Below, piece by piece: positions 1 to 64,000 of a stretch of 64,000 bases of DNA. The translations under genes were made by a program, and so were the position numbers. How positions within the stretch are numbered: position 1 is the stretch's first letter; each line of letters begins with the position of its first letter. This DNA is from Paraglaciecola arctica BSs20135 (lineage in GTDB: Bacteria; Pseudomonadota; Gammaproteobacteria; Enterobacterales; Alteromonadaceae). The DNA is taken from NCBI RefSeq assembly GCF_000314995.1, contig NZ_BAEO01000005.1, positions 1 through 64,000 on the forward strand, written 5' to 3'. The notes below the pieces were generated by a model, which did no database searches, was not told where the DNA came from, and saw only the letters and a list, made by a program, of their open reading frames with translations.

Positions 1-1
1 C

Positions 2-499
2 ACTGAAAATTACGATTTTTATCTTGTTCATCCTTACTCTAAAGCTGAAATACTTATCTCTTTAAATAAGACAACTCCTATATCAGAGAGCGGTGAAAAA
101 TTTCATGGATATGCAAACTCTCATGTTAAGTGGAATTTTAGATGGAAATATAATAATAAAAGTTGTTGGATTACTTCCGCAAATACGGATGTAAATACTA
201 CATATACTCTTCCTAAACTGGGTACTAACCTAGTCGATGTGAATGAAATATGGAATCAGTGGTATCCAAAATTAGTGTTACATGAAAAAGGGCATCATCA
301 GCTAGCTCTTAAAATTGCTAAAAAAATTGAGAGTACTATTTTAGATATGTCAGCTGAAACTAAATGTTCTGCATTGGAGATAAAAGCTAATGCTATTGGA
401 CATGGATATTTATCTGAATTAGACGAACTAAATAAACAATATGATCAACGTACAAATCACGGTGAAACTCAAGGTGCAAGCCTATTCAGTTATCTATAA
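2..499 (+). CDS. DUF922-type secreted Zn-dependent protease (5'-truncated by window)
   Basis: The frame is open from base 2 to the TAA at 497-499, so the gene starts before the window; the GTG at 239 is internal. About 165 residues are visible. The C-terminal half has W-N-Q-W-Y-P-K-L followed by HEKGH, an HExxH zinc-peptidase motif. The earlier part (HGYANSHVKWNFRWKY, then a Cys, then TYTLPKL) matches the layout of DUF922 (predicted secreted Zn-dependent protease). A signal peptide cannot be checked. The stop is followed 7 bases later by an attC-like site, so I read it as a cassette gene. Substrate unknown. Confidence 0.75.
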   Translation, partial: TENYDFYLVHPYSKAEILISLNKTTPISESGEKFHGYANSHVKWNFRWKYNNKSCWITSANTDVNTTYTLPKLGTNLVDVNEIWNQWYPKLVLHEKGHHQLALKIAKKIESTILDMSAETKCSALEIKANAIGHGYLSELDELNKQYDQRTNHGETQGASLFSYL

Positions 500-505
500 T
501 AATTT

Positions 506-587
506 GTTTAACAAGCAATTTAAGTCGGAACTAAACCAGTTGGCTGTTTTCACCAACTTTATTTAGCCGCTTTAGGTGGCATTTAAC
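506..587 (+). repeat. attC-like recombination site 1
   Basis: GTTTAAC (506-512) fits the RYYYAAC box and lies just after a stop codon. A nested imperfect hairpin follows: AAG-T-CGG (522-528) pairs with CCGCTT (567-572) leaving one bulged T, CTAAA (531-535) pairs with TTTAG (562-566), and AGTTGG (538-543) pairs with CCAACT (553-558). The 3' box (ATTTAAC, 581-587) departs from GTTRRRY, so the site may be degenerate. Bulged bases on one arm and position between two short same-strand genes fit an integron attC. Confidence 0.6.
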
Positions 588-605
588 TTTAAATCAGGTT
601 TGGTA

Positions 606-1037
606 ATGAATATTGAGAACGTAGAAAAAGCAGATCACCTTACGCTTCTAGCTATTTGGGAATCATCGGTAAGAGCCACCCATGATTTTTTGACAGAAGA
701 AGATCTTCAGGCATTAAAACCGCTGATCTTAGAGCAGTATTTTGACTCTGTTGATTTAAGATGTGCCAAAAATAGTAATGGTGAAATACTGGGTTTTTGT
801 GGTGTACATAATAACAATATTGAAATGTTATTCATTTCACCTGATGTGCGTGGTAAAGGTATTGGTACTTTGTTAGCCTCCTATGCCATCAAATCCCAAG
901 GTGCAACCAAAGTTGATGTTAATGAACAGAATCAGCAAGCGCTAGGTTTTTACCAACATATTGGTTTTTCGGTAACTGGGCGATCTCCAGTTGATGGACA
1001 GGGCAAGCCTTATCCATTACTGCATATGTTGTTATGA
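606..1037 (+). CDS. GNAT family N-acetyltransferase
   Basis: A 143-residue protein from ATG 606. A GTG at 576 in the same frame would start inside the preceding attC-like site, so 606 (AGG about 8 bases upstream) is preferred. Motif A of the GNAT fold is clear (SPDVRGKGIGTLL, acetyl-CoA pyrophosphate loop), followed by NEQNQQALGFYQHIGF, the usual motif B helix with its tyrosine. Resembles small YjaB/PhnO-like acetyltransferases that act on amines or amino acids; substrate unknown. No promoter of its own is evident, and it is flanked by attC-like sequences, as expected of an integron cassette. Confidence 0.85.
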   Translation: MNIENVEKADHLTLLAIWESSVRATHDFLTEEDLQALKPLILEQYFDSVDLRCAKNSNGEILGFCGVHNNNIEMLFISPDVRGKGIGTLLASYAIKSQGATKVDVNEQNQQALGFYQHIGFSVTGRSPVDGQGKPYPLLHMLL

Positions 1038-1039
1038 TA

Positions 1040-1080
1040 ATTTAACAAGGCAAAGCGACGGCTTTTTCGTAGCCAAACTT
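1040..1080 (+). repeat. partial attC-like site 2
   Basis: ATTTAAC (1040-1046, RYYYAAC) follows the GNAT stop codon by two bases. GGCT (1060-1063) can pair with AGCC (1071-1074). No matching GTTRRRY box is found before the next gene, so only the left half can be supported. Confidence 0.35.
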
Positions 1081-1136
1081 AATAAGACTGTCACTTTAAA
1101 AAAATAATGAAACTTTTAAAAGGGATCATCAATTAA

Positions 1137-1667
1137 ATGAAAAGGATTGCTGTATTTGGTAAACCTGGAGGTGGAAAGTCAACACTAAGCAGGGATCTTT
1201 CGGCAAGAACAGGTATCAAACATTTCCCGTTGGATTTAATCGAATACAAACACAACGGCGAGCGAGTTACACCTGAAGAATATTCAAGTAAACATGCAGA
1301 TTTAATAGACACTGAAAACTGGATAGTTGAGGGGCTTGGTACATTAGGATCTTTCTGGTTGCGTATTGATGCCGCTGATACGCTGATTTACATCGACCTT
1401 CCCTATTATGTTCATTACTGGTGGATTACTAAAAGGCTATTAAAGAGCTTTTTTGTCAAACCCGAAGGATGGCCAGAAGGTAGCTCGGTTTTAAAGGGTA
1501 CCCTAGCAAGCTGGAAATATCTGCGGCTATCCCCAAAGTTCTGGACTCCTGAGTTGTTCTCAAAGATTCAGCTTCGCGGTAAGGGTAAAGTTATAATTAG
1601 AATTACATCGGCTAAAGAAATAGATGATTTCATTAATAATTTTGGCGATACCGGTGTTCGCATATAA
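1137..1667 (+). CDS. P-loop NTPase, adenylate-kinase/FlaR-like
   Basis: 176 residues. Walker A is at the N-terminus (FGKPGGGKST, residues 7-16), followed by LDLIEYKHNGERV and a W-I-V-E-G-L-G segment, the layout of the 'DNA topology modulation protein FlaR'/adenylate-kinase-like group of small P-loop kinases. These proteins phosphorylate or bind nucleotides, but for this subgroup the substrate is not established. AGGGA lies upstream of ATG 1137. The stop codon TAA (1665-1667) sits inside the left box of the next attC-like site, typical of cassette genes. Confidence 0.75.
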   Translation: MKRIAVFGKPGGGKSTLSRDLSARTGIKHFPLDLIEYKHNGERVTPEEYSSKHADLIDTENWIVEGLGTLGSFWLRIDAADTLIYIDLPYYVHYWWITKRLLKSFFVKPEGWPEGSSVLKGTLASWKYLRLSPKFWTPELFSKIQLRGKGKVIIRITSAKEIDDFINNFGDTGVRI

Positions 1668-1764
1668 CAATCAGCATCAAACATACGCTCAAACCTCCAC
1701 TGGTTTTTGTGGTTTCGCTTCATAAATCACTACCGCTTGGCAGTTGCTGGGCTGAGCATTATAT
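1662..1764 (+). repeat. attC-like recombination site 3
   Basis: The two ends are complementary: ATATAA (1662-1667) with TTATAT (1759-1764), and TCAGC (1671-1675) with GCTGA (1751-1755). The interior folds through GC-AAA-CCAC against GTGG-TTT-GC. Size (103 bp), the stop codon inside the left box and the next gene starting 15 bases after the right end all match an integron attC. The right box reads ATTATAT rather than strict GTTRRRY. Confidence 0.6.
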
Positions 1765-1778
1765 ACCTAGGAACACAT

Positions 1779-2096
1779 ATGTCAGTTATCGCTAATACAC
1801 CTAAACCTCCATATTTTGCTGTAATTTTTACATCTACAAGAACCAAAGGTGAAAATGGTTATGGAGAAATGGCAGATAGAATGGTTGAGCTAGCCGAACA
1901 ACAACTAGGCTTTTTAGGTATTGAATCAGCAAGAGAAGATGTTGGAATAACTGTTTCTTACTGGGCTGATTTAGATTCAATTAGAAATTGGAAAGCGAAC
2001 TCTGAACATTTAAAAGCTCATAAAAAGGGTCGTAAGTCTTGGTACAGTTCTTTTAAGGTTCGTATTTCGAAAGTAGAACGAGATTACGGCATATAA
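1779..2096 (+). CDS. Antibiotic biosynthesis monooxygenase (ABM) domain protein
   Basis: 105 residues from ATG 1779, with AGGA at 1768-1771. The frame also opens at a GTG at 1707, but that lies inside the attC-like site, so I reject it. The sequence (PYFAVIFTSTRT ... YGEMADRMVELAEQQLGFLGIESAR ... YWADLDSIRNWKANSEHLKAHKKGR ... WY) is a single ferredoxin-like ABM/HmoA-type domain. Relatives are cofactor-free oxygenases or haem-degrading enzymes, so the substrate cannot be assigned. It is the last recognisable gene of the left cassette cluster, and its stop (ATATAAC context) again looks like the left edge of an attC. Confidence 0.75.
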   Translation: MSVIANTPKPPYFAVIFTSTRTKGENGYGEMADRMVELAEQQLGFLGIESAREDVGITVSYWADLDSIRNWKANSEHLKAHKKGRKSWYSSFKVRISKVERDYGI

Positions 2097-2367
2097 CCTG
2101 TCGTTTAAGAGAAATAACAGAGCCCAAAGTAAAGAAATACAAAATTTGAAGAGCATTTACCCTAAGAATTTATATAAGTGTTTTGTTTAGGTTGCGTCAC
2201 TAAGTGGTTTGAACTTGGGGATCATTTTCTGGATATTGTTACTATGGGTTTCACGATTAGACTTCATAACTGATGCTGTTAAGCATTAAGAAAACGATGT
2301 CATATTCTTCACTTTAATGACAAAAAATATCGCTTATTTTTAATGCTTAACAGCTTTCATTGCTTAT
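2097..2367. other. Gene-free region with repeats downstream of the cassette cluster
   Basis: Starts with an attC-like left box (ATATAAC over the preceding stop) that has no partner. It then contains a 21-base word (2131-2151) repeated at 6051-6071, a REP-like word ATGGGTTTCACGATTAG (2244-2260) matching 6100-6116, and the long inverted repeat at 2275-2354. No coding potential seen. Confidence 0.6.
2275..2354. repeat. 80-bp imperfect palindrome with 15-bp perfect arms
   Basis: GCTGTTAAGCATTAA (2275-2289) is perfectly inverted at 2340-2354. Pairing continues inward (CGAT/ATCG, GTCAT/ATGAC) with small bulges. It lies 14 bases beyond the 3' end of the TonB receptor gene, so it could terminate that transcript, or be a small palindromic mobile repeat. 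Confidence 0.6.
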
Positions 2368-4440
2368 TTAAAACTTGTACCTTACACCAACTTCTAGTGA
2401 TCGTTCTGGACCAACATAAATACCTTGACGTAAACCAGTAATGTAACGTTTATCAGTCAGGTTTTTTACTGCACCAAATAAACGTAAATTATTAGATAAA
2501 TTATATTGTGCAGTTAAATCTAGCAGCGTATAAGATGGCAATAAACCTCCCCAAATACCACCTGCAGCATCTGTTGGGATCTCTTCAATGTTACTAGCAT
2601 CACCGTATTGCTCACCTCGGTGATGGACAGTTAACGCCGTGCTTAAGCTCTCTTGTTGATAGTTAAACGCCAGGTTTGCAACAATTTTTGGCGCATAAGG
2701 TAGTCGATTACCTTGATTTTCACCACTTTTAAACTCTGAAGTAGGAACCCAAGTAGCGTTACTATCTATGCTGAAACCACCGCCTAGCTTGTAACCTAAC
2801 ATGAACTCCATACCTAAATGTTCAGTTTTACCACCATTAGACTGCGATAAGTTTGGATCACTGTTACCAGTAACTACTTGGTTACTGAAATCCATGGCAA
2901 AAGCAGCAACTTCATAATTGACATCGCCCTGATTGCCACGAAGTCCTAATTCATAATTAGTTGAGCGTTCGCCATCTAAGTCTTGGTCCATCAGACCATC
3001 AAGTGCTACACCATTAGATGCGGGTGAAAATGCTCGATATACACCACCGTAAAACTGTGCAGATTCGCTTAGGTTATAAGTAGCACCTACACCTGGCAAA
3101 AATTCAGTATTGCTCGTTTTAGCAGTGCTATTATCATCTGTTAATATCAAACGCTTTTGTTCGTATGATTCAATTCGCAAACCCGGCGTAATAGCAAAGC
3201 GTTCGTTCAACTCAATACGAGTTTGCCCATGAGCTGCATAGCTGTCTGCAGAGTCAATTCTGTGTCGGTCATTTACACCGGTTCGATCAGAACTACGCTC
3301 TGCTCGAATACGGGTATCATTTGATTCTTCTTGCATGAAACGTAAACCGAACTCACTATTTGCTGTCATACCAAATAACTGATGATCAAGCGTTAAACGA
3401 GTTTCAATACCAACTCGGTCAAATGAGCGGTTATTACCTGATAAGGTGTCTTTATAAACCCATCGATCTGCAGAGTTCGAAGCTTCGGTATCGACGTCAT
3501 AACGCCAATAATCACGAGTTACTTCACTCCAATAAACTAAAGTTTTCAATGTTGCTTGGTCGGAAAGAGCCCACTCATGATTGATATCGAAAGCAGTACG
3601 ATCTGTTAGAAACTTATCATCTGCACCTGGGTTATAATCGGCACCCGCCAAATAATCGTCCATTAACAAACCGCGATAAGAAATATCAGCGTCATTTTCA
3701 TAGCGTGATATTTTAATACCAACCTTTTGGTCGTTACTTAAAATAACCCCTGCCTTAGCCATGACATCAGTCATTTCGTAGCCTTTATCCATAAAACCAT
3801 CACTGGTAGCATGGGTGGCCACAATGCCAGCAAAAGCATCACCGGCTTCGTTTTTCCCACCCGCTTCTAGGCTGATTTCTTGCATATTAAACGAGCCAGC
3901 TCGACCCGTAAGCATTACACCATCATCAGGTGTTTTTGTTTGATAGTTGACTACACCACCGATAGTTGACGGACCATAACGAAGTGACGATGAACCTTTC
4001 AATACTTCAACTTGTTCTATTCGTTGAACACGAGGATTAAAGTAACGATCATTACCAATAAATAAACCTGGTGCGACTGGAACACCATCTTCTAACATAA
4101 GGGATTTTGATTCACTCGCAGATAATCCACGAATACCAAAGTTTGCAACAATCGCGCTTTCTTCTTCACTTTTAGTATTGACACCTGGAATACGACGTAA
4201 AACATCTTCAGTGGATAGAGGCTGAATTTTTTCTATTTGTTGGCGATTTATGACTACAACAGAACCGGTATGCTCCAATATTACAGAGTTAGCGTTACCG
4301 AATACTTTGATAACTTCCATGGTAGGCATAATTGTTTGATCTTTACTTTCTTCAGCACTATCTTGCTGTTGAGCAACAGTATTTAGTGATAACAAGGCTA
4401 GCGTAATTGCTAGTGATAGCGATGACTTTGTTGTCCGCAT
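2368..4440 (-). CDS. TonB-dependent siderophore receptor (FecA-like)
   Basis: 690 residues. Residues 1-23 are a Sec signal peptide ending at an AQQQ region. The plug domain follows (SVVVINRQQIEKIQP ... VLRRIPGVN ... NFGIRGL ... RIEQVEVLKGSSSLRYGPSTIGGVVNYQTK), which most resembles ferric-dicitrate type receptors. The remainder is a beta barrel ending in the canonical aromatic residue (VGVRYKF). It would import a ferric chelate across the outer membrane using TonB energy. A Fur-box-like sequence about 56 bases upstream of the start supports iron repression. No periplasmic or inner-membrane partner genes are adjacent, so the ligand is open. Confidence 0.9.
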   Translation of the reverse strand: MRTTKSSLSLAITLALLSLNTVAQQQDSAEESKDQTIMPTMEVIKVFGNANSVILEHTGSVVVINRQQIEKIQPLSTEDVLRRIPGVNTKSEEESAIVANFGIRGLSASESKSLMLEDGVPVAPGLFIGNDRYFNPRVQRIEQVEVLKGSSSLRYGPSTIGGVVNYQTKTPDDGVMLTGRAGSFNMQEISLEAGGKNEAGDAFAGIVATHATSDGFMDKGYEMTDVMAKAGVILSNDQKVGIKISRYENDADISYRGLLMDDYLAGADYNPGADDKFLTDRTAFDINHEWALSDQATLKTLVYWSEVTRDYWRYDVDTEASNSADRWVYKDTLSGNNRSFDRVGIETRLTLDHQLFGMTANSEFGLRFMQEESNDTRIRAERSSDRTGVNDRHRIDSADSYAAHGQTRIELNERFAITPGLRIESYEQKRLILTDDNSTAKTSNTEFLPGVGATYNLSESAQFYGGVYRAFSPASNGVALDGLMDQDLDGERSTNYELGLRGNQGDVNYEVAAFAMDFSNQVVTGNSDPNLSQSNGGKTEHLGMEFMLGYKLGGGFSIDSNATWVPTSEFKSGENQGNRLPYAPKIVANLAFNYQQESLSTALTVHHRGEQYGDASNIEEIPTDAAGGIWGGLLPSYTLLDLTAQYNLSNNLRLFGAVKNLTDKRYITGLRQGIYVGPERSLEVGVRYKF

Positions 4441-4495
4441 TACGAATATTTCCTAAAAAGTTTAAATATTTATCTGCGGCAATTAGAGCACAAAG

Positions 4496-4514
4496 AATAA
4501 TGCGAATCAATATC
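4496..4514 (-). promoter_or_regulatory. Fur box upstream of the TonB receptor
   Basis: Read on the minus strand, GATATTGATTCGCATTATT agrees with the 19-base Fur consensus GATAATGATAATCATTATC at 14 positions. It lies in the leader of the receptor gene, where repression by Fe-Fur would be expected. Confidence 0.7.
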
Positions 4515-4630
4515 ATTAAGATAGTCCTTAACAGTAATAAAATATAAGATTGGAAGAGCATTTATCCAAAAAAAATTTTAATAACAATCCTGTAAGGTCA
4601 AGTTTCTACCCAAATTAAATTTGAGCAAAA

Positions 4631-4660
4631 AAAAACAGCAACCCTATGATTACTGTTTTT
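4631..4660 (-). terminator. Rho-independent terminator of the VWA/PEP-CTERM gene
   Basis: AAAAACAG (4631-4638) pairs with CTGTTTTT (4653-4660). On the minus strand the hairpin is followed by a run of more than eight T. It lies 36 bases after the stop of the VWA protein. Confidence 0.65.
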
Positions 4661-4695
4661 TAATAATACAATGAACTGGTATTAGAAAACGTTAA

Positions 4696-5439
4696 TTACG
4701 CTTTTCTTGAGTATCGTGCGGTAGCAATGCCGAACAGGCCAAGACCAAGTAGGAACAGAGTCGCTGGCTCAGGAACATCGATGGTACCTAATTCGGTACC
4801 TACTTTGATTTTTAAGACGGCCTCTACCTCAGCAAATGTAGTAGCTACAAAATCCAGACCGGTAAGATTCCAACCACAATTAGCAAAAGCACCAATGCCC
4901 AGACAATTTACCGCCGAATACCCTGCCGCAAGCGCACTCGTTGTGGCCGCTGTTGGATCTGTTCCAGTATTATGGGCGCCGTCAGTAGAAACATCGATGA
5001 GTTTCGTAAAATCTACTGCAAAGTCAGTTGCTGCAAACCCTGCCAAATACGCGTCCATATCGCTTTGTGAAAGAGCAACCCCACCTCCAATGTTAGTGGC
5101 ACTATTCGGTTGACTCATGCTTGCAATACTCGCGAGTAGTGTGGCACGATCGGTTTCATCATTCAGGCGGATTGCCGTTTGCTCTAAAATTGTACCGCTT
5201 GAAAATTGTATGACATTAACTACCACACTACCGTCGGCTTTAACGACACTTGCATCGCCAAATACTGCACCATAGGCGGCAACTTGAGTAGCGAAATCGG
5301 CACTTGATATACTGCCCGAGCCGTCGATAACAATACCCAGCGCGGTTTTGATTAGTGCTGCATTTGCCAAATTGCTCCCTAACGTTAAGGGTATAGCCAA
5401 CAATAAGCCGACTAGATATTTTTTTATTCTATTCTTCAT
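4696..5439 (-). CDS. DUF1194-like VWA-domain protein with PEP-CTERM sorting signal
   Basis: 247 residues. A signal peptide (to about residue 28, LANAA) is followed by a von Willebrand A fold with the MIDAS motif DGSGSIS, a later S-ATNIGGG segment and D-V-S-T-D-G, consistent with metal binding and the DUF1194 group. The C-terminus VPEPATLFLLGLGLFGIA plus a basic tail (RYSRKA) is a typical PEP-CTERM sorting signal, which is recognised by an exosortase and links the protein to exopolysaccharide or biofilm export. No exosortase gene is in this window. Monocistronic, with its own terminator. Function beyond surface or secreted adhesion is inference. Confidence 0.85.
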   Translation of the reverse strand: MKNRIKKYLVGLLLAIPLTLGSNLANAALIKTALGIVIDGSGSISSADFATQVAAYGAVFGDASVVKADGSVVVNVIQFSSGTILEQTAIRLNDETDRATLLASIASMSQPNSATNIGGGVALSQSDMDAYLAGFAATDFAVDFTKLIDVSTDGAHNTGTDPTAATTSALAAGYSAVNCLGIGAFANCGWNLTGLDFVATTFAEVEAVLKIKVGTELGTIDVPEPATLFLLGLGLFGIATARYSRKA

Positions 5440-6256
5440 GTTTTACTCCATCCGTAAGTCTTCATAAGCCAATAACAAAAATATTGGCAACAATAGTTAT
5501 AGCCGTTTACTACTTCAAAATCCGCCTACTGCTCGCTGGTGTTTGAATAGCTATCCCTAATGCCTAGCAATTTTGGCACCAAAAAATATTTATGTTAATA
5601 ATCAGTTAGATACAATACCGCCCTGAATTTGTAATAGGGACTAATTGTAAAAAATAATGACAACTTTTAGGCTTTGTGAAGCAGCTTACTGAAGGGTTTT
5701 CCATCAAGTTCAGCTGATTAAGCCACTAACCAGTGGAGTCAGGCCTTTGTAATCCAGTTAGATTAGTTTCCGAAATTAGAAATGTACGATTTGTAAAAAT
5801 ATCTGACAGTAGATGTTGCTATTCCCCTACAGATTAGGAATAAAATGAACGATTAATTACAGAGTCGACCTTGTTGAAAAATTATAAAACAACAGGACTA
5901 CCAGAAATTTTATCACTCCAAGTGTCTAGATAGCTAGCTTTTGCTACTTTCTTAAAATGGGGGGAGTTTAAATACCAAATTTATGGTTGGGTCTATAAAT
6001 ACACCGAATTACAGAGACACCCATCACCGAATTACAGAGACACCCATAATAAAGAAATACAAAATTTGAAGCTGGGCCATTTTTCTATCTATTGTTACTA
6101 TGGGTGTCTCGATTAGCCTTGGCTCTTCTAAATAAAGAAGAAAGAACCTCAAAATCCTCAAAGTTCTTATTTAATTCGCCCATTATGTAACCTTAAGGTT
6201 TCATAATGGGCGATATATGTTACATTATTCAAAATACATTTATTAAGGAAGTGGAT
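5440..6256. other. Gene-free region with REP-like repeat cluster
   Basis: No gene-like frame is seen across about 800 bases. The right part holds the repeats listed at 6003-6116. The start of the membrane protein gene is placed at 6257; the ATG at 6206 lacks a ribosome-binding site. Confidence 0.6.
6003..6116. repeat. REP-like cluster, GAGACACCCAT words
   Basis: The 21-base unit ACCGAATTACAGAGACACCCA occurs twice (6003-6023, 6026-6046) at 23-base spacing. An inverted version of its core, ATGGGTGTCTCGATTAG, lies at 6100-6116. GAGACACCCATAATA against TATTGTTACTATGGGTGTCTC makes a long imperfect inverted repeat. The same GACACCCAT core recurs at 23599 and 25021, and a sister word (GCCACCCAT) flanks the transposase at 20031-21011. 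Confidence 0.7.
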
Positions 6257-6694
6257 ATGAAAAATGATAGTTTTTCGATTATTTCTCGGTTTCATGTATC
6301 AAGTATGTCATTTTGCTTATTTTTGATTCTAAGCATGAGCACTGGGATCTTTTATTCAATGTTGGTAAATCAAACACCTTTCAAAACACAAACTTGGGTG
6401 CTGATAACTTCTATAATTTGTACATTATGGCTATTGTTTAATATCAAAGACTGGATCGCGTATTACAAATTATATAGAGATCAAAATCACTTAATTAATG
6501 ATGAACGCTTTCAGCATCATTCAAGTAAAGCCGCAAAATTTGGATTTATTGCGCTAATGATCAGTAATTTATCTATGTTAATTATTGATCTTTTTGTATT
6601 TTCATTAGGTGTTGCTTTTACTTCTCTATTTTCATTAGTTTCCGGGGTGTCTACATATTTAATAACCCACATAATACTAGAGCTGCGGGCATAA
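6257..6694 (+). CDS. Four-helix membrane protein of a membrane/XRE pair
   Basis: 145 residues from ATG 6257, preceded by AGGAAG. Four hydrophobic stretches are visible: FCLFLILSMSTGIFYSML, WVLITSIICTLWLLF, FGFIALMISNLSMLIIDLF and FSLGVAFTSLFSLVSGVSTYL. No enzyme motif is present. It ends 2 bases before an XRE-type regulator; such two-gene units (small integral membrane protein plus compact HTH protein) are common, and the membrane partner is often thought to modulate the regulator. I do not recognise a named family. Confidence 0.7.
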   Translation: MKNDSFSIISRFHVSSMSFCLFLILSMSTGIFYSMLVNQTPFKTQTWVLITSIICTLWLLFNIKDWIAYYKLYRDQNHLINDERFQHHSSKAAKFGFIALMISNLSMLIIDLFVFSLGVAFTSLFSLVSGVSTYLITHIILELRA

Positions 6695-6696
6695 AC

Positions 6697-6897
6697 ATGG
6701 AGTTACTAAATAAGTTAAAAATACATCGTGCAGTTCATAATTTAACTCAAGCAGAGCTCGCATTAAAAGTAGGTGTAAGTAGAAAAACAATTAATACTGT
6801 AGAAAACGGTATTTATATTCCATCAACGGTTTTAGCTTTAAAAATAGCTGAAGTATTAAATGTAACAGTCGAAGACATTTTTTCATTAAAACGGTGA
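6697..6897 (+). CDS. XRE family helix-turn-helix regulator (YozG-like)
   Basis: 66 residues that are almost entirely one Cro/C1-type HTH: NKLKIHRAVHNLTQAELALKVGVSRKTINTVENG ... LALKIAEVLNVTVEDIFSL. This is the compact HTH_3 form without an extra domain. Starts 2 bases after the stop of the membrane protein, so it is translated from the same mRNA. Probably an autoregulator; target unknown. Confidence 0.9.
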   Translation: MELLNKLKIHRAVHNLTQAELALKVGVSRKTINTVENGIYIPSTVLALKIAEVLNVTVEDIFSLKR

Positions 6898-6939
6898 ACA
6901 AACCAGTCACTTTAAAAAACCAATGGATAAACATCACTT

Positions 6940-7434
6940 ATGAAAACCATGCTGTCTAGATCATTATTTGTCGTAACATTAATTAGTTTAAGTCAGCTAA
7001 GCCTTGCTCATGATTTGCAACAACCAACACAAAAAGACAATGCTGTTACTGGCCCTATCTACAAACTATTCGATGCAATGCGTGAACATGATCAAGACAA
7101 GATTCTGGCTCAATTCACCAGCAAAGCATTATTGCAACGTATTACTACTAAAGGTGAGATTACCAATACAGATGTAAAAAAATTTGCACTCAGTATAAGT
7201 ACAAATACCGCCGAATTAGATGAACATTTATTAGCCGTCATCATTAACCAACAAAATGAATTGGCCAGTGTTTGGACTCCCTTTGCTTTTTATCTTAATG
7301 ATAAATTGAGTCATTGTGGTAGTAACAGCTTTCAATTGGTACAGATTAATGGTGAATGGAAAATCCATTACTTAATTGATGTCACTTACACTGGGGATTG
7401 TCAGGCTTTTGTAGATAAATATAAAATTCAATAA
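6940..7434 (+). CDS. Secreted NTF2-like/SnoaL-fold protein of unknown function
   Basis: 164 residues with a Sec signal peptide (residues 1-23, ending SLAHD). The mature part (GPIYKLFDAMREHDQDKILAQFTSKALL ... FQLVQINGEWKIHYLIDVTY) has the helix-then-sheet pattern of NTF2-like proteins, with the final strand G-E-W-K-I. Two cysteines (in SHCGSN and GDCQAF) could form a disulfide in the periplasm. Starts 42 bases after the XRE gene and might share its transcript. Convergent with the thioredoxin gene. No specific function can be claimed. Confidence 0.6.
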   Translation: MKTMLSRSLFVVTLISLSQLSLAHDLQQPTQKDNAVTGPIYKLFDAMREHDQDKILAQFTSKALLQRITTKGEITNTDVKKFALSISTNTAELDEHLLAVIINQQNELASVWTPFAFYLNDKLSHCGSNSFQLVQINGEWKIHYLIDVTYTGDCQAFVDKYKIQ

Positions 7435-7442
7435 GCTGCAAA

Positions 7443-7946
7443 TCATAGCGGAGGAATAGCGGCTACGACTTTTTGTAATGTGGTTAAAAAGGCTTCTGGC
7501 TCATAACTTACGGGTAACTGTACTAAATTCTCACCCTCTGCATTTAATATCAACAAAGTGGGAAAACCTGTTACTTGGTAATCTTGCATAAAACGTTCGC
7601 CTGCTGGCGAGTCATACTCAATTCTTGCGTAAACAAAATCTTGATTAATCTGGGATTTAACTTGCTCATTAGAGAACACTTGTTTGTCTAATTTACGGCA
7701 AGATGGGCACCAAATAGCGGACATGTCTGTTAGTACTAATTTATTAGAGCTTTTGGCTACTTCTAACGCTTGTTTTAAGGTACGTTGATCAAGTCCTGTT
7801 TCTTCTATGGCTTGTTGCCCTAGGTAGGTCTGAACGGTTTTGTTGCCGTAATAGCCTAATACTGACAACAGTATAATAAACCCAGCTATAACTAAGACTT
7901 TATTGAATGGGAAACTTGCTGGGTTTTGCTGCTTATTAGTTGACAT
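7443..7946 (-). CDS. Membrane-anchored thioredoxin-fold protein
   Basis: 167 residues from ATG 7946, preceded by AGGAGG; the frame extends to 7979 but lacks a better start. One membrane helix (KVLVIAGFIILLSVLGYYG) places the rest in the periplasm. The thioredoxin domain has WCPSCRKLDKQVF as its CxxC active site and the cis-proline loop GFPTLLIL. It resembles DsbD-gamma or thioredoxin_7 proteins that reduce or oxidise periplasmic disulfides. Its ATG overlaps the TGA of the cysteine desulfurase gene, so the two are translationally coupled, which suggests a link between sulfur mobilisation and thiol redox (inference). Confidence 0.85.
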   Translation of the reverse strand: MSTNKQQNPASFPFNKVLVIAGFIILLSVLGYYGNKTVQTYLGQQAIEETGLDQRTLKQALEVAKSSNKLVLTDMSAIWCPSCRKLDKQVFSNEQVKSQINQDFVYARIEYDSPAGERFMQDYQVTGFPTLLILNAEGENLVQLPVSYEPEAFLTTLQKVVAAIPPL

Positions 7947-9628
7947 CAAGCCTCCTGATTTTGTAGGTGTAATTGGCAATATTCAGTAATTTTATCGACT
8001 ACAGCAGTTAATCCATTGCCTCTGGATTGGCTCAGGTGTTTTCCCAACTGTAATGTTTCTAGGTAATCAGCTAAGTTAAAAACCAATATTTGACTGGCGG
8101 TTTTACCTGACAAGGCTTCGAACAACACAGCCAATAAACCACGAACAATTTTACTGGCTGAATCACCTTCTAGTACAACTGTGTCTTGAAGCATACAACA
8201 GCGAATCCACACTTGGCTTTCACAGCCATGTACTGCTGCTGAATCCGTTTTGTATTGATCTTGCAATCTGACTAAACCTTTACCCGCTAACATCAGTTGT
8301 CTGTAGGTTTGATCCCAACTTTTTGCTTGTTTAATTGATCCTGCTATAGGAGCCAGATTGTTTTGTTTTGGTTCGAATACAGTATCATCAGCCGTAACTT
8401 GATTTACTGAGTCATCTAACAAACTAATACATTCAATTAGCGCAGTACCAAAAGTTTCAATCTCAGCACTGTTATTATAAGCCGCCAATGACACTCTAAT
8501 AGTCCCATCGATACCTAGCACGTTCATCAAAGGCATAGCGCAGTGATGCCCTACTCTAACGGCAATATTGCGTTTATCTAACAACACCGCTAAATCGTAC
8601 TGATCGACACCTTGCACAATAAAAGACATCACACAAATACTGTTAACCTTGTCACCCCATAACCTAACTTGTGGAATAGCAGTCAAAGTGGCAAGTAATT
8701 GCTGATACAAGTTTTGCTCTTGTGCCAACATAACCATTCTATTGTCTTGAATAAACTCACTAGCAACCGCTATACCCAAAACCCCAGCAATGTTTGGTGT
8801 ACCGGCTTCAAATTTTAACGGTGGTGGTTGAAAGGTTGTGCGTTCGAAACTGACTTTTTCGATCATCTCACCACCTAGTTGATAAGGCGGTAATTGTTCA
8901 AGCAAAGCGTATTTACCATACAACACACCTATGCCAGTAGGGCCAAACATTTTATGGCCGCTAAACACATAAAAATCACAGTCTAACTGTTGCACATTGA
9001 CAGCTAAATGACTGACGGCCTGGGTGCCGTCTATTAGGGTTAAAGCGCCCACTTCTTTGGCCTTAGCAATAATAGCTGCAATGGGATTGATGTTTCCTAG
9101 GGCATTAGATACATGACCTACAGCAACCAAAGCGGTAGTTGAGTCAATTAGTTGTAATGATTCATCAAGTTTTAACACACCATTAGCATCAACCGGCATC
9201 ACCTTAAGTTGCAGTTCATTCGCTTGTGCGACTTGTTGCCAAGGCACAATATTAGCGTGATGCTCTAAGGCTGAGACAAAAATACTATCACCCGCTTTAA
9301 AGTGACCTTTAGCGAGTCCACTGGCCACAAGGTTAATACTTTCGGTGGCACCTTTAGTCCAGACAATTTCTTTATGGCTCTTGGCACCAATAAAGCCCTG
9401 AATAGTCTTGCGTGACTGCTCAAATTGTTCAGTAACACTAGCCGCTAGCTGGTGACTAGAGCGATGTACATTCACTGTACGCTCTTGGTAGTACTGCTGG
9501 GTAATATCGATAACCGACTGCAATTTTTGACTAGTAGCAGCACTATCCAAATACACGCGGCCTTGTGAGTTTGGACTGAAAAAATAGGGAAAATGCTGAC
9601 GTAATGTATTGGATAGTTTTGATTGCAT
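7946..9628 (-). CDS. Cysteine desulfurase fused to SufE-type sulfur acceptor (CsdA-CsdE fusion)
   Basis: 560 residues. Residues 1-405 are a class V, group II cysteine desulfurase (CsdA/SufS): the PLP lysine is K226 in FSGHKMFGPTGIG and the catalytic cysteine is C363 in RVGHHCAMPLM. Residues 430-560 are a SufE/CsdE domain with the persulfide-accepting cysteine C469 in VHGCESQVW. The enzyme takes sulfur from cysteine, giving alanine, and the fused domain accepts the persulfide for delivery to Fe-S cluster or other thiolation pathways. SufE is normally a separate protein of about 140 residues. No sufBCD or csdL genes are nearby. Leads a two-gene operon with the thioredoxin. Confidence 0.92.
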   Translation of the reverse strand: MQSKLSNTLRQHFPYFFSPNSQGRVYLDSAATSQKLQSVIDITQQYYQERTVNVHRSSHQLAASVTEQFEQSRKTIQGFIGAKSHKEIVWTKGATESINLVASGLAKGHFKAGDSIFVSALEHHANIVPWQQVAQANELQLKVMPVDANGVLKLDESLQLIDSTTALVAVGHVSNALGNINPIAAIIAKAKEVGALTLIDGTQAVSHLAVNVQQLDCDFYVFSGHKMFGPTGIGVLYGKYALLEQLPPYQLGGEMIEKVSFERTTFQPPPLKFEAGTPNIAGVLGIAVASEFIQDNRMVMLAQEQNLYQQLLATLTAIPQVRLWGDKVNSICVMSFIVQGVDQYDLAVLLDKRNIAVRVGHHCAMPLMNVLGIDGTIRVSLAAYNNSAEIETFGTALIECISLLDDSVNQVTADDTVFEPKQNNLAPIAGSIKQAKSWDQTYRQLMLAGKGLVRLQDQYKTDSAAVHGCESQVWIRCCMLQDTVVLEGDSASKIVRGLLAVLFEALSGKTASQILVFNLADYLETLQLGKHLSQSRGNGLTAVVDKITEYCQLHLQNQEA

Positions 9629-10023
9629 TGATTCTATAAAACAAATAAATTTCTACTGCAGATTGTTGTCAATCGACAGCAGATTAGCAAGGTATTTAAA
9701 TTGGATTGGGCAAGGTATTAAAAAGCACGTTACGCTACATTATTTTAGATTGATTACTTAGCAATCAATCTAACACGTCACAATGTGCCAATTTTTTACT
9801 TCGTTTACAACATTCATTGAACTACAGAGCAAAGTTCTTAACAGTCATAGATTATTATTCATCTACAGACTCAAATACGGTTTAAGAATCTGAACCCTAG
9901 GTCGATTTAATTTTTATTCAACTAGGGTGCCGAAATTCAATCTCTGCGTTTCCAGCAACGCAAAACTTGTGTCAAAAACACGCATTATGGGGAACCTTCA
10001 CCGCAGCTCGAGCTCTGTAGTAT
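9629..10023. other. Gene-free region with a hairpin at 9745-9773
   Basis: No coding frame. It holds an 11-bp perfect inverted repeat, TTAGATTGATT (9745-9755) and AATCAATCTAA (9763-9773), without a T-run, upstream of the desulfurase gene. It could be an operator or a leader structure. Confidence 0.4.
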
Positions 10024-10971
10024 TTAGCTATTCTTTTGATAAACCAGATAAGCAGCAATTAAATCACTAACAGCAGTACCCACTGATTTAAACAAGGTTA
10101 TTTCATCTGGCGATTGCCTTAGGATCTCAGGTTTTTTACACATATCGGCTAATTCCCCCACAATATCATCCGCTTTGAAAACACCTTCTGAAATGGGTAT
10201 AAGTAACTCCCCGGCTTCGCTTAGAGTGTTGCTTAGACTATCAACATATACTCGAGATCTAGTGATTATGGCGCTGTCACACTCTCTAGCATCGGCCATG
10301 TGATTCCCTAAACAATCAATATGACAACCTTTGCTAACTAGGTCGCCATCAAATAATGGCGTTTTAGCACCTGTGGCACAACAGATAATATCAACATGCG
10401 GCACTTCTTGAGATACGTCGACACTAGGATAAAAACTAATGTCTGGATATAAAGAGCTAAATTCACTAATCAGTTTTTGAACTTTATCGGCATTCCTTCC
10501 CCAAATGGTTACTTTTTTCAACGCACGAACGTTAATATGTGCATGTAATAAATAAGCCGCTAAGTTACCTGTTCCAAATAACAATAGATGTTGAGAGTCT
10601 TCTCGTGACAACAGTTGGCTGGCTAAAGCCGAAATACCAGCAGTACGCCAATAAGTTATACTTGTCCCATCTACAAGGGCTAAAGGCTCACCTGTTTCAC
10701 GGCGAAACAGCATGATTTTTGAATATATACCAAGCAAGTCATGCTTAGCCCTGTTGTTTGGAAAATAGGTAAACATTTTATTGCCAATCACCTCCTCATT
10801 CCATGAAGGTAATAAGGCAAATGCATCATGATTGTTGTTATCTTCAGGGTCTAGTTGCAGTACTTGCCTTTGTGGCATGTAAAACGGTTGACTAAAACGT
10901 TGTTTAAGCAGTGGGATTAATTCAGCAAAACTTAAACTGCTTTGTACTTGTTCTGTGCTAATTATCTTCAT
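10024..10971 (-). CDS. Ornithine cyclodeaminase / mu-crystallin family enzyme
   Basis: 315 residues, the usual family length. N-terminal half ... GNKMFTYFPNNRAKHDLLGIYSKIMLFRRETGEPLALVDGTSITYWRTAGISALASQLLSR is the family core, and LLFGTGNLAAYLLHAH is the Rossmann nucleotide loop. DSLSNTLSEAGELLIPISEGVF is the conserved C-terminal signature. Members deaminate ornithine to proline or act as NAD(P)-dependent amino-acid or imine reductases (alanine dehydrogenase, ketimine reductase), so the substrate is open. Monocistronic on this strand, beside ModF, prephenate dehydratase and a D-cysteine desulfhydrase, i.e. in an amino-acid metabolism neighbourhood. Confidence 0.88.
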   Translation of the reverse strand: MKIISTEQVQSSLSFAELIPLLKQRFSQPFYMPQRQVLQLDPEDNNNHDAFALLPSWNEEVIGNKMFTYFPNNRAKHDLLGIYSKIMLFRRETGEPLALVDGTSITYWRTAGISALASQLLSREDSQHLLLFGTGNLAAYLLHAHINVRALKKVTIWGRNADKVQKLISEFSSLYPDISFYPSVDVSQEVPHVDIICCATGAKTPLFDGDLVSKGCHIDCLGNHMADARECDSAIITRSRVYVDSLSNTLSEAGELLIPISEGVFKADDIVGELADMCKKPEILRQSPDEITLFKSVGTAVSDLIAAYLVYQKNS

Positions 10972-11220
10972 TATGCCCTCTTGTTAAAAATGCGCGATTA
11001 ATTGAATAGGCTTAACAGTTGCCAATTCTACAAAAATTAAAGATCCTGCAAACTTTTTGTCACTTGCAAATAGCTAGATGACAGTTACTATCCCTCAAAA
11101 ATAATGATGTATCCAATCACAGTATGATCAACAAGTGCGAATAGAAGTTTTAGCGAATAAGACCCAAACATAATGATCACTTATGAGGCAAGGATCCGTG
11201 TTTTGTAACTAAGTGATACG

Positions 11221-12666
11221 TCACACGTTATATTCTGTCATCGACAAATGATGTTTAATGCTAGGGATCACATCCTCTTGATGATGATTCACGTACAATA
11301 AAGTGGTACTCCCTTCGCGGGCTAACAATTCAATAAGAGCTAAGACTTTAAGGCGGTTGATATCGTCTAAGCCGTTACAAGGCTCATCTAAAATTAATAA
11401 CGCTGGGTGTTTCACCATGGCTCGGGCAATCAATGCTATACGTTGATCGCCAAAGGATAATTCTTGAAAAGGTGTCGCGGCTTGAGCATCTAATCCCATC
11501 AAGGTTAACCATTGTTTCGCTAATATAACTTGATTCTTAGTCGCTTGTTGATACAAACCAATACTGTCGTAAAAACCTGATAACACCACATGTAACAACG
11601 AGCAGTTCACCCGATAATCTAAATGAAACGCATTAGACAGATACCCAATGTATTGTTTGATTTCCCATATACTTTCACCACTTCCCCGCTGATAACCAAA
11701 TACAAAAATATCATTTACATAACACTGTGGATGATCGCCAGTTATCAAATTTAATAAGCAGGTTTTACCTGAACCATTTGGACCGGTTACTTGCCAATGT
11801 TGTTGCGATTGAATGGTCCAATTCAAATTGCTAAAAATAATATTATCAGCGTACCTCACCTTTGCATTGGTTAACTTCACCAGTGGTGCGTTTGCGTCTA
11901 AGGGATGAGGTGCAAAACTATCACTATCTTTATGTGGCAATACTAAATCTTGTTGCTGCATATGTTGCAACTGGTTGATATCAGTAAGTTGTTCAGCCAG
12001 ATCGTCTTCTACTTGTTTCTGCCACTGAATATTACCTGACTGCATCAGTACAAGTTGCTGACAAAAACTCGGCACTTCACTTAAACGATTGAGCACTAGG
12101 ACTAAGGTCGTTTTGGCAGTCATTTCTAGTAGTAGCTCATTAAAGTCAACACAAGCTTGGGTATCTAAACCATCCCAAGGCTCATCTAAAATCAATAATT
12201 CAGGTTGGCTTAACAAGGCTTTGGCCAATAATATCTTGCGGGTTTCGCCTGTAGACAATGCACGAAATGAACGCTGCAACATCCCTGAGAGCGAAAACAC
12301 ACTGCTCACGCGCTCCACTAAACCCTGCTCAATATCAGAAACCTTCAAACCTTCAAACAAAATCTCTTGCACTGTTGTGGGTACAGGAATGATATCGAGA
12401 ATATCGGCGCAATCTTTTTGCTTTTCGGCCTCAATTAACGCTTGTTGCTGCTCAACTGACACCCAGGCAATACTCGAAGTCACTTGGCGTTGCCCTTCTA
12501 CCAGCTCTCCTTCACCAACCATTAAAGCCCCAAGAGCGGATTTACCACTACCGTTAGGACCTAAGATAACCGTATGTTGTAAGGCTTGTATGTTTAAAGA
12601 CTCTATATTGAGATGATAATGACCATCTAACACTAGGTGACAATTTTCTAATAACAGCAGAGACAT
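11221..12666 (-). CDS. modF: Tandem ABC ATPase, ModF-like
   Basis: 481 residues with two ABC ATPase domains. Domain 1 (about 1-225): Walker A GPNGSGKSALGAL, signature LSTGETRKILLAKAL, Walker B LLILDEPWDGLD. Domain 2 (about 260-481): Walker A GPNGSGKTCLLNL, signature-equivalent LSFGDQRIALIARAM, Walker B LLILDEPCNGLDD and a following HH. No membrane domain. Length and layout match E. coli ModF (490 aa), a soluble double ATPase of uncertain role near molybdate transport. No molybdate genes are adjacent here, so the symbol reflects similarity, not proven function. Confidence 0.8.
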   Translation of the reverse strand: MSLLLLENCHLVLDGHYHLNIESLNIQALQHTVILGPNGSGKSALGALMVGEGELVEGQRQVTSSIAWVSVEQQQALIEAEKQKDCADILDIIPVPTTVQEILFEGLKVSDIEQGLVERVSSVFSLSGMLQRSFRALSTGETRKILLAKALLSQPELLILDEPWDGLDTQACVDFNELLLEMTAKTTLVLVLNRLSEVPSFCQQLVLMQSGNIQWQKQVEDDLAEQLTDINQLQHMQQQDLVLPHKDSDSFAPHPLDANAPLVKLTNAKVRYADNIIFSNLNWTIQSQQHWQVTGPNGSGKTCLLNLITGDHPQCYVNDIFVFGYQRGSGESIWEIKQYIGYLSNAFHLDYRVNCSLLHVVLSGFYDSIGLYQQATKNQVILAKQWLTLMGLDAQAATPFQELSFGDQRIALIARAMVKHPALLILDEPCNGLDDINRLKVLALIELLAREGSTTLLYVNHHQEDVIPSIKHHLSMTEYNV

Positions 12667-13016
12667 GGAATGATGACTATTTAGGTGAAGATATAATTAA
12701 CGCTATGATATCAAACCTAAAACAAAAAGTGATATAAGCAATGTTTTCTAACAACGAATAAACCTTAGGTGGAATTAAATATACCCATTTAGTTATTTCC
12801 CAAGTCACTGTTTTAGATAGTGCTGTTATGTATTACATGAAAGGATGAGTTAATAAAGACTGCTACAACAGCTTTGCCGATTAGTGAGATATATTATGCA
12901 TTTAGGGTTATTTACAATAGCTAAAAATGGGATTAAATTAGTTTAATAAAAGTCATTAGCAATTTTAGTGTAAACCACTATTTATCTTCGTTTGATGGGA
13001 ATGTACATTTCAAAAT
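12667..13016. other. Divergent promoter region, modF/prephenate dehydratase
   Basis: About 350 AT-rich bases between divergent genes. It must carry both promoters. I see no repeat or recognisable operator. Confidence 0.4.
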
Positions 13017-13871
13017 ATGAATAAATTAGCCACACTTGGTCCCAAAGGGACCTTTTCCGAATCTGCCTCATTAAAATATATAACTGAAAACAAAACATCT
13101 CATGAAATTGAATATTTTAGTTCTATTAAACAAGTACTTAACGCTGTAGGTGATAGCAACGACCTTGCTGTTTTACCTATTGAGAATTTTTCGGAAGGTT
13201 TTGTATCTATAGTGTTAGATCATTTGATTAATAGCCGACTAACCATAGTGTCAGAAATCCTGCTACCTATTCAATTTTCCTTTATCAGTAATACTGTAGA
13301 TTTAACAAAGATAGAAGAACTGTTTGTGCAGTTTGTGGCTGAAGGGCAATGTTCAGAGTTTATAGATACATTAGGCACCACTCATATCACTTCTACTCAA
13401 AGTAATATCGAATCTCTTAATAGACTTATTGATAAACCAATTAATAGTGCGGCAATCGTGCCTAGTGATTCATTTGTTCACTCAGATTACAATACAGTGG
13501 TTGAGAACGTAAATGACTACAAAAACAATCAAACTCGGTTTTTGGCTTTATCTAAAGAGCGAATAGCAGTAGATATTAATACTCATTCCAACTGGAAAAC
13601 CAGCTTAGTCGTTCATGATGATCACGATAGGCCAGGCCTGTTAGCAGAGGTACTGACTTCATTTGCATCCAGAAAAGTAAATTTGACCTCCATTATTTCA
13701 AGACCAACAAAAGTTGAGTTTGGTCAATATAACTTCTTAATTGATATCCAAGGGCACTTTGCAGATCAAGCTGTCGCTGAGGCCATTGCGGAGATTAACA
13801 AAGTAGCTAAAGTAAAAAACATGGGATCTTATCCAGCAGCTAAAGTGTATTTAAAAACAGCGGCTGGTTAA
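13017..13871 (+). CDS. pheA: Monofunctional prephenate dehydratase with ACT domain
   Basis: 284 residues with no chorismate mutase domain. Residues 1-180 are the dehydratase (ATLGPKGTFSESA start, LPIENFSEGFV in place of the common PIENS.EG.V, and NQTRFLAL containing the catalytic TRF). Residues 190-280 are an ACT domain with DRPGLLAEVLTSFASRKVNLTSIISRP, the phenylalanine-binding GALV/ESRP-type region. It converts prephenate to phenylpyruvate, or an equivalent reaction. In many gammaproteobacteria this activity sits in a bifunctional CM-PDT protein, so a separate, diverged copy could be a paralogue. Confidence 0.85.
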   Translation: MNKLATLGPKGTFSESASLKYITENKTSHEIEYFSSIKQVLNAVGDSNDLAVLPIENFSEGFVSIVLDHLINSRLTIVSEILLPIQFSFISNTVDLTKIEELFVQFVAEGQCSEFIDTLGTTHITSTQSNIESLNRLIDKPINSAAIVPSDSFVHSDYNTVVENVNDYKNNQTRFLALSKERIAVDINTHSNWKTSLVVHDDHDRPGLLAEVLTSFASRKVNLTSIISRPTKVEFGQYNFLIDIQGHFADQAVAEAIAEINKVAKVKNMGSYPAAKVYLKTAAG

Positions 13872-13895
13872 GGAGCTAGAATAAAAACAAAATTA

Positions 13896-14903
13896 TTAGG
13901 CTAAAAACGTTTCGCGGTAACCGAATAGTCCTTGGCTGCCACCAGTATGTAAAAACAGCTGATTACTATTGTGTTTAATAATACCTTTGCTACACAAATC
14001 CATGAAACCAGCCATAGCTTTCCCTGTATAAACAGGGTCTAACAATACCCCTTCAAGTTGCGCACAGCGGTTCACCGCAGTAATCATTGCAGGTGTAGGT
14101 ATACCGTAACCTTCACCGTAATAATTACCATTGGTTACCACCCTACCCTGAGCTTCGTTAGGATTGATACCTAGGTAGGTTAATGTTTCTCGCAATAATC
14201 TATCAACTAATTGCTGCTGCTCTTCAGTAGAACGGCTAACTGCAATGCCAAGTACAGGTATATCGATTTTTGCGGCAATAAGACCAGCTAACAAACCCGC
14301 TTGTGTACCAGCACTGCCTGTAGCTAAAATAATTTGATCTAGCTGAATATTTTCAGCGCTTATTTGCTGTAAAATTTCATTAGCGCAGCGTACGTAACCT
14401 AAACTCCCCACTACATTTGAGCCGCCCAACGGAATAAAATAAGGCTTTCGACCTGCACTTTTTAATGAACGCATTAAAGTCTCTGCATAGGCGCTACAAT
14501 CTTCACCTAAGCTTACTCTATGAATTTTCGCTCCAAGTAAACTATCGAGTAACACATTGCCATTATTGTAATAATCCGTTTTTGGGGTACCTGCTACGTC
14601 TTCTAAAACCAATTCACAACCAAAACCAAATTTGGCGGCCGCTGCTGCAGTCTGCCTGGCATGATTTGACTGATAACCACCAACAGTCACTAATGTATCA
14701 GCACCTTGGTGTTGTGCATCTGCAATCAAATACTCGAGCTTGCGGGCTTTATTGCCACCTCCAGCTAAGCCAGTGCAGTCATCCCGTTTTACATATAGAT
14801 TGCAGCCTAGTTCACTGGATAATCTCGGTAACTTTTCTAGCAGTGTGGGTGAATGTGTAATAATTGCCCGCGGGATAAGATCAAAATCTTGCATATTCTT
14901 CAC
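13896..14903 (-). CDS. dcyD: D-cysteine desulfhydrase / ACC-deaminase family PLP enzyme
   Basis: 335 residues. The PLP lysine is in GGGNKARKLEYLI, followed by VTVGGYQSNHARQTAAAAAKFG and a C-terminal GS-AGTQAGLLAG phosphate loop. This fits the DcyD branch: D-cysteine to pyruvate, ammonia and H2S. It differs from ACC deaminases by small positions I cannot score without alignment. Convergent with the prephenate dehydratase gene, 24 bases between stops. With the cysteine desulfurase 4 kb away it adds to a sulfur/amino-acid theme, though they are separate transcripts. Confidence 0.82.
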   Translation of the reverse strand: MKNMQDFDLIPRAIITHSPTLLEKLPRLSSELGCNLYVKRDDCTGLAGGGNKARKLEYLIADAQHQGADTLVTVGGYQSNHARQTAAAAAKFGFGCELVLEDVAGTPKTDYYNNGNVLLDSLLGAKIHRVSLGEDCSAYAETLMRSLKSAGRKPYFIPLGGSNVVGSLGYVRCANEILQQISAENIQLDQIILATGSAGTQAGLLAGLIAAKIDIPVLGIAVSRSTEEQQQLVDRLLRETLTYLGINPNEAQGRVVTNGNYYGEGYGIPTPAMITAVNRCAQLEGVLLDPVYTGKAMAGFMDLCSKGIIKHNSNQLFLHTGGSQGLFGYRETFLA

Positions 14904-14960
14904 TTCTTTTTAAGCTTACTTTGTTACGCAACATAACAAAATCAGCCTTAGTAAAATAGA

Positions 14961-14982
14961 AAAAAGGCCAAAAGGCCTTTTT
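14961..14982 (-). terminator. Rho-independent terminator of the chemoreceptor gene
   Basis: AAAAAGGCC, loop AAAA, GGCCTTTTT: a perfect 9-bp stem with T-run in both directions, 32 bases after the chemoreceptor stop and upstream of the D-cysteine desulfhydrase start. Confidence 0.8.
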
Positions 14983-15013
14983 TTGTAGGAGCATATTTAC
15001 GACGCGATAAGAA

Positions 15014-16657
15014 CTAAACCGTTTTAAAGAAACCTACTTCTTTACTCAATTTTTCTGCGAGTTTATCCAAGGCGATGCTTGCTGCATTATTTTGCTCTAA
15101 CGAATAAACCGTTTTTTTATTTATCTCATCAATTTGCGCCATAACTTCAGTTATCGTGCTAATAACATCCACTTGCTGACTCGCAGTGTCAGAAACTAAT
15201 GCTGCATTTTCAAAAGAGTTATTGGCGTTTTCTTCAATCTCTTGCAACAAACTCATCGCATTTTGCGTCTTAGTTTGACCATCTTCCACTTTAGGTAAAG
15301 TATTTTGCATCACAGCTACCGCAGTTGAAGTTTCTTTCTGCACTTCTTCAATGGTAGATTGAATTTCTCTGGTCGCTTCTCCTGTACGTATGGCAAGTTG
15401 CCTTACTTCATCGGCAACTACAGCGAAACCACGCCCTGACTCACCTGCACGAGCAGCCTCAATAGCAGCATTCAAAGACAACAGATTGGTTTGGTCAGAG
15501 ATACCATTAATCACATTGGTTATGCCACCAATTTGACTAGTCAACGCCTCTAATTTGCTAATTTGTTCTACCGCTTGAGCCACAGTGTTCGCCACGTTCT
15601 GCATGGCATCCACACTTAATGACATGGAGTCGATCCCATTACTTGCCCTTTCCACCATGCGCTTTGCATTCACTTTATTTTTGGCAGCGGTTTCTGCTAC
15701 ATCAACAATATTTATCTTAATATCATTGAGACGGGTGCGTGTACTTACCGTTAACTGATCTTGCTCCTGAGCAAGCAATATTATGTCTTCAGAGCCTTTA
15801 GTGACAATAGTTGATTGTATTTTTAAATCATGTGAAGCGGCGGCAATTTCAAGCACTGTTTGGCGCAGACGATCCTGCATTTTTGCCATTGTTGCCAACA
15901 TACTCACTTTATGGGCCGTACTCAGGGTTTGCACTAAATTACCCTGGGCAATCTGAGACAGTGATTCTGCGGCAACTGAGGGTTCCGCGCCAAGAGATGA
16001 TTTAATACTATTGGCAATAATATAAGCCACTAAAACTGCCAGGGCCAAAGCACTTAGCGTTAACACCAACATAATGGTTTTAAAGCTAGAAGCATAACCT
16101 AAAATATCATTGGTCGCCGCAATATTTTTCGTTTCTTGTAAATCAATAAACCCATTGATGGTATTTAGCCATTTAACAAAAAGTTGGCCACCACCATTTT
16201 TTAACAACACCAAAGCATCTTCGCTCGATTCACCCGTTTTGGTTTTAATTATGTTTTTGATCAAACGTTCGGTTTTTGTTTGTAAGTTATTGAGTTTCTC
16301 TAACAACAAGATCTCTTGACTGCTAAAATCAATTCCAGATGTCTGCATTGTTTGCATATTTTTCTGGGATGACGCGTAAAACTCAGATAGACGATTAATA
16401 TCATCAATATGTATTTTAATGTTTGCTGGATTTTCGGCAGTGGCGAGATCACGAATAGCAATAGCACGATCATGGACACTGCCACGATAGTTAATCGCAT
16501 TGCGCTGCTTAACAACATTAACGTTAGTCATTGTTGTTAATGTGCTACCGATCATATTAACGCGGTAAATACCCACCATAGTGAGAATTACCATAAGCAA
16601 AGTGACAACACTAAAACCAACAAGTAGACGCTTATTGATACTAAGATTATTTAACAT
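15014..16657 (-). CDS. Methyl-accepting chemotaxis protein
   Basis: 547 residues. TM1 is at about 10-31 and TM2 at 194-215, bracketing a four-helix-bundle-sized periplasmic domain of about 160 residues. A HAMP-like linker is followed by the coiled cytoplasmic domain with the kinase-contacting hairpin tip [20 protein letters not shown] (392-411) and [17 protein letters not shown]. It senses a ligand and controls CheA. The ligand is unknown. It lies next to c-di-GMP genes on the same strand (66 bases from the EAL gene), and could be part of the same sensory block. Confidence 0.93.
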
Positions 16658-16723
16658 ATCTATTATCTATCCAATGTGAAATTGGACGAAGTAAGCCATC
16701 CAAAAAAATTAAGGGGGGTATAT

Positions 16724-17605
16724 TTATTTTGTATCCTGTAGTGCCACAGCGCTCGAATACAATGACACACAAAAGGGAACGATATAAGTGAGCACAACCT
16801 TGAACCAATTTATCTCAGCATCACCTATTAACGCCTCTCCCTGGTTTATCAATGTTAGTATTGTTCCTACAAGAATACTTATAAAAACAGCGGTCTTTAG
16901 CTGTTTTTTGGTAACCACTTTGCTTGCCTTCAAAGTTTGCTCGATAGGTTTAGGTACATCGAAAAAATAGCCTTGTGCATATTGTACTCCTGCACGTTTA
17001 AGTGTTTCAGCTTGAAAGGCGTCTTCAACACCTTCACCTAAAGTTTTAGTGTTCAACATATCTAAACGTTGTCGCGTAGCTGTGATTTCTTTCTCAATCA
17101 CATCGCCCAATTCTATACGTCGAATAACAGTAATGCATAACTTTACTATTGCTGGCCGAAGGACTTCAGCGGTGCTGATATCGAAAAAACCGCAACCAGT
17201 ATCATCAAGTAACACCTGAATTCCCATACTTTGTAGACGTTTAACAGCCAGAGTAACCTTATCCAGATCATCTAGAGGCAGATGTTCGGTTAATTCAAAT
17301 GCCAACTGGCTGTGAAACGGGCTTATGTGTGGATCTTGTAATAATGCAAATAACTCATCACTGGCCAAAACTTCTGGCCCTACATTAATTGTCAAAAACT
17401 TATCATTGGGGAGGCGCGGTAAAAACGTTAATGCCTGTCTAGCGCAAGCAAACTCTATCTCTCGAGTTAAACCAAAATGTGTCGCCGAGCCAAATAACTT
17501 ATCGGCTCGCTCTACAACTGAACATTCGGGACCTCTGGTTAATACTTCGTACCCAACAATAGAATTATTTTGCAAATCTACAATCGACTGCACATAAGTT
17601 TGCAA
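16724..17605 (-). CDS. EAL-domain c-di-GMP phosphodiesterase with NrtS-like membrane tail (3' part of a split gene?)
   Basis: 293 residues from TTG 17605; the frame stays open upstream to 17668 and encodes RQEFIEILDKRQLQTYVQSI, a normal EAL lead-in. Catalytic residues look intact: EVLTRG (EAL position), INVGP, FELTEH, LLDDTGCGF, VKL, GEGVED, QGYFF. Residues about 235-293 (KTAVFISILVGTILTLINQG, then NWFKVVLTYIVPFCVSLYS) form two membrane helices resembling NrtS nitrate/nitrite transporter proteins. The gene therefore couples c-di-GMP hydrolysis to a membrane module. It most likely continues from the upstream frame by a 2-base shift near 17640. Confidence 0.8.
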   Translation of the reverse strand: MQTYVQSIVDLQNNSIVGYEVLTRGPECSVVERADKLFGSATHFGLTREIEFACARQALTFLPRLPNDKFLTINVGPEVLASDELFALLQDPHISPFHSQLAFELTEHLPLDDLDKVTLAVKRLQSMGIQVLLDDTGCGFFDISTAEVLRPAIVKLCITVIRRIELGDVIEKEITATRQRLDMLNTKTLGEGVEDAFQAETLKRAGVQYAQGYFFDVPKPIEQTLKASKVVTKKQLKTAVFISILVGTILTLINQGEALIGDAEINWFKVVLTYIVPFCVSLYSSAVALQDTK

Positions 17606-17625
17606 CTGCCGTTTGTCTAGTATTT

Positions 17626-18111
17626 CTATAAATTCTTGGCGCGTGATATCACAATAAGGGAGACTTGTTTATCAAAATTTTCTATCAGCAACGCATCGCT
17701 TATTCCTTCCTTCGCGATAGTTTCTTGGATATTATTTACGGTAAATTGATCAGGTTGTGTAACAAAGGTATAAAGTAATGAAAAATCGATTTTTCTACCA
17801 CTACTCCCACCAAAATGCGCAATAAACATCTCTCTAAAATACTTTTGAGCGAGTGGTATCAACACAGTTTTTTGTTCCTGCATATCAAACATCACATCAT
17901 CTACCGGCGCTGAAATAAACATAAAAAATGAATAGTCTGCATAAGTAAATTCAGAAATGTTGGTGTATCTTGAAAACAAACTTTTGATTTGAGGTTCTAT
18001 CGCCGCAACAAAACTTTCCCAAGCATTATCTACCACTATGTCGCCAAGAATACTTTCCAATATATCGGTGTTATTAAGAGATGCTGCAAACACAAATTGA
18101 TTTCGAGGCAT
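17626..18111 (-). CDS. N-terminal, degenerate-GGDEF-like part of the split EAL protein
   Basis: 161 residues ending KQVSLIVISRAKNL. The pattern (FTYADYSFFMFIS at the GGDEF position, then a long helix, then FSLLYTFVTQPDQF and a closing helix QETIAKEGISDAL) resembles a degenerate GGDEF domain without active-site residues, as often precedes EAL domains. If two bases in GCGC (17639-17642) are skipped, the frame reads VISRQEFIEILDKRQLQTYV and runs directly into the EAL gene. I infer one original gene. By itself it has no recognisable activity. Confidence 0.6.
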   Translation of the reverse strand: MPRNQFVFAASLNNTDILESILGDIVVDNAWESFVAAIEPQIKSLFSRYTNISEFTYADYSFFMFISAPVDDVMFDMQEQKTVLIPLAQKYFREMFIAHFGGSSGRKIDFSLLYTFVTQPDQFTVNNIQETIAKEGISDALLIENFDKQVSLIVISRAKNL

Positions 18112-18455
18112 GATTAGATTCCTTATTATTTATTACTCTAGGCACTCTGCCATCGATTTAAAGCAAAAAAAGGAACTATGTTTTCAGTGAAAACTTTCAC
18201 TACAGTAGATTTATTTTATTCATAATCTTAAGACACGACTTCTCGCAATACGCCATTTTAGTTTAAATCAGGTTTTAATCTATTAGACTTAAGTAGCGTT
18301 TGTAGTGGTTGGTTAAGTAAACTGAAAAAGTTGTTATTTTTCCATCTGCAATCATCACTATTTCATCGCACTGAAAACAACGGCCGACTTATGGGTGATC
18401 CCGCAGGTTTAAGTAGTCATAATGACTTATTTTGAAAGAGTAGCTTTCCCCAATG
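18112..18455. other. Gene-free region between two c-di-GMP genes
   Basis: About 340 bases without a gene frame. It contains CCCGCAGGTTTAAGTAG (18403 on), whose first half recurs in the REP word at 26882-26901. Nothing else is recognised. Confidence 0.4.
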
Positions 18456-19727
18456 TTATGGACTATCGATATAGTCCAAATGACAAGCCTGATTTCGACC
18501 GCTAAGCTTTGCTTGGTAAAGTGCTTTATCTGCAAGGCCCATCATTTTTTTCATTGTTGGATTGCTGTCACGAGTCGCTAGTGTTGAGCCAATGCTACAA
18601 GTAATGTGAATATCAGCATTTGCAGGTATAACGACATTACTGACATTTGTTAATATTAGTTGCGTAATCTTTTCTAGTTCGATATTAGTTACACCGTGTA
18701 AAATAATCGCAAACTCCTCCCCACCTATTCGAGCATGAAAGTCCTGACTATTCCTCATAGTTAGGTTAACGGCATTGACGACCGCTTTTAAGCACTCATC
18801 ACCAATATTATGCCCGTAGGTGTCGTTAACACTTTTAAAGTAATCCAAATCATAAACTAATAATGCGACTGGCCAAGCGCATGTAGATTTTTTATTGAAA
18901 ATTTCCTGACTAAATTCTTCAAAATATCGACGATTAGCAATTAACGTTAATGAGTCAGTGCGAGCAAGTTTATTTAATATAACCGTTCTTTCTTTAACTT
19001 TTTGTTCTAGCTCGGTGGATAAATTATTTGCTCGTTTTATGGTAATGAACATACATACCAATCCTATTACTGAAAAAGCAACAAAAATAACGTAAGCATA
19101 CTGGACTGTATTTGTTAACTCTTCATCATCAGTGCTAAGAGGCATACTGATATCAACCGCTCCGCGCATATCACCTACTTGCCAATCTTTTTTTGGGCTG
19201 TCAGGATGCGAGTTATGACAATCAACACAACTTTCTTCCATAAAAATGGCTTCAGCGTGTCGAAGAACATTATTTTTTCCGATCATTTCAACGCGTTCAA
19301 ATACTCGATTGTTCGAGTTCAGCTTTTGTAATGCTGCGATTTGAAAACTATCTTGTGGCCCGGCATTACTCTGCCTACTGCTAAAAGGATAGTTACTAAA
19401 AGTATGCAGTATCAACCCATTATCGGGATCTGATATTGCTACGCCTAATTCAATAGCAAATGTTGCAGGGTTTGGAATGGCATATTGTTTTCCGTGATAC
19501 AGGGCCTGCACTGAGATATCGGGGTGATCACGTAAGGCCGCAACAGAATTTTGGCTATAAGAAATTCTAGCCTTATTAATCGTTAAAGCTAAAACACTTG
19601 CTGTACGAGCAGCAAGGGCTGTAGAGGCAGAATATTGCAGCTTTTTAATGGCGATAAGCGAAATGACAGCCATTAGCATAAAGAGTAAGGTAAAAGTAGT
19701 AATTGCTTTAGTGTGGGAAAATGTCAT
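18456..19727 (-). CDS. Diguanylate cyclase with periplasmic c-type haem (DUF3365/Tll0287-like) sensor
   Basis: 423 residues. TM1 at 9-27, periplasmic domain 30-205, TM2 at 210-230, then a short coiled coil and the GGDEF domain (255-420). The periplasmic domain contains CVDCH (167-171), a c-type haem attachment motif, in the context of the DUF3365/Tll0287-like fold, which in known members binds haem. The cyclase motif is GGEEF (335-339) with DLDYFKSVND metal site, so it should make c-di-GMP. No RxxD inhibitory site is seen at the usual place. It is a candidate redox, NO or O2 sensing cyclase opposing the nearby EAL protein. Confidence 0.9.
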   Translation of the reverse strand: MTFSHTKAITTFTLLFMLMAVISLIAIKKLQYSASTALAARTASVLALTINKARISYSQNSVAALRDHPDISVQALYHGKQYAIPNPATFAIELGVAISDPDNGLILHTFSNYPFSSRQSNAGPQDSFQIAALQKLNSNNRVFERVEMIGKNNVLRHAEAIFMEESCVDCHNSHPDSPKKDWQVGDMRGAVDISMPLSTDDEELTNTVQYAYVIFVAFSVIGLVCMFITIKRANNLSTELEQKVKERTVILNKLARTDSLTLIANRRYFEEFSQEIFNKKSTCAWPVALLVYDLDYFKSVNDTYGHNIGDECLKAVVNAVNLTMRNSQDFHARIGGEEFAIILHGVTNIELEKITQLILTNVSNVVIPANADIHITCSIGSTLATRDSNPTMKKMMGLADKALYQAKLSGRNQACHLDYIDSP

Positions 19728-20030
19728 TACTTAAATAATTATAGAATCAATTACATAAAAATTAATTATACCAGCAGTAAAACACATGTTGTGACAGATC
19801 CACTACCAAAATTTATTAGATCATTCCCTTTCTTTATCAAGCCACCCATAATAAAATTTTGAGTTTAGCCGAAGTATTAAATATCGATTTTCTGCGTTCA
19901 AATGTTTGGATTGATTGGGGTATGAGACTAAAGGGAAAGTTTCAGCTTGTTTGGTGAGAACAATTGGCTTTTATCGGTATTTTAGGTACAGCGGTGCTTT
20001 ATTGGCTATAAGTTGACTGCTTTATTAAGG
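19728..20030. other. Gene-free region with REP copy at 19836-19853
   Basis: ATCAAGCCACCCATAATA (19836-19853) is an inverted copy of the words at 21078-21149 on the other side of the transposase gene. No gene frame is present. Confidence 0.55.
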
Positions 20031-21011
20031 TTATGCGCAGCGAAGTAATGTTTTTGCTTTACCCATTCCTCGAATGCGTTGATGACCTGTATGCGCTTTA
20101 AATTGGTTCATCATCATTTCTGCACCAGCTGCATAGCAAAAATGCTTTTCAAACTCTGTGGTGAGGGTGAGCCATTGGTCGTCTGATAGGCCTAACCTTT
20201 GTAAGATGGGTTGTTGTTGATGGTCTATATGCCCTGCTTTGTCATTTCTGATTATTCTGCCTGTTATATCCACTAACTCACAATAGTCTTTGAGTGAGAA
20301 AGGGATGCCTTTTGGCATATCTTGTCTGGGGTTACCGACAAAAGACATCAGTGAAGGTGTTGTGTTGAGGTCTGTTATCGATTCTAAGCGTTTTTTAATA
20401 CTGGTATGCTTTGAGGCTTCTGGGGTATCCGCTATCTTGGTTCGAATAGGGTTAAGGTCAACATAGGCCATACAGGACAGTAATGCGGCGTCATCTAATA
20501 AAGCCTGTGATTTAAAACGTCCTTCCCAGAACCTGCCTGTGCAGTCATCCTCTTTATTGGCTTCTCGGGCAATATGTTCATTCAGGTTACCCATCAGCCA
20601 GCTAATGTCATGTAAGCGCTTGCGATACTCGATTATGGTGTCATCTAAGGTGAGTTGTTGACTTTGGCTTAACGTGTCACCCCTTACAAATATTTGAGTG
20701 AGTAATGTGCCTTTATGTAGACGGTGCCAGCGCTCAACCACCTCATTATCTGTCCAAGCCATCACTTGTTGTACATCCACATGTAACACCACATGCACAT
20801 GGTTACTCATCACAGCATAAGCACATATATCAATTGAAAATATTGAAGATAAAAACAACAACCGCTCTTCAACCCATCCACGGCGATGTTCATAACTTTG
20901 ACCTGAATAACTATCCACACCGCACAAAAAAGAACGCCGTACACAACGGGAAACACAATGATAAAATGGGGTATCCGATAAACAAATTTGACTACTACGT
21001 GGCTGGGGCAT
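20031..21011 (-). CDS. REP-associated tyrosine transposase (RAYT, Y1/HUH family)
   Basis: 326 residues, a full-length member of the IS200-like Y1 transposase group. The HUH motif is in AVMSNHVHVVLHV, and a candidate catalytic tyrosine is in ACMAYVDLNPIR, preceded by CTGRFWEGRFKSQALLDDAA, a RAYT hallmark. N-terminus PRSSQICLSDTPFYHCVSRCVRR is also typical. RAYTs nick and mobilise short REP palindromes rather than moving themselves as an IS. Here REP-like ATGGGTGGCTTGATAAAT words lie on both sides. No frameshift or truncation seen, so it may be active. Confidence 0.93.
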   Translation of the reverse strand: MPQPRSSQICLSDTPFYHCVSRCVRRSFLCGVDSYSGQSYEHRRGWVEERLLFLSSIFSIDICAYAVMSNHVHVVLHVDVQQVMAWTDNEVVERWHRLHKGTLLTQIFVRGDTLSQSQQLTLDDTIIEYRKRLHDISWLMGNLNEHIAREANKEDDCTGRFWEGRFKSQALLDDAALLSCMAYVDLNPIRTKIADTPEASKHTSIKKRLESITDLNTTPSLMSFVGNPRQDMPKGIPFSLKDYCELVDITGRIIRNDKAGHIDHQQQPILQRLGLSDDQWLTLTTEFEKHFCYAAGAEMMMNQFKAHTGHQRIRGMGKAKTLLRCA

Positions 21012-21077
21012 GACATCAATCCTTTGATTTATTTCCTAATCAAAGCCTAGCTTGTCTTCAAATTTAGTCAAATTTTT

Positions 21078-21149
21078 ATGGGTGGCTTGATAAATCGTCG
21101 TCAAATTGTTATGGGTGGCTTGATAAATCTGATGGGTGGCTTGATAAAT
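21078..21149. repeat. REP cluster upstream of the RAYT gene
   Basis: Three direct copies of ATGGGTGGCTTGATAAAT at 21078-21095, 21111-21128 and 21132-21149, with an inverted copy at 19836-19853. This is the usual REP arrangement around a RAYT gene. Confidence 0.85.
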
Positions 21150-21289
21150 CTGTCAATTAGCGAATAAAAGCCGGGACACTCTATAGGGTACACAAACTGT
21201 AATGTTTGCTAAAAAGCGATCCGACTTTTATCGCACGGTTGACAACGGCTGACCCGCTGGTCATTTTCATCTGTCACTCGTCTAGTTAT

Positions 21290-22117
21290 TTAGCTACCTG
21301 TAAATTTGGGCGCTCGGCGCTCAGCAAATGCCTTTATCCCCTCTTGTAAATCATTCGACTGTAAGCTCGTCATCATAGTGAACATACCGTTCAACATTAA
21401 GCTTTGTTCGTCGGTCATGTCCTCAGACTTACGCAGAATAAACTTGGTACCGCGCACTGCCATAGGTGAGTTAGCGGCGATTTCATTGGCGAGGGCCATA
21501 CCAGCAGCCATAGTAGCTTCGGCTGATTCATAAACATCATTGACCAACCCAATTTTCTCCGCGCGGTCGGCTTTAATATCTTTACCCGTATAGGCTAACT
21601 CGGCAACATGACCCGCATTCAGTATCTTAGGTAGGCGTTGTAAGGTACCCACATCAGCTACCAGACCCAGTCGTGTTTCACGTACGCTAAATACAGAGCA
21701 TGCACTGGCTATTCTGATATCACAGGCAGTAATCAGATCGACACCAGCCCCAAGACAAAAGCCCTGCACTACGGCTACAACGGGCACAGCACAGTCGGCT
21801 ATAGCCGTTATGGCAGCCTGAAATTTTTGAGTATTGGCTAACTGTTGAATATTGGCTTCAGCTTTGGAGCGGGCCTTAGCCTTTTTATGTGCGCTTAGGC
21901 CGTCTTCAACCAGGTCGATACCAGCGCAGAAGTGTTTGCCGCGCCCTGCGAGAATTATCGCACCTATTTCGCCGTCTTCACACAGGGCGTCAAGGGCATG
22001 GGGAATGCTTGACCATAACTCTGTAGACAGTGCATTGAATTTAGCTTCTCGGTCTAACCAAACTATGCCGACCTGCCCCTGTTTTTCGATACTTAATACA
22101 TTGGATGAAAAACTCAT
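21290..22117 (-). CDS. Enoyl-CoA hydratase/isomerase (crotonase) family protein
   Basis: 275 residues. The oxyanion-hole segments are GKHFCAGIDLVEDGLSAHKK (first) and GFCLGAGVDLITACDIRIAS (second); a D and E in DIRIASACSVFSVRETRLGLVADVG fit dienoyl-CoA isomerase-like members (Delta3,5-Delta2,4). It would act in degradation of unsaturated or branched acyl-CoAs. It is followed on the same strand by nothing obvious and preceded by an SDR gene 126 bases upstream, so the pair may be one transcript in a lipid or steroid-like catabolic module (inference). Confidence 0.88.
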   Translation of the reverse strand: MSFSSNVLSIEKQGQVGIVWLDREAKFNALSTELWSSIPHALDALCEDGEIGAIILAGRGKHFCAGIDLVEDGLSAHKKAKARSKAEANIQQLANTQKFQAAITAIADCAVPVVAVVQGFCLGAGVDLITACDIRIASACSVFSVRETRLGLVADVGTLQRLPKILNAGHVAELAYTGKDIKADRAEKIGLVNDVYESAEATMAAGMALANEIAANSPMAVRGTKFILRKSEDMTDEQSLMLNGMFTMMTSLQSNDLQEGIKAFAERRAPKFTGS

Positions 22118-22243
22118 TTTAACTCCTTTATTCTTTCATTTACTTAAATTTATATTGAGCGGATACATATAGAATATGATTGTGCATAACGCTTTTAAGC
22201 ATCGTTAATTTCACGTATCCCAGTACTCATTCACACGACTTGT

Positions 22244-23023
22244 TTATTTACCGATACCCATAATATGACGCATAAGTTTATTCATACCGCCAATCCAACG
22301 ATCGTAATTACTGGTTTTATTGCGCATATATTCCAGCACTATAGGGTGAGGCAAAATCAAAAAGCTTTCCTTGCGAAGTTCTTCAACAACACATTCAGCA
22401 AGTTCTTCCGGTTCGATCATGCCATTACTCGCAGCAGCTGCAATGGCATCATTTTCAACAGCGGTCATCGGAGTTTTTACGGCCTGTGGGCAGAGCATCG
22501 ACACCTTGATCCCTTCGTGTTTGTGGTGAATAGCTAACCACTCACCAAAACCAACAGCAGCATGTTTAGTAACACCATAAGCCGCACCACCAATCTGGTT
22601 AAGCAAACCAGCAGCAGATGCAGTATTTAATAAATAACCACCTCCCCTTGCGGCCATACGAGGCACTAAGTGTCGCGCAGCATAGACATGAGACATAACA
22701 TTGATATCCCAAGATGCCTGCCATTCAGAATTAGAGGAATCGATGTTTTCTCCTAAAGCCACACCGGCATTGGAGCAAAATAAATCAATGGCGCCTATAT
22801 TGGCTTCCGTTTCTTCAATCACCCGGGAGATATCATCTTCTTTAGCCACGTCCGCCATCATCGCAACACCATTCACCATATTGGCAGTGTCTTGAGCGTT
22901 GCTTAGATTGATATCCACAGCAATAATTTTCTTAGCACCTTGTGCATGAAAGCGAACAGCTAATGCTCGACCAATACCACTTCCAGCACCAGTGATGACA
23001 ATAATCTTATCCTGTAATTCCAA
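22244..23023 (-). CDS. Short-chain dehydrogenase/reductase (SDR)
   Basis: 259 residues of classical SDR form. Cofactor loop TGAGSGIGRAL (11-21), NAG motif CSNAGVALG, catalytic serine in LNTASAAGLL and YGVTK as the Y-xxx-K pair. AVDINLS after the second strand carries an aspartate, which favours NAD(H). Substrate unknown; the neighbouring crotonase hints at acyl or alcohol oxidation. A fragment of another SDR lies 450 bases upstream. Confidence 0.88.
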   Translation of the reverse strand: MELQDKIIVITGAGSGIGRALAVRFHAQGAKKIIAVDINLSNAQDTANMVNGVAMMADVAKEDDISRVIEETEANIGAIDLFCSNAGVALGENIDSSNSEWQASWDINVMSHVYAARHLVPRMAARGGGYLLNTASAAGLLNQIGGAAYGVTKHAAVGFGEWLAIHHKHEGIKVSMLCPQAVKTPMTAVENDAIAAAASNGMIEPEELAECVVEELRKESFLILPHPIVLEYMRNKTSNYDRWIGGMNKLMRHIMGIGK

Positions 23024-23468
23024 AAGGTCTCTCCCCTATCATTATTTTAATTTTTTCATCTCGGACTTCTATTGAGTACCCAGTTTAAATCACTCTATCA
23101 AATGTTATTTGCAGAATAATATTGGGGAATCCAAACGTTTAGTTTTCAAAATATTAACTTATTTACAGCTGGATACCAGTGGGTGTCCTGCCCCCTCTAA
23201 ACCAAATTTAAATAGATAAAAACGATGTCGTAACTAATCAAAGGTTGTTGACGCAGCAAACCATTAAAACACTTATTTCAATTTAATCAGATAGTTAGAA
23301 TGAATTAATATTATTTACAATAGATGACTTGTTAATTGTTTTTCCAAAAAACCTAACCCAACAAATTAATTGATCATCACTCTAAAAAATATTCTCCACT
23401 GTGATTTCTTTCGTAAATTAATTCGATACTTTTAGGAGAGAACTCAATGTTTGAAGCATCTATTTTCT

Positions 23469-23531
23469 ATGAAAGAAAAAATCTGTGTTATTACCGGAAA
23501 ATATCTTGGTTTAGGTGCCTTTACAGCCTAA
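23469..23531 (+). pseudogene. SDR N-terminal remnant
   Basis: ATG 23469 is preceded by a strong AGGAGAG (about 20 bases upstream, near an earlier ATG) and encodes MKEKICVITGKYLGLGAFTA then TAA. This is the first strand and TGxxxGxG loop of an SDR, cut short. The bases after the stop still read as SDR-like residues. The rest of the gene is absent. Confidence 0.6.
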
Positions 23532-23598
23532 GGCTTTCTTGAAGTAGAAGCGAAAAGTGGATAATAATGGGTCGTAAAGCAGCAACTTGAAGCTTATT

Positions 23599-23748
23599 GA
23601 GACACCCATTGTAATAATAGGTAAAAAGCACTCTCCAACGTCAAAGTGAAATCCAATTAAATACTGTTAATAAACAAAGTATTCGTTTAGCGGTTTAAGT
23701 AAAGACTCTTGTCGTCTTGGGTTTCTTGATGGTGGGGATCTCTATAAT
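23599..23748. repeat. 150-bp direct repeat, copy 1
   Basis: Starts with GAGACACCCATTGTAATAAT and shares about 150 bases with 25021-25169, including the long block CTCCAACGTCAAAGTGAAAT and the end word GGATCTCTATAAT. A few substitutions separate the copies. The first bases are the GACACCCAT word of the REP cluster at 6003-6116. Confidence 0.85.
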
Positions 23749-23895
23749 TCAGGCACCTTGTTTGTGGACGATTTTGTAAAGTTTCCCGACACCGAGGACA
23801 GTTGTGTATTGGTTGCTGCGGGACCTCAGGTTTAAGTAGCACTTAGGGAAGCAGAGCACTTTTCTTACCCTAAACACTACTGTGTATTTATTCCC

Positions 23896-24906
23896 TTACC
23901 GCATAGATACGATTTTATCTATCAAAGCCTTATCATCAGGTAATAAGCCCGAAGCAGGCAGTCGTGGTACCAATTTTCTCCACGGTGGATGCATGGCAAA
24001 GGCTTTCTTAAATAGTGGCAGGCTTTCATCCACCCTACCTCTCGCCGCCAGTGTTGCCGCGTGCCAAAATACAGCTTCATGGTTTTCCGGCATCATGACT
24101 TCGGCGTCGGCATAAGCAGCCAGGGCTTTATCAACCTCTCCCGCTGTCATAAAGTCATCGCCTTGAGTCATCTTAGTATATCCACGAGACACCTTTAACA
24201 GACGACTCAATTCTTTAATGGGGTCGACACTGTCTTCAACGCGCAGGTCAACTAACCGCCCCTTCCACACTGGAGTGCCTTTTTCGCCCTCAACCACCAG
24301 CATGGCCGCTGACTGTTTACCACGAATGTCTCCCCCGGCATTCTGAGCCGCCTCCAGTGCCGCCATCATGCGCCCGGCTAAATCCTCTTTACTGGCAGAA
24401 AAGGCATCGGCCATTGCCTCACACACAGTGGCATTTTCCATTAGATTGGCCTGTACCGTAAAATTCTCTCCCAGCATATTGCAATGAGCAATAATGGCTT
24501 TGTCGCCTGTGTGTACGGCAGTGACACCATCTGCATCTATCATACCCACCTGACGGACATCCTGATGCTCATCTTTATCCAACAAAGACTGCAAAGTGTC
24601 ACGAGCATTTTTCCCTGCTGCCATTGCGGCCAAACCTAAGGGCCCATAACTCACTTCGATAAAACTTTGCGTAGCAACAGCACCAACGCCTGGCTGTGCC
24701 CAAATAACATCCTTACCTACAGAAAACCAATGGGATTGAACCGCAGCACCCAACTGCCCGCTCACCGGATCCCGCGCCACTATGGAATAAGTATGAGCTG
24801 GTCGCAGGGCAATATTATCGCGCTTAAAATCTGCGGCAAAGGCAAAGGAGCTAGCGGTTGTTGCTACACCTTGCAGGATCATAGCGAGTATTATTGTTGT
24901 TCTCAT
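23896..24906 (-). CDS. DUF1028 family secreted protein with TPR-like tail
   Basis: 336 residues with a signal peptide (1-24, FAFA-AD). Residues 36-235 are the DUF1028 domain: THTYS-like start (AHTYSIVARDPVSGQLGAAVQSHWFSVG), VGAVATQSF, then LMENATVCEAMADAF and GDIRGKQSAAMLVV. DUF1028 is an Ntn-hydrolase-like family of unproven function, often suggested as a peptidase or amidase. Residues 255-320 form helix pairs (AGEVDKALAAYADAEVMMPEN) like TPRs. Flanked on both sides by copies of the same 150-bp repeat, so the gene may have arrived or may be lost as a unit. Confidence 0.85.
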   Translation of the reverse strand: MRTTIILAMILQGVATTASSFAFAADFKRDNIALRPAHTYSIVARDPVSGQLGAAVQSHWFSVGKDVIWAQPGVGAVATQSFIEVSYGPLGLAAMAAGKNARDTLQSLLDKDEHQDVRQVGMIDADGVTAVHTGDKAIIAHCNMLGENFTVQANLMENATVCEAMADAFSASKEDLAGRMMAALEAAQNAGGDIRGKQSAAMLVVEGEKGTPVWKGRLVDLRVEDSVDPIKELSRLLKVSRGYTKMTQGDDFMTAGEVDKALAAYADAEVMMPENHEAVFWHAATLAARGRVDESLPLFKKAFAMHPPWRKLVPRLPASGLLPDDKALIDKIVSMR

Positions 24907-25315
24907 GTGACGACCTTTGTAATCTAATTAGAATGATAAGTAGTAAGCATACTTATGCTCGGCCCCTGAAGCCAGAGCTGAATACTTAAAAGCAGCATAG
25001 TTCTCAACAGAGCCTTTAATGAGACACCCATTGTAATAATAGGCACAAAGCATTCTCCAACGTCAAAGTGAAATCCAATTAAATACTGTCAATAAACAAA
25101 GTATTCGTTTAACTGTTTAAATAAACACCTTCCCGTTTTTGGCTTCTTTATGATGCGGATCTCTATAATCAATTTTCTCTATAATCAACTTGTCCGATTA
25201 GATATTCGTTCTAACGCATTAAGATTTGTTAACCACTTCTTTAATGAGAGCATAATTGGATAAGTTTGTATGTCAGTTAAAGTAACGCTGCGTATCATTC
25301 ATTAAGGCCAACACA
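24907..25315. other. Gene-free region with repeat copy 2 and a short tandem repeat
   Basis: Includes 25021-25169 (second copy of the direct repeat) and two 16-base tandem units TCTCTATAATCAA(T/C)TT at 25160-25175 and 25176-25191. Probably also contains the promoters of the divergent DUF1028 and FG-GAP genes. Confidence 0.5.
25021..25169. repeat. 150-bp direct repeat, copy 2
   Basis: Matches 23599-23748 in the same orientation with scattered substitutions and one small gap. The two copies are 1.42 kb apart and bracket the DUF1028 gene. Confidence 0.85.
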
Positions 25316-26581
25316 ATGCTTAACACATTTAATCTGCGTTCAAATCAAAAGCACTGGGCAATCCTTTTTGGGTGCCTGCTTATTTCTTTATGCTTTACGG
25401 CAAATGCACAAACCAAATTGTCACAACAAAAGCTGGTGGCCTTTGATGGTGCCGCTGAGGATTTTTTTGGTTTTAGCTTGGCTATCTCCAACGACATAGC
25501 ATTAGTGGGTGCATATAAATCTGATGATGAAATTAATGGTATTGATGCAGGCTCTGCCTATGTTTTCACTCGCACAAAAAACGGTTGGCTACAGCAAGCT
25601 GAACTGACCGCAAAAGAAGGTGCCGCCGGTGACACGCTGGGAGGTAACGTAGCGCTGTTTCAAGAAACTGCCGTGCTTGGCGCCAGTCGTCATGATAAAA
25701 ATGGCGAAGATTCGGGCGCCGCTTATATTTTTAAACGTACAGGTTCAATCTGGAGTGAGCATTCAATACTGCTAGCCAACGACGGGGCAAAAGGCGATGC
25801 ATTCGGTCAAGCCATTGCGATATCAGACAACACAATCGTTATTGGCGCCCCCCGTGACGATGATAAGGGCAAAGACTCTGGTTCGGTTTACGTATTTACT
25901 CGCAAGGGCACAACATGGGCGCAACAAGCAAAACTGACGGCACCAGACGGCGCAGCAGGCGATGTATTTGGTATTAGTGTGGCGCTTGCCAACGATACCA
26001 TTTTAATTGGAGCTGACTTGCATGATGAAAAAGCGACTAATGCCGGTGCTGTATATGTTTTCACTCGCTCTGGCACAAGCTGGCGTCAACAAGCAAAACT
26101 TGTGGCAGCGGATGCAGCAGAAACAGACTTATTTGGGGTGCGAGTCGCATTGTCTGGCGACACCGCTTTAATATCTGCTCGCAGAGATGATGACGAAATA
26201 ATGGGCGTTGATGCTGGTTCAGCCTATGTATTTGTCCGCACGGGCACAACTTGGCAGCAACAGGCAAAACTGACTGCACCAGATGGTGCATCAGATGACA
26301 GGTTTGGTCGCAGCGTAGCAATCTCTGGTGACACCGCTTTGATTAGCGCTATGCATCAAGATGATAAAGGAGCCAACTCAGGCTCAGCCTACATATTTTC
26401 ACGAACCGCAGGCTTATGGCGCCACCAAGCCAACTTAACCGCTGATGACGGCGCCCCCGGTGATGTATTTGGTTTCAGCGTTGCACTGTCTAACAACACA
26501 GCGCTAATCGGCGCAACGGGTAATGATGACCAAGGCAATGAATCAGGGGCAGCTTATGTATTTGAGATTGTGTCTAACTAG
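25316..26581 (+). CDS. Secreted FG-GAP repeat protein (seven-bladed propeller)
   Basis: 421 residues with a signal peptide (to about 31, TANAQ). The rest is seven repeats of about 53 residues, each starting LTAxDGAxxDxFGxxVAxSxDTALIGA and ending GSAYVFTRxGxxWxQQ. This is the FG-GAP unit of integrin-alpha-like beta propellers, and the D-x-D-D-x-G stretches between blades are possible calcium loops. Seven blades make one closed propeller. The repeats are very similar to each other, suggesting recent internal duplication. Exported or surface binding protein; ligand unknown. Followed by a hairpin terminator. Confidence 0.9.
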   Translation: MLNTFNLRSNQKHWAILFGCLLISLCFTANAQTKLSQQKLVAFDGAAEDFFGFSLAISNDIALVGAYKSDDEINGIDAGSAYVFTRTKNGWLQQAELTAKEGAAGDTLGGNVALFQETAVLGASRHDKNGEDSGAAYIFKRTGSIWSEHSILLANDGAKGDAFGQAIAISDNTIVIGAPRDDDKGKDSGSVYVFTRKGTTWAQQAKLTAPDGAAGDVFGISVALANDTILIGADLHDEKATNAGAVYVFTRSGTSWRQQAKLVAADAAETDLFGVRVALSGDTALISARRDDDEIMGVDAGSAYVFVRTGTTWQQQAKLTAPDGASDDRFGRSVAISGDTALISAMHQDDKGANSGSAYIFSRTAGLWRHQANLTADDGAPGDVFGFSVALSNNTALIGATGNDDQGNESGAAYVFEIVSN

Positions 26582-26583
26582 AA

Positions 26584-26660
26584 GAGCACGCTTCGCGCCA
26601 TCATCCATGATGGTTTTTGTCTCGAATCCCTTCGAACCAGATACTCTTTTTCAACAGCAA
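26584..26660. repeat. Dispersed repeat, copy 1
   Basis: From GCACGCTTCGCGCCAT through GTCTCGAATCCCTTC to CTTTTTCAACAGCAAAA, about 77 bases are nearly identical to 28683-28758 on the same strand. Confidence 0.75.
26598..26618 (+). terminator. Terminator after the FG-GAP gene, inside a dispersed repeat
   Basis: CCATCAT-CC-ATGATGG (26598-26613) followed by TTTTT. The stem-loop belongs to the dispersed repeat also found at 28683-28758, so the repeat itself may supply termination. Confidence 0.65.
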
Positions 26661-26665
26661 AAAAA

Positions 26666-26721
26666 AACCTGCGGGGTCAGGTTCGCTGAAAAAAAACCTG
26701 CGGGGTCAGGTTCGCTGAAAA
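26666..26721. repeat. REP-like pair, second family (GGGGTCAGGTTCG)
   Basis: The unit AACCTGCGGGGTCAGGTTCG plus CTGAAAAA is repeated in tandem with a period of 29 bases. An inverted copy, CGAACCTGACCCCGCAGGTT, lies at 26882-26901. The three bracket a RAYT C-terminal remnant. Confidence 0.8.
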
Positions 26722-26728
26722 ATAAAAG

Positions 26729-27232
26729 TCACTTCGGTTTGGATGAGTTAAACGCTTTAGATCTCCTATCACCGCCTTGTGGTAATGGCTTGGCTCTTCT
26801 AGATAAGGTATTAGCAACCTGTTCAATAAACGAATCATTACCTAACTCCCATGCCTTATTTGTTGCATCGCGTACTTTCAACGAACCTGACCCCGCAGGT
26901 TTAACATCTGCCAAAATTTCATCAAAAAATTGCAGTTCGCCTTCAGTAAAGTCTTCTGGAAGCGGTGACCGTCTTCCTGCTTGGAAGTCTTGAAAGTAAG
27001 GTTTGAAAGGTTCATTTAAGCTGGTAGGTGAAAGCATCATTGAGGCAGAACGACTTAATAAGTTCAGGATTTTTCTCTGTTCCTCTAACCCTGACTCTAA
27101 CTTTTCCTTAGCACTCTCTTCAAGGCTTCGCATAACAGAAGAGTACCCATAATGATTTTCAGCTAGTACATCATAGCTCCAGCCGCATGCAACAAAATCA
27201 TCGCGAGCATATAGTTCACTTGAATTGGTCAT
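26729..27232 (-). CDS. Chimeric ORF: cassette protein joined through a REP to a RAYT C-terminal remnant
   Basis: 167 residues in two parts. Residues 1-109 (start MTNSSELYARDDFVACGWSY, ending GELQFFDEILAD) are an unrecognised, helix-rich protein of the kind found in cassette arrays. Then VKPAGSGSL is the translation of the inverted REP word at 26882-26901. Residues about 120-167 (NKAWELGNDSFIEQV, then RRAKPLPQGGDRRSKAF) match the C-terminal tail typical of RAYT transposases. So a RAYT/REP unit entered the 3' end of the gene and decayed, leaving a fused frame. Translation of the fusion is possible but unproven. It sits just downstream of an attC. Confidence 0.7.
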   Translation of the reverse strand: MTNSSELYARDDFVACGWSYDVLAENHYGYSSVMRSLEESAKEKLESGLEEQRKILNLLSRSASMMLSPTSLNEPFKPYFQDFQAGRRSPLPEDFTEGELQFFDEILADVKPAGSGSLKVRDATNKAWELGNDSFIEQVANTLSRRAKPLPQGGDRRSKAFNSSKPK

Positions 27233-27278
27233 TAACTTATTTAATCCTTCTGCTTAAAAGATGAACCACTGCAAAATC

Positions 27279-27368
27279 GCATAACGCTTACAATAACGGG
27301 AAAAACTGAGCGACAGCGAGGATTTTTCCCAGTGAGCGAAGCGAACGTTGTTTATTGTTTTGTTAGAT
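27279..27368 (-). repeat. attC site (minus-strand cassette cluster), B/C junction
   Basis: On the minus strand the left box is ATCTAAC (27362-27368), 9 bases after the stop of gene B, and the right box GTTATGC (27279-27285). Between them, GGGAAAAATCCTCGCTGTCG and CAGTTTTTCCC form the stem. It shares TAACAAAACAAT and ATTGTAAGCGTTA with the attC at 27784-27870, so both come from the same integron type. Confidence 0.85.
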
Positions 27369-27377
27369 ACACGTTGT

Positions 27378-27767
27378 TCAATTAGTTGATATTTCATAAC
27401 GACGACTCTCTGACTTGCGACCTTCTGGACAAATATAATCGATAAAAACGACTAATATATTTTGTGAATGGTGAGAAACAAACCCAAAACTATTGGGATC
27501 TTTAACACTATCAACTTTAACAACGATACCTGAAATTTCATCACCATTTTCATTTAACACAAAGTTACCAGAGGCAATCGGTTTACAGCCATTGTTTATC
27601 TCCGATGGTCCTTGTAACTCGATCATTTTGGCATGTTTTTCATTTGATACTGTATAAGTAAAACCAAGTTCGCTTGAATTTTCTTTATTAAGTAGAAATG
27701 ACTCTAGGGGAGGAGAAGCGATGATCTGGAATGGTAAACCTAGCATAATTAAAACTACGAATTTCAT
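27378..27767 (-). CDS. Small secreted protein of unknown function, cassette gene B
   Basis: 129 residues from ATG 27767 (the frame opens at 27785, inside the attC). A signal peptide is likely (MKFVVLIMLGLPFQIIASPP). The mature part has two cysteines (GCKPIAS and YICPEGRK) and beta-rich composition (ELGFTYTVSNEKHAKMIELQ, DEISGIVVKVDSV). No family recognised. It lies between two attC sites, has no promoter of its own and only a weak ribosome-binding site. Confidence 0.65.
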   Translation of the reverse strand: MKFVVLIMLGLPFQIIASPPLESFLLNKENSSELGFTYTVSNEKHAKMIELQGPSEINNGCKPIASGNFVLNENGDEISGIVVKVDSVKDPNSFGFVSHHSQNILVVFIDYICPEGRKSESRRYEISTN

Positions 27768-27783
27768 GATTACATCCAAGTGC

Positions 27784-27870
27784 ATCTAACGCTTACAATT
27801 TGGGGCAAATTCGAGCGCAGCGAGTATTTGTCCCAGCCAGCTTGCTGGCGACAACATTGTTTTGTTATAC
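27784..27870 (-). repeat. attC site, A/B junction
   Basis: On the minus strand GTATAAC (27864-27870) lies 2 bases after the stop of gene A, and GTTAGAT (27784-27790), a strict GTTRRRY box, lies 16 bases before the start of gene B. The interior pairs GGGACAAATACTCG with CGAATTTGCCCC. The outer pairing is ACAAT with ATTGT. This is the best-formed attC in the window. Confidence 0.9.
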
Positions 27871-27872
27871 AC

Positions 27873-28190
27873 CTACACTCCACCCCAAAATATAAACTTT
27901 GTTGGTTTTGAATCAGACATTGAAACACTGTAGCTGCAACCAGCGCCATCTTCGTACTCTTTTTTACAGAAATATAGTAATGACCATTTGCTATTTTTAT
28001 AGTCAAAAGTTAGCGAATATAAAATGTACTTTTCAATTTGAATTTTAGGGTGTTCTTTTTGGATATAATTCTCAGCGAGTATTTCTACCTCTTCTGCTGA
28101 TAGATATGGAATAGAAGTTAATTTTGGAGTTAACGAACACCCAGTGACTCCTAACGCAAATATAAGACCCAACAAAAATATTTTATTCAT
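27873..28190 (-). CDS. Small lipoprotein, cassette gene A
   Basis: 105 residues from ATG 28190 (MNKIFLLGLIFALGVTGCS): a lipoprotein signal with the lipobox GVTGC. The frame extends upstream to 28223 but crosses the attC. The mature part has SAEEVEILAENYIQKEHP and SLLYFCKKEYEDGAGCSYSV, reminiscent of small surface lipoproteins found in integron cassettes. No known family. The stop TAG at 27873-27875 abuts the attC. No promoter is visible between the previous attC and the start. Confidence 0.7.
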   Translation of the reverse strand: MNKIFLLGLIFALGVTGCSLTPKLTSIPYLSAEEVEILAENYIQKEHPKIQIEKYILYSLTFDYKNSKWSLLYFCKKEYEDGAGCSYSVSMSDSKPTKFIFWGGV

Positions 28191-28196
28191 AGTGGT

Positions 28197-28246
28197 GTAT
28201 AACGAGGCTGTAGAATTTATCATTCTCAGCCAGTAATTTGTTAATA
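28197..28246 (-). repeat. Short attC-like site upstream of cassette gene A
   Basis: GTTATAC (28197-28203 on the minus strand) is a right box 6 bases before gene A. TATTAAC (28240-28246) is a left box. Between them GGCTG-t-AGAAT (28206-28216) pairs with ATTCTCAGCC (28222-28231), a 10-bp stem with one bulged base, as in attC hairpins. At 50 bp it is shorter than the usual range. Confidence 0.6.
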
Positions 28247-28433
28247 CTAAGACAATAATTGAGCATGCCAGCTATTTCAATGACTTATCGATTTATCTGG
28301 GATATTGATTTGAGCTACTGTTCGAAAGTAATTACATGGACACACATCGTAAGAAAACAAAAAATCGGCTTTATCGAAACTCGCTTTGGTGCCTCCGACA
28401 CCACTCTTGCCCTACCCTCGCATTTATGTTCGC

Positions 28434-28536
28434 CAATTATTTCTGAGATTTAGTAGGTCAATTTACATGGATGTAAATTGAGTCGTAGAGTGCCGGGAGC
28501 ACATTACGACGACCTGCTAAATCTCAGAAATAATTG
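28434..28536. repeat. 103-bp palindromic element, 27-bp arms
   Basis: The 27 bases at 28434-28460 are inverted at 28510-28536 with one mismatch (outer word CCAATTATTTCTGAGATTTA). Inside is a second hairpin, CAATTTACAT-GG-ATGTAAATTG. Such CATGGATG-centred palindromes look like dispersed intergenic repeats of marine gammaproteobacteria. No gene. Confidence 0.8.
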
Positions 28537-28960
28537 GATGAAGAACATAGTTTGGCGAGCGGCCTTTTTTGCCTACTTTTTTTGGCTGTAGCAAAAAAGT
28601 AGGTCGCACAGAAGGGATTCTGTGAGAAACCTGCCACGGAAGGCAGTAAGCGTAAGCGCATGCTTTATCTTTATAAAATACTAAGCGCACGCTTCGCGCC
28701 ATTATCCCTGATGGTTTTGTCTCGAATCCCTTCAATCCAGTTACTTCTTTTCAACAGCCAAAAGAAGTAACCAAGAAATGCCGCTCGCTGCTAAAGTATT
28801 TAACCGCAAAAAATGGCTTATTCTTGGGTCGTTACGAATGTATCCCTTCAAGCTTCACTCAAATGACTTCCTTGTCATTTGCCCCAAGAATAAGCCATTT
28901 TTAGCTGAAACTTTAAAGGCGGAAAAAGCAGTGGCGGAGCCACCAAAGCAGTTATCGGCG
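28537..28960. repeat. Composite repeat block with two 11-bp hairpins
   Basis: CCTACTTTTTT pairs with AAAAAAGTAGG around GGCTGTAGC (about 28572-28603), and TTACTTCTTTT (28741-28751) pairs with AAAAGAAGTAA (28760-28770) around CAACAGCC. Between them, 28683-28758 is the second copy of the dispersed repeat at 26584-26660. Open frames here are low-complexity by-products of the repeat and overlap the GST gene, so I do not call genes. Confidence 0.6.
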
Positions 28961-29005
28961 ATGCCAATACTTTTGCCCTACTCTCGACTCAGAACTCACC
29001 AACTA

Positions 29006-29662
29006 TTAGTCCTCGGCGTTAATCCAAAACTCATGTTTACCCATAACCCTAGTAAACATCCCACTCTGCAAATAAAAATTCAACCACTCCCTCACCCGCG
29101 GATAAGGCGCTTGCAAATACCAATGCCGCTCAACCTTAGCAAACTGCCGAATAAACGGCATCAAGGCAATATCTGCCAAGCTTTCCTGATCTGACATTAG
29201 AAAAGCACTGTCGCTTAAGCGATTTTCCAACTTTTGAATAAACACCTCACAGGCCTGCCTACATTCGGTTACGTTATCTTCACGGTAGCGTGAAGCCGCC
29301 TTATAAGCGTTTAAACAAGTTTTAAATTCATCATCAAATAATCTGATCAAATCCAACATCTTAGGTAACGCGTTTTGATCAAACCCGTGCAACAAATCAT
29401 CAGGGTCGTTTTTAGTCAGCGCCCACAACATCACGTCTAGACTTTCGTCAATCACCGTTGGGGGTTGTAGTGCGTTATCCAAAACTAAAATAGGTACGGT
29501 GCCTTTAGCCGAAGCCGCGAGCATGTCAGCCGGTTTTTGCTTGAGATTCACTTCTCTTAAATCAATCTGCAGCTGGGCTTTATATATGCCTATCCTCGCT
29601 CGCATGGCATAGGGGCAATTTCTTAATGAATAGAGTATGGGTAGTGGCATAAGGGCTGGCAT
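29006..29662 (-). CDS. Glutathione S-transferase family protein
   Basis: 218 residues. The N-terminal thioredoxin-fold domain has YSLRNCPYAMRARIGI (cysteine in the active-site position, as in omega/SspA-like GSTs), KGTVPILVLD with the cis-proline, and VIDESLDVMLWAL for glutathione gamma-glutamyl contact. The C-terminal helical domain runs from about 95. Likely a thiol transferase or deglutathionylase rather than a classical detoxifying GST. Starts about 140 bases from the divergent U32 gene. Its 3' end abuts the repeat block. Confidence 0.88.
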   Translation of the reverse strand: MPALMPLPILYSLRNCPYAMRARIGIYKAQLQIDLREVNLKQKPADMLAASAKGTVPILVLDNALQPPTVIDESLDVMLWALTKNDPDDLLHGFDQNALPKMLDLIRLFDDEFKTCLNAYKAASRYREDNVTECRQACEVFIQKLENRLSDSAFLMSDQESLADIALMPFIRQFAKVERHWYLQAPYPRVREWLNFYLQSGMFTRVMGKHEFWINAED

Positions 29663-29803
29663 ATTTTGTATTATTCGCTATTTCTCTGGCTTATTTGGGC
29701 ACTTTGTAATGAATACGTAGAATAATCTACTCTAGCGATATTCATTCGCTAAATATACGGGTAAAATCCGCGCTTTAAAATTAACAGGCCAAAACTTACC
29801 TAC

Positions 29804-32134
29804 ATGAAGCATAAAATTGAACTATTAGCCCCAGGCGGTGATGTTGATGCCATTAAAGCGGCGATTATTGCTGGTGCTGATGCGGTGTATTGCGGTTTAG
29901 ATACCTTTAATGCTCGTAATCGTGCGTCTAATATTTCCTTTGATGAACTTGTAGGGGTGATCAGGCTTGCTCACCAATATGAATGCCAGATTTTTCTGAC
30001 TCTGAATATTGTGATTTTAGAACGAGAATTCACCACCCTAGCTAAGTTACTAAGCAAGTTGGTCAATACCACCCTTGATGGTGTGATTGTGCAAGATATT
30101 GGTATGTTTAATCTGATTAAGCATCATTTTCCCACTTTAGATATTCATGCATCCACCCAGATGACTACCCACAATGCGGGGCAAATTGGCTTTCTTAAAA
30201 AGCTAGGGGCTTCACGGGTTAATTTCTCTAGAGAGTTAAACTTGCGAGAAATTACCGCCCTTAATGCGGTGTGTGTTGAACATGATGTGTTGTCAGAAGT
30301 GTTTGTACATGGTTCGCTCTGTGTAGCGTTTTCTGGTTTATGTTATTCAACTTCTGCTAGCGTAGGTAATTCAGGCAACCGCGGCCGTTGTAGTCAGGCG
30401 TGTAGAGAAGAATACGAAACCACAGAATCTGGGCATAATTTCCCGCTGAATATTAAAGATAACTCAGCCTTTTTTGACCTACCGGCTTTGATAGAAGCTG
30501 GTGTGCATTCATTCAAAATTGAAGGCCGCATCAAAGGTGCAAGTTATGTACATACTGTGGTGGATAGTTTTCGTAAACAGATAGATGGTTTTATGAAAAC
30601 AGGTCAACTTTTGGAAGATGGTGAACGCTTGTATAAGGTGTTTAATCGGGACTTTTCGAACGCCTTTTTACGTGGTGATCTAAACCAGTCTATGTTTATC
30701 GATAATCCACGTGACAACACAAAAAACCATGCCTTAGCTAAAATCGGGGACAGCAAAACCAGTGCAGCTAAAGACAGCAATTTGATTTCAGTGGTGCAAA
30801 TACAAGAAGTAGAACAGTCTCTGTATCAAGAAAAAAATGAAATTAACGATCTGGTTAGAGACAAAATTCAATATTTAAGCATTGATAAATTACCTTTAAC
30901 TCTTAGTTTTGCAGGTGAAGCAGGCAGTCCGTTAACTCTAACAGTGAGCACAAACACGGCCTCTGAAGAGCAGACTTCAACAGTTAATATGCCAATAGAA
31001 GCAACCAAACATTTTGAGCTTCAATCAACCAGTTTGTTAACTCAAAGCGAACACAATGCTATAGATCAAGCCACTTTAGAGAAACGTTTCAGAACCTTAG
31101 CCACGGCTGAATATGTACTTAAAGAAATGGATATGACTCACTTATCTGCTGGCTTAAGTATCCCATTTAAAGAGCTGACATTATTAAAAAATGAAGCTGC
31201 ACGTTTACTGAATGATTCAAAGCCGTTAATACCTGCAGTTGAATTACCGCCATTAGCACGGCATGCCAAAGATAGTCAAAATACTCAGGCGGAGCTGTCG
31301 ATATTGATCAGTGACGAGTCGGATGCTTATTTAACCGATACCACCAGCGCTGACATTTATTTTAAATTACCTGACGCTTATAAACGTGATTGCACTAAAT
31401 ACATTACCTTTCTAAGCGCTAATCCTCGCTTAATCCCTTGGTTTCCAGCGGTATTAATAGGTAAAGACTATGACGTGGCGATTAATATTTTAGAGCAAGT
31501 TATGCCGCCACTAATTGTCACTAACAATACCGGCATCGCTTACCGGGCAAATCAATTAGGCATTAAATGGATTGCGGGCCCATTTTTAAACACCACTAAT
31601 TCTTATGCGTTAATGGCGATGCAGGAAGAGTTTGATTGCAGCGGTGCGTTTATCTCTAATGAACTGAATAAACAACAAATGCAAAACATTGCCCGCCCTG
31701 CTAACTTTAAATTGTTCTACAGTATTTATCATCCGATTTTGTTAATGACCAGCCGCCAATGTTTCTTCCAACAAAGTGTGGGCTGTGAAAAACCGCGGAT
31801 CGATAATGGTTGTATGTTGTCTTGTGATAAATCAACAAGCATTACCAATCTTAAAGGTGTGTCCTTTGCGATTGATAAACAAAAAGCGGGTTACCCTAGT
31901 ATCTACAACAATGACCAGTTTCTGAATATGCAGGTTATTAATGATCTGTCTGATTTATTTGATGGTTTCATGATTGATTTAACCAATATTGGTGCCGGAA
32001 ATAAGGCCTCGCCTGACAAAGTAGAATTAATTAGCCAATTCGAACAGTTATTAGCCGGTGAACAACAGGTAGAACAGCGTTTAAATAGCATGGTAACTGA
32101 TTCAACAGTCAGTCAGTATCATACTGGTTTGTAA
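29804..32134 (+). CDS. U32 family protein, RlhA-like (long form)
   Basis: 776 residues. Residues 1-300 form the U32 core: LLAPGGDVDAIKAAIIAGADAVYCG, HASTQMTTHN, SRELNLREI, FVHGSLCVAFSGLCYSTSASVGNSGNRGRCSQACR (Fe-S ligand cysteines) and SFKIEGRIKG. Known U32 members such as RlhA and TrhP hydroxylate 23S rRNA or tRNA with prephenate-derived chemistry, rather than being collagenases. E. coli RlhA has about 650 residues; this protein has an extra C-terminal domain with its own cysteine set (SVGCEKPRIDNGCMLSCDKS). Monocistronic. The target RNA cannot be told. Confidence 0.85.
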   Translation: MKHKIELLAPGGDVDAIKAAIIAGADAVYCGLDTFNARNRASNISFDELVGVIRLAHQYECQIFLTLNIVILEREFTTLAKLLSKLVNTTLDGVIVQDIGMFNLIKHHFPTLDIHASTQMTTHNAGQIGFLKKLGASRVNFSRELNLREITALNAVCVEHDVLSEVFVHGSLCVAFSGLCYSTSASVGNSGNRGRCSQACREEYETTESGHNFPLNIKDNSAFFDLPALIEAGVHSFKIEGRIKGASYVHTVVDSFRKQIDGFMKTGQLLEDGERLYKVFNRDFSNAFLRGDLNQSMFIDNPRDNTKNHALAKIGDSKTSAAKDSNLISVVQIQEVEQSLYQEKNEINDLVRDKIQYLSIDKLPLTLSFAGEAGSPLTLTVSTNTASEEQTSTVNMPIEATKHFELQSTSLLTQSEHNAIDQATLEKRFRTLATAEYVLKEMDMTHLSAGLSIPFKELTLLKNEAARLLNDSKPLIPAVELPPLARHAKDSQNTQAELSILISDESDAYLTDTTSADIYFKLPDAYKRDCTKYITFLSANPRLIPWFPAVLIGKDYDVAINILEQVMPPLIVTNNTGIAYRANQLGIKWIAGPFLNTTNSYALMAMQEEFDCSGAFISNELNKQQMQNIARPANFKLFYSIYHPILLMTSRQCFFQQSVGCEKPRIDNGCMLSCDKSTSITNLKGVSFAIDKQKAGYPSIYNNDQFLNMQVINDLSDLFDGFMIDLTNIGAGNKASPDKVELISQFEQLLAGEQQVEQRLNSMVTDSTVSQYHTGL

Positions 32135-32384
32135 CGTTCAGGCGATTATCAAAATATATCCACAAGCATTCACGTACTTGTGTGTTCTATAAAAGTTTAT
32201 AAGGCTGCTTGTTTACGCAGCCTTAAAACCATCCTTTTCCGTTCACAGCGATCCCGTAGAAGAAAACACGTAAAGCTAACACACATAAACTAAATTCCCG
32301 TGCTACTCGTACTTAAATTCGTTAACATTTATCATTAATCTAGAGCTAGCTCTTAGCTCGTAATTTTGAGTTATAAAAAGTTTT

Positions 32385-33203
32385 ATGGATCTTATTATTT
32401 TTGACTTAGATGGCACTCTATTAAATGACGCATCTGAAATATCCACTTTTACAAAAGACACACTCGCTCTGCTAAGCGAAAAAAACATTGCCTATACTTT
32501 GGCAACAGGCCGCACTATGCTTTCAGCCCAACGAATTGTAGACGGTCATGATTTTGTATTACCGCAAATTTTCAATAATGGTGTGGCAGTATGGGATCCT
32601 AACACCCAACAACTGACTCTCGAAAACCTTCTTAACAACGCTGAAATTTCAACTATTTTTGATGTTGCCCTTACACAAGGAATTACGCCTTTTGTTAATG
32701 TCATCGATAATAATCATCACTATATTTTTCATGCAGAAACACGTCACGATGTAGAAAATGAACTCATCAATAATTACTTTTCTAACACCAAAGCTAAACT
32801 ATTGCCGGTCGGATCCTTACCCATTAATAGTCAGGTAACTAATATTAGTATGATTGGCACTGCTGAACCTATCCATCAGATGTGGCGAGAATTTAATTCC
32901 CATAAAAACTTAGTTGCCTATTCTGGGGCAGCTTTAGAGGGTAATAACTTTTGGTGGTTAGATGTTCATCATAGATACGCTAATAAGGGCGCTGCAGTTA
33001 CCAATTTGAAAAAGCAATTGGGTGCTAGCAAGATTATTTGTTTTGGAGATGGTGACAACGATTTAAGTATGTTTGCCCTTGCAGATGAAAGTTATGCCCC
33101 ACAGAATGCAAAAGTTGAAGTTCAGAACTCTGCGAGCGCCGTAATTGGGCATAATCACAAAGATGGTATTGCGCACTTTTTGAGAGAACGTTTCTCGCTC
33201 TAG
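32385..33203 (+). CDS. HAD-superfamily phosphatase, Cof/YbiV type
   Basis: 272 residues. Motif I is FDLDGTLLND at the N-terminus, motif II is in LATGRT, motif III is the K in ANKGAAV, and motif IV is CFGDGDNDLSMFALAD. The C2-type cap (about 85-190) assigns it to the Cof subfamily, which dephosphorylates sugar phosphates, FMN or PLP with broad specificity. Unlinked to its neighbours. Substrate open. Confidence 0.92.
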   Translation: MDLIIFDLDGTLLNDASEISTFTKDTLALLSEKNIAYTLATGRTMLSAQRIVDGHDFVLPQIFNNGVAVWDPNTQQLTLENLLNNAEISTIFDVALTQGITPFVNVIDNNHHYIFHAETRHDVENELINNYFSNTKAKLLPVGSLPINSQVTNISMIGTAEPIHQMWREFNSHKNLVAYSGAALEGNNFWWLDVHHRYANKGAAVTNLKKQLGASKIICFGDGDNDLSMFALADESYAPQNAKVEVQNSASAVIGHNHKDGIAHFLRERFSL

Positions 33204-33347
33204 TGATTAAAGCCATGGAAGTTTGTCATTTATATGTTTATTAAAATCAATCAGTAAGGTCACTATATTGGATGAAGGCATTGGGCAATAAATATGCTAT
33301 TAATAGTGTCTTGCCGCAAAACATTGTCATAAAAGGAAATTGCTGAA

Positions 33348-34835
33348 GTGAGTATAAAAACCAATAAAGTAGATGTGCTAATTATCGGAGCTGGCATATC
33401 TGGTATAGGCGCGGCATACCATCTTCAGAAACATTGCCCCAATAAATCATACGCAATTATCGAAGCTCGAGCCGCATTAGGCGGTACTTGGGATCTATTT
33501 CGATATCCGGGGATCCGTTCTGATTCCGACATGTCTACATTCGGCTTTAACTTCAAACCTTGGCGTTCCCCAAAAGCTATTTCACCAGGCGCCGATATCA
33601 AGTCTTATATCGCTGAAGCCGCCACTGAAAATGGTATAAACGAACACATAGTATTTGAACATAAAGTCATCTCAGCCAACTGGGATAGCACTCATGCAAA
33701 ATGGCATACTCAAGTACAAAACCTGCAAACAGGAGAATGCTGCCAGTATATTAGCCGTTTCTTTTTTTCTGGTGCCGGTTATTACAACTACGATGAGGGA
33801 TACACTCCTGATTTTAAAGGTGTTGAAAGCTTTGAAGGTGATATTATTCACCCACAACACTGGCCGCAAGATATTGATTACACAAATAAAAATGTGATTG
33901 TAATAGGTAGCGGTGCGACTGCTATTACCCTTGTTCCGGCTTTAGCTGCTACAGCTAAACATGTGACTATGTTACAGCGCTCTCCTACCTACATTGCTTC
34001 GCTACCTGAACAAGATGTTTTTGCTAATGCTATGCGCCGCTATCTACCGGCCAAACTAGCCTACAGTCTAAGTCGCTGGAGAAAAATACTTCAGGGCATG
34101 TTTATGTATAGCATGTCTAGACGACGTCCCGAGTCAGTCAAAAAAGTGATACGGAAAGGCATAATTGATGAGCTAGGAGAAGATTACCCAGTTGATAAAC
34201 ACTTTAAACCTAAATATCAACCTTGGGATCAACGGGCATGTCTAGTGCCTGACGGTGATTTATTTACTGCCATAAAAAATGGTTCGGCCAGTGTGGTCAC
34301 TGAAGTTATAGATACATTTACCGCTACTGGTATTAAGTTGCAATCAGGCGAAGAGCTTCACGCCGATATTATTGTGACGGCTACAGGCCTCAAATTAGAT
34401 TTACTCGGTTCTTATGAGCTAAGCATTGACCACAAACCATTTAGAGTTGCCGACAGTTATTGTTATAAAGGCATGATGTTAAGTGGCTTACCTAACTTCG
34501 CTTTCTCAATGGGTTATACTAATGCCTCTTGGACTCTTAAATCAGATTTAGTGGGTCAATATGTATGCCGCTTAATTAATCATATGGACAAACATCAACA
34601 TCAATACTGTCAGCCGGTATTGCCGCTTAAGGGCATTGAAGCTGTGCCTTTTATTGATTTTAATTCTGGGTACATTCTTCGGGCATTAGATAAAATCCCT
34701 AAACAGGGCCGCGAAAAGCCCTGGAGGCTTAACCAAAACTATATACTTGATCGGATTAGTTTGAGCTATTCTTCTGTGGTTGATAACTGTATTATTTTTT
34801 CTTCTATTAATCCTACTAACCCTAGTTCAAGTTAA
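33348..34835 (+). CDS. Flavin-containing (Baeyer-Villiger) monooxygenase
   Basis: 495 residues from GTG 33348, with AAAGGAAA upstream. FAD loop IIGAGISGIGAAYHL, GGTWDLFRYPGIRSDSDM (the GTW and YPG region shared by BVMOs), the BVMO fingerprint FEGDIIHPQHWP matching FxGxxxHxxxWP, and an NADPH loop VIGSGATAITLVP. Oxidises ketones to esters or heteroatoms using NADPH and O2. Substrate unknown. Followed 300 bases later by an MFS carrier on the same strand, which could export or import the compound (inference). Confidence 0.93.
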   Translation: MSIKTNKVDVLIIGAGISGIGAAYHLQKHCPNKSYAIIEARAALGGTWDLFRYPGIRSDSDMSTFGFNFKPWRSPKAISPGADIKSYIAEAATENGINEHIVFEHKVISANWDSTHAKWHTQVQNLQTGECCQYISRFFFSGAGYYNYDEGYTPDFKGVESFEGDIIHPQHWPQDIDYTNKNVIVIGSGATAITLVPALAATAKHVTMLQRSPTYIASLPEQDVFANAMRRYLPAKLAYSLSRWRKILQGMFMYSMSRRRPESVKKVIRKGIIDELGEDYPVDKHFKPKYQPWDQRACLVPDGDLFTAIKNGSASVVTEVIDTFTATGIKLQSGEELHADIIVTATGLKLDLLGSYELSIDHKPFRVADSYCYKGMMLSGLPNFAFSMGYTNASWTLKSDLVGQYVCRLINHMDKHQHQYCQPVLPLKGIEAVPFIDFNSGYILRALDKIPKQGREKPWRLNQNYILDRISLSYSSVVDNCIIFSSINPTNPSSS

Positions 34836-35135
34836 ATAACACAACAATTGTGATCCAATTACATAGTTAAACTTTATTAATAACCAATTGTTGGATATAG
34901 AATAACTTCAGATAAGTTGTGTGTATTAATAAAGACTATTGGTTTAATTGTGTTTAGTCGCTAGGATCTACACTAAATGGCATCTTGGCCATATAAAAAT
35001 CAACTATGAAAATACCCCTATCAAAGCAAACATTGAGGCTTATGTGCCTAAAGTAACGAGTAAATATGAATTACGGAGTTCTCGCTACCGGATCTGTGAA
35101 CAGACATCTGTACCTATGACGTATTCTCAATACCT
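34836..35135. other. Gene-free region before the MFS gene
   Basis: About 300 bases. A 60-codon frame at 34948-35139 has no ribosome-binding site or family match. A CAATTGTT/AACAATTG word pair (34850-34890) is the only symmetry seen. Confidence 0.4.
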
Positions 35136-36326
35136 ATGAGCCACCCTCAATCTAATGCCTTAGCCAAACGCACACTTTTATTAGCGGCAGGTGCTATGGG
35201 ATTTGCGCAAACAGTATTGTTCGCCATATTAGCCCCGCTCGGAAGAGAAGTGGGCCTAGTTGAGGTGCAAATTGGTGCCATTATATCTTCTTCATCCTTA
35301 ACGCTGTTTCTGGTTAGTCCATTGTGGGGGCGAGCCAGTGATTTCTGGGGCAGAAGAAAGATCCTGTTAATTGGTCTATTTGGTTATTCTGTTGGCACTG
35401 TGTTGTTTGCTAGTGTGTTTCAAGCGGCTCTCTTAGGGTATCTAATTCCGATAACCGCTCTGATACTGTTAATTGTTACTCGTGTTGCCAACGCAATAGT
35501 AATGGCAGCCGTAGCGCCATCAGCAAACGCCTACATGGCTGATATAACCACTGTAGCGGATCGAATTAAAGGAATGGGCGCCATTGGTGCTGCGGGAAAT
35601 ATTGGCTCTATTATGGGGCCTGCCATTGGTGGATTACTCGCCAGTATTAGCTTACTTACACCACTGTATTTCTCAGTATTTTTAACATTAGCAGCGGCTG
35701 TATTAACACTCTATGCCTTGCCAGAATTACCTAAACCTAAGGTCATAAAAAAGCCAGCAAAACTTAAGTACACAGATCCAAGAATTTTTCCTCTGGTGAT
35801 CGCTGGGGTATTTTTGTTTATGGGTTTTGCCATTGTGCAACAAACTATCGCGTTTCGCTTTCAAGATGTATTGGGCCTTGATGGCACCCAAACCGCCAAA
35901 ATTGTTGGAATTAGCCTGATGTTTTCCGCTGCCGCCGCCCTATTTGTGCAATTGTTGGTTATACCCAGATTACATGTAAGGCCATTTGTATTACTTAGAA
36001 TATCCATGCCTATTATGATGATAGCCTTTGCCATAATGGCCTTAAGCCAAACTGAAACTATGTATATAATATCAATGTGTATTCTAGGGCTAGGAATGGG
36101 ACTTGCGGGGCCGGGATTTATGGCTGGTGTTTCTGTTGCTGTTTCATCAGATGAGCAAGGCGCGGTTGCTGGGGTAGCCGGTGCATGTGGGCCATTAGGC
36201 TTTACAGTTGGTCCCTTATTAGGTACTTATCTCTATTCAATAGACGGAGCCCTACCCTATTGGTTTGCCTTTGTTAGTTACTTTCTATTATTTTTCTTTA
36301 CACTAAAATTTAGTGACAAAAAATAA
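35136..36326 (+). CDS. MFS family transporter
   Basis: 396 residues, twelve predicted hydrophobic helices. Loop 2-3 carries the MFS signature GRASDFWGRRKILLIGL, and helix 5 has GAAGNIGSIMGPAIGGLLA, motif C of drug:H+ antiporters (DHA1 group). So it is probably a proton-driven exporter of a small molecule. Start ATG 35136 has no strong ribosome-binding site. Same strand as the monooxygenase; co-transcription is uncertain. Confidence 0.88.
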   Translation: MSHPQSNALAKRTLLLAAGAMGFAQTVLFAILAPLGREVGLVEVQIGAIISSSSLTLFLVSPLWGRASDFWGRRKILLIGLFGYSVGTVLFASVFQAALLGYLIPITALILLIVTRVANAIVMAAVAPSANAYMADITTVADRIKGMGAIGAAGNIGSIMGPAIGGLLASISLLTPLYFSVFLTLAAAVLTLYALPELPKPKVIKKPAKLKYTDPRIFPLVIAGVFLFMGFAIVQQTIAFRFQDVLGLDGTQTAKIVGISLMFSAAAALFVQLLVIPRLHVRPFVLLRISMPIMMIAFAIMALSQTETMYIISMCILGLGMGLAGPGFMAGVSVAVSSDEQGAVAGVAGACGPLGFTVGPLLGTYLYSIDGALPYWFAFVSYFLLFFFTLKFSDKK

Positions 36327-36407
36327 TTTTATGTCACTTCTTATTTAATGAGATTGGTATAACTGTTCTGAGATCAGTATTAAAAATCTATCAGATAATA
36401 TCCATTG

Positions 36408-36794
36408 TTATAGATGTAACTTAATTGACTGCTGGTCTGCTTGGGGCATTTTACTCACTACCAACATATAAGAGTTATCCATCATCCGCTGAATTTCCCC
36501 TTGAGGCACTGACCCATCAAGTTTTACGGTATTCCAGTGTACTTTGCTCATATGGTAACCGGGGATAATGGATGGGAAGATATCGCGAAGCATTATCGCT
36601 TCTTGAGGATCACATTTAAGGTTCATCCAGCAAATATCATCACTTTCATTCTCACCTTTGCCCATTTTACCCACGGATAAAGTCGCGAACATTTTATGTT
36701 TAACTTTAAATACAGACACGTCTTTTCCAAAAGGAAAGGTTTCCACTGTAAAAGGTTTACTTAATAGGTATTCTCTAGCTTGTTGCCGATCCAT
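36408..36794 (-). CDS. MmcQ/YjbR family protein
   Basis: 128 residues of the YjbR fold: YLLSKPFTVETFPFGKDVSVFKVKHKMFATL near the N-terminus, then LKCDPQEAIMLRD and GYHMSKVHWNTVKLDGSVP, the family's conserved HW(N/I)TV segment. This CyaY-like double-wing fold is predicted to bind DNA, but its role is unknown. Transcribed 83 bases downstream of the RegA-like gene and could be its distal partner. Convergent with the MFS gene. Confidence 0.9.
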   Translation of the reverse strand: MDRQQAREYLLSKPFTVETFPFGKDVSVFKVKHKMFATLSVGKMGKGENESDDICWMNLKCDPQEAIMLRDIFPSIIPGYHMSKVHWNTVKLDGSVPQGEIQRMMDNSYMLVVSKMPQADQQSIKLHL

Positions 36795-36877
36795 CTACTT
36801 TCCTTAATATACATTCATATTATCAGTATAAGCATTTAAACAACTTTCTATAAGCTATTTTGGAGCCGATTACCATT

Positions 36878-37411
36878 TCATGCACTAGTTGGCTTTTTTA
36901 ACAGTTTGCGCTGTAAGGTTCTGCGATGCATACCAAGCTGTCTAGCGGTAACCGATATATTCCCGAGATTTGATTTTAACACTTGTTGAATATGTTCCCA
37001 TTCAAGTCGAGACGGAGACATAATATTTGTTTCATTATTTTTATTTTCTGGATTTTCTTTATTATCACCATCTAACATTGTCAATAAGGTTTTAGTATCA
37101 ACAGGCTTAGATAAATAGTCATCGGCACCTGCTTTAATTGCTTCTACAGCCGTGGCAATACTGGCGTAGCCTGTCAGTAAAATAATTCTAGATTTGGGTA
37201 ATTTCGCCCTTAATTGAGGTAAAATAATCAAGCTATTTTGGTTGCCTACTTTAAGGTCCAAAATGAGATGTGTTGGACTATGCTGTTCTGCTAAGGCTAG
37301 ACCCTGCTCATTGCTAATTCCATGGATACACTTATAACCATAATGTGACAAACGCCTCAGTAATATATCTGCGAAGCTCTGCTCATCTTCAATCAATAAT
37401 AAAGATTTCAC
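36878..37411 (-). CDS. regA: Response regulator of the RegA/PrrA/ActR family
   Basis: 177 residues. Receiver domain 1-118: acidic pocket LLIEDEQS, phosphoacceptor aspartate in HLILDLKVG, T in LLTGYASIA, lysine in LSKPVD. The C-terminus SRLEWEHIQQVLKSN ... ARQLGMHRRTLQRKLLKK is the Fis-type HTH that is nearly invariant in RegA, PrrA, ActR and RoxR. It should control genes by redox state. Its ATG overlaps the stop of the kinase gene by 4 bases, so the pair is one unit. A RegA-type palindrome lies in front of the operon at 42605-42631. Confidence 0.9.
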   Translation of the reverse strand: MKSLLLIEDEQSFADILLRRLSHYGYKCIHGISNEQGLALAEQHSPTHLILDLKVGNQNSLIILPQLRAKLPKSRIILLTGYASIATAVEAIKAGADDYLSKPVDTKTLLTMLDGDNKENPENKNNETNIMSPSRLEWEHIQQVLKSNLGNISVTARQLGMHRRTLQRKLLKKPTSA

Positions 37412-38640
37412 GATAGCTCCACCAAGTTCATGACAACTTCAACGACTGCCCCTTCTTCAGAATGATTATATAAGCGAAATTGTGCGCCCAATCGTTCTAA
37501 CGTTGCGTGGCTAAGTAACACTCCCATACCAAAACCCTGATCGCTTTGTACTATAGTAGAGCCTAATTCAAGTAAAGCTTCCTCGGATAAACCTTTACCG
37601 AAGTCACGAATAGTAATAACTAGTTGTTGCTGTTCTATTTTACTCGACATCTCAATCTTGTGGTTATTATTTTGTTTTGAAGCTTGCACCGCATTTTGTA
37701 CTAAATTTAGTAAGGCTGGAAATAGTGTGGAATCGGTATACACAGCGAAAGCTTCAGAATTATCAAATTGATAACATACCTGAACATCAGCAAAATTTAG
37801 CTGTATATCTTGCTGTAAATGAAAAAACAATTGGCTTAATGGGATCTGACGTCTGCTATTTTGTTTTAACTCTTCTGACATGACTCGAAAATCCTGCAAA
37901 CGTTTACTACATAAACCTATCTGTTCTTTTAATTGAGCTAAAAATAGATTGTTGTGTTGCAACTCAAGTTCTTCTGTCAATAAATTTGCCGTGGCTAATG
38001 GCGTAGCCATTTGATGAGCAAATTGAGCTGCGGATGTACCAAGAGCAACCAATTGTTCTTGGCGTAATTGCTCCTCACGCAACTGACTCACTAATCGTTC
38101 TTGCTGACGCATAGCCCGAGCAAGTGATGCCACTATTAATACCACTACCAAAGCCGACAAAACAAAAGTTAACCACATACCAACAAAATGCTGTTGCATG
38201 TCAATCATATGCATTTGCTGATGATCAAGTGTAAATAACAAAGTCGAGTACGCTGCCAGCGCCATAAAAGTCACAAACAACAACCAAGGTTTCGGCAATG
38301 TTACTGCTGCAATAGCCACAGGTAACAGCAACAAAGAAACAAACGGATTAGTCGCTCCGTTAGAAAAATACAACAACAAAGTGAGAAACAATATATCAAG
38401 TGAAACTTGCAATAAAAACTCAATAGGATGGGCGTTACGATTGCCTTTATAATAATAAAACAAGGCAATATTAATCGCTAATTCTACTCCAACAATAATT
38501 TTAAGAGTGGTATATGGCAGCGAATATTCGAACCAAAGCTCCGCCACTAAAACAACCAATAATTGCAGAGCGATAAAACCATTGCGCAACTTAATTAATT
38601 GCAATAGCTGACGGTTAGTTTGCATATGAGACAAAGACAT
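37408..38640 (-). CDS. regB: Redox sensor histidine kinase of the RegB/PrrB family
   Basis: 410 residues. Six membrane helices (residues about 15-180) include the quinone-site segment SNGATNPFVSLLLLPVAI, the counterpart of GGxxNPF in RegB. The H-box is SAAQFAHQMATPLATANL, and QIGLCSKRLQDF places a cysteine where RegB has its redox-active one. N-box LLNLVQNAVQA and G-box DFGKGLSE complete the kinase. RegB senses the ubiquinone pool and cysteine redox state. Located 37 bases after the outer-membrane protein gene, so it appears to be the fifth gene of the copper operon, which is unusual for RegB. Confidence 0.88.
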   Translation of the reverse strand: MSLSHMQTNRQLLQLIKLRNGFIALQLLVVLVAELWFEYSLPYTTLKIIVGVELAINIALFYYYKGNRNAHPIEFLLQVSLDILFLTLLLYFSNGATNPFVSLLLLPVAIAAVTLPKPWLLFVTFMALAAYSTLLFTLDHQQMHMIDMQQHFVGMWLTFVLSALVVVLIVASLARAMRQQERLVSQLREEQLRQEQLVALGTSAAQFAHQMATPLATANLLTEELELQHNNLFLAQLKEQIGLCSKRLQDFRVMSEELKQNSRRQIPLSQLFFHLQQDIQLNFADVQVCYQFDNSEAFAVYTDSTLFPALLNLVQNAVQASKQNNNHKIEMSSKIEQQQLVITIRDFGKGLSEEALLELGSTIVQSDQGFGMGVLLSHATLERLGAQFRLYNHSEEGAVVEVVMNLVELS

Positions 38641-38677
38641 GGGGCGTTTAGATATTTTTAAGCAAAGTTACAAACAT

Positions 38678-39856
38678 TTATAACAGCTTATGCTGCCAAA
38701 CTAAACCTAGAGACCAACGACTTCCCTGCTGTTCATGGCTATCATCTTGATACCATTCGGTACGAAATTTAAAGTCTTGATAAAAATCCCATGTCCAAGC
38801 GACCGCCAATTTTTCAGGTTCAAATCCTTGGTTATGTAAACCGCTAGATTGGATAAATAATTGCGATGTTTGCGTAAAACTATTATCCACCACTAAACGT
38901 TCGTACTTAACTTGCAGGCTATGATTGTCTAAAGACAGACCAAATTGCAGCTTATAACCATCTTGTGTTGCCACAAAAACAGCACTTTGTGTTGTGTCGA
39001 CCAAGTGGGCGTCAATATCGGCGCGGATCCATTCAAATTCACCATTTAGAATAATGGGCTTAAATTTCCATTGCAGATTAGCAAACACCCCCATGGTTAA
39101 AGTATCACCGGTAAATTCCAAATCACTAGCACTAAGTTGCTCATCGCCGTGACTATGCCCTCCTTGATAACGTTGATCTGTGCGACTTTCAGCGCGACTG
39201 GACATTAACCAAGAGCCTAATTGAGCATTCAAACCGCCCTTCTTATATGGGTAATGAATATATAATGACGCAGCGCCGTCACCAGACGTCGCAGGCCAAT
39301 TATCTCCATTCCATATTTCAACACCTAAAATTAGACCGTATATATTACTACTGGCTCTGCCACCGATATCTATAAAATGTCGACCAAAAAACACGTCTGC
39401 TAATAAAGGAGATTCACTAAAAGCTCCCCCTGAAGCATGAAAATTAGCTGTTGGTGTAACCTTGGTAGACATTTTGCCTAATTCAAATAATAGAGGCTGA
39501 TCAAGCAACTCAGCACTCACCCCAAACCACAAGTTTTCTAACTCGACTTCGGTTGCTCCATCATGACTATGAGCCCCAACTTTAGCACTGACAAAATAAC
39601 GTTCTTGTACATTTAAATGACCCAACAATTGAACATCATCTAAACTAGCTCCTTGTTCCACAGGCAAAGCTTCACCGCCCATTAATACGCCGGGTAATTG
39701 CCACACTTGATCAGTTGGGTAAGCCTCATCACTTCGAAAAGTAACAGCCGTTTTAACAACTATTGAATCAGGCTGAGCGCTAGATTGCTGATTTTCATGA
39801 GCAAAGACTACCGTCGAAAATGCACAACACAACAGGGTAACAATATGATTTTTCAT
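38678..39856 (-). CDS. Outer-membrane beta-barrel protein in the MbnPH operon
   Basis: 392 residues. Signal peptide 1-19 (VVFAHENQ). The rest alternates hydrophobic and polar residues in strands (e.g. NVQERYFVSAKVGAH, LFELGKMSTKVTP, NIYGLILGVEIWNG, KLQFGLSLDNHSLQVKYERLV) as in porin-like barrels, ending WSLGLVWQHKLL. A His-rich loop (GGHSHGDEQ) may face the periplasm or surface. Start is 2 bases from the stop of the MbnH gene. I do not recognise a named family. Position between MbnH and RegBA suggests metal passage (inference). Confidence 0.7.
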   Translation of the reverse strand: MKNHIVTLLCCAFSTVVFAHENQQSSAQPDSIVVKTAVTFRSDEAYPTDQVWQLPGVLMGGEALPVEQGASLDDVQLLGHLNVQERYFVSAKVGAHSHDGATEVELENLWFGVSAELLDQPLLFELGKMSTKVTPTANFHASGGAFSESPLLADVFFGRHFIDIGGRASSNIYGLILGVEIWNGDNWPATSGDGAASLYIHYPYKKGGLNAQLGSWLMSSRAESRTDQRYQGGHSHGDEQLSASDLEFTGDTLTMGVFANLQWKFKPIILNGEFEWIRADIDAHLVDTTQSAVFVATQDGYKLQFGLSLDNHSLQVKYERLVVDNSFTQTSQLFIQSSGLHNQGFEPEKLAVAWTWDFYQDFKFRTEWYQDDSHEQQGSRWSLGLVWQHKLL

Positions 39857-39858
39857 TA

Positions 39859-41022
39859 TTATTCTTCAAATGGATCAGAAAATTTAGGGTTATTGATAAA
39901 TTTGTAATCGGTAAGAGATTCAAGAAAGGCTATCACTGCGTCGATTTCTTCATCTGTGGCAACAAAGGGTAGTATTAAGCCCGACTTCAAAGGACTTAAA
40001 TTACCATCTCCAGCATTTGGGCCGTTTTCAATTAAGCGACCTCCTCTAGCATAATGCTCAATCACTTCTCGTAATGTCGCAATACTGCCATCATGCATAT
40101 AAGGTGCGGTCAACTCTATATTACGTAAGCTTTGCGGGCGAAACATGCCGCGATCTGCCAAGTCTAACGTTAGGTCATACAAACCTTGATCTTCAGCAGG
40201 ATAACTCCCCTGCCCATCGACGTTGTATAATCCGTTGTTAAAAAATGGATATTGAATAGTACCTTCTGTGGTATTTGAATCACGATAAGACACAGAAAAA
40301 TTAATGCCAGTATGACAATGAAAACATTCAAATTTCTCACCGTTAAATAAACTAAATCCCCACTTTTGTTGTTCGGTTAAAGCTGTGGTATCACCCAATA
40401 AATACTGGTCATATGCGCTATCGGCGCTGATCATAGTGCGCAAAAAGCTAGCTAGAGAAAATATAACCTTATTAATGCTTGCACCTGTCTCACTGTCTGG
40501 AAAGGCTGCTGTAAACATTTTCACATAATCAGGATCACTATCAAATCGGGCAAGCACGTCATCGATATGTGGATCAGTCACCCCTAACTCAATTGGATTA
40601 TCTGCTCTAATGGGTACATTTAGCTGGTCTTCTAACTCTAAAAAGCCATTGTTGCTCCAAGTAAAAGTTGAATGGTAAACCACATTAGACAAGCTTTGAC
40701 TGTTCCGAGTAAGTTGGTGACCCGTAGAACCAAATGGCGTTTCCACCGCATCACTAAAGGCTAGCGCCTGAAAGTGACAAGAAGAACAAGATTGAGTTTG
40801 ATTAGCAGATAAGTTTTTGTCATAGAATAAAAACCTACCCAGTGCTATTTTCTCTGCGGTTAAGGGGTTATATTCCGGCACTGCGGGAGCAGAAATATGT
40901 GCTGGCAGCTCAAGCAGATCTCTTATGGATTGCTGTTGTGAACTTTCTTCTATTGAAGTAGTTGATGATTGATTACAGCTCATCAAAATACCCAATATAA
41001 AACTTACTACAATAAACTTCAT
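39859..41022 (-). CDS. mbnH: Di-haem peroxidase-like enzyme MbnH (metallo-mystery pair)
   Basis: 387 residues. Lipoprotein-like signal (ILMSC) then two c-type haem sites, CSSCH (in NQTQSCSSCHFQALAFSD) and CFHCH (in GEKFECFHCHTGINF), in a CcpA/MauG-type scaffold, with LRNIELTAPYMHDGSIATLREVIEHYA near the C-terminus. MbnH enzymes are known to turn a tryptophan of the partner MbnP into kynurenine, creating its copper site. The partner is the next gene upstream, 49 bases away. Likely periplasmic and membrane-tethered. Confidence 0.9.
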   Translation of the reverse strand: MKFIVVSFILGILMSCNQSSTTSIEESSQQQSIRDLLELPAHISAPAVPEYNPLTAEKIALGRFLFYDKNLSANQTQSCSSCHFQALAFSDAVETPFGSTGHQLTRNSQSLSNVVYHSTFTWSNNGFLELEDQLNVPIRADNPIELGVTDPHIDDVLARFDSDPDYVKMFTAAFPDSETGASINKVIFSLASFLRTMISADSAYDQYLLGDTTALTEQQKWGFSLFNGEKFECFHCHTGINFSVSYRDSNTTEGTIQYPFFNNGLYNVDGQGSYPAEDQGLYDLTLDLADRGMFRPQSLRNIELTAPYMHDGSIATLREVIEHYARGGRLIENGPNAGDGNLSPLKSGLILPFVATDEEIDAVIAFLESLTDYKFINNPKFSDPFEE

Positions 41023-41071
41023 ATAGTCTCTTACAAAATTCAGGGGTTAACTAAGGTCAACCCCAATTCAC

Positions 41072-42028
41072 TTATTCAGCGGTAACGGTGGAATTATCTG
41101 TTGCGACACTTTCGCCGGTTTCAGTAGATATCCCCATATTTTCAAAGATAGGACCACAGTCTGCTTGCATGGCAACTGGAGCTGAATGACAACTTACTCC
41201 TGGCACATCAACACCTGCTGCTGTGGGAGCAAACCTTAAACCGGCTAAAACGTTCTGCATATCAATCACCACTGTATTGATAGCAGGGTTAAAATTATTT
41301 AACGCTACTTTTGGCGTATTGACGTAGTCACATTCATCTTGAGTCTCAAGGGCTAACAAACCATCACCTGTGCAACTCTTACTACCAATATGCAATAAGC
41401 CATTACCAGCGACACCATTGGTATCTTCAATGGTAAAGTTCATAAGAAAATGACGATAACCACTGGCCCATGACCAGTACATTTCATTTAAAGGAGAAGG
41501 TGCGTCTTCAACTGAAGTAGTGGCAATAACTTCTTTCATCATTGCTTGAGGCAAGCCCAAATCGAATGTAACTTTAGCCACACCGGTATCTATATAAGTA
41601 CCAGAGATCAGGCTATTTGTACGCGATGTACCGGAAAGTGAATCTAAAGCACATGATCCAGTAGCATTGCTGGTCAAGTCGATTAAACCAACAAAACCTT
41701 GTTCATTTTGATACTGAAAGTCGTTTTCATCTAAGGTGGTTTCAATCTCAACATCATAAAGGTCGTAAAACTTGATGTTGCTTACATAAAAACGTAAATC
41801 ACTGACGCCGACACTATAACTTTGATCATCGCCATAACCTGAATACATAGTGTCACAATCAATTTCCTCTACTCCACTCATGGCTTTAAAATTAAGACTA
41901 AAAGCACGAGGAACTAAATTTTTCACATCGTCATTGTCTCTAGAACTACTTCCTCCACAAGCACTTAATAAAGACGCAGCCAATAAGGAGGCGATAGTGA
42001 AAGGTTTAAAATTGACATTTAATTGCAT
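41072..42028 (-). CDS. mbnP: MbnP family copper-binding lipoprotein
   Basis: 318 residues. Lipoprotein signal with lipobox LSAC (residue about 24) followed by GGSSS. Conserved MbnP landmarks: SLNFKAMSGVEEIDC start, SDLRFYVSNIKFYD, LIDLTSNATGSC, and NEMYWSWASGYRHFLMNF, which holds tryptophans that include the expected kynurenine precursor. Several cysteines (SKSC, DEC, VSCHSAP, ADC) fit the 'four-Cys' metallo-mystery description. It would bind copper in the periplasm after modification by the adjacent MbnH. Sits between the PCuAC chaperone and MbnH genes. Confidence 0.9.
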   Translation of the reverse strand: MQLNVNFKPFTIASLLAASLLSACGGSSSRDNDDVKNLVPRAFSLNFKAMSGVEEIDCDTMYSGYGDDQSYSVGVSDLRFYVSNIKFYDLYDVEIETTLDENDFQYQNEQGFVGLIDLTSNATGSCALDSLSGTSRTNSLISGTYIDTGVAKVTFDLGLPQAMMKEVIATTSVEDAPSPLNEMYWSWASGYRHFLMNFTIEDTNGVAGNGLLHIGSKSCTGDGLLALETQDECDYVNTPKVALNNFNPAINTVVIDMQNVLAGLRFAPTAAGVDVPGVSCHSAPVAMQADCGPIFENMGISTETGESVATDNSTVTAE

Positions 42029-42058
42029 GATAATTTCTCTTATAAATAGATTTAAGTG

Positions 42059-42559
42059 TTAGTGGTGGGAGTGATTAGATGTAGCAGCATTAGGGGTTAA
42101 CCTTTCCTCAACCCAGACCTCTACTGTTATCTCACCACTGTGTTCGAAGCGTAATTCCATGGGAAATTTTTCACCTTCGACTAAAGGCGTTTTTAACCCA
42201 ACTAACATGATATGGCTGCCGCCAGGTATGAGTTCGAGACTATTTTCAGCGGGGATCAACAAACCACTATGCGCTTCACGCATCTTAGCCATGTTCTGAG
42301 AATATTCGGTTTGATGTATTTGAGCCAACTCAGCAATAGTTGATGGCACCTCTACTGACAATAGAAGTTCAGCTTGATGAGTTGGATTATTGATAACTAG
42401 ATAAACCGCTCCCGTTTTGACAACAGGTGCGGTTGGCCTCGCCCACGGATGATTAACTTCGATCTGGCCGGCATTAAAATCGTGAGCAAAAAGGCTAAAA
42501 GATAACAACAAAAAAGCCAAGATAAATGGCTTTAACATAAGGTCTATAAAGGCTTTCAA
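42059..42559 (-). CDS. PCu(A)C periplasmic copper chaperone
   Basis: 166 residues. Signal peptide to about 25 (SLFAHD). The DUF461/PCuAC domain has the copper site pieces: IHQTEYSQNMAKMREAHSG (H and M) and GGSHIMLVGL (HxM), i.e. the H(M)X10MX21HXM pattern. The C-terminal tail TSNHSHH adds possible metal ligands. Carries Cu(I) to acceptors such as cytochrome oxidase or, here, MbnP (inference). It is the first gene of a six-gene minus-strand run, 45 bases downstream of the palindrome at 42605-42631. Confidence 0.9.
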   Translation of the reverse strand: MKAFIDLMLKPFILAFLLLSFSLFAHDFNAGQIEVNHPWARPTAPVVKTGAVYLVINNPTHQAELLLSVEVPSTIAELAQIHQTEYSQNMAKMREAHSGLLIPAENSLELIPGGSHIMLVGLKTPLVEGEKFPMELRFEHSGEITVEVWVEERLTPNAATSNHSHH

Positions 42560-42604
42560 AATGAATTAACTCGTTTTTTTCAGCTATTATAGGGTCTTAT
42601 AGTT

Positions 42605-42631
42605 GTGCGACAATGTGACATATTGTCGCAC
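42605..42631 (-). promoter_or_regulatory. RegA/PrrA-type palindromic operator candidate
   Basis: GTGCGACAAT and ATTGTCGCAC are perfect 10-bp inverted arms separated by 7 bases. The half-sites GCGAC and GTCGC match the GCGNC/GNCGC words bound by RegA/PrrA/RegR regulators, though the spacer between half-sites (13) is longer than the usual examples. It lies 46 bases before the PCuAC start, and the operon's last genes encode RegB/RegA-like proteins. Confidence 0.55.
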
Positions 42632-42753
42632 CTATATATTTACTCGAATCACATATTTACTCTAATCGGACTGTTGTTTCTGCGGATCTTTATCTATTTA
42701 ACTTGAGCTCAGGGTAAGCCATACCTAGTTTACTCTTTTATCTTCGGACAAAA

Positions 42754-42775
42754 AAAAGACAGTCGCCTGTCTTTT
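42754..42775 (-). terminator. Rho-independent terminator of the phosphoribosyltransferase gene
   Basis: AAAAGACAG-TCGC-CTGTCTTTT, a perfect 9-bp stem with flanking A/T runs, 39 bases after the stop. It separates this gene from the copper operon. Confidence 0.8.
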
Positions 42776-42813
42776 ATTGTCTTAATTTGAAACTAAACCA
42801 AAATAGTAATTGA

Positions 42814-43377
42814 TTAATCTTGTTTTAGTAAATGCATAACATTTTTTAAATCTGTTTTGCCATTGATGATTTCGTCTGGTGTAAGACCCGATATTTCATG
42901 AGGGAATACTAACCATTCGTCACTTTCATGCACAAAATAATCAGGCACAATATCAGTTTTGTTATTTTGTGGTTTGTAATACGGACAAGCTATACGCACA
43001 TCTTTTGGCATATTTGCACGAGACAAACTCTTAATTTGTTTCATCAAGGCTTGGACACTGCGGCCTGAATCAAATACGTCATCCACAATCAATAGGCTGT
43101 CTTCGGCATTGGCGTTTTCAATCAGATAATGTAAACCGTGCACTTTAATGGTTTTAGACTGTTGATCAATTCCATAATAAGAAGAGGTACGTACCGCGAT
43201 ATGGTCTGTTTCTACTTTTTTAAAATCGAAATATTCTTGCACAGCTATGCCTATAGGTGCGCCGCCACGCCAAATACCTATGATAAAATGTGGGCGAAAG
43301 CCACTTTCAAAAACTTGGGCTGCCACTCGAAACGAATCTTCAAGTAACTGTTGTGCAGTGATAAACGTTTTTTCCAT
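42814..43377 (-). CDS. hpt: Phosphoribosyltransferase, hypoxanthine-type
   Basis: 187 residues with the PRTase core: FIIGIWRGGAPIGIAVQEYF and the PRPP loop LLIVDDVFDSGRSVQAL. The C-terminal D-E-W-L-V-F-P-H-E resembles the purine-specificity segment of hypoxanthine/xanthine PRTases. Converts a free purine base plus PRPP into the nucleotide (salvage). It could be xanthine- or guanine-preferring. Single gene with its own terminator. Confidence 0.8.
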   Translation of the reverse strand: MEKTFITAQQLLEDSFRVAAQVFESGFRPHFIIGIWRGGAPIGIAVQEYFDFKKVETDHIAVRTSSYYGIDQQSKTIKVHGLHYLIENANAEDSLLIVDDVFDSGRSVQALMKQIKSLSRANMPKDVRIACPYYKPQNNKTDIVPDYFVHESDEWLVFPHEISGLTPDEIINGKTDLKNVMHLLKQD

Positions 43378-43455
43378 TAGATAAACCTTAAAAATTTAGA
43401 GCGCGCTTGCCCCAAAATATAACTATTAGCCTGCTATTGTATACCGAAGCTGGCT

Positions 43456-44667
43456 TTATTCATATTTTAAAGCATCTGCCGGATTAACCCTGACCGCTCG
43501 ATACGCAGGGTAAAGGCTAGCCAGAAAACACAAAATAAGTGAGGTAACAATAAGAAATACAACTTGTTGCCATTGTAAATCGGTGGGTACCCCCTGCCCG
43601 TCTGGGCTTAGAAATATTGGAAAATTGAATAATTTGATCACATTATTAATTTGCGTCACTAACAATACACCGGCGGCAACACCAATGACCGTGCCTTTAA
43701 TGCCATTGTAAATGCCATTAAACAGGAAGATACCCATAATATTATTGCGAGTCATGCCTTGGGTTAAGAGTATAGCGATATCACCTTGTTTCTCGGTTAC
43801 CACCATAACTAAAGCCGACACTATGTTAAAAGCTGCCACTGAGATGATCAGTAGCAACATTAATGACATCATGTTCTTCTCCATCTTCACAGCGTCAAAT
43901 AACACACCTTGCTGGTCTCGCCAATTGGTGGAGCTATAACCTTGTGCCTCTAGAGCTTGAACGACACTTTTATAATCAAAGGCATCGGCTAAAAATAAAC
44001 GTGTTTGGGCTAAGGTTGCGGTTTTACTTCTTAACAACCTAGCGGCATCATCGATATGCATAAACACAGCTTTATCGTCTAATGCTGAGCCTAAATCAAA
44101 TATCCCAACAACGTGGAACACTCTTTGGCTGTAAATCCGCCCAAAAGGCCCAAAATAACTATTTTCTGAAGAGATTAAACGGGTTGGATCACCAAGCCGT
44201 AACTTCAATTTGATAGAAAGAGCGCGGCCAATGACGATCCCATATTCACCTTTATGCAAATCACTCAAACGACCAATCGCCATATTCTCAGCAATAATAG
44301 ACAAATATTGCATGACCTCTGGTTGAATGCCTTGAAACATTACCCCTGTGAGCCCTGTAGCAGATTGAACTATACCTTCCGAATCTATCTGCAGTGCACT
44401 ACCAATGACTCCTTCAATCTGCTTAAACCCATCAGGGCTAAATTCTGTATCAGATTTTTTTTGCACTAACACATGGGGAGTGATCCCCAAATTACGTAAC
44501 TTAAGCTCGCCTTCAAAACCATTCATTACTGACAAAACGGTGATCAATGCCATCAACCCAAGGGCAATGCCTGCCACAGAGAAAAAGTTGATAAATGCAA
44601 TAAAATGACTGCCTTTAGATGCTTTGGCGTAACGTAAACCAATAAAGGCTGAAAGTGGGTAAAACAT
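43456..44667 (-). CDS. lolC: Lipoprotein-releasing ABC permease, LolC/LolE family
   Basis: 403 residues: N-terminal amphipathic/TM segment (FIAFINFFSVAGIALGLMALITVLSVMNGFEGEL, very close to LolC/E), a periplasmic domain of about 200 residues, and three C-terminal TMs (AAFNIVSALVMVV, GTVIGVAAGVLLV, VVFLIVTSLILCFLASLYPAYRA). With LolD it extracts mature lipoproteins from the inner membrane. LolC versus LolE cannot be decided from one paralogue, and lolD is not beside it. Divergent from the PilZ-mfd genes. Confidence 0.85.
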   Translation of the reverse strand: MFYPLSAFIGLRYAKASKGSHFIAFINFFSVAGIALGLMALITVLSVMNGFEGELKLRNLGITPHVLVQKKSDTEFSPDGFKQIEGVIGSALQIDSEGIVQSATGLTGVMFQGIQPEVMQYLSIIAENMAIGRLSDLHKGEYGIVIGRALSIKLKLRLGDPTRLISSENSYFGPFGRIYSQRVFHVVGIFDLGSALDDKAVFMHIDDAARLLRSKTATLAQTRLFLADAFDYKSVVQALEAQGYSSTNWRDQQGVLFDAVKMEKNMMSLMLLLIISVAAFNIVSALVMVVTEKQGDIAILLTQGMTRNNIMGIFLFNGIYNGIKGTVIGVAAGVLLVTQINNVIKLFNFPIFLSPDGQGVPTDLQWQQVVFLIVTSLILCFLASLYPAYRAVRVNPADALKYE

Positions 44668-44795
44668 AAAAATGAAACTCTTATAACAACAAAGCAGTTA
44701 AAAATTACGGTTTAACTGTTGGTATACTGATGAATGATGTTGAATAATACGTGCCTGAAGTAAATCTAACAAGCACAGCAAAACCGGGAGAGAAA

Positions 44796-45398
44796 ATGCA
44801 AAACTTATCGCTTGAACAAAAGCATCAACAATTTGATGAATTTTTCATGATCAAGCACAATATTCCAGTCAATATGCGTTTATTAGAAGATGATTTTATT
44901 TTGCCTGATATTGATGATTTACATCACCATATGCCATACGAGTTCCAAATTGCTAGTGAAATATCAGGCATTGATACTAAAGCCTTAAGACCACTGCGCC
45001 GCTTAGGTGAACACGCGGTTGAGTTAGCTGATTTTCTCAATCATCAATCACGAAAAATTGATTTGATGATGTCTCTTATTTTGCAACAACACACAAAACA
45101 TGAACAAACCTTTCAATCATTAAAATTTGGTGGAGGGGGTGTAGTACTTGAGAGTGAAAACGAATTATCAGTAGGCGCTACAATCGAGCTTAAATTATTC
45201 CTAAAAGAAGAAGCCTCAGCCATTTTTTGTTTTGCTGAAGTTATTGCTTGTAAGCCTGAAGATGATACGTACCATGTGTCCTTGATTTTTACCCGTATCC
45301 GTGAAGAAGACCAAGATTTATTGGTCAAAGCCAGTTTACATTTGCAAGCTGCTAAATTACGCAAACGCAAGAACCAAGAAAACCTTAAAAAGAACTAA
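44796..45398 (+). CDS. PilZ-domain protein
   Basis: 200 residues from ATG 44796, with GGGAG at 44786-44790; the GTG at 44751 is a weaker start. An N-terminal helical region (residues 1-100) leads to a PilZ-like beta barrel (about 115-190: SLKFGGGGVVLESENELSVGATIELKLFL ... AEVIACKPEDDTYHVSLIFTRIREEDQDLLVKA). The usual RxxxR is not obvious, so c-di-GMP binding is uncertain. Sits 14 bases before mfd in the same direction and may share its promoter. Confidence 0.7.
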   Translation: MQNLSLEQKHQQFDEFFMIKHNIPVNMRLLEDDFILPDIDDLHHHMPYEFQIASEISGIDTKALRPLRRLGEHAVELADFLNHQSRKIDLMMSLILQQHTKHEQTFQSLKFGGGGVVLESENELSVGATIELKLFLKEEASAIFCFAEVIACKPEDDTYHVSLIFTRIREEDQDLLVKASLHLQAAKLRKRKNQENLKKN

Positions 45399-45412
45399 AA
45401 CGAAAATTATTA

Positions 45413-48400
45413 ATGACTCACAGTATTTTTTCACCACCTTTACCGAACAATACTCTTAAAACTAAAAATGATATTCGCCATTGGGGTAATCTCCAAGGCA
45501 GCAGCACGGCTCTTGTCTTAGCCAATGCCACAAAACTAGCCACTGGTCCGATATTATTAGTTACCGCAGATACACCTAGTGCGATCAAACTTGAAAAAGA
45601 ACTCGATTATTTTTTGCGGGATCAAGCTGTTGATGTGCAACTATTCCCTGATTGGGAAACCCTGCCCTACGATAACTTTTCACCTCATCAAGACATTGTT
45701 TCCCAACGTCTAGAAACACTTTATCAACTGACGCAAAACGAACGCAGAGTATTTATAGTACCCATCAATACCTTAATGATGCGTATGGCGCCAGTAGATT
45801 ACATTGGTAAATATTTACTGATATTAAAGGTCAATCAAAAATTAGACATTAATGATTTTCGTTCAGGACTAGAGCGAGCTGGATATTTGCACGTAAACCA
45901 AGTCATGGGTCACAGCGAGTTTTCTATTCGTGGCAGTATCATCGACTTATTCCCCATGGGCAGTCAACATCCTTATCGCATAGATTTATTTGATGATGAA
46001 GTAGATACCATTAGGCACTTTGATCCAGAAACTCAGCGCTCCGGTGACAAAGTTGCTGAAATCAAATTATTACCTGCCAGAGAATTCCCTACAGATAAAG
46101 ACGCAAGTTTGTTGTTTAGGCAGCAATATCTCAGCAAGTTCGACGCTAATAACAGCAAAGAATCGATTTATTACCAAGTAGGCAAAGGTCTGATGCCCGG
46201 TGGTATTGAATATTACTTACCTTTGTTTTTCGAAAAAACCGCTACTTTATTCGATTACCTTAATCAAGATACCACTGTTTTAATACATGGTGATTTACAG
46301 ACTGCCCATGAAAATCATTGGAAAGATATTAACCATAGATATGAGCAACTGCGCTATAACCTCGCCCGTCCGTTATTACATCCTGCAGACATTTTTCTGC
46401 GTTATGAGGAATTGTTTGGCGCCTTAAAAGAGTGGCCAAGAGTACAAATACAAAACCAAGCACTGACTGAAAAAACCGGAAGCTATAACTTTGCTACTGC
46501 GCCAGTAGATGAAGTTGCATTACAACCCCAAAATAAAGTGCCATGGACATCACTCAAACAACATGTAGCAGATTGGCAGAAACAAAAAGTTAAAGTGTTG
46601 TTTAGTGCTGAATCAGCGGGTCGCCGTGAAGGTTTATTAGAAATACTCACCAAAGCCGAGATTAGGCCCAAGGTTTTTGAAAGTTTTAATGACTTTATGC
46701 AAAGTGCCGAACCTATTGGTATCACAGTAGGCGCAGCCGAGTTTAGTTTTTTACTTGATGAGCCCAAAAGCAAAATTGCTTTTATTACTGAAACCGAATT
46801 ACTCGGACATAAGATCAGCCATAGGCGCAAGCGTGATAAGCGCCAAGGTACAGACGAAAACGCCATAATTCGTAATTTAGCAGAATTACAGATAGGCCAA
46901 CCAGTGGTACATTTTGAACATGGCGTTGGTCGATACTTAGGCTTACAAACACTAGATGCTGGCGGTATTACCACAGAATACTTGGCCATTGAATATGCCA
47001 AACAAGCTAAGTTATATGTGCCTGTAGCCTCTTTGCATTTAATTAGCCGTTATAGCGGCGGTGATATTGACCATGCGCCTTTGCATCATTTGGGCACAGA
47101 AACTTGGGCCAAAGCCAAGAAAAAAGCAGCTGAAAAAGTCCGCGATGTGGCAGCACAGTTATTAGATGTTTACGCCAGACGCGCAGCCAAACCCGGATAT
47201 GCATTCAAAATAGCATGGGATGAATACCAATCTTTTAGTGATAGTTTCCCTTTTGAAGAAACCCTAGACCAACAAAAAGCTATCAACGCAGTGATCCAAG
47301 ATATGGGCTCAGCCAATGCAATGGATAGATTAGTCTGTGGTGATGTAGGTTTTGGTAAAACCGAGGTTGCTATGCGCGCCGCCTTTATCGCTGCTAATCA
47401 GGGTAAACAAGTCGCCATATTAGTGCCTACAACGTTACTTGCCAGTCAACATTTTGAAAATTTCAAAGAACGTTTTGTCAACTGCCCCTTCAGGATTGAA
47501 GTATTATCGCGTTTTGTCAGTGCCAAAGATGCAAAACAAACCATAGCGGCTATTGCTGAAGGTAAAGTGGATATAGTGGTTGGTACCCATACTTTATTGC
47601 AAGACAGTCTTAAGTTTAACGATCTAGGTTTAGTGATTATCGACGAAGAACATCGATTTGGGGTGCGCCAGAAAGAAAAGTTTAAAGCGCTACGCTCTGA
47701 TGTAGATATTTTAACTTTAACCGCCACACCTATTCCAAGAACCTTGAATATGGCCTTAAGTGGTATGCGCGACTTGTCTATTATCGCCACACCTCCGGCT
47801 AAACGTTTACCGATCAAAACCTTTGTACAGCAACGTAATAAAGGATTAATACGCGAAGCCATCATGCGTGAAATATTGCGAGGTGGTCAGGTTTACTTCT
47901 TACATAACGAAGTAGACACCATTGAAAAAACGGCTCAAGAAATTGCTGAAATAGTACCTGAAGCGCGCATAGCTATAGGCCATGGTCAAATGCGTGAACG
48001 TGAACTTGAAAAAGTGATGGCTGACTTTTATCATCAGCGTTTTAACGTGTTGTTGTGTACCACTATTATCGAAACCGGTATCGATGTGCCATCAGCCAAC
48101 ACTATAGTGATGGACAGAGCGGATCATTTAGGTTTAGCGCAACTACATCAATTGCGTGGTCGTGTAGGTCGTTCACATCATCAGGCATACGCCTATTTAC
48201 TTACGCCACATAGAAGACGATTAAGCAAAGACGCGGCGAAACGCCTAGATGCAATTTCATCCTTAGAAGAATTAGGGGCTGGTTTTGCTCTAGCTACCCA
48301 TGATTTAGAAATTCGTGGTGCCGGTGAATTACTCGGAGACGGTCAATCAGGGCAGATTTCTAGTATAGGTTTTACCTTATATATGGATATGTTGGATCAA

Positions 48401-48907
48401 GCAGTAGAAGCCCTTAAAGAAGGTAAAGAACCCTCTTTGGAAGCCGCACTTGCAGAACAAACTGATATTGATTTACGTTTACCAGCGTTATTCCCAGAAG
48501 ATTTTATTCCTGATGTGAACCTACGTTTATCTTTGTATAAAAAGTTGGCGGGCTGCAAAGATGAAAGAGCAGTCAATGAGTTGCAAATAGAACTGATAGA
48601 CAGATTTGGTTTATTGCCACAAAGTGCTAAAAACTTATTAGACATGACAATGTTAAAAATAAAAGCCAAACAAATAGGCATCTCTAAAATAGAAGGTACT
48701 AATAAAGGTGGATTTGTAGAGTTCTCCCTACAAACACAAATAGACCCAGGCTTTATTATTAAATTAATTCAGTCACAACCAAGAATATACAAATTAGATG
48801 GGCCACAAAAACTTAAATTTAACGTGCCTACTGAATCCGCCAAAGATAGACTTGAACTGTTTAATAATATGCTAACCGAGTTTAGCCAACAATTAAGAGC
48901 TGCATAA
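45413..48907 (+). CDS. mfd: Transcription-repair coupling factor Mfd
   Basis: 1164 residues, the normal length. UvrB-homology N-terminus (D1-D2: LVTADTPSAIKLEKELDYF, LFPDWETLPYD), RNA-polymerase-interacting region (HFEHGVGRYLGL), and the RecG-like motor: Walker A GDVGFGKTE, DEEH box, TATPIPRT, then QLRGRVGRS. The TRCF C-terminal domain has LPALFPEDFIPDVNLRLSLYKKL. It frees stalled RNA polymerase and recruits UvrA at lesions. The stop overlaps the next ATG by one base (TAATG). Confidence 0.98.
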   Translation: MTHSIFSPPLPNNTLKTKNDIRHWGNLQGSSTALVLANATKLATGPILLVTADTPSAIKLEKELDYFLRDQAVDVQLFPDWETLPYDNFSPHQDIVSQRLETLYQLTQNERRVFIVPINTLMMRMAPVDYIGKYLLILKVNQKLDINDFRSGLERAGYLHVNQVMGHSEFSIRGSIIDLFPMGSQHPYRIDLFDDEVDTIRHFDPETQRSGDKVAEIKLLPAREFPTDKDASLLFRQQYLSKFDANNSKESIYYQVGKGLMPGGIEYYLPLFFEKTATLFDYLNQDTTVLIHGDLQTAHENHWKDINHRYEQLRYNLARPLLHPADIFLRYEELFGALKEWPRVQIQNQALTEKTGSYNFATAPVDEVALQPQNKVPWTSLKQHVADWQKQKVKVLFSAESAGRREGLLEILTKAEIRPKVFESFNDFMQSAEPIGITVGAAEFSFLLDEPKSKIAFITETELLGHKISHRRKRDKRQGTDENAIIRNLAELQIGQPVVHFEHGVGRYLGLQTLDAGGITTEYLAIEYAKQAKLYVPVASLHLISRYSGGDIDHAPLHHLGTETWAKAKKKAAEKVRDVAAQLLDVYARRAAKPGYAFKIAWDEYQSFSDSFPFEETLDQQKAINAVIQDMGSANAMDRLVCGDVGFGKTEVAMRAAFIAANQGKQVAILVPTTLLASQHFENFKERFVNCPFRIEVLSRFVSAKDAKQTIAAIAEGKVDIVVGTHTLLQDSLKFNDLGLVIIDEEHRFGVRQKEKFKALRSDVDILTLTATPIPRTLNMALSGMRDLSIIATPPAKRLPIKTFVQQRNKGLIREAIMREILRGGQVYFLHNEVDTIEKTAQEIAEIVPEARIAIGHGQMRERELEKVMADFYHQRFNVLLCTTIIETGIDVPSANTIVMDRADHLGLAQLHQLRGRVGRSHHQAYAYLLTPHRRRLSKDAAKRLDAISSLEELGAGFALATHDLEIRGAGELLGDGQSGQISSIGFTLYMDMLDQAVEALKEGKEPSLEAALAEQTDIDLRLPALFPEDFIPDVNLRLSLYKKLAGCKDERAVNELQIELIDRFGLLPQSAKNLLDMTMLKIKAKQIGISKIEGTNKGGFVEFSLQTQIDPGFIIKLIQSQPRIYKLDGPQKLKFNVPTESAKDRLELFNNMLTEFSQQLRAA

Positions 48908-50496
48908 TGACTGACAACATGACAACTCATCCTCTAAAACAGCTGGTTAAGGGGACTTTTTCTGTAAAGCTAGCCCTTTCAGCCCTGCTTAGTATCAGTG
49001 TTTTAGCGCAGCCTGCGAACGCGGTAGAGCAAGAGTGGTGGTTTGACGTTGAAGTGATTTTATTTGAACGTAATTTAGAGGCTGCCAATATCTCTGAAAA
49101 ATTCAAACAATCTCGACTTGAACAACCATCCAGCGACGTCCTTGATTTGCTTACGCCCTATATTAAACCTGATGTAAGTTACTTACGGGCTGGCCTAACC
49201 TATTGCCGTGCATCAAAACAACACGCAATAAAAACACAATATGAACATGATTTTGCGTTTCCCTTGCCAGCACCCGATACAAATATTCCACTATCAATGA
49301 ACCAAAAGCAACAAATCCAAGGTTTAGCTGATAGCTCTAATAAAGTATCCGAAGAAAATTTCCAATATGAAGTAGCTACTAGCGATATATTTTCACACTC
49401 TAATGACAAAGAGTTAAATCAAACAGTAGACTCTGAGGAGGTTAATCCATCTAATCTAGAGCTAACGACAAAAACTAATTTAGCTAGACCACCGATTGAG
49501 GTCGAGTTTATAGAATGGCAAGTTCCTAGCGAGTTTCCTTGTGCCTACGCAGAACAAATTGATCCGTCTTTTGCATCAATTTCAGCATTACAAAACTCAG
49601 CTTCAAGCATCCAATCGGCAAATCATATAGAACGCGTCCCAGAGATCATTAACGGTACACTATGGCATCAAAAGCGCAGCGCATCTTTACTACCTTCGTC
49701 AAACATGAATATGAACGACCTGTACGAAAAGATTAAAAAGCAGCGTAATATCTCGCCAATACTACATATAAACTGGCGCCAACAAGTTAAATTTGGCCTA
49801 AAAAATTCACAAACAATCAGATTATTCGCTGGAAAAAACTATGCAAATCAGTTTGATGCCAATGGTTTACCTTTAATCAAAGATACCGATGATTTATTTG
49901 CTAATTTGGATCCATCATCCCATGAAGTTTATATACCAGAACAAGAATTAGCATTGTTATCCACTGAACAGCAACAAGCACTGACTCAACAAATAAATGG
50001 CACAGGATCAAAAGATGTTACTGATGACTTATTTGCGCGAATTGAGGCTGCACTAGCAGATGATTCGCCCATCAATTTTGAGCAGTCCAATTTGGAAACT
50101 GAACAACAAACAATCAAGACTGCTCCAGCCATACTCAAAGAACTCTGGCAAATAGACGGTGGAATAACGGTATATCTGCGTAAAATAGGCCGAGTGCCCT
50201 ATTTACACATAGATAGTAATTTAGATTTTAGACAACCTATATTTGACCCGAAGAAAGCCCAACCAGTAGCGGACTCAGCAAATAATAGCTCTGATCAAGG
50301 TGCAATAGCTTACAACCAATTGCAACAACCTAGCTCTTTACAACCGAATTTTTTACAAAGTGCTAATTTTAATCAATTAAGGCGGGTGATCAGCAAACAA
50401 GTACATTATTTCGACCATCCCCTATTTGGCATGATTGTAAAAATTAATCGTTATCGTTGGCCAAACGAAGAAGCGCAGCCTGAAACTGATAATTAA
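48907..50496 (+). CDS. csiV: CsiV family periplasmic protein
   Basis: 529 residues with a signal peptide ending at about 40 (PANAVEQ). The mature start EWWFDVEVILFERN is the CsiV landmark, and the C-terminus (VYLRKIGRVPYLHIDSNLDFR ... HPLFGMIVKINRY) is the conserved outer-membrane-like or periplasmic part. CsiV supports lipoprotein/peptidoglycan synthesis and cell shape in Vibrio by working with LpoA. The middle 150-330 is low-complexity and Q-rich. Translationally coupled to mfd (TAATG). Confidence 0.85.
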   Translation: MTDNMTTHPLKQLVKGTFSVKLALSALLSISVLAQPANAVEQEWWFDVEVILFERNLEAANISEKFKQSRLEQPSSDVLDLLTPYIKPDVSYLRAGLTYCRASKQHAIKTQYEHDFAFPLPAPDTNIPLSMNQKQQIQGLADSSNKVSEENFQYEVATSDIFSHSNDKELNQTVDSEEVNPSNLELTTKTNLARPPIEVEFIEWQVPSEFPCAYAEQIDPSFASISALQNSASSIQSANHIERVPEIINGTLWHQKRSASLLPSSNMNMNDLYEKIKKQRNISPILHINWRQQVKFGLKNSQTIRLFAGKNYANQFDANGLPLIKDTDDLFANLDPSSHEVYIPEQELALLSTEQQQALTQQINGTGSKDVTDDLFARIEAALADDSPINFEQSNLETEQQTIKTAPAILKELWQIDGGITVYLRKIGRVPYLHIDSNLDFRQPIFDPKKAQPVADSANNSSDQGAIAYNQLQQPSSLQPNFLQSANFNQLRRVISKQVHYFDHPLFGMIVKINRYRWPNEEAQPETDN

Positions 50497-50530
50497 TAAG
50501 ACCCAGTGCTTTTAGCTCACTGGATCTTAT
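50496..50530. terminator. Bidirectional terminator between csiV and the TonB receptor
   Basis: ATAAG-A-C-CCAGTG pairs with CACTGG-AT-CTTAT. It lies right after the csiV stop and 29 bases from the receptor stop; the two genes converge here. No long T-run. Confidence 0.5.
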
Positions 50531-50558
50531 GCTTTACAATTATGGGAGGTTTGTTGTT

Positions 50559-52985
50559 TTAAAACTCAAATGCCATTTTGATATAGATGTTACGTCCATC
50601 AGTATCGTAAGGTGCATGACGTGAATAAATCAAACCACGGTTAGCCTGATAGGTCGCTTCTTCTGGATAAGAATCAAAGATATTTTCAGCACCTGCACTT
50701 ATAGTAATGTCATTATTCAAATCATAAGTAGCTGAAATATCTGTAAAAACTTCAGAACCAAAATTTTGGAATACATCACCGTCACTGTTACCCGAATAAT
50801 CTGTCCACGGGCCGTAGTATCTGACTCTCGCCATCAAACTGATCATATCCATAGAATAGTTTGCGGTGAAATTAGCTGTGTTTTTTGGTAATAAGTTTTC
50901 AAAGCGGTTACGGGTTGTATCATTGTCAACCAAACTACCATTGAGAACTTCGGTTTTATTATGATTAAGGGCCGATGTTAGGGATAACTTGCCACCACTC
51001 ACGTCTATTGCATAACCTAAAACTAAATCAACACCAGTAGTACGGGTATTAAAATCATTTTGGAAAAAATTAACCCGAGTAATACTTTCGCCACCAACAA
51101 CATTTAATCCAGCAAGCTCTGCTCGCTCCGCATCCGTTACGTTATAGGTTGCGGAAGTACTTAAGCGATTATCCACCTCGACCCGATAGAAATCCAAAGA
51201 GCTATGAAAACCGCTGTCATTACGGTAAACAACTCCAGTACTGATGTTAGTTGACTCTTCTGCTTCAAGAGGCTTAATTGAGATATCATCGCGCTTAGAC
51301 ATGACACTGGCGACAATGCCTTCTGGCGAAAAACGCCCTGAGGTAAATATATTTAAAGTCGTAGTGTCTAAACCTTGTGAGGTGCGTTCACTAAACAATT
51401 GTCCAGGTGTGGGTGATTTGAATCCCGTTGACAAAGTGGCACGGATTGCAAGATCCTGATTAAGTTCGTAACGGCTAGATAACTTGCCTGTTATTTTGCC
51501 ATTTCCGTATTCAGAATATTTCTCGTATCTAGTGGCAAGCCCCAAAGTAAAACTTTCGCTCATGGGTAAATCAATATCCACATATACCGACTGGCTATTT
51601 TGGCTCGACTTACCCGATTGACTGGGCGAAAATCCTGGAAAACCATTTGAACCTGAGGGCAAACCAACAGTAGCACCCACTCCGATATCGTAAGAGGCTA
51701 AGTCTCCAGGTGTTATTTCATAGGTTTCTTTGCGGTATTCCAAACCAAAAGCAATGTTAGCGGCATCAAACAACAGTGACGAAGTCCATATAGTATTGAA
51801 GTCAGCGTTTATGTTGATTTCACTTTGAATTAACTCACCAATATAAAATTCAGTCGGACTAGCAGGCCCTAACGACGCATTGATACTGTCACTCATGCGA
51901 TATTCAATGCTATTTTCTCCAAAACCAGCACTCATATCCCAATCTATGTCACTCGAAGTGGTTCCTTTAAGACCCAGGTTCAAAGTTTTATCTTTATCAT
52001 TCTGCGTAAACTGGGGGGAGAAACCGGCAGGATAAATATCTCTTAGGTCAAAATCAGCAAATACCTCAGTCAAATTGAATGCACTGGTGCTATCTGGATT
52101 ACGCCAGTTAAAATCGGTCAGACCTTCTCCCCAACCATAAGTACCAAACAAATAGGCTAAACCTAACTGAGTGTTTAACTCTGAATTAAGGGCCAAACGG
52201 AAAGTCTCTGATTGTGGTTGCCCCCAATTTTGTACTGGACTAGGCACAGTAACATCTGGGTGCTCAGCAGCGAACAGAATCGCATCGGGACGCTGACGAC
52301 TGCGTGAGGTTTTTTCGGCATTTGCGTATTCAAAACTGGTTGTAACAAAGCCATCATCAGCTAATTTGAACCCGCTTTTAATGCCCGCCCTAATGTTTTC
52401 GCCATCACCTTCACTGTACTCAGAGTATTGAGCAAAACCTTTCACATCGATGCCGTCATCAAGAATAATATTTATCACTCCCGCAATAGCATCCGAGCCA
52501 TATTGTGCAGATGCTCCATCACGCAAGACTTCAATACGTTTAATGGCAGACGAGGGAATTTGCGCTAAATCAGGCGCCTGAGCACCATTAGCACCTAATA
52601 AAGCAGAACGATGACGACGTTTACCGTTAACCAACACCAAAGTGTGATCAGGTGATAAACCTCGTAAAGTAGCGGGCCTGACAAATACCTGACCGTCTTC
52701 CAAAGGCAAACGTTGTACTTTATATGAAGGCACAATTTGTGCGAGCATATCCGACAAGTCTTCAGAGGCGGTACTGCTCAGTTCGCTGGCGGAAATAAGA
52801 TCAATTGGTGCGCTCGAATCAAACACGGTTTTTTCTGAAGAGCGGGTACCGGTAACAATAATACTTTCCATGTTATTTTTATTTTCGCCTTGTGCCACCT
52901 CTTCGGCGAAACTCACTACTGGCACTAAAATGCCGATACCACACACAAGACACACTGCACTGGAAATCTTAGACAACGTAAACAT
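50559..52985 (-). CDS. TonB-dependent receptor (plug plus barrel)
   Basis: 808 residues, signal peptide to about 28 (VSFAEE). TonB box-like segment then plug domain: IIVTGTRSSEKTVFDSSAPI, LRGLSPDHTLVLVNGKRRHRSALL and IKRIEVLRDGASAQYGSDAIAGVINI. The barrel ends with the aromatic C-terminus (IKMAFEF). The plug resembles vitamin B12/siderophore or carbohydrate-type outer-membrane receptors; the ligand cannot be told. No Fur box is seen upstream, unlike the receptor at 2368, so regulation may be by another signal. Divergent from a Tat-exported aminotransferase, a pairing worth noting. Confidence 0.92.
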   Translation of the reverse strand: MFTLSKISSAVCLVCGIGILVPVVSFAEEVAQGENKNNMESIIVTGTRSSEKTVFDSSAPIDLISASELSSTASEDLSDMLAQIVPSYKVQRLPLEDGQVFVRPATLRGLSPDHTLVLVNGKRRHRSALLGANGAQAPDLAQIPSSAIKRIEVLRDGASAQYGSDAIAGVINIILDDGIDVKGFAQYSEYSEGDGENIRAGIKSGFKLADDGFVTTSFEYANAEKTSRSRQRPDAILFAAEHPDVTVPSPVQNWGQPQSETFRLALNSELNTQLGLAYLFGTYGWGEGLTDFNWRNPDSTSAFNLTEVFADFDLRDIYPAGFSPQFTQNDKDKTLNLGLKGTTSSDIDWDMSAGFGENSIEYRMSDSINASLGPASPTEFYIGELIQSEININADFNTIWTSSLLFDAANIAFGLEYRKETYEITPGDLASYDIGVGATVGLPSGSNGFPGFSPSQSGKSSQNSQSVYVDIDLPMSESFTLGLATRYEKYSEYGNGKITGKLSSRYELNQDLAIRATLSTGFKSPTPGQLFSERTSQGLDTTTLNIFTSGRFSPEGIVASVMSKRDDISIKPLEAEESTNISTGVVYRNDSGFHSSLDFYRVEVDNRLSTSATYNVTDAERAELAGLNVVGGESITRVNFFQNDFNTRTTGVDLVLGYAIDVSGGKLSLTSALNHNKTEVLNGSLVDNDTTRNRFENLLPKNTANFTANYSMDMISLMARVRYYGPWTDYSGNSDGDVFQNFGSEVFTDISATYDLNNDITISAGAENIFDSYPEEATYQANRGLIYSRHAPYDTDGRNIYIKMAFEF

Positions 52986-53052
52986 AATAAATTTAAACCC
53001 TAGAATTAGTTAATATGAGTATTCAAGGGCGTCACAATGTCATGACTACATT

Positions 53053-53078
53053 ACAGATAAGTGACAGATAAGTGACAG
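53053..53078. repeat. Tandem 11-bp repeat in the divergent promoter region
   Basis: ACAGATAAGTG occurs twice in direct tandem (53053-53063, 53064-53074) followed by ACAG. It lies between the receptor and aminotransferase genes, so it could be an operator for both. Confidence 0.45.
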
Positions 53079-53237
53079 AAAAATAACACTTTTTTATTTA
53101 GATTTTATTTGACTGAATAAACCGGGAGAATAAATACTCATTAAACCAGCAAAAACTCTAAATATATTATTACTAGTCTAACTGTCACAATTGCAGGCTA
53201 TATTGTTAGTCTAATTTAGACAGAATAAGTACAACAA

Positions 53238-54551
53238 ATGGATCACCCTGAATTTTTATTAAGCCGTCGCCAATTGCTCAGTGGCGTCGCGGCCACCGCA
53301 GCAATTTCTTCTATGGGGACCTCAGCACAAAGCGCTAAAAGTGCTTTTACACTGGGAAATTCAGGTAACCAATCAGCTGACAAATTAGCCTCTGATGAAG
53401 GGTTTTGGCGGGACGTCGCGTCTAATTACAATAGTACTCAAGGAATTATCAATCTTGAACATGGCTATTGGGGAAAAATGGCCAAACCTGTACTAGAAGC
53501 CTATGACCTAGCAAATAAAAAAGTGAATACTCAAAACTCTTATTATGCTCGCAAAAACTTTCCCGAGGATATGCGTCAAGCAACCCATAAAGTGGCTCAA
53601 GCTCTTGGTGTACAAGACGGCGAAATAGTGCTCACCCGCAATGCTACTGAAGCAATTCACAACCTAATTCGCCAATATCAAGGTTTAAAACCAGGCGACG
53701 CCGTACTTCTGGCCGACAGTGACTATCCTAGCTTTAAATCCACCATGCACTGGTTACAACAAGACCAAGGTGTGGCAAGTATTGAATTACTGACCCCTTC
53801 ATTTGCCGATCAAACACAGTTGTTGCAGTGTTATCTCGATGCCTTCGAGCAACATCCTAATATTAAATTGCTGCTACTCACCCATGTGAGCAATCAGCAT
53901 GGTCTGGTTTTTCCCGTAAAAGCCATAGTTACCGAAGCCAACAAGCGGGGCATCGATGTTATCTGTGATTGTGCTCAATCTTGGGGATTAATAGACTATA
54001 AAATACCTGAGTTAGCAGTGAACTGGGCAGGATTTAACTTACACAAATGGATAGGCTCACCTGTAGGTGTTGGGGCACTTTATATGAAAAAAGCCACACT
54101 AGAAAAAATCGCCCCCTATCCTGGTGAGTCAGATTCTGACAACAGTCGAGCCTATACTAGGGTCCATACAGCCACTGCAAATTTTGCGGCTTTTATGACG
54201 GTGCCAGCTGCGTTAGATTTTCATCACGCAATTGGCGGCGACAATAAAGAAGCTCGCCTCAAATATCTACGTAATTTATGGTTTAGCGAGGCGCAAAACT
54301 TACCTCATATTGAGGTATTAGGTGGCAAAGACAAGATGTCGTCCACAGGAATGAGTTCCTTTAGAATGGCAGGAAAAACCAGTATTGAAGAAGCGAAAAA
54401 ACTCCAGCAAACACTAGAAAACGATTTTGGTATTTTTACAGTAGTGCGTAAAGGTTTACATTCAGGAGCTTGTATCCGTATAACCCCTCAGGTATTTACC
54501 GCTGCCGATGATATTCAGAAACTCGTAGATAGTTTGAAAAAACTGGCTTAA
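53238..54551 (+). CDS. Tat-exported class V aminotransferase-like PLP enzyme
   Basis: 437 residues. A twin-arginine signal, LSRRQLLSGVAATAAISSMG, leads residues 1-35. The catalytic domain is a class V fold (isopenicillin-N epimerase-like): NLEHGYWGKM, NATEAIHNLIR, LLTHVSNQHGLVFP, DCAQSWG, and the PLP lysine in NLHKWIGSPVGVGALYMKK. Related exported PLP enzymes include PvdN of Pseudomonas. A periplasmic PLP enzyme acting on an imported compound near a TonB receptor would be plausible, but this is inference. Confidence 0.88.
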   Translation: MDHPEFLLSRRQLLSGVAATAAISSMGTSAQSAKSAFTLGNSGNQSADKLASDEGFWRDVASNYNSTQGIINLEHGYWGKMAKPVLEAYDLANKKVNTQNSYYARKNFPEDMRQATHKVAQALGVQDGEIVLTRNATEAIHNLIRQYQGLKPGDAVLLADSDYPSFKSTMHWLQQDQGVASIELLTPSFADQTQLLQCYLDAFEQHPNIKLLLLTHVSNQHGLVFPVKAIVTEANKRGIDVICDCAQSWGLIDYKIPELAVNWAGFNLHKWIGSPVGVGALYMKKATLEKIAPYPGESDSDNSRAYTRVHTATANFAAFMTVPAALDFHHAIGGDNKEARLKYLRNLWFSEAQNLPHIEVLGGKDKMSSTGMSSFRMAGKTSIEEAKKLQQTLENDFGIFTVVRKGLHSGACIRITPQVFTAADDIQKLVDSLKKLA

Positions 54552-54635
54552 ATTTTTGCGATTTCTTACCCACTAAGAGTGATTGCAATATGATGTAAAC
54601 ATTAGTCATTGCTTTGTTCAGCGATAATCATGACA

Positions 54636-56060
54636 TTAAGATAAAGTAAGGTAGCTCACAGCAGTGATGATAAACGCCAGGAAGATATTCAACATTAAAC
54701 CTTCTCTGGCCATAGTTTTAATACTAAATTTATCCATACCATAAACAATGGCATTAGGTGCTGTGGCAACTGGCAACATAAAAGCGCAACTAGCACTGAT
54801 AGCTGCTGGCATCATCATTAATGCAGGATCAATTCCAGCTGCTACACCTGCAGCCGCTAATATTGGCATCAATAACGTAGCGGTGGCAGTATTTGAAGTA
54901 ATTTCAGTTAAGAAAGTCACAAATAAACAAATACATAATATTAGTAGCGGCACAGGTAACCCAGATAAACCCGATAACCCCTCTCCCATCAAGGCACTTA
55001 ACCCCGAAGCAGAAAACGCCTTGGCGATACAGATACCGCCAGCGAATAACAATAACATCCCCCATGGAATCGAAACTGCAGTATCCCAATCAAGTAATTT
55101 GTCTGATTTAGCTTTAGTCGTCACTTCACCAAACTTATGATTATTAGCAGAGGTCAAAGCTTCAGTTTTGTTACCATTAGGTATGATAAACATCAATACC
55201 ACGCCAGCCAAAGCAATACTGCTGTCACCGATACTGGGCATATTTAGCCATACCGTCCAATAGGGCCTAAACATCCAAGCTAGAGCCACCATTAAAAAGG
55301 TGATCAACACACGCTTTTCAGCCGGTTGCCAAGGACCGGATTTGGGCAATATATACTCTTGGGTGTTTTCAAGCTTGCGGGTTAACCACCAAGCAATAAC
55401 TGGAATGCCAATAACAACGATAGGAACACCTGTTTTCATCCATTCTAGAAAACTTATTTCTTTGCCTTGAGTTTCGAGGTAAACACTCATAAAAATAATA
55501 TTCGGTGGTGTGCCAACTGGGGTTCCCACACCACCTAAACTCGCTGCATAAGCAATGCCCAATAACATTGCAATAGTCAGCTTGGGATCTTTTACATGTT
55601 GTAATACGGCTAGTGTTATAGGCAGAAGCATTAAAGTAGTAGCCGAATTAGAGATCCACATACTTAAAATCGCGGCGGTCAACATAAAACCAAACACCAA
55701 ACGTTTAGCACTTTTACCACCAGTAACATTCACTAAATAAAAAGCCAAACGACTATGTACATTGGACTTTTCCAATGCCTTAGAGAGCATAAATGCGCCC
55801 ATCAACAACAAAATAACATGACTTCCCAGTGCCGATGCCGACTCTTTATGGGTCAACACCCCCGCCATAGGAAAGCCAAAAAATGGGATGAGAGACGTAA
55901 CGGGTATAGGCAGGGCTTCTGTTACCCACAACATAGCAGTAAATAAAGTGATAGCCGCTGTAGCGGCTATCAAGTGAGGCTGACCTATAAGAACTAGGCC
56001 AAAATATAGAACAAGTGAGCTGAATACAGAAAGTATTATTAGCTTATTGTGAGTTTGCAT
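54636..56060 (-). CDS. DASS/SLC13 family sodium:anion symporter
   Basis: 474 residues with about 11-12 membrane helices. Family marks: ALPIPVTSLIPFFGFP, ISNSATTLMLLPITLAVL (SNT motif 1), GGVGTPVGTPPNI, and TEITSNTATATLLMPIL (SNT motif 2). Moves di- or tricarboxylates, or sulfate, with Na+. The internal loop (residues about 300-325) is short, as in bacterial members. Its start overlaps the nagZ stop by 17 bases, so they are likely co-transcribed. Confidence 0.92.
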   Translation of the reverse strand: MQTHNKLIILSVFSSLVLYFGLVLIGQPHLIAATAAITLFTAMLWVTEALPIPVTSLIPFFGFPMAGVLTHKESASALGSHVILLLMGAFMLSKALEKSNVHSRLAFYLVNVTGGKSAKRLVFGFMLTAAILSMWISNSATTLMLLPITLAVLQHVKDPKLTIAMLLGIAYAASLGGVGTPVGTPPNIIFMSVYLETQGKEISFLEWMKTGVPIVVIGIPVIAWWLTRKLENTQEYILPKSGPWQPAEKRVLITFLMVALAWMFRPYWTVWLNMPSIGDSSIALAGVVLMFIIPNGNKTEALTSANNHKFGEVTTKAKSDKLLDWDTAVSIPWGMLLLFAGGICIAKAFSASGLSALMGEGLSGLSGLPVPLLILCICLFVTFLTEITSNTATATLLMPILAAAGVAAGIDPALMMMPAAISASCAFMLPVATAPNAIVYGMDKFSIKTMAREGLMLNIFLAFIITAVSYLTLS

Positions 56061-57075
56061 AAAATTGATCTAATACTTTGTTGGCTGCTTGATATTCTGT
56101 AGTCTTTTTCAAACTAGAAAAATCTGAACCCGCTGCTTTTCTGAGGCTTTTAATTCTATCGACACTATTTATCTGTAATTCCATATCTGAAGGTAAGCCA
56201 TCAATCACCTTAGTTGCACCCTTTGGATCATTACATACCAAAACCATGTCACAGCCTGCTTCTAACGCAAGCTCAGCACGTTCAACAATGTTTCCCATTT
56301 GCACGGCACCTTGCATAGACAAATCATCTGAAAACACCACACCGTTAAAATCCAGTTCTTGGCGCAAAATTTGTTTGATCCACTTTTGTGAAAAACCTGC
56401 GGGTAAATCATCCACATCAGGATAAATTACATGGGCTGGCATCACAGCATCAAGTAAGCCTTGTTGATTAATAGCTTTAAAAATAGCCATATCGAGGGCA
56501 AATATATCTTCTCTACTACGATTATCTACTGGCATGGCGATATGGGAATCTTCCAGTACATTGCCATGCCCTGGAAAATGTTTTCCTGTCGCTCGCATTC
56601 CAGCACGGTGCATCCCTTTAATAAATTCGCTGGCTAATGGAATAATTTTTTCCGGTTTCTGGTGAAAGCTACGGTCACCTATCACTGCTGATACACCATG
56701 AATATCAAGTACTGGGGCAAAACTAATATCGATATCAAAGGCTAAGAGTTCAGCTGCCATTAACCAACCAAATTGCTCACATAAATAGCCTGACTGTTGC
56801 ATGTTTTCATTGTTTTGTTGGGCAATACTGCCCATTGCAGGAATTTCACTAAAACCTTCACGAAAGCGCTGAACCCTTCCCCCTTCATGGTCTGTGGCGA
56901 TCACCAAATCGTTACGCGTAACACTTCTTGTATGCCTTACTAAGTCAGAAAGCTGTTTTTGATCGTAATAGTTGCGGCTAAATAAAATAAGCCCGCCAAC
57001 TAAAGGATGATCGAGTATATCTATTTCTTCGTGTGTCAATTCATAGCCTGACACATCTAACATCAATGGCCCCAT
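56044..57075 (-). CDS. nagZ: Beta-N-acetylhexosaminidase NagZ
   Basis: 343 residues, GH3 fold, E. coli NagZ length. KHFPGHG with DSHIAMP is the catalytic region (the D-H pair of NagZ), and ATDHEGGRVQRF is the substrate region. Cleaves GlcNAc from 1,6-anhydroMurNAc peptides in peptidoglycan recycling. Overlaps the downstream carrier gene by 17 bases. Upstream is a 300-base divergent region with a palindromic repeat. Confidence 0.95.
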   Translation of the reverse strand: MGPLMLDVSGYELTHEEIDILDHPLVGGLILFSRNYYDQKQLSDLVRHTRSVTRNDLVIATDHEGGRVQRFREGFSEIPAMGSIAQQNNENMQQSGYLCEQFGWLMAAELLAFDIDISFAPVLDIHGVSAVIGDRSFHQKPEKIIPLASEFIKGMHRAGMRATGKHFPGHGNVLEDSHIAMPVDNRSREDIFALDMAIFKAINQQGLLDAVMPAHVIYPDVDDLPAGFSQKWIKQILRQELDFNGVVFSDDLSMQGAVQMGNIVERAELALEAGCDMVLVCNDPKGATKVIDGLPSDMELQINSVDRIKSLRKAAGSDFSSLKKTTEYQAANKVLDQFYANSQ

Positions 57076-57156
57076 TAATTAGTGCCCTTCTTTTTAGCGG
57101 GTTAAAAATTTAGTGGACATACTATATGGAAAATCAAATCCTGACGTCAATCATTT

Positions 57157-57307
57157 ATACCAATCAACATAAAATCGGCTAGAGCTTTCCCAAAGGGCCG
57201 CGCCTACGTCCATGAATCTTAAATAACACCACTATTATTAAATTCACACGTCTTGAATAAGCTCCTTTAAAACTCACTGAAGCGTAATTCTTTATGCTGA
57301 TTGGTAT
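57157..57307. repeat. MITE-like inverted repeat element between nagZ and nadK
   Basis: ATACCAATCAACATAAA (57157-57173) is inverted with one mismatch as TTTATGCTGATTGGTAT (57291-57307), giving a 151-bp unit. The (T)ATACCAAT terminus is a known type of end for miniature elements in marine gammaproteobacteria (as I recall). A single half-like GATTGGTATAA also appears at about 36352. The rest of the 57076-57384 divergent region shows no gene. Confidence 0.6.
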
Positions 57308-57384
57308 TTATCCAAATGAAAAATATGACTTTCAAACTGTCACGTGGTTATACTCTGGCAAACCGATATTTATGATGTTTTTTA

Positions 57385-58260
57385 ATGAAATTTAAAACCG
57401 TTGGGTTAATTGGCAAACAAGCACACCAAGGTGCAAATTTAAGTCTAAAGGCATTAATAGTCTATTTGACCAAACGTGGTTGTCGGGTATTAGTCGAAAC
57501 CAAAACTGCAAAAGAATTAGATAAAAATGGTTTTGAATCTGCTGATATTAAAGAAATTGGTAAACAAGCAGATTTAGCCATAGTGGTCGGCGGTGATGGC
57601 AATATGCTTGGCGCAGCTAGAATACTGGCAGAGTTTAATGTGGCTGTGGTAGGGGTTAACCGTGGCAACTTAGGATTTTTAACCGACATCAATCCCGATG
57701 ATTTTGAACCGCAACTTGATAGCATTTTTGATGGTGACTACAAAATAGAACAACGCTTCTTACTAGAAGTCGAAGTCTATCGAGGTGGTGAAATCCAAAG
57801 CAAAGACTCTGCAGTAAACGAAGTAGTAATTCACCACGGCAAAGTAGCGCATATGATGGAATTTGAAGTATATCTAGATGATAACTTTGTATTTAGCCAA
57901 CGCTCTGATGGTTTAATTGTAGCCACACCTACTGGCTCTACAGCCTATTCTTTATCGGGTGGAGGACCAATACTTACACCTAATTTGGATGCTTTAACCT
58001 TAGTACCTATGTTTCCGCACACCTTAAGCAGTCGCCCTATAGTGGTAGACGCCAACAGTACAGTTAAATTGAAAGTATCGCCCGAAAACACCGACAATTT
58101 ACAAGTCAGTTGTGATAGCCATATAGTGCTAACCGTTTTACCTGGCGACGAAATCATTATCTGTAAAAATCCAGCCAAACTGTCTTTAATCCATCCCAAA
58201 GATTACAACTATTTCAATGTGTTACGCACAAAACTTGGTTGGGGCAGTAAACTTTACTAA
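57385..58260 (+). CDS. nadK: NAD kinase
   Basis: 291 residues, normal length. The ATP/NAD site [11 protein letters not shown] is the GGDGT-type motif, followed by [33 protein letters not shown] and a C-terminal beta layer. Phosphorylates NAD to NADP. Followed by a terminator-like palindrome that also carries the SOS-type sites of recN. Confidence 0.97.
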
Positions 58261-58307
58261 TAAAACATTACTTTTTTTGAAGAGATAACTAGACACTAAG
58301 CAAAAGC

Positions 58308-58342
58308 ATGTTTATATTTACAGTTACTGTATATTTAAACAT
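58308..58342 (+). promoter_or_regulatory. Double LexA-type box inside a terminator-like palindrome
   Basis: Two SOS boxes are mirror images: ATGT-N8-ACAG (58308-58323) and CTGT-N8-ACAT (58327-58342), symmetrical about 58325. Each has one mismatch to CTGT-N8-ACAG. The arms extend to AAAAGCATG and CATGCTTTTTTT, so the whole palindrome (58302-58349) could also end nadK transcription. RecN is a classical LexA target. The recN start is 34 bases downstream. Confidence 0.75.
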
Positions 58343-58375
58343 GCTTTTTTTGTATGTCTTTATCGAGAATTAATA

Positions 58376-60049
58376 ATGTTAACTCATCTATCCATTCGTA
58401 ACTTCGCCGTAGTAAAAACCTTAGACGTTGATTTTAGCTTAGGTATGACAGCCATAACCGGCGAAACAGGTGCGGGTAAGTCGATATCGGTTGATGCCTT
58501 AGGGTTATGTTTGGGTGACAGAGCAGACAGTAGCATGGTACGCACAGGAGCCGACAAAGCCGAAGTAAGTGCAGGTTTTAATGTGAAGCAGCTACCCGGA
58601 GCCCTGAAATGGCTTGAAGAGCATGAATTGTTAGATGACAATGAAGTGTTGATTAGACGCGTTATATCCTCTGAGGGACGTTCTAAAGCCTTTGTGAATG
58701 GCTCACCAGTACCTTTGCAACAGTTAAAAAATCTAGGGCAATTTTTATTAAGCATTCATGGGCAACATGCTCATCAACAAATATTAAAAAGTGATAATCA
58801 ACGGCACCTGCTCGATCAATACGCAGAACATCACACTTTGTTGACTAAAGTCGCGGATTGTTATCAGACCCTAAGAACACAGCAACAGCATTATCAACAC
58901 TTACTTGAGGGTCAACAACAGCGTGTCGATCGCAGTCAGTTGTTGTCATATCAGATCCAAGAATTGGACGAATTTTCCTTAGCAGAAGAAGAATTTGTTT
59001 CTCTAGAATCAGAACATAAAAAGCTCAGTCATAGCCAAACCTTACTAGAACAAAGCCAAATTAGTTTTCATCAGCTTTACGAAGCAGAAGAGTTTAATGC
59101 CTTATCAGCGGTGCAAAGCAGTGTTGACCGTTTAACTGAGTTACAAGAGCACGACCCAAGTCTTGCGCCTATTGTGACTATGTTAACTGAGGCCAGCATT
59201 CAAATAGACGAAGCTGCCAACGAATTAAGAGCCTATACCGAGCAGCTTGAAATCGACCCTATGCGTATGCAAAACGTTGAAGCGCGATACTCACAAGCCT
59301 TAGATTTATCCAGAAAACATAATGTTCGGCCTGAAGCATTATATGAGTTCCATCAACAACTCAGTACTGAGTTTAGTGAGTTAGTCAAAGACGACTCATT
59401 GTTAGAAGAATTAAAAATACAATTATTGGAATTAGAACAGCAGTATCACCAAGCGGCGAACAAACTCAGCCTATCTAGGCAAAAAGCCGCCAAGTTTTTT
59501 GCTAAACAGGTCGAACAGCATATTCATCATATGAACATGGCTGATGCGGTATTTAAAATTGTTGTAGAACATCATACCCAAGGCACACCTAACAAATTAG
59601 GATTGGATACGGTGCAATTTGTGGTGTCGACTAACAAAGGCCAAGCCTTAGATAATCTTGAAAAAATTGTATCTGGTGGTGAGTTGTCTCGCATCGGATT
59701 AGCTATTCAAGTGATTAGTTCTAGTAATAATGATATTTCCACTATGATTTTTGATGAAGTCGACAGCGGTATCAGCGGTTCAACGGCATCAGTGGTCGGT
59801 CAGTTATTACGTAAGTTAGGTGAAAGTGCCCAAGTAATTTGTGTGACTCACCTACCCCAAGTGGCAGCTCGAGCTCACAATCAAATGTTTGTTACTAAGT
59901 TCAGTGATAAAAAAACCACAGAAACTCACATGATTTGTTTGCAAGAAAGTGAACGAATTGAAGAATTGGCACGTCTACTAGCAGGAGATACTCTTACCGA
60001 GTCTGCTTTAGCTAATGCCAAAGAATTGTTACAAATCAGTAATTCATAA
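58376..60049 (+). CDS. recN: DNA repair protein RecN
   Basis: 557 residues, SMC-like. N-terminal Walker A TGETGAGKSISVDALGLCLG, a central coiled coil (QQQQRVDRS ... LEELKIQLLELEQQYHQAANKL), and the C-terminal signature KIVSGGELSRIGLAIQ with Walker B MIFDEVDSGISG. Binds broken DNA ends and supports recombinational repair. Upstream double LexA box predicts SOS induction. Confidence 0.97.
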   Translation: MLTHLSIRNFAVVKTLDVDFSLGMTAITGETGAGKSISVDALGLCLGDRADSSMVRTGADKAEVSAGFNVKQLPGALKWLEEHELLDDNEVLIRRVISSEGRSKAFVNGSPVPLQQLKNLGQFLLSIHGQHAHQQILKSDNQRHLLDQYAEHHTLLTKVADCYQTLRTQQQHYQHLLEGQQQRVDRSQLLSYQIQELDEFSLAEEEFVSLESEHKKLSHSQTLLEQSQISFHQLYEAEEFNALSAVQSSVDRLTELQEHDPSLAPIVTMLTEASIQIDEAANELRAYTEQLEIDPMRMQNVEARYSQALDLSRKHNVRPEALYEFHQQLSTEFSELVKDDSLLEELKIQLLELEQQYHQAANKLSLSRQKAAKFFAKQVEQHIHHMNMADAVFKIVVEHHTQGTPNKLGLDTVQFVVSTNKGQALDNLEKIVSGGELSRIGLAIQVISSSNNDISTMIFDEVDSGISGSTASVVGQLLRKLGESAQVICVTHLPQVAARAHNQMFVTKFSDKKTTETHMICLQESERIEELARLLAGDTLTESALANAKELLQISNS

Positions 60050-60165
60050 CAATTAAGCATTGATTGCGCTAACGCGGCTGGGTTAGGATGCTTCGCTAAA
60101 TAAGTGTGAGTTACTCTCGCATTTATCCGTTTTCGCTTTTTTACATGCTGAGATATTGAGTAACA

Positions 60166-60522
60166 ATGAAGTTTAAGAATTTACTAGTTATATTAACCGC
60201 CACCATTATGTTATCAGCCTGTGCTGATTGGATTTTCCGAATTGATATCCCCCAAGGTAACTTTTTGGACGAAAAAGACGTTAAAAAGCTTAGGATCGAA
60301 ATGACCAAGGAACAGGTTGTATATGTACTAGGTAAACCTGTTCTAGAAGACGCTTTTGATCACGACACATGGTATTACTTGTATCAAATGAAGCGTGGCA
60401 TGAAACAGCGCGGTGAGGATTTCCGTAAAGAACTCACTATTAAGTTTGTTGACGATAAAATTACCGAAGTAACAGGTGATTTTGAATTATCCGAAGAATT
60501 TAGTATTCCACTAGATCAGTAA
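60166..60522 (+). CDS. bamE: Outer membrane assembly lipoprotein BamE (SmpA/OmlA)
   Basis: 118 residues. Lipoprotein signal with lipobox MLSAC, then FRIDIPQGNFLDEKDVKKLRIEMTKEQVVYVLGKPVLED and WYYLYQMKRG, the BamE signature. Part of the Bam complex that folds outer-membrane barrels. 116 bases after recN, with its own terminator at 60536-60570. Confidence 0.95.
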   Translation: MKFKNLLVILTATIMLSACADWIFRIDIPQGNFLDEKDVKKLRIEMTKEQVVYVLGKPVLEDAFDHDTWYYLYQMKRGMKQRGEDFRKELTIKFVDDKITEVTGDFELSEEFSIPLDQ

Positions 60523-60535
60523 TAATTTCTCAATC

Positions 60536-60570
60536 TAAAATCTTCCGATTAACTTAACCGGAAGATTTTA
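60536..60570. terminator. Bidirectional terminator between bamE and rlmM
   Basis: TAAAATCTTCCG pairs perfectly with CGGAAGATTTTA (12 bp) around an 11-base loop, in the 55-base gap between convergent genes. Confidence 0.8.
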
Positions 60571-60577
60571 TGTTTGT

Positions 60578-61645
60578 CTACGGTAGTCTCAAATGCACCG
60601 TGACCTCTTCTCTATTGTGATAGAGATGTTTGGCTTGTATTAGATATTTACCCGTTTGATTGGCCTTCATCACCTCATCAATAATCGCTAACGCTCCCTG
60701 AACAGACTCGTAACGTTTTTTCATGGGTAACTTTAGATTAAACATAGCTTCTTTACAGCGGCCTTCTGCGACCCAAGTAGCCATAAGTTTTGCGACACGT
60801 TGCGGTTGCTCAATCATGTCGCAGACTAACCAGTAAATATTCTTTTTCTTGGGCTGAAACTTAAAGCCATCTTCTGGACAATAGGTCACCTGCCCTGTTT
60901 CCATTAATGCTTCATCCATAGCACCGTTATCGACAGCCTGCACAAACATGCCACGTTGCACAAGTTGATAGGTCCAGCCACCAGGGCAAGCGCCTAGGTC
61001 AACGGCATACAAACCACCTTGCAGACGTACATCATGCTCTTCTTTAGGGATAAAAGTTTGAAAGGCTTCATCAAGCTTTAAAGTCGAACGACTTGGCGCG
61101 TCATGGGGGAACTTCAAACGTAAAATGCCTAAGGCCAAGGGAGAATTATTATGAGTAAATGAATAACCAATATAGACTTTATCAGTTTTGGTAAAAAACA
61201 CATGTAATACAGGTTTTTTACTATTATCTTTGACGGTTAACTTGTTCTTTTTACGCAAAGCTTGCCTAAAAGGCACGCTTATTTTTCGGCATAACTTCGA
61301 CAATTCTCTGCCATCAGTGGTGTCAGAATATTCCACTCGTAACTCACCACATAAGGGAAATCCTTCACAAGCAGCCAAAAGTGGGCCAATGCGATCAGCC
61401 ACGTCTATATTCTCAAGTACTTGTTTACAAGCAAACTGTTGGCGAGCAAAAATGAGTTTGTTGAATTTTAACTGCTTTGCTAATAACTCTGCATGTTCTT
61501 CTTGATAACAATTAAATAAAACATAACCACTGTTGGCTTTTGTTTTTGAATAACCAAACACGTCTAATTGAGCGGCTTTATCTTGGACTTCATTTGCCAC
61601 ATCGTTCTCAAAACCACTGCGGCAATACAATAATAATCCGGCCAT
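60578..61645 (-). CDS. rlmM: 23S rRNA (cytidine-2498-2'-O)-methyltransferase RlmM
   Basis: 355 residues, usual length. N-terminal THUMP-like region, then the RrmJ-fold with LGACPGGWTYQLVQRGM (SAM site) and YWLVCDMIEQP. Catalytic K-D-K tetrad members are consistent: FNLKLPMKKRYESV. Methylates C2498 of 23S rRNA. Start is 4 bases from the DUF423 stop, so one transcript. Confidence 0.95.
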   Translation of the reverse strand: MAGLLLYCRSGFENDVANEVQDKAAQLDVFGYSKTKANSGYVLFNCYQEEHAELLAKQLKFNKLIFARQQFACKQVLENIDVADRIGPLLAACEGFPLCGELRVEYSDTTDGRELSKLCRKISVPFRQALRKKNKLTVKDNSKKPVLHVFFTKTDKVYIGYSFTHNNSPLALGILRLKFPHDAPSRSTLKLDEAFQTFIPKEEHDVRLQGGLYAVDLGACPGGWTYQLVQRGMFVQAVDNGAMDEALMETGQVTYCPEDGFKFQPKKKNIYWLVCDMIEQPQRVAKLMATWVAEGRCKEAMFNLKLPMKKRYESVQGALAIIDEVMKANQTGKYLIQAKHLYHNREEVTVHLRLP

Positions 61646-61648
61646 TGT

Positions 61649-62023
61649 TTAATTAGCTCCTTTTAAGGCTGCGGCTACTAGCAAAGCCCAGCCGACAATA
61701 AAACAAACACCACCTAAAGGCGTAATTGGGCCAAACCATTTAATTTGGGTGAGCGCCAACATATATAAACTACCACTAAATAACATGATGCCAGCGAACA
61801 TAAAGCCTGCGCTATATACCAACAATGATTGAGGCATCTGGCGATACATAATGACCAATAAAATGATGGCAAGACTGTGATACATCTGATATTGCACACC
61901 AGTTTGAAAGGTGTTTAACAATGTTTCGGATAACTTACTTTTAAGGCCATGAGCAGCAAAGGCGCCCAACACAACCGACAGCATGGCGCTGAATGCAGCA
62001 ATACTTAATAGGATTTTCATCAA
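61649..62023 (-). CDS. DUF423 membrane protein (YgdD-like)
   Basis: 124 residues with four membrane helices. FGAFAAHGLKSKLSETLLNTFQTGVQYQMYHSLAI is the conserved start of DUF423 (here GAFAAHGL), and PITPLGGVCFIVGWALLV closes it. Usually found next to rlmM, as here. Function unknown. Confidence 0.93.
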   Translation of the reverse strand: MMKILLSIAAFSAMLSVVLGAFAAHGLKSKLSETLLNTFQTGVQYQMYHSLAIILLVIMYRQMPQSLLVYSAGFMFAGIMLFSGSLYMLALTQIKWFGPITPLGGVCFIVGWALLVAAALKGAN

Positions 62024-62200
62024 AAAAATGACTCATATAATAGATTAGGATCCAACAAACACCTTGTTGGAATTTACATAAGTCATGATCATAACAAAAA
62101 CCAACAACTGTTGGTTATCAATTACAGGGCTAGGATTGATTAAACGTTGAGATGTCAGCCAAAACACAGGCTGAAATTTGCTTGTAGAAGCTATTTTATT

Positions 62201-62725
62201 CTAAAATTTATTGTAGCTAGACTTACCAAGCCCGATCGATATAGTTGATCCTTCAGATAATTCAAATTCAATCCCCGCTTGTAAATTAGTCGCGGTATCC
62301 CAAGTGTTATTTGCTTGTCCATCAAGGGAGTAATCAACATTTACGAGTCCCACACCAGCCTTAATAAAGGGGGAAGCATGATCAAACAAACCAGTATATT
62401 TTAGTTTAGCGTGACTCCAAAAACCTACATTAGTTAAGGCAGAATATTCCGGAACTGACATCTCTATTGCGCTGATATTAGCTTTAGAAAAGTTTAAGCT
62501 GTTATTCCATTCAAGCTTCCAATCATTATCGAGATTAAATTCATATTCCACGCCAACAAACACCGTTGGAACATATTTAGCACTCACTTTACTTTGCTCA
62601 GGAGTTGCGAGCATATCAACATGAGATAAAGCAGCACCGTAAAAATATTGCGGTTGTAGCTCTTCAGCCATCACGGGGGTGAAACTAAAATAAGTCATAG
62701 TGATAATGGGAATTAGGTACTTCAT
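62201..62725 (-). CDS. Outer-membrane beta-barrel protein
   Basis: 174 residues from ATG 62725, with AGGA 8 bases upstream; a second ATG at 62734 overlaps the upstream ribosome-binding site. Signal peptide to about 20 (PVMAEE). The mature part shows amphipathic strands (QYFYGAALSHVDML, PTVFVGVEYEFNLDNDWKLEWNNSL, PFIKAGVGLVNVDYSLDG, STISIGLGKSSYNKF) like OmpW/OmpX-type small barrels. The gene follows the XRE gene by one base, so it is the third gene of a DUF2975-XRE-barrel operon. No specific family named. Confidence 0.75.
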   Translation of the reverse strand: MKYLIPIITMTYFSFTPVMAEELQPQYFYGAALSHVDMLATPEQSKVSAKYVPTVFVGVEYEFNLDNDWKLEWNNSLNFSKANISAIEMSVPEYSALTNVGFWSHAKLKYTGLFDHASPFIKAGVGLVNVDYSLDGQANNTWDTATNLQAGIEFELSEGSTISIGLGKSSYNKF

Positions 62726-62726
62726 T

Positions 62727-62948
62727 TTATTCATCCTTTTGTTGTTCTGTCTGATGCAGCAAAATATCGCCAGGGTTACATTTGAGAGCAGCGCATATTG
62801 CATCAAGGGTTGAAAATCTTATCGCTTTAGCTCTACCACTTTTTAGTACAGATAAATTTTGAGGGGTTACATTAACCAATTCGGCTAATTCCATTAGCTT
62901 CATTTTCCGCTTGGCCAACATCACGTCTAGTTGAATGATAATAGCCAT
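62727..62948 (-). CDS. XRE family regulator, YozG/HTH_26 type
   Basis: 73 residues from ATG 62948, which overlaps the stop of the upstream DUF2975 gene (TAATG). The HTH is QLDVMLAKRKMKLMELAELVNVTPQNLSVLKSGRAKAIRFSTLDAICAALKCNPGDILL, a HTH_26-type form. A longer frame to 63002 is a worse start. Typical partner of DUF2975 proteins. Confidence 0.9.
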   Translation of the reverse strand: MAIIIQLDVMLAKRKMKLMELAELVNVTPQNLSVLKSGRAKAIRFSTLDAICAALKCNPGDILLHQTEQQKDE

Positions 62949-63517
62949 TAAATTGTTAATTCCTGCTCTTGCTGTAATTTCTGTCCTTCTGTCATGATCC
63001 AACTCATAACAAAGATAATTAAACCAATGAGTAGTTTCAGCAACTGATCAGAGCTTATGGAAAGAAATAATGGCAACGACTCTGATAACCCAGAGATCCT
63101 AAGGAACAGCATTAGTAATATTGGGTAAAGTAAATCAAATACAGACCACACCAATAAACAAGTACCTATATTACGTAATTGATTGATGTGAATTACAGTA
63201 AATATCGCTCCCTGTTGGTACAAGCCAAAAAGCTTAATCAGAGACCAGTAAATAAACAGGCAGAACAAAAATTCAGGGATAAGCATAATGGCATAACTAT
63301 TAAACCCCTCTGCATTTAATTCCTTAGAAAAAGACTCTGAAGATTTAGGTAGGTTTACTACTTGGGAAATATGGGATTGAGAGGTTCCAACAGATAGTTC
63401 AGAAGAATTTGCATCACTTTGAGTAATAATCGCCACCGTTATGACAAAAATATTTAAACAGGCAACCAATACGATTAACAGCCTGATTAATAAACTCACC
63501 TTTGCAATTTTTTCCAT
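62948..63517 (-). CDS. DUF2975 membrane protein
   Basis: 189 residues from ATG 63517. The frame reaches a TTG at 63541, but only ATG 63517 has a modest GTGGA upstream. Four membrane helices (LIRLLIVLVACLNIFVITVAII, MLIPEFLFCLFIYWSLI, ILLMLFLRISG and LLKLLIGLIIFVMSWIM), with LFGLYQQGAIFTVIHINQLRNIG, the DUF2975 signature. Always paired with a HTH_26 regulator, as here. Its role is not known. Confidence 0.88.
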   Translation of the reverse strand: MEKIAKVSLLIRLLIVLVACLNIFVITVAIITQSDANSSELSVGTSQSHISQVVNLPKSSESFSKELNAEGFNSYAIMLIPEFLFCLFIYWSLIKLFGLYQQGAIFTVIHINQLRNIGTCLLVWSVFDLLYPILLMLFLRISGLSESLPLFLSISSDQLLKLLIGLIIFVMSWIMTEGQKLQQEQELTI

Positions 63518-64000
63518 TAGTCCACTAAATCCACTAAACAATAATTTTTCATTGCGTTAAGGCTATCATAGAAAACCTCGAGAGCAACATATAAGTTATC
63601 GTTTATCGATAACTTATTACTGATAAAGACTACATAAATAAAAATCAAAGGAAAATGGATTGGGTCACACAAGTTGATTTTTCGAATTATCTATTGCGGC
63701 TAAGGAGAGGATGGACGGCTATGAGCGCAGGCTGTGTGAAAATGCCAACGACATCTGAGAAACCGCTAAAGTACTTTGTTTTCATCATCTTAAAAAATTA
63801 GTGAGAATATAACTTTGTGGTGATTTTTATTTAACATATCAATTTAGTTTACGGTAGCTATTGGTAGGTTCCCGCCTTCGCGGGAATGACGTGTAATAGC
63901 TTGTAAATCCTCACCGTCTGCAATCTGCTATAACCGCTAAATCGGCCAGCAAGCCATGGCTGTAAGGTATTGGCAGATTAGAACCCGTCAGTTCTAACTC
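63518..64000. other. Gene-free right end of the window
   Basis: No convincing gene. A short palindrome, TTCCCGC-CTTC-GCGGGAA (63869-63886), belongs to the common REP-like type with a CTTCGCGGGAA core. The gene next to the window end is not visible. Confidence 0.5.

Follow-up and report, generated by a model that had tools for sequence, protein, structure and literature searches.

A RegB/RegA-type two-component system encoded in a copper operon of Paraglaciecola arctica may control copper uptake through a conserved promoter box

The window analysed here, a stretch of 64,000 nucleotides from Paraglaciecola arctica BSs20135, carries on its minus strand seven open reading frames (ORFs) at the place where the original prediction had put seven genes. 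According to the ORF list, their order is PCuAC, MbnP, MbnH, a porin-like barrel, a RegB-like kinase, a RegA-like regulator and YjbR. The gaps are 30, 49, 2, 37 and 83 bases, within the predicted range of 2-83, except at the junction of kinase and regulator, where the two genes share 4 bases. All features given below, the outer palindrome aside, are on the minus strand. The PCuAC copper chaperone (42059..42559; PF04314, 107 bits, cut-off 29), MbnP (41072..42028; TIGR04052, 233 bits, cut-off 140) and the di-haem enzyme MbnH (39859..41022; TIGR04039, 477 bits, cut-off 363) all exceed curated family cut-offs, so that these three predicted identities were borne out; the PCuAC gene has a TTG start, with an alternative ATG at 42538. 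They are followed by genes for a porin-like outer-membrane barrel of 16 predicted strands (38678..39856), a RegB-like histidine kinase with six membrane helices predicted by a model (37408..38640), a RegA-like response regulator with receiver and Fis-type HTH domains (36878..37411; PF00072, PF02954) and YjbR/MmcQ (36408..36794; PF04237). A terminator-like hairpin, identified only by its match to a consensus, follows the preceding phosphoribosyltransferase gene (42754..42775) and may set the operon apart from that upstream gene.

A Trp of MbnP is converted to kynurenine for copper binding. When the MbnP of the window was aligned to PDB 7l6g, both Trp of the WxW motif were kept (WSW here, WNW in 7l6g), and MbnH matched PDB 6e1c with an E value of 8e-101; kynurenine may be formed here as well. 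The two proteins resemble the known MbnP/MbnH metallo-mystery pair in that both are over their curated cut-offs, their genes are adjacent and WxW is kept, whereas here the operon adds a porin-like barrel, PCuAC and a RegBA-type pair to them and has no methanobactin gene among its seven ORFs. The barrel had been left unnamed in the original prediction and indeed gave no Pfam or NCBIfam match at E<=0.01, TonB-receptor families included. Its AlphaFold2 model (pLDDT 75) shows the 16 strands, porins are its top Foldseek matches, and His 20, 98, 140, 234 and 236 are conserved in 9/9.

The regulatory pair was rightly called RegB/RegA-type as far as the best NCBIfam matches go, which are ActS/PrrB/RegB for the kinase (NF033792, 171 bits) and ActR/PrrA/RegA for the regulator (NF033791, 151 bits), but both scores stay below the equivalog cut-offs of 350 and 250, respectively. 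In a search of the own genome for RegA-like proteins, the window regulator scored 150 bits and the next best protein 66 bits, through its receiver domain only. The recognition helix reads MHRRTLQRKL in the window and MHRRTLQRIL in 26 classical RegA, with MHRRTLQR identical in the window and 26/27 classical sequences, the 27th being without the HTH in the alignment. Besides the usual tie of RegBA to respiration or photosynthesis, which the original prediction named, a tie to copper is already in print: the available part of one paper describes group 1 RegBA as sharing a transcript with senC, a gene for a copper chaperone, and Cys156 of group 1 RegA as binding copper (PMC9147068). This Cys, located before the HTH, is present in the 26 aligned classical sequences and absent from the window regulator; among 44 regulators of the order, the column, read by eye, holds C in L140 only. 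Copper binding through Cys156 is thus ruled out for the window protein because the residue is absent, and that published property does not apply to it.

The 44 kinases and regulators of the order come from RegBA stretches of the 49 genomes that encode a RegA-like regulator (RegA+; G004, G035, G063, G086 and G094 were left out) within a set of 118 genomes, own included, the other 69 being RegA-. The loop between TM5 and TM6 of the window kinase (DHQQMHMIDMQQHFV, 38182..38226) is rich in His and Met and is a candidate periplasmic copper site. At least two His were present in this loop in 44/44 RegB-like kinases of the order versus 0/29 RegB over the cut-off (29 usable of 30 loci), and in 7/20 kinases of the class that belong to other families. 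The low His/Met content of the RegB loop is a trait seen here rather than a published definition. The window kinase also has the His box FAHQMATPLAT and, in the next helix, the redox Cys (LCSKRL), whose column (Cys265 of R. capsulatus) is C in 38/44 kinases of the order and 29/29 RegB. The quinone motif of RegB is GGxxNPF; the corresponding loop of the window kinase reads NGATNPF, with the first G changed, and the motif's N is found in 41/44 and its P in 17/44 kinases of the order. An ordinary RegBA that senses quinone or oxygen only, with the copper genes belonging to a respiratory (low-oxygen, denitrification) regulon, would explain why the GxxN(P)F loop and the dimerisation-helix Cys are largely kept, but it explains neither the His/Met loop nor the frequent loss of the P. 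In appearance, the kinase is closer to a copper sensor than to a plain redox sensor of the RegB kind.

An exact palindrome, GTGCGACAAT-N7-ATTGTCGCAC, does lie upstream of the operon as predicted (42605..42631), and it was found 0 times in 100 shuffles. The conserved element is, however, an inner box abutting the -35, TGCGACA-NNN-TGTCRCA (TGCGACAATATGTCACA, GCGAC-N5-GTCRC, 42614..42630), which is kept before 8 other mbnPH-barrel loci, in one of them (L075) with its halves in opposite order. The right arm of the outer palindrome is almost intact in L078 but gone from the remaining 7/8 relatives, and because of this loss we rejected the outer palindrome as the operator. The predicted GCGAC/GTCGC half-sites are present, 13 bases apart in the version first proposed but 5 apart in the conserved box. 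The TTG of the right arm persists in 5 of the 7 relatives without that arm and reads as the start of the -35: the -35-like hexamer TTGTCG (42608..42613), the best promoter-like match of the scanned region (10/12), directly abuts the box, and a -10 hexamer TATAAT was found by the promoter scan 22 bases after it (42586..42591). The spacing from box to -10 is shared by L078, L238, L079 and L240. Among 57 promoters (of 58; L147 was left out), 24 had a TATAAT-like -10 at +39 to +42 from the box, compared with a mean of 2.9 and a maximum of 8 at other offsets.

Across the 118 genomes, exact TGCGAC-N5-GTCGCA occurred in 32/49 RegA+ and 6/69 RegA- genomes (Fisher p 7e-11, kinship ignored), and the reversed control pattern in 17/49 and 14/69 (p 0.09). 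Positions 7 and 11 of the box, which lie outside the search pattern, were A and T in 39/47 exact sites of RegA+ genomes and in 0/6 of RegA- genomes. Copper-receptor-like genes (TIGR01778 at E<=1e-30, best candidates scored) were present in 31/49 RegA+ and 10/69 RegA- genomes, most matches being below the family cut-off, which was exceeded in 7/118 genomes; in 19/49 RegA+ genomes such a gene lies within 8 kb of regA. Testing one gene per genome, we found that the best TonB-copper-receptor-like gene was preceded by a box, with no more than one mismatch, in 29/31 RegA+ and 0/10 RegA- genomes. Boxes also precede nosR, PepSY_TM genes, PF13557-type barrels, mbnPH-barrel sets and some kinase genes. 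In 23/40 unlinked loci, a box with at most one mismatch lies within about 6 kb of regBA. The association has its exceptions: 17/49 RegA+ genomes contain no exact box, L115, of the same genus and with a kinase 67% identical, lacks a box within 6 kb even when two mismatches are allowed, and the second receptor-like gene of G022 (L288) has none at three mismatches.

These counts also bear on whether another transcription factor binds the box, its co-occurrence with the RegA-like protein reflecting mere kinship. The long outer palindrome would suit other dimeric regulators too, but the pattern of presence and absence holds within the genus (4/8 RegA+ versus 0/14 RegA- genomes, Fisher p 0.0096, kinship ignored), the receptor promoters are boxed according to the presence of RegA, and in L137, L143 and L150 the kinase gene itself has the box in front of it, as it does in L140 if two mismatches are allowed. 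It also matches a published site, the available part of a ChIP study listing GCGACCGTTCGTCGC at ccoN among the Rhodobacter RegA sites (PMC5359404). We therefore consider binding by another factor very improbable. Regulation of the copper operon by its own RegA-like regulator appears well supported comparatively, because the box co-occurs with the regulator and adjoins regBA or copper genes, and because it matches the Rhodobacter site while the recognition helix is the same; this part of the original prediction stands, with the inner N5 box as the putative operator.

The original prediction remarked that RegBA is not usually tied to MbnPH. The pairing is present here, but RegBA-type genes are paired with copper genes, mostly TonB-copper-receptor-like ones, in many genomes of the order. 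MbnP was found in 40/118 genomes, and among 40 MbnP-centred stretches (from 45 matches, less that of the window and four weak ones) only L075, L077, L078, L079 and L081 carried the box with at most one mismatch. These five have the barrel and belong to RegA+ genomes. In L076, the barrel is present, but there is neither a RegA-like match nor a box. A general link between mbnPH and regBA, for which a co-occurrence search had been proposed, was thus rejected. A copper-receptor-like match was found in 0/6 genomes with the boxed mbnPH set versus 31/43 other RegA+ genomes (p 0.0013), and the own genome (G000) gave no TIGR01778 match at E<=1e-20 among the best 9 of 48 candidates scored.

In the own genome, TGCGAC-N5-GTCRCA has one match without mismatch, at the copper operon. 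With one mismatch, 13 forward and 7 reverse sites stand against 12 and 13 for the control, and for this reason no wider regulon can be claimed from them. The extended box with at most one mismatch has its sole site at the copper operon; with two mismatches it has 14 sites versus 4 for the reversed control, and besides the window site 11/13 lie inside ORFs. The two intergenic sites precede the gene of a secreted protein of 452 aa and that of a 286-aa protein. No copper gene was among those neighbours of the 13 sites that were readable by eye. The outer pattern (8-base arms, N11) gave 16 sites with up to three mismatches versus 7 for the reversed control, the window site alone having fewer than two. 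The regulon of this strain may therefore be the copper operon alone, since no second good box was found, although the 14 versus 4 two-mismatch sites, two of them intergenic, may point to a wider one. Compared with alphaproteobacterial RegB/RegA (PrrBA, ActSR, RegSR), the system is alike in domain order, His box, cytosolic Cys column, near-identical recognition helix, GCGAC-N5-GTCGC type site and nosR target, but differs in its scores below the equivalog cut-offs, the His/Met TM5-TM6 loop, the absence of Cys156, the lack of senC in the operon and perhaps a regulon of a single operon.

The nosR-like genes with a box were found in five genomes, and 2/2 NosR scanned behind boxes were over the family cut-off. 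In B. japonicum, the nosR promoter is bound by RegR, according to the available part of that report (PMC4064962). These targets, like the cotranscription of senC with group 1 RegBA, would suit the redox-only reading introduced above, which we nevertheless regard as unlikely given the loop difference and the position of the own genome's sole extended box at the copper operon. The boxed receptors L143, L150 and L305 fit siderophore models better than copper models. Because of this, and because RegBA of Methylomonas sp. DH-1 drives iron uptake, the regulon may answer to metal or redox instead of copper. The Methylomonas system is similar in controlling metal uptake, a TonB receptor included, but there iron (feo) and methanol redox stress are concerned, as far as the available part tells (PMC13274454); "consensus", "binding motif" and GCGNC are absent from its main text.

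Copper-excess kinases such as CusS/CopS typically have periplasmic sensors with His/Met, and this resemblance would favour an operon that answers copper excess, with MbnP, PCuAC and the barrel binding or exporting copper for detoxification. Such a role seems improbable: the co-regulated genes identified in relatives are for uptake or use (TonB receptor, nosR), and no efflux ATPase or copper oxidase was found among the operon's seven ORFs (ORF list, Pfam) or in the scanned subset of box-proximal genes. The available parts of two reports also speak against it, in which the CrtA/CrpH operon goes up in copper starvation (PMC13038864) and the CorA/CorB genes go down in copper (PMC3621798), MbnP not being markedly similar to CorA. 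Bordetella CruR-CrtA-CrpH is alike in its outer-membrane copper entry and PepSY_TM or PCuAC partners, and CruR operons, which are under copper control, sometimes include MbnPH-like genes; as described in the available parts of these papers, control there is by a post-transcriptional upstream ORF, whereas here it would be by a two-component system and a DNA box (PMC12914433, PMC13038864, PMC9426467). The main text of the CrtA paper does not mention RegA or RegB, and there is no ORF of at least 70 aa, as for a CruR-type DUF2946 leader, on the coding strand between promoter and PCuAC. CruR was rejected for L076, whose upstream ORF has no Pfam match. In the literature within reach, which excludes most subscription papers, we found nothing on copper sensing by RegB or on RegA/RoxR with a copper receptor.

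We consider it probable that a side branch of RegB/RegA, found widely in the order, has changed its role from global redox control to switching copper uptake, and that the operon serves self-contained copper acquisition. The kinase would sense periplasmic copper via the His/Met loop that links its last two membrane helices, and it probably still takes in the quinone or redox state via the GxxNPF loop and the cytosolic Cys. Under copper shortage, it would phosphorylate the RegA-like protein, which would then bind TGCGACA-NNN-TGTCRCA centred near -43 and, from this position abutting the -35, activate the operon, its own regulators included. The porin-like barrel would provide outer-membrane entry, MbnH-modified MbnP would bind copper in the periplasm, and PCuAC would be the Cu(I) chaperone. 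Relatives carry the same switch and box together with a TonB-type copper receptor, nosR, PepSY_TM proteins or PF13557-type barrels; in this strain, MbnPH and the porin may replace the usual TonB receptor. More tentatively, RegB kinases may have been rebuilt order-wide as periplasmic copper sensors whose RegA partners, nearly all without Cys156, run a one-box copper-import regulon with an interchangeable outer-membrane part (TonB receptor, Met/His-rich barrel, or MbnPH and porin), the regulon of this strain having shrunk to its own operon with porin and MbnPH in place of the TonB receptor; we would not yet lean on this joint proposal.

Little is known about how bacteria control copper import, and the CruR paper, in its available part, concerns a post-transcriptional switch. 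If the proposal is true, a dedicated two-component system that has a defined box and can be followed through an order of marine bacteria would offer a handle on copper acquisition, on the copper supply for N2O reductase, given the boxed nosR-like genes of the five relatives, and on the role of MbnPH outside methanobactin producers, and would clearly exemplify how a family of redox sensors gained a metal-sensing loop. If porin and MbnPH do stand in place of the TonB receptor, this would be a TonB-independent route of copper scavenging.

Two smaller features of the locus may be added. The YjbR gene follows regA in the window and in L078 but not in L077, L081 and L238 (the L241 stretch ends before that point), and because of its absence from these three it is probably outside the module. 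A weak terminator-like hairpin, again a consensus match only, lies between mbnP and mbnH (41043..41064), where attenuation is possible.

All seven minus-strand genes of the original prediction (window 36408-42631) are present as described, and profile matches bear out their families: PCuAC, MbnP, MbnH, an unnamed barrel, a RegB-like kinase, a RegA-like regulator and YjbR. MbnH is known to make kynurenine in MbnP. Both proteins of the operon scored above curated cut-offs in the profile search; the kinase and the regulator best match RegB and RegA, respectively, yet lie far under the equivalog cut-offs. The AlphaFold2 model of the barrel (16 strands, pLDDT 75) has porins as its top Foldseek matches (best E 2e-9, TM 0.4-0.6, identity about 7-14%). 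The phosphoribosyltransferase gene preceding the operon has a terminator-like hairpin at its 3' side, and TTGTCG-16-TATAAT is the top promoter-like match of the scanned region (10/12); together they likely mark the operon start. The 37 bases that separate the kinase gene from the barrel gene contain no promoter-like match. A terminator-like hairpin also lies between mbnP and mbnH (41043-41064) and could raise the amount of MbnP over MbnH. YjbR comes after regA in the window and in one related locus (L078), whereas L077, L081 and L238 lack it at this place, so the conserved core comprises at most six genes.

Upstream of the first gene, the window (42614-42630) and eight related loci share a box whose halves, TGCGAC and GTCRCA, are separated by five bases; in L075 they are read from the opposite side. 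The outer palindrome originally proposed as the operator (42605-42631) is not conserved as such: its right arm, ATTGTCGCAC, is lost in seven of the eight relatives and nearly kept in L078. The TTG of this arm survives in five of the seven loci that lost it, which fits a -35 element. RegA sites mapped by ChIP in R. capsulatus include GCGACCGTTCGTCGC at ccoN (PMC5359404). When 57 promoters with zero to two mismatches, close relatives included, were oriented by hand and aligned, the consensus was TGCGACA-NNN-TGTCGCA; outside the searched pattern, position 7 was A in 55/57 and position 11 was T in 53/57. In 24 of the 57 promoters, a TATAAT-like hexamer (at least 5/6) begins at position 39-42, counted from the first base of the box, against a mean of 2.9 and a maximum of 8 promoters at other offsets. 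This places the box centre near -43, a position that would suit an activator touching RNA polymerase at -35.

The box tends to co-occur with the regulator across 118 genomes, that of P. arctica among them. A RegA-like regulator (E<=1e-18; best 29 candidates scored where more existed) was matched in 49 genomes (RegA+; the other 69, RegA-). The exact TGCGAC-N5-GTCGCA occurs in 32/49 RegA+ and 6/69 RegA- genomes (p 7e-11; all co-occurrence p values are computed without correction for kinship), and the reversed-pattern control in 17/49 and 14/69 (p 0.09). With A7 and T11 also required, the box remains in 30/49 RegA+ genomes and in 0/69 RegA- genomes; per exact site, both bases are present in 39/47 and 0/6, respectively, and four of the latter six sites lie inside ORFs. 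Within the window's genus, the box is found in 4/8 RegA+ versus 0/14 RegA- genomes (p 0.0096). In the P. arctica genome, the window site is the sole match to TGCGAC-N5-GTCRCA without mismatch; at one mismatch, 13 forward and 7 reverse matches are no clear excess over the control (12 and 13), and at two mismatches the extended box gives 14 sites against 4 in the control. Eleven of the 13 extra sites are inside ORFs, and the two between genes precede the genes of a secreted protein of 452 aa and of another of 286 aa, neither of which was recognised by eye as a copper gene.

TonB-copper-type receptors (TIGR01778, E<=1e-30) were detected in 31/49 RegA+ and 10/69 RegA- genomes. Taking one such gene per genome, the box (at most one mismatch) lies upstream of the receptor in 29/31 RegA+ and 0/10 RegA- genomes, and the two remaining RegA+ receptors have a box with two mismatches; no box was found upstream of a second TIGR01778-type gene in one genome (G022, L288). 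In 19/49 RegA+ genomes, no more than 8 kb separates the receptor gene from regA. Only 7/118 genomes have receptors over the TIGR01778 cut-off of 472 (L125 with 687 bits, L144 with 607); the others score lower, and siderophore models fit L143 and L150 better. Also behind boxes are five NosR-like genes (two were scanned, with 1074 and 1072 bits against a cut-off of 1000, and the rest were assigned by eye), five PepSY_TM-like genes (of the four scanned, three are over the Pfam cut-off) and three PF13557-type barrels; a few further genes and, in some genomes, the kinase gene itself are likewise preceded by a box. Of the regBA loci without mbnPH, 23/40 have a box (at most one mismatch) inside the fetched stretch. 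In Bordetella and its relatives, copper receptors are known to have PepSY_TM and PCuAC partners (PMC12914433, PMC13038864), and RegR binds the nosR promoter of B. japonicum (PMC4064962). The PepSY_TM-like genes, immediately after a RegA-type box (L203, L205, L206, L209, L220), are perhaps copper-related like CrpH. The PF13557-type barrels, which lie next to regBA and have a box (L141 8682-9863, L139 6516-7586, L134 3501-4610), are possibly a third kind of outer-membrane copper protein. Extreme Met/His-rich stretches occur in those of L141 and L134. L305, from another genome of the class, has two exact TGCGAC-N5-GTCGCA boxes, at 4925 and 6972, preceding the kinase gene and a TonB receptor best matched by siderophore models.

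We aligned 44 order kinases (the window kinase plus 43 from relatives; 44 of the 49 RegA+ genomes are represented) with 29 RegB from loci above the NF033792 cut-off. In the 44 kinases, the loop that connects the last two membrane helices contains a mean of 5.3 His+Met, 32% of loop residues versus 4.6% elsewhere in the protein, with at least two His in 44/44 and at least three His+Met in 40/44, whereas the same loop of RegB has a mean of 0.5 and two His in 0/29. Kinases of other families in the class are intermediate (at least two His in 7/20). The window loop reads DHQQMHMIDMQQH, and in the AlphaFold2 model (pLDDT 79, pTM 0.54) helices 117-137 and 148-228 flank it; the last helix extends into the cytosolic portion, which would put the loop on the periplasmic side. 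At the cytosolic redox position, 38/44 kinases retain Cys, but only 17/44 retain the P of GGxxNPF. RegA of R. capsulatus dimerises via Cys156 with copper and oxygen (PMC9147068); by alignment, the window regulator retains the recognition helix and has no Cys156, which, together with the His/Met loop, suggests that copper input may have shifted from regulator to kinase.

Since the co-regulated genes recognised at other loci serve copper import or use, and since CorA/CorB genes are lower in copper (PMC3621798, a passage of which also notes that MbnP bears no marked similarity to CorA) and copper starvation raises the CrtA operon (PMC13038864), we prefer the reading that the operon would be induced by copper shortage. 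Genome kinship, the absence of an exact box from 17 of the 49 RegA+ genomes and the iron-type receptors behind some boxes count against it. A RegA-copper link, a RegR-nosR link and CruR operons with MbnPH-like genes are already in print. Among the accessible texts, our literature search found no account of a RegBA-type pair as a dedicated copper-import regulator, nor a description of the box of such a pair, of its His/Met loop or of its combination with MbnPH and a porin.

The association of mbnPH with regBA in the original prediction recurs, in few genomes: MbnP is present in 40/118, and a linked mbnP-mbnH-barrel-regBA was found in P. arctica, G015 (L078), G070 (L077) and G056 (L081). G040 has mbnP-mbnH-barrel with a box and regBA at another place; G071 (L076) has mbnP-mbnH-barrel-PCuAC, yet no RegA-like match and no box were found there. 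A barrel scan of named genomes, overlapping the 118 (G015, G058, G056 and G070 recur), gave seven loci, two in Psychrosphaera and one each in Paraglaciecola arctica, Aliiglaciecola lipolytica, Gayadomonas joobiniege, Colwellia echini and Colwellia sp. E2M01; the box (at most one mismatch) is present in 7/7, and regBA adjoins the barrel in 5/7, being absent there in both Colwellia. Barrels of relatives above 450 bits, that of G040 (195 bits) and L321 of the class sample all adjoin MbnH; no MbnH was seen within the short flanks fetched for eight weaker class loci (L322-L329). G105 has a 254-bit barrel. Copper-receptor-like matches (best 9 candidates per genome) occur in 0/6 boxed-mbnPH genomes versus 31/43 other RegA+ genomes (p 0.0013). 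In the kinase tree, the six linked kinases form one group with L115 (support 100/99), whose neighbourhood has no mbnPH-barrel set, so the MbnPH-porin set was probably captured once, a loss following in one line.

His 20, 98, 140, 234 and 236 of the barrel are conserved in 9/9 aligned barrels. An invariant Ala, where the signal peptide probably ends, precedes His 20, and the operon PCuAC has a like His; both mature proteins may therefore have an N-terminal His, potentially a copper ligand. A second MbnP/MbnH pair of a different type lies elsewhere in the P. arctica genome (contig C55 36502-37218, L086), with no adjoining barrel and no box at up to two mismatches in the fetched stretch. In Aliiglaciecola lipolytica (L238), a NosR-like gene (2916-5006; 654 bits, cut-off 1000) is immediately upstream of the PCuAC-mbnPH operon. 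In Gayadomonas joobiniege (L243), a record of 769 kb titled plasmid pG7 carries the mbnPH-barrel-regBA set, and an AraC-type gene lies immediately upstream of mbnP there.
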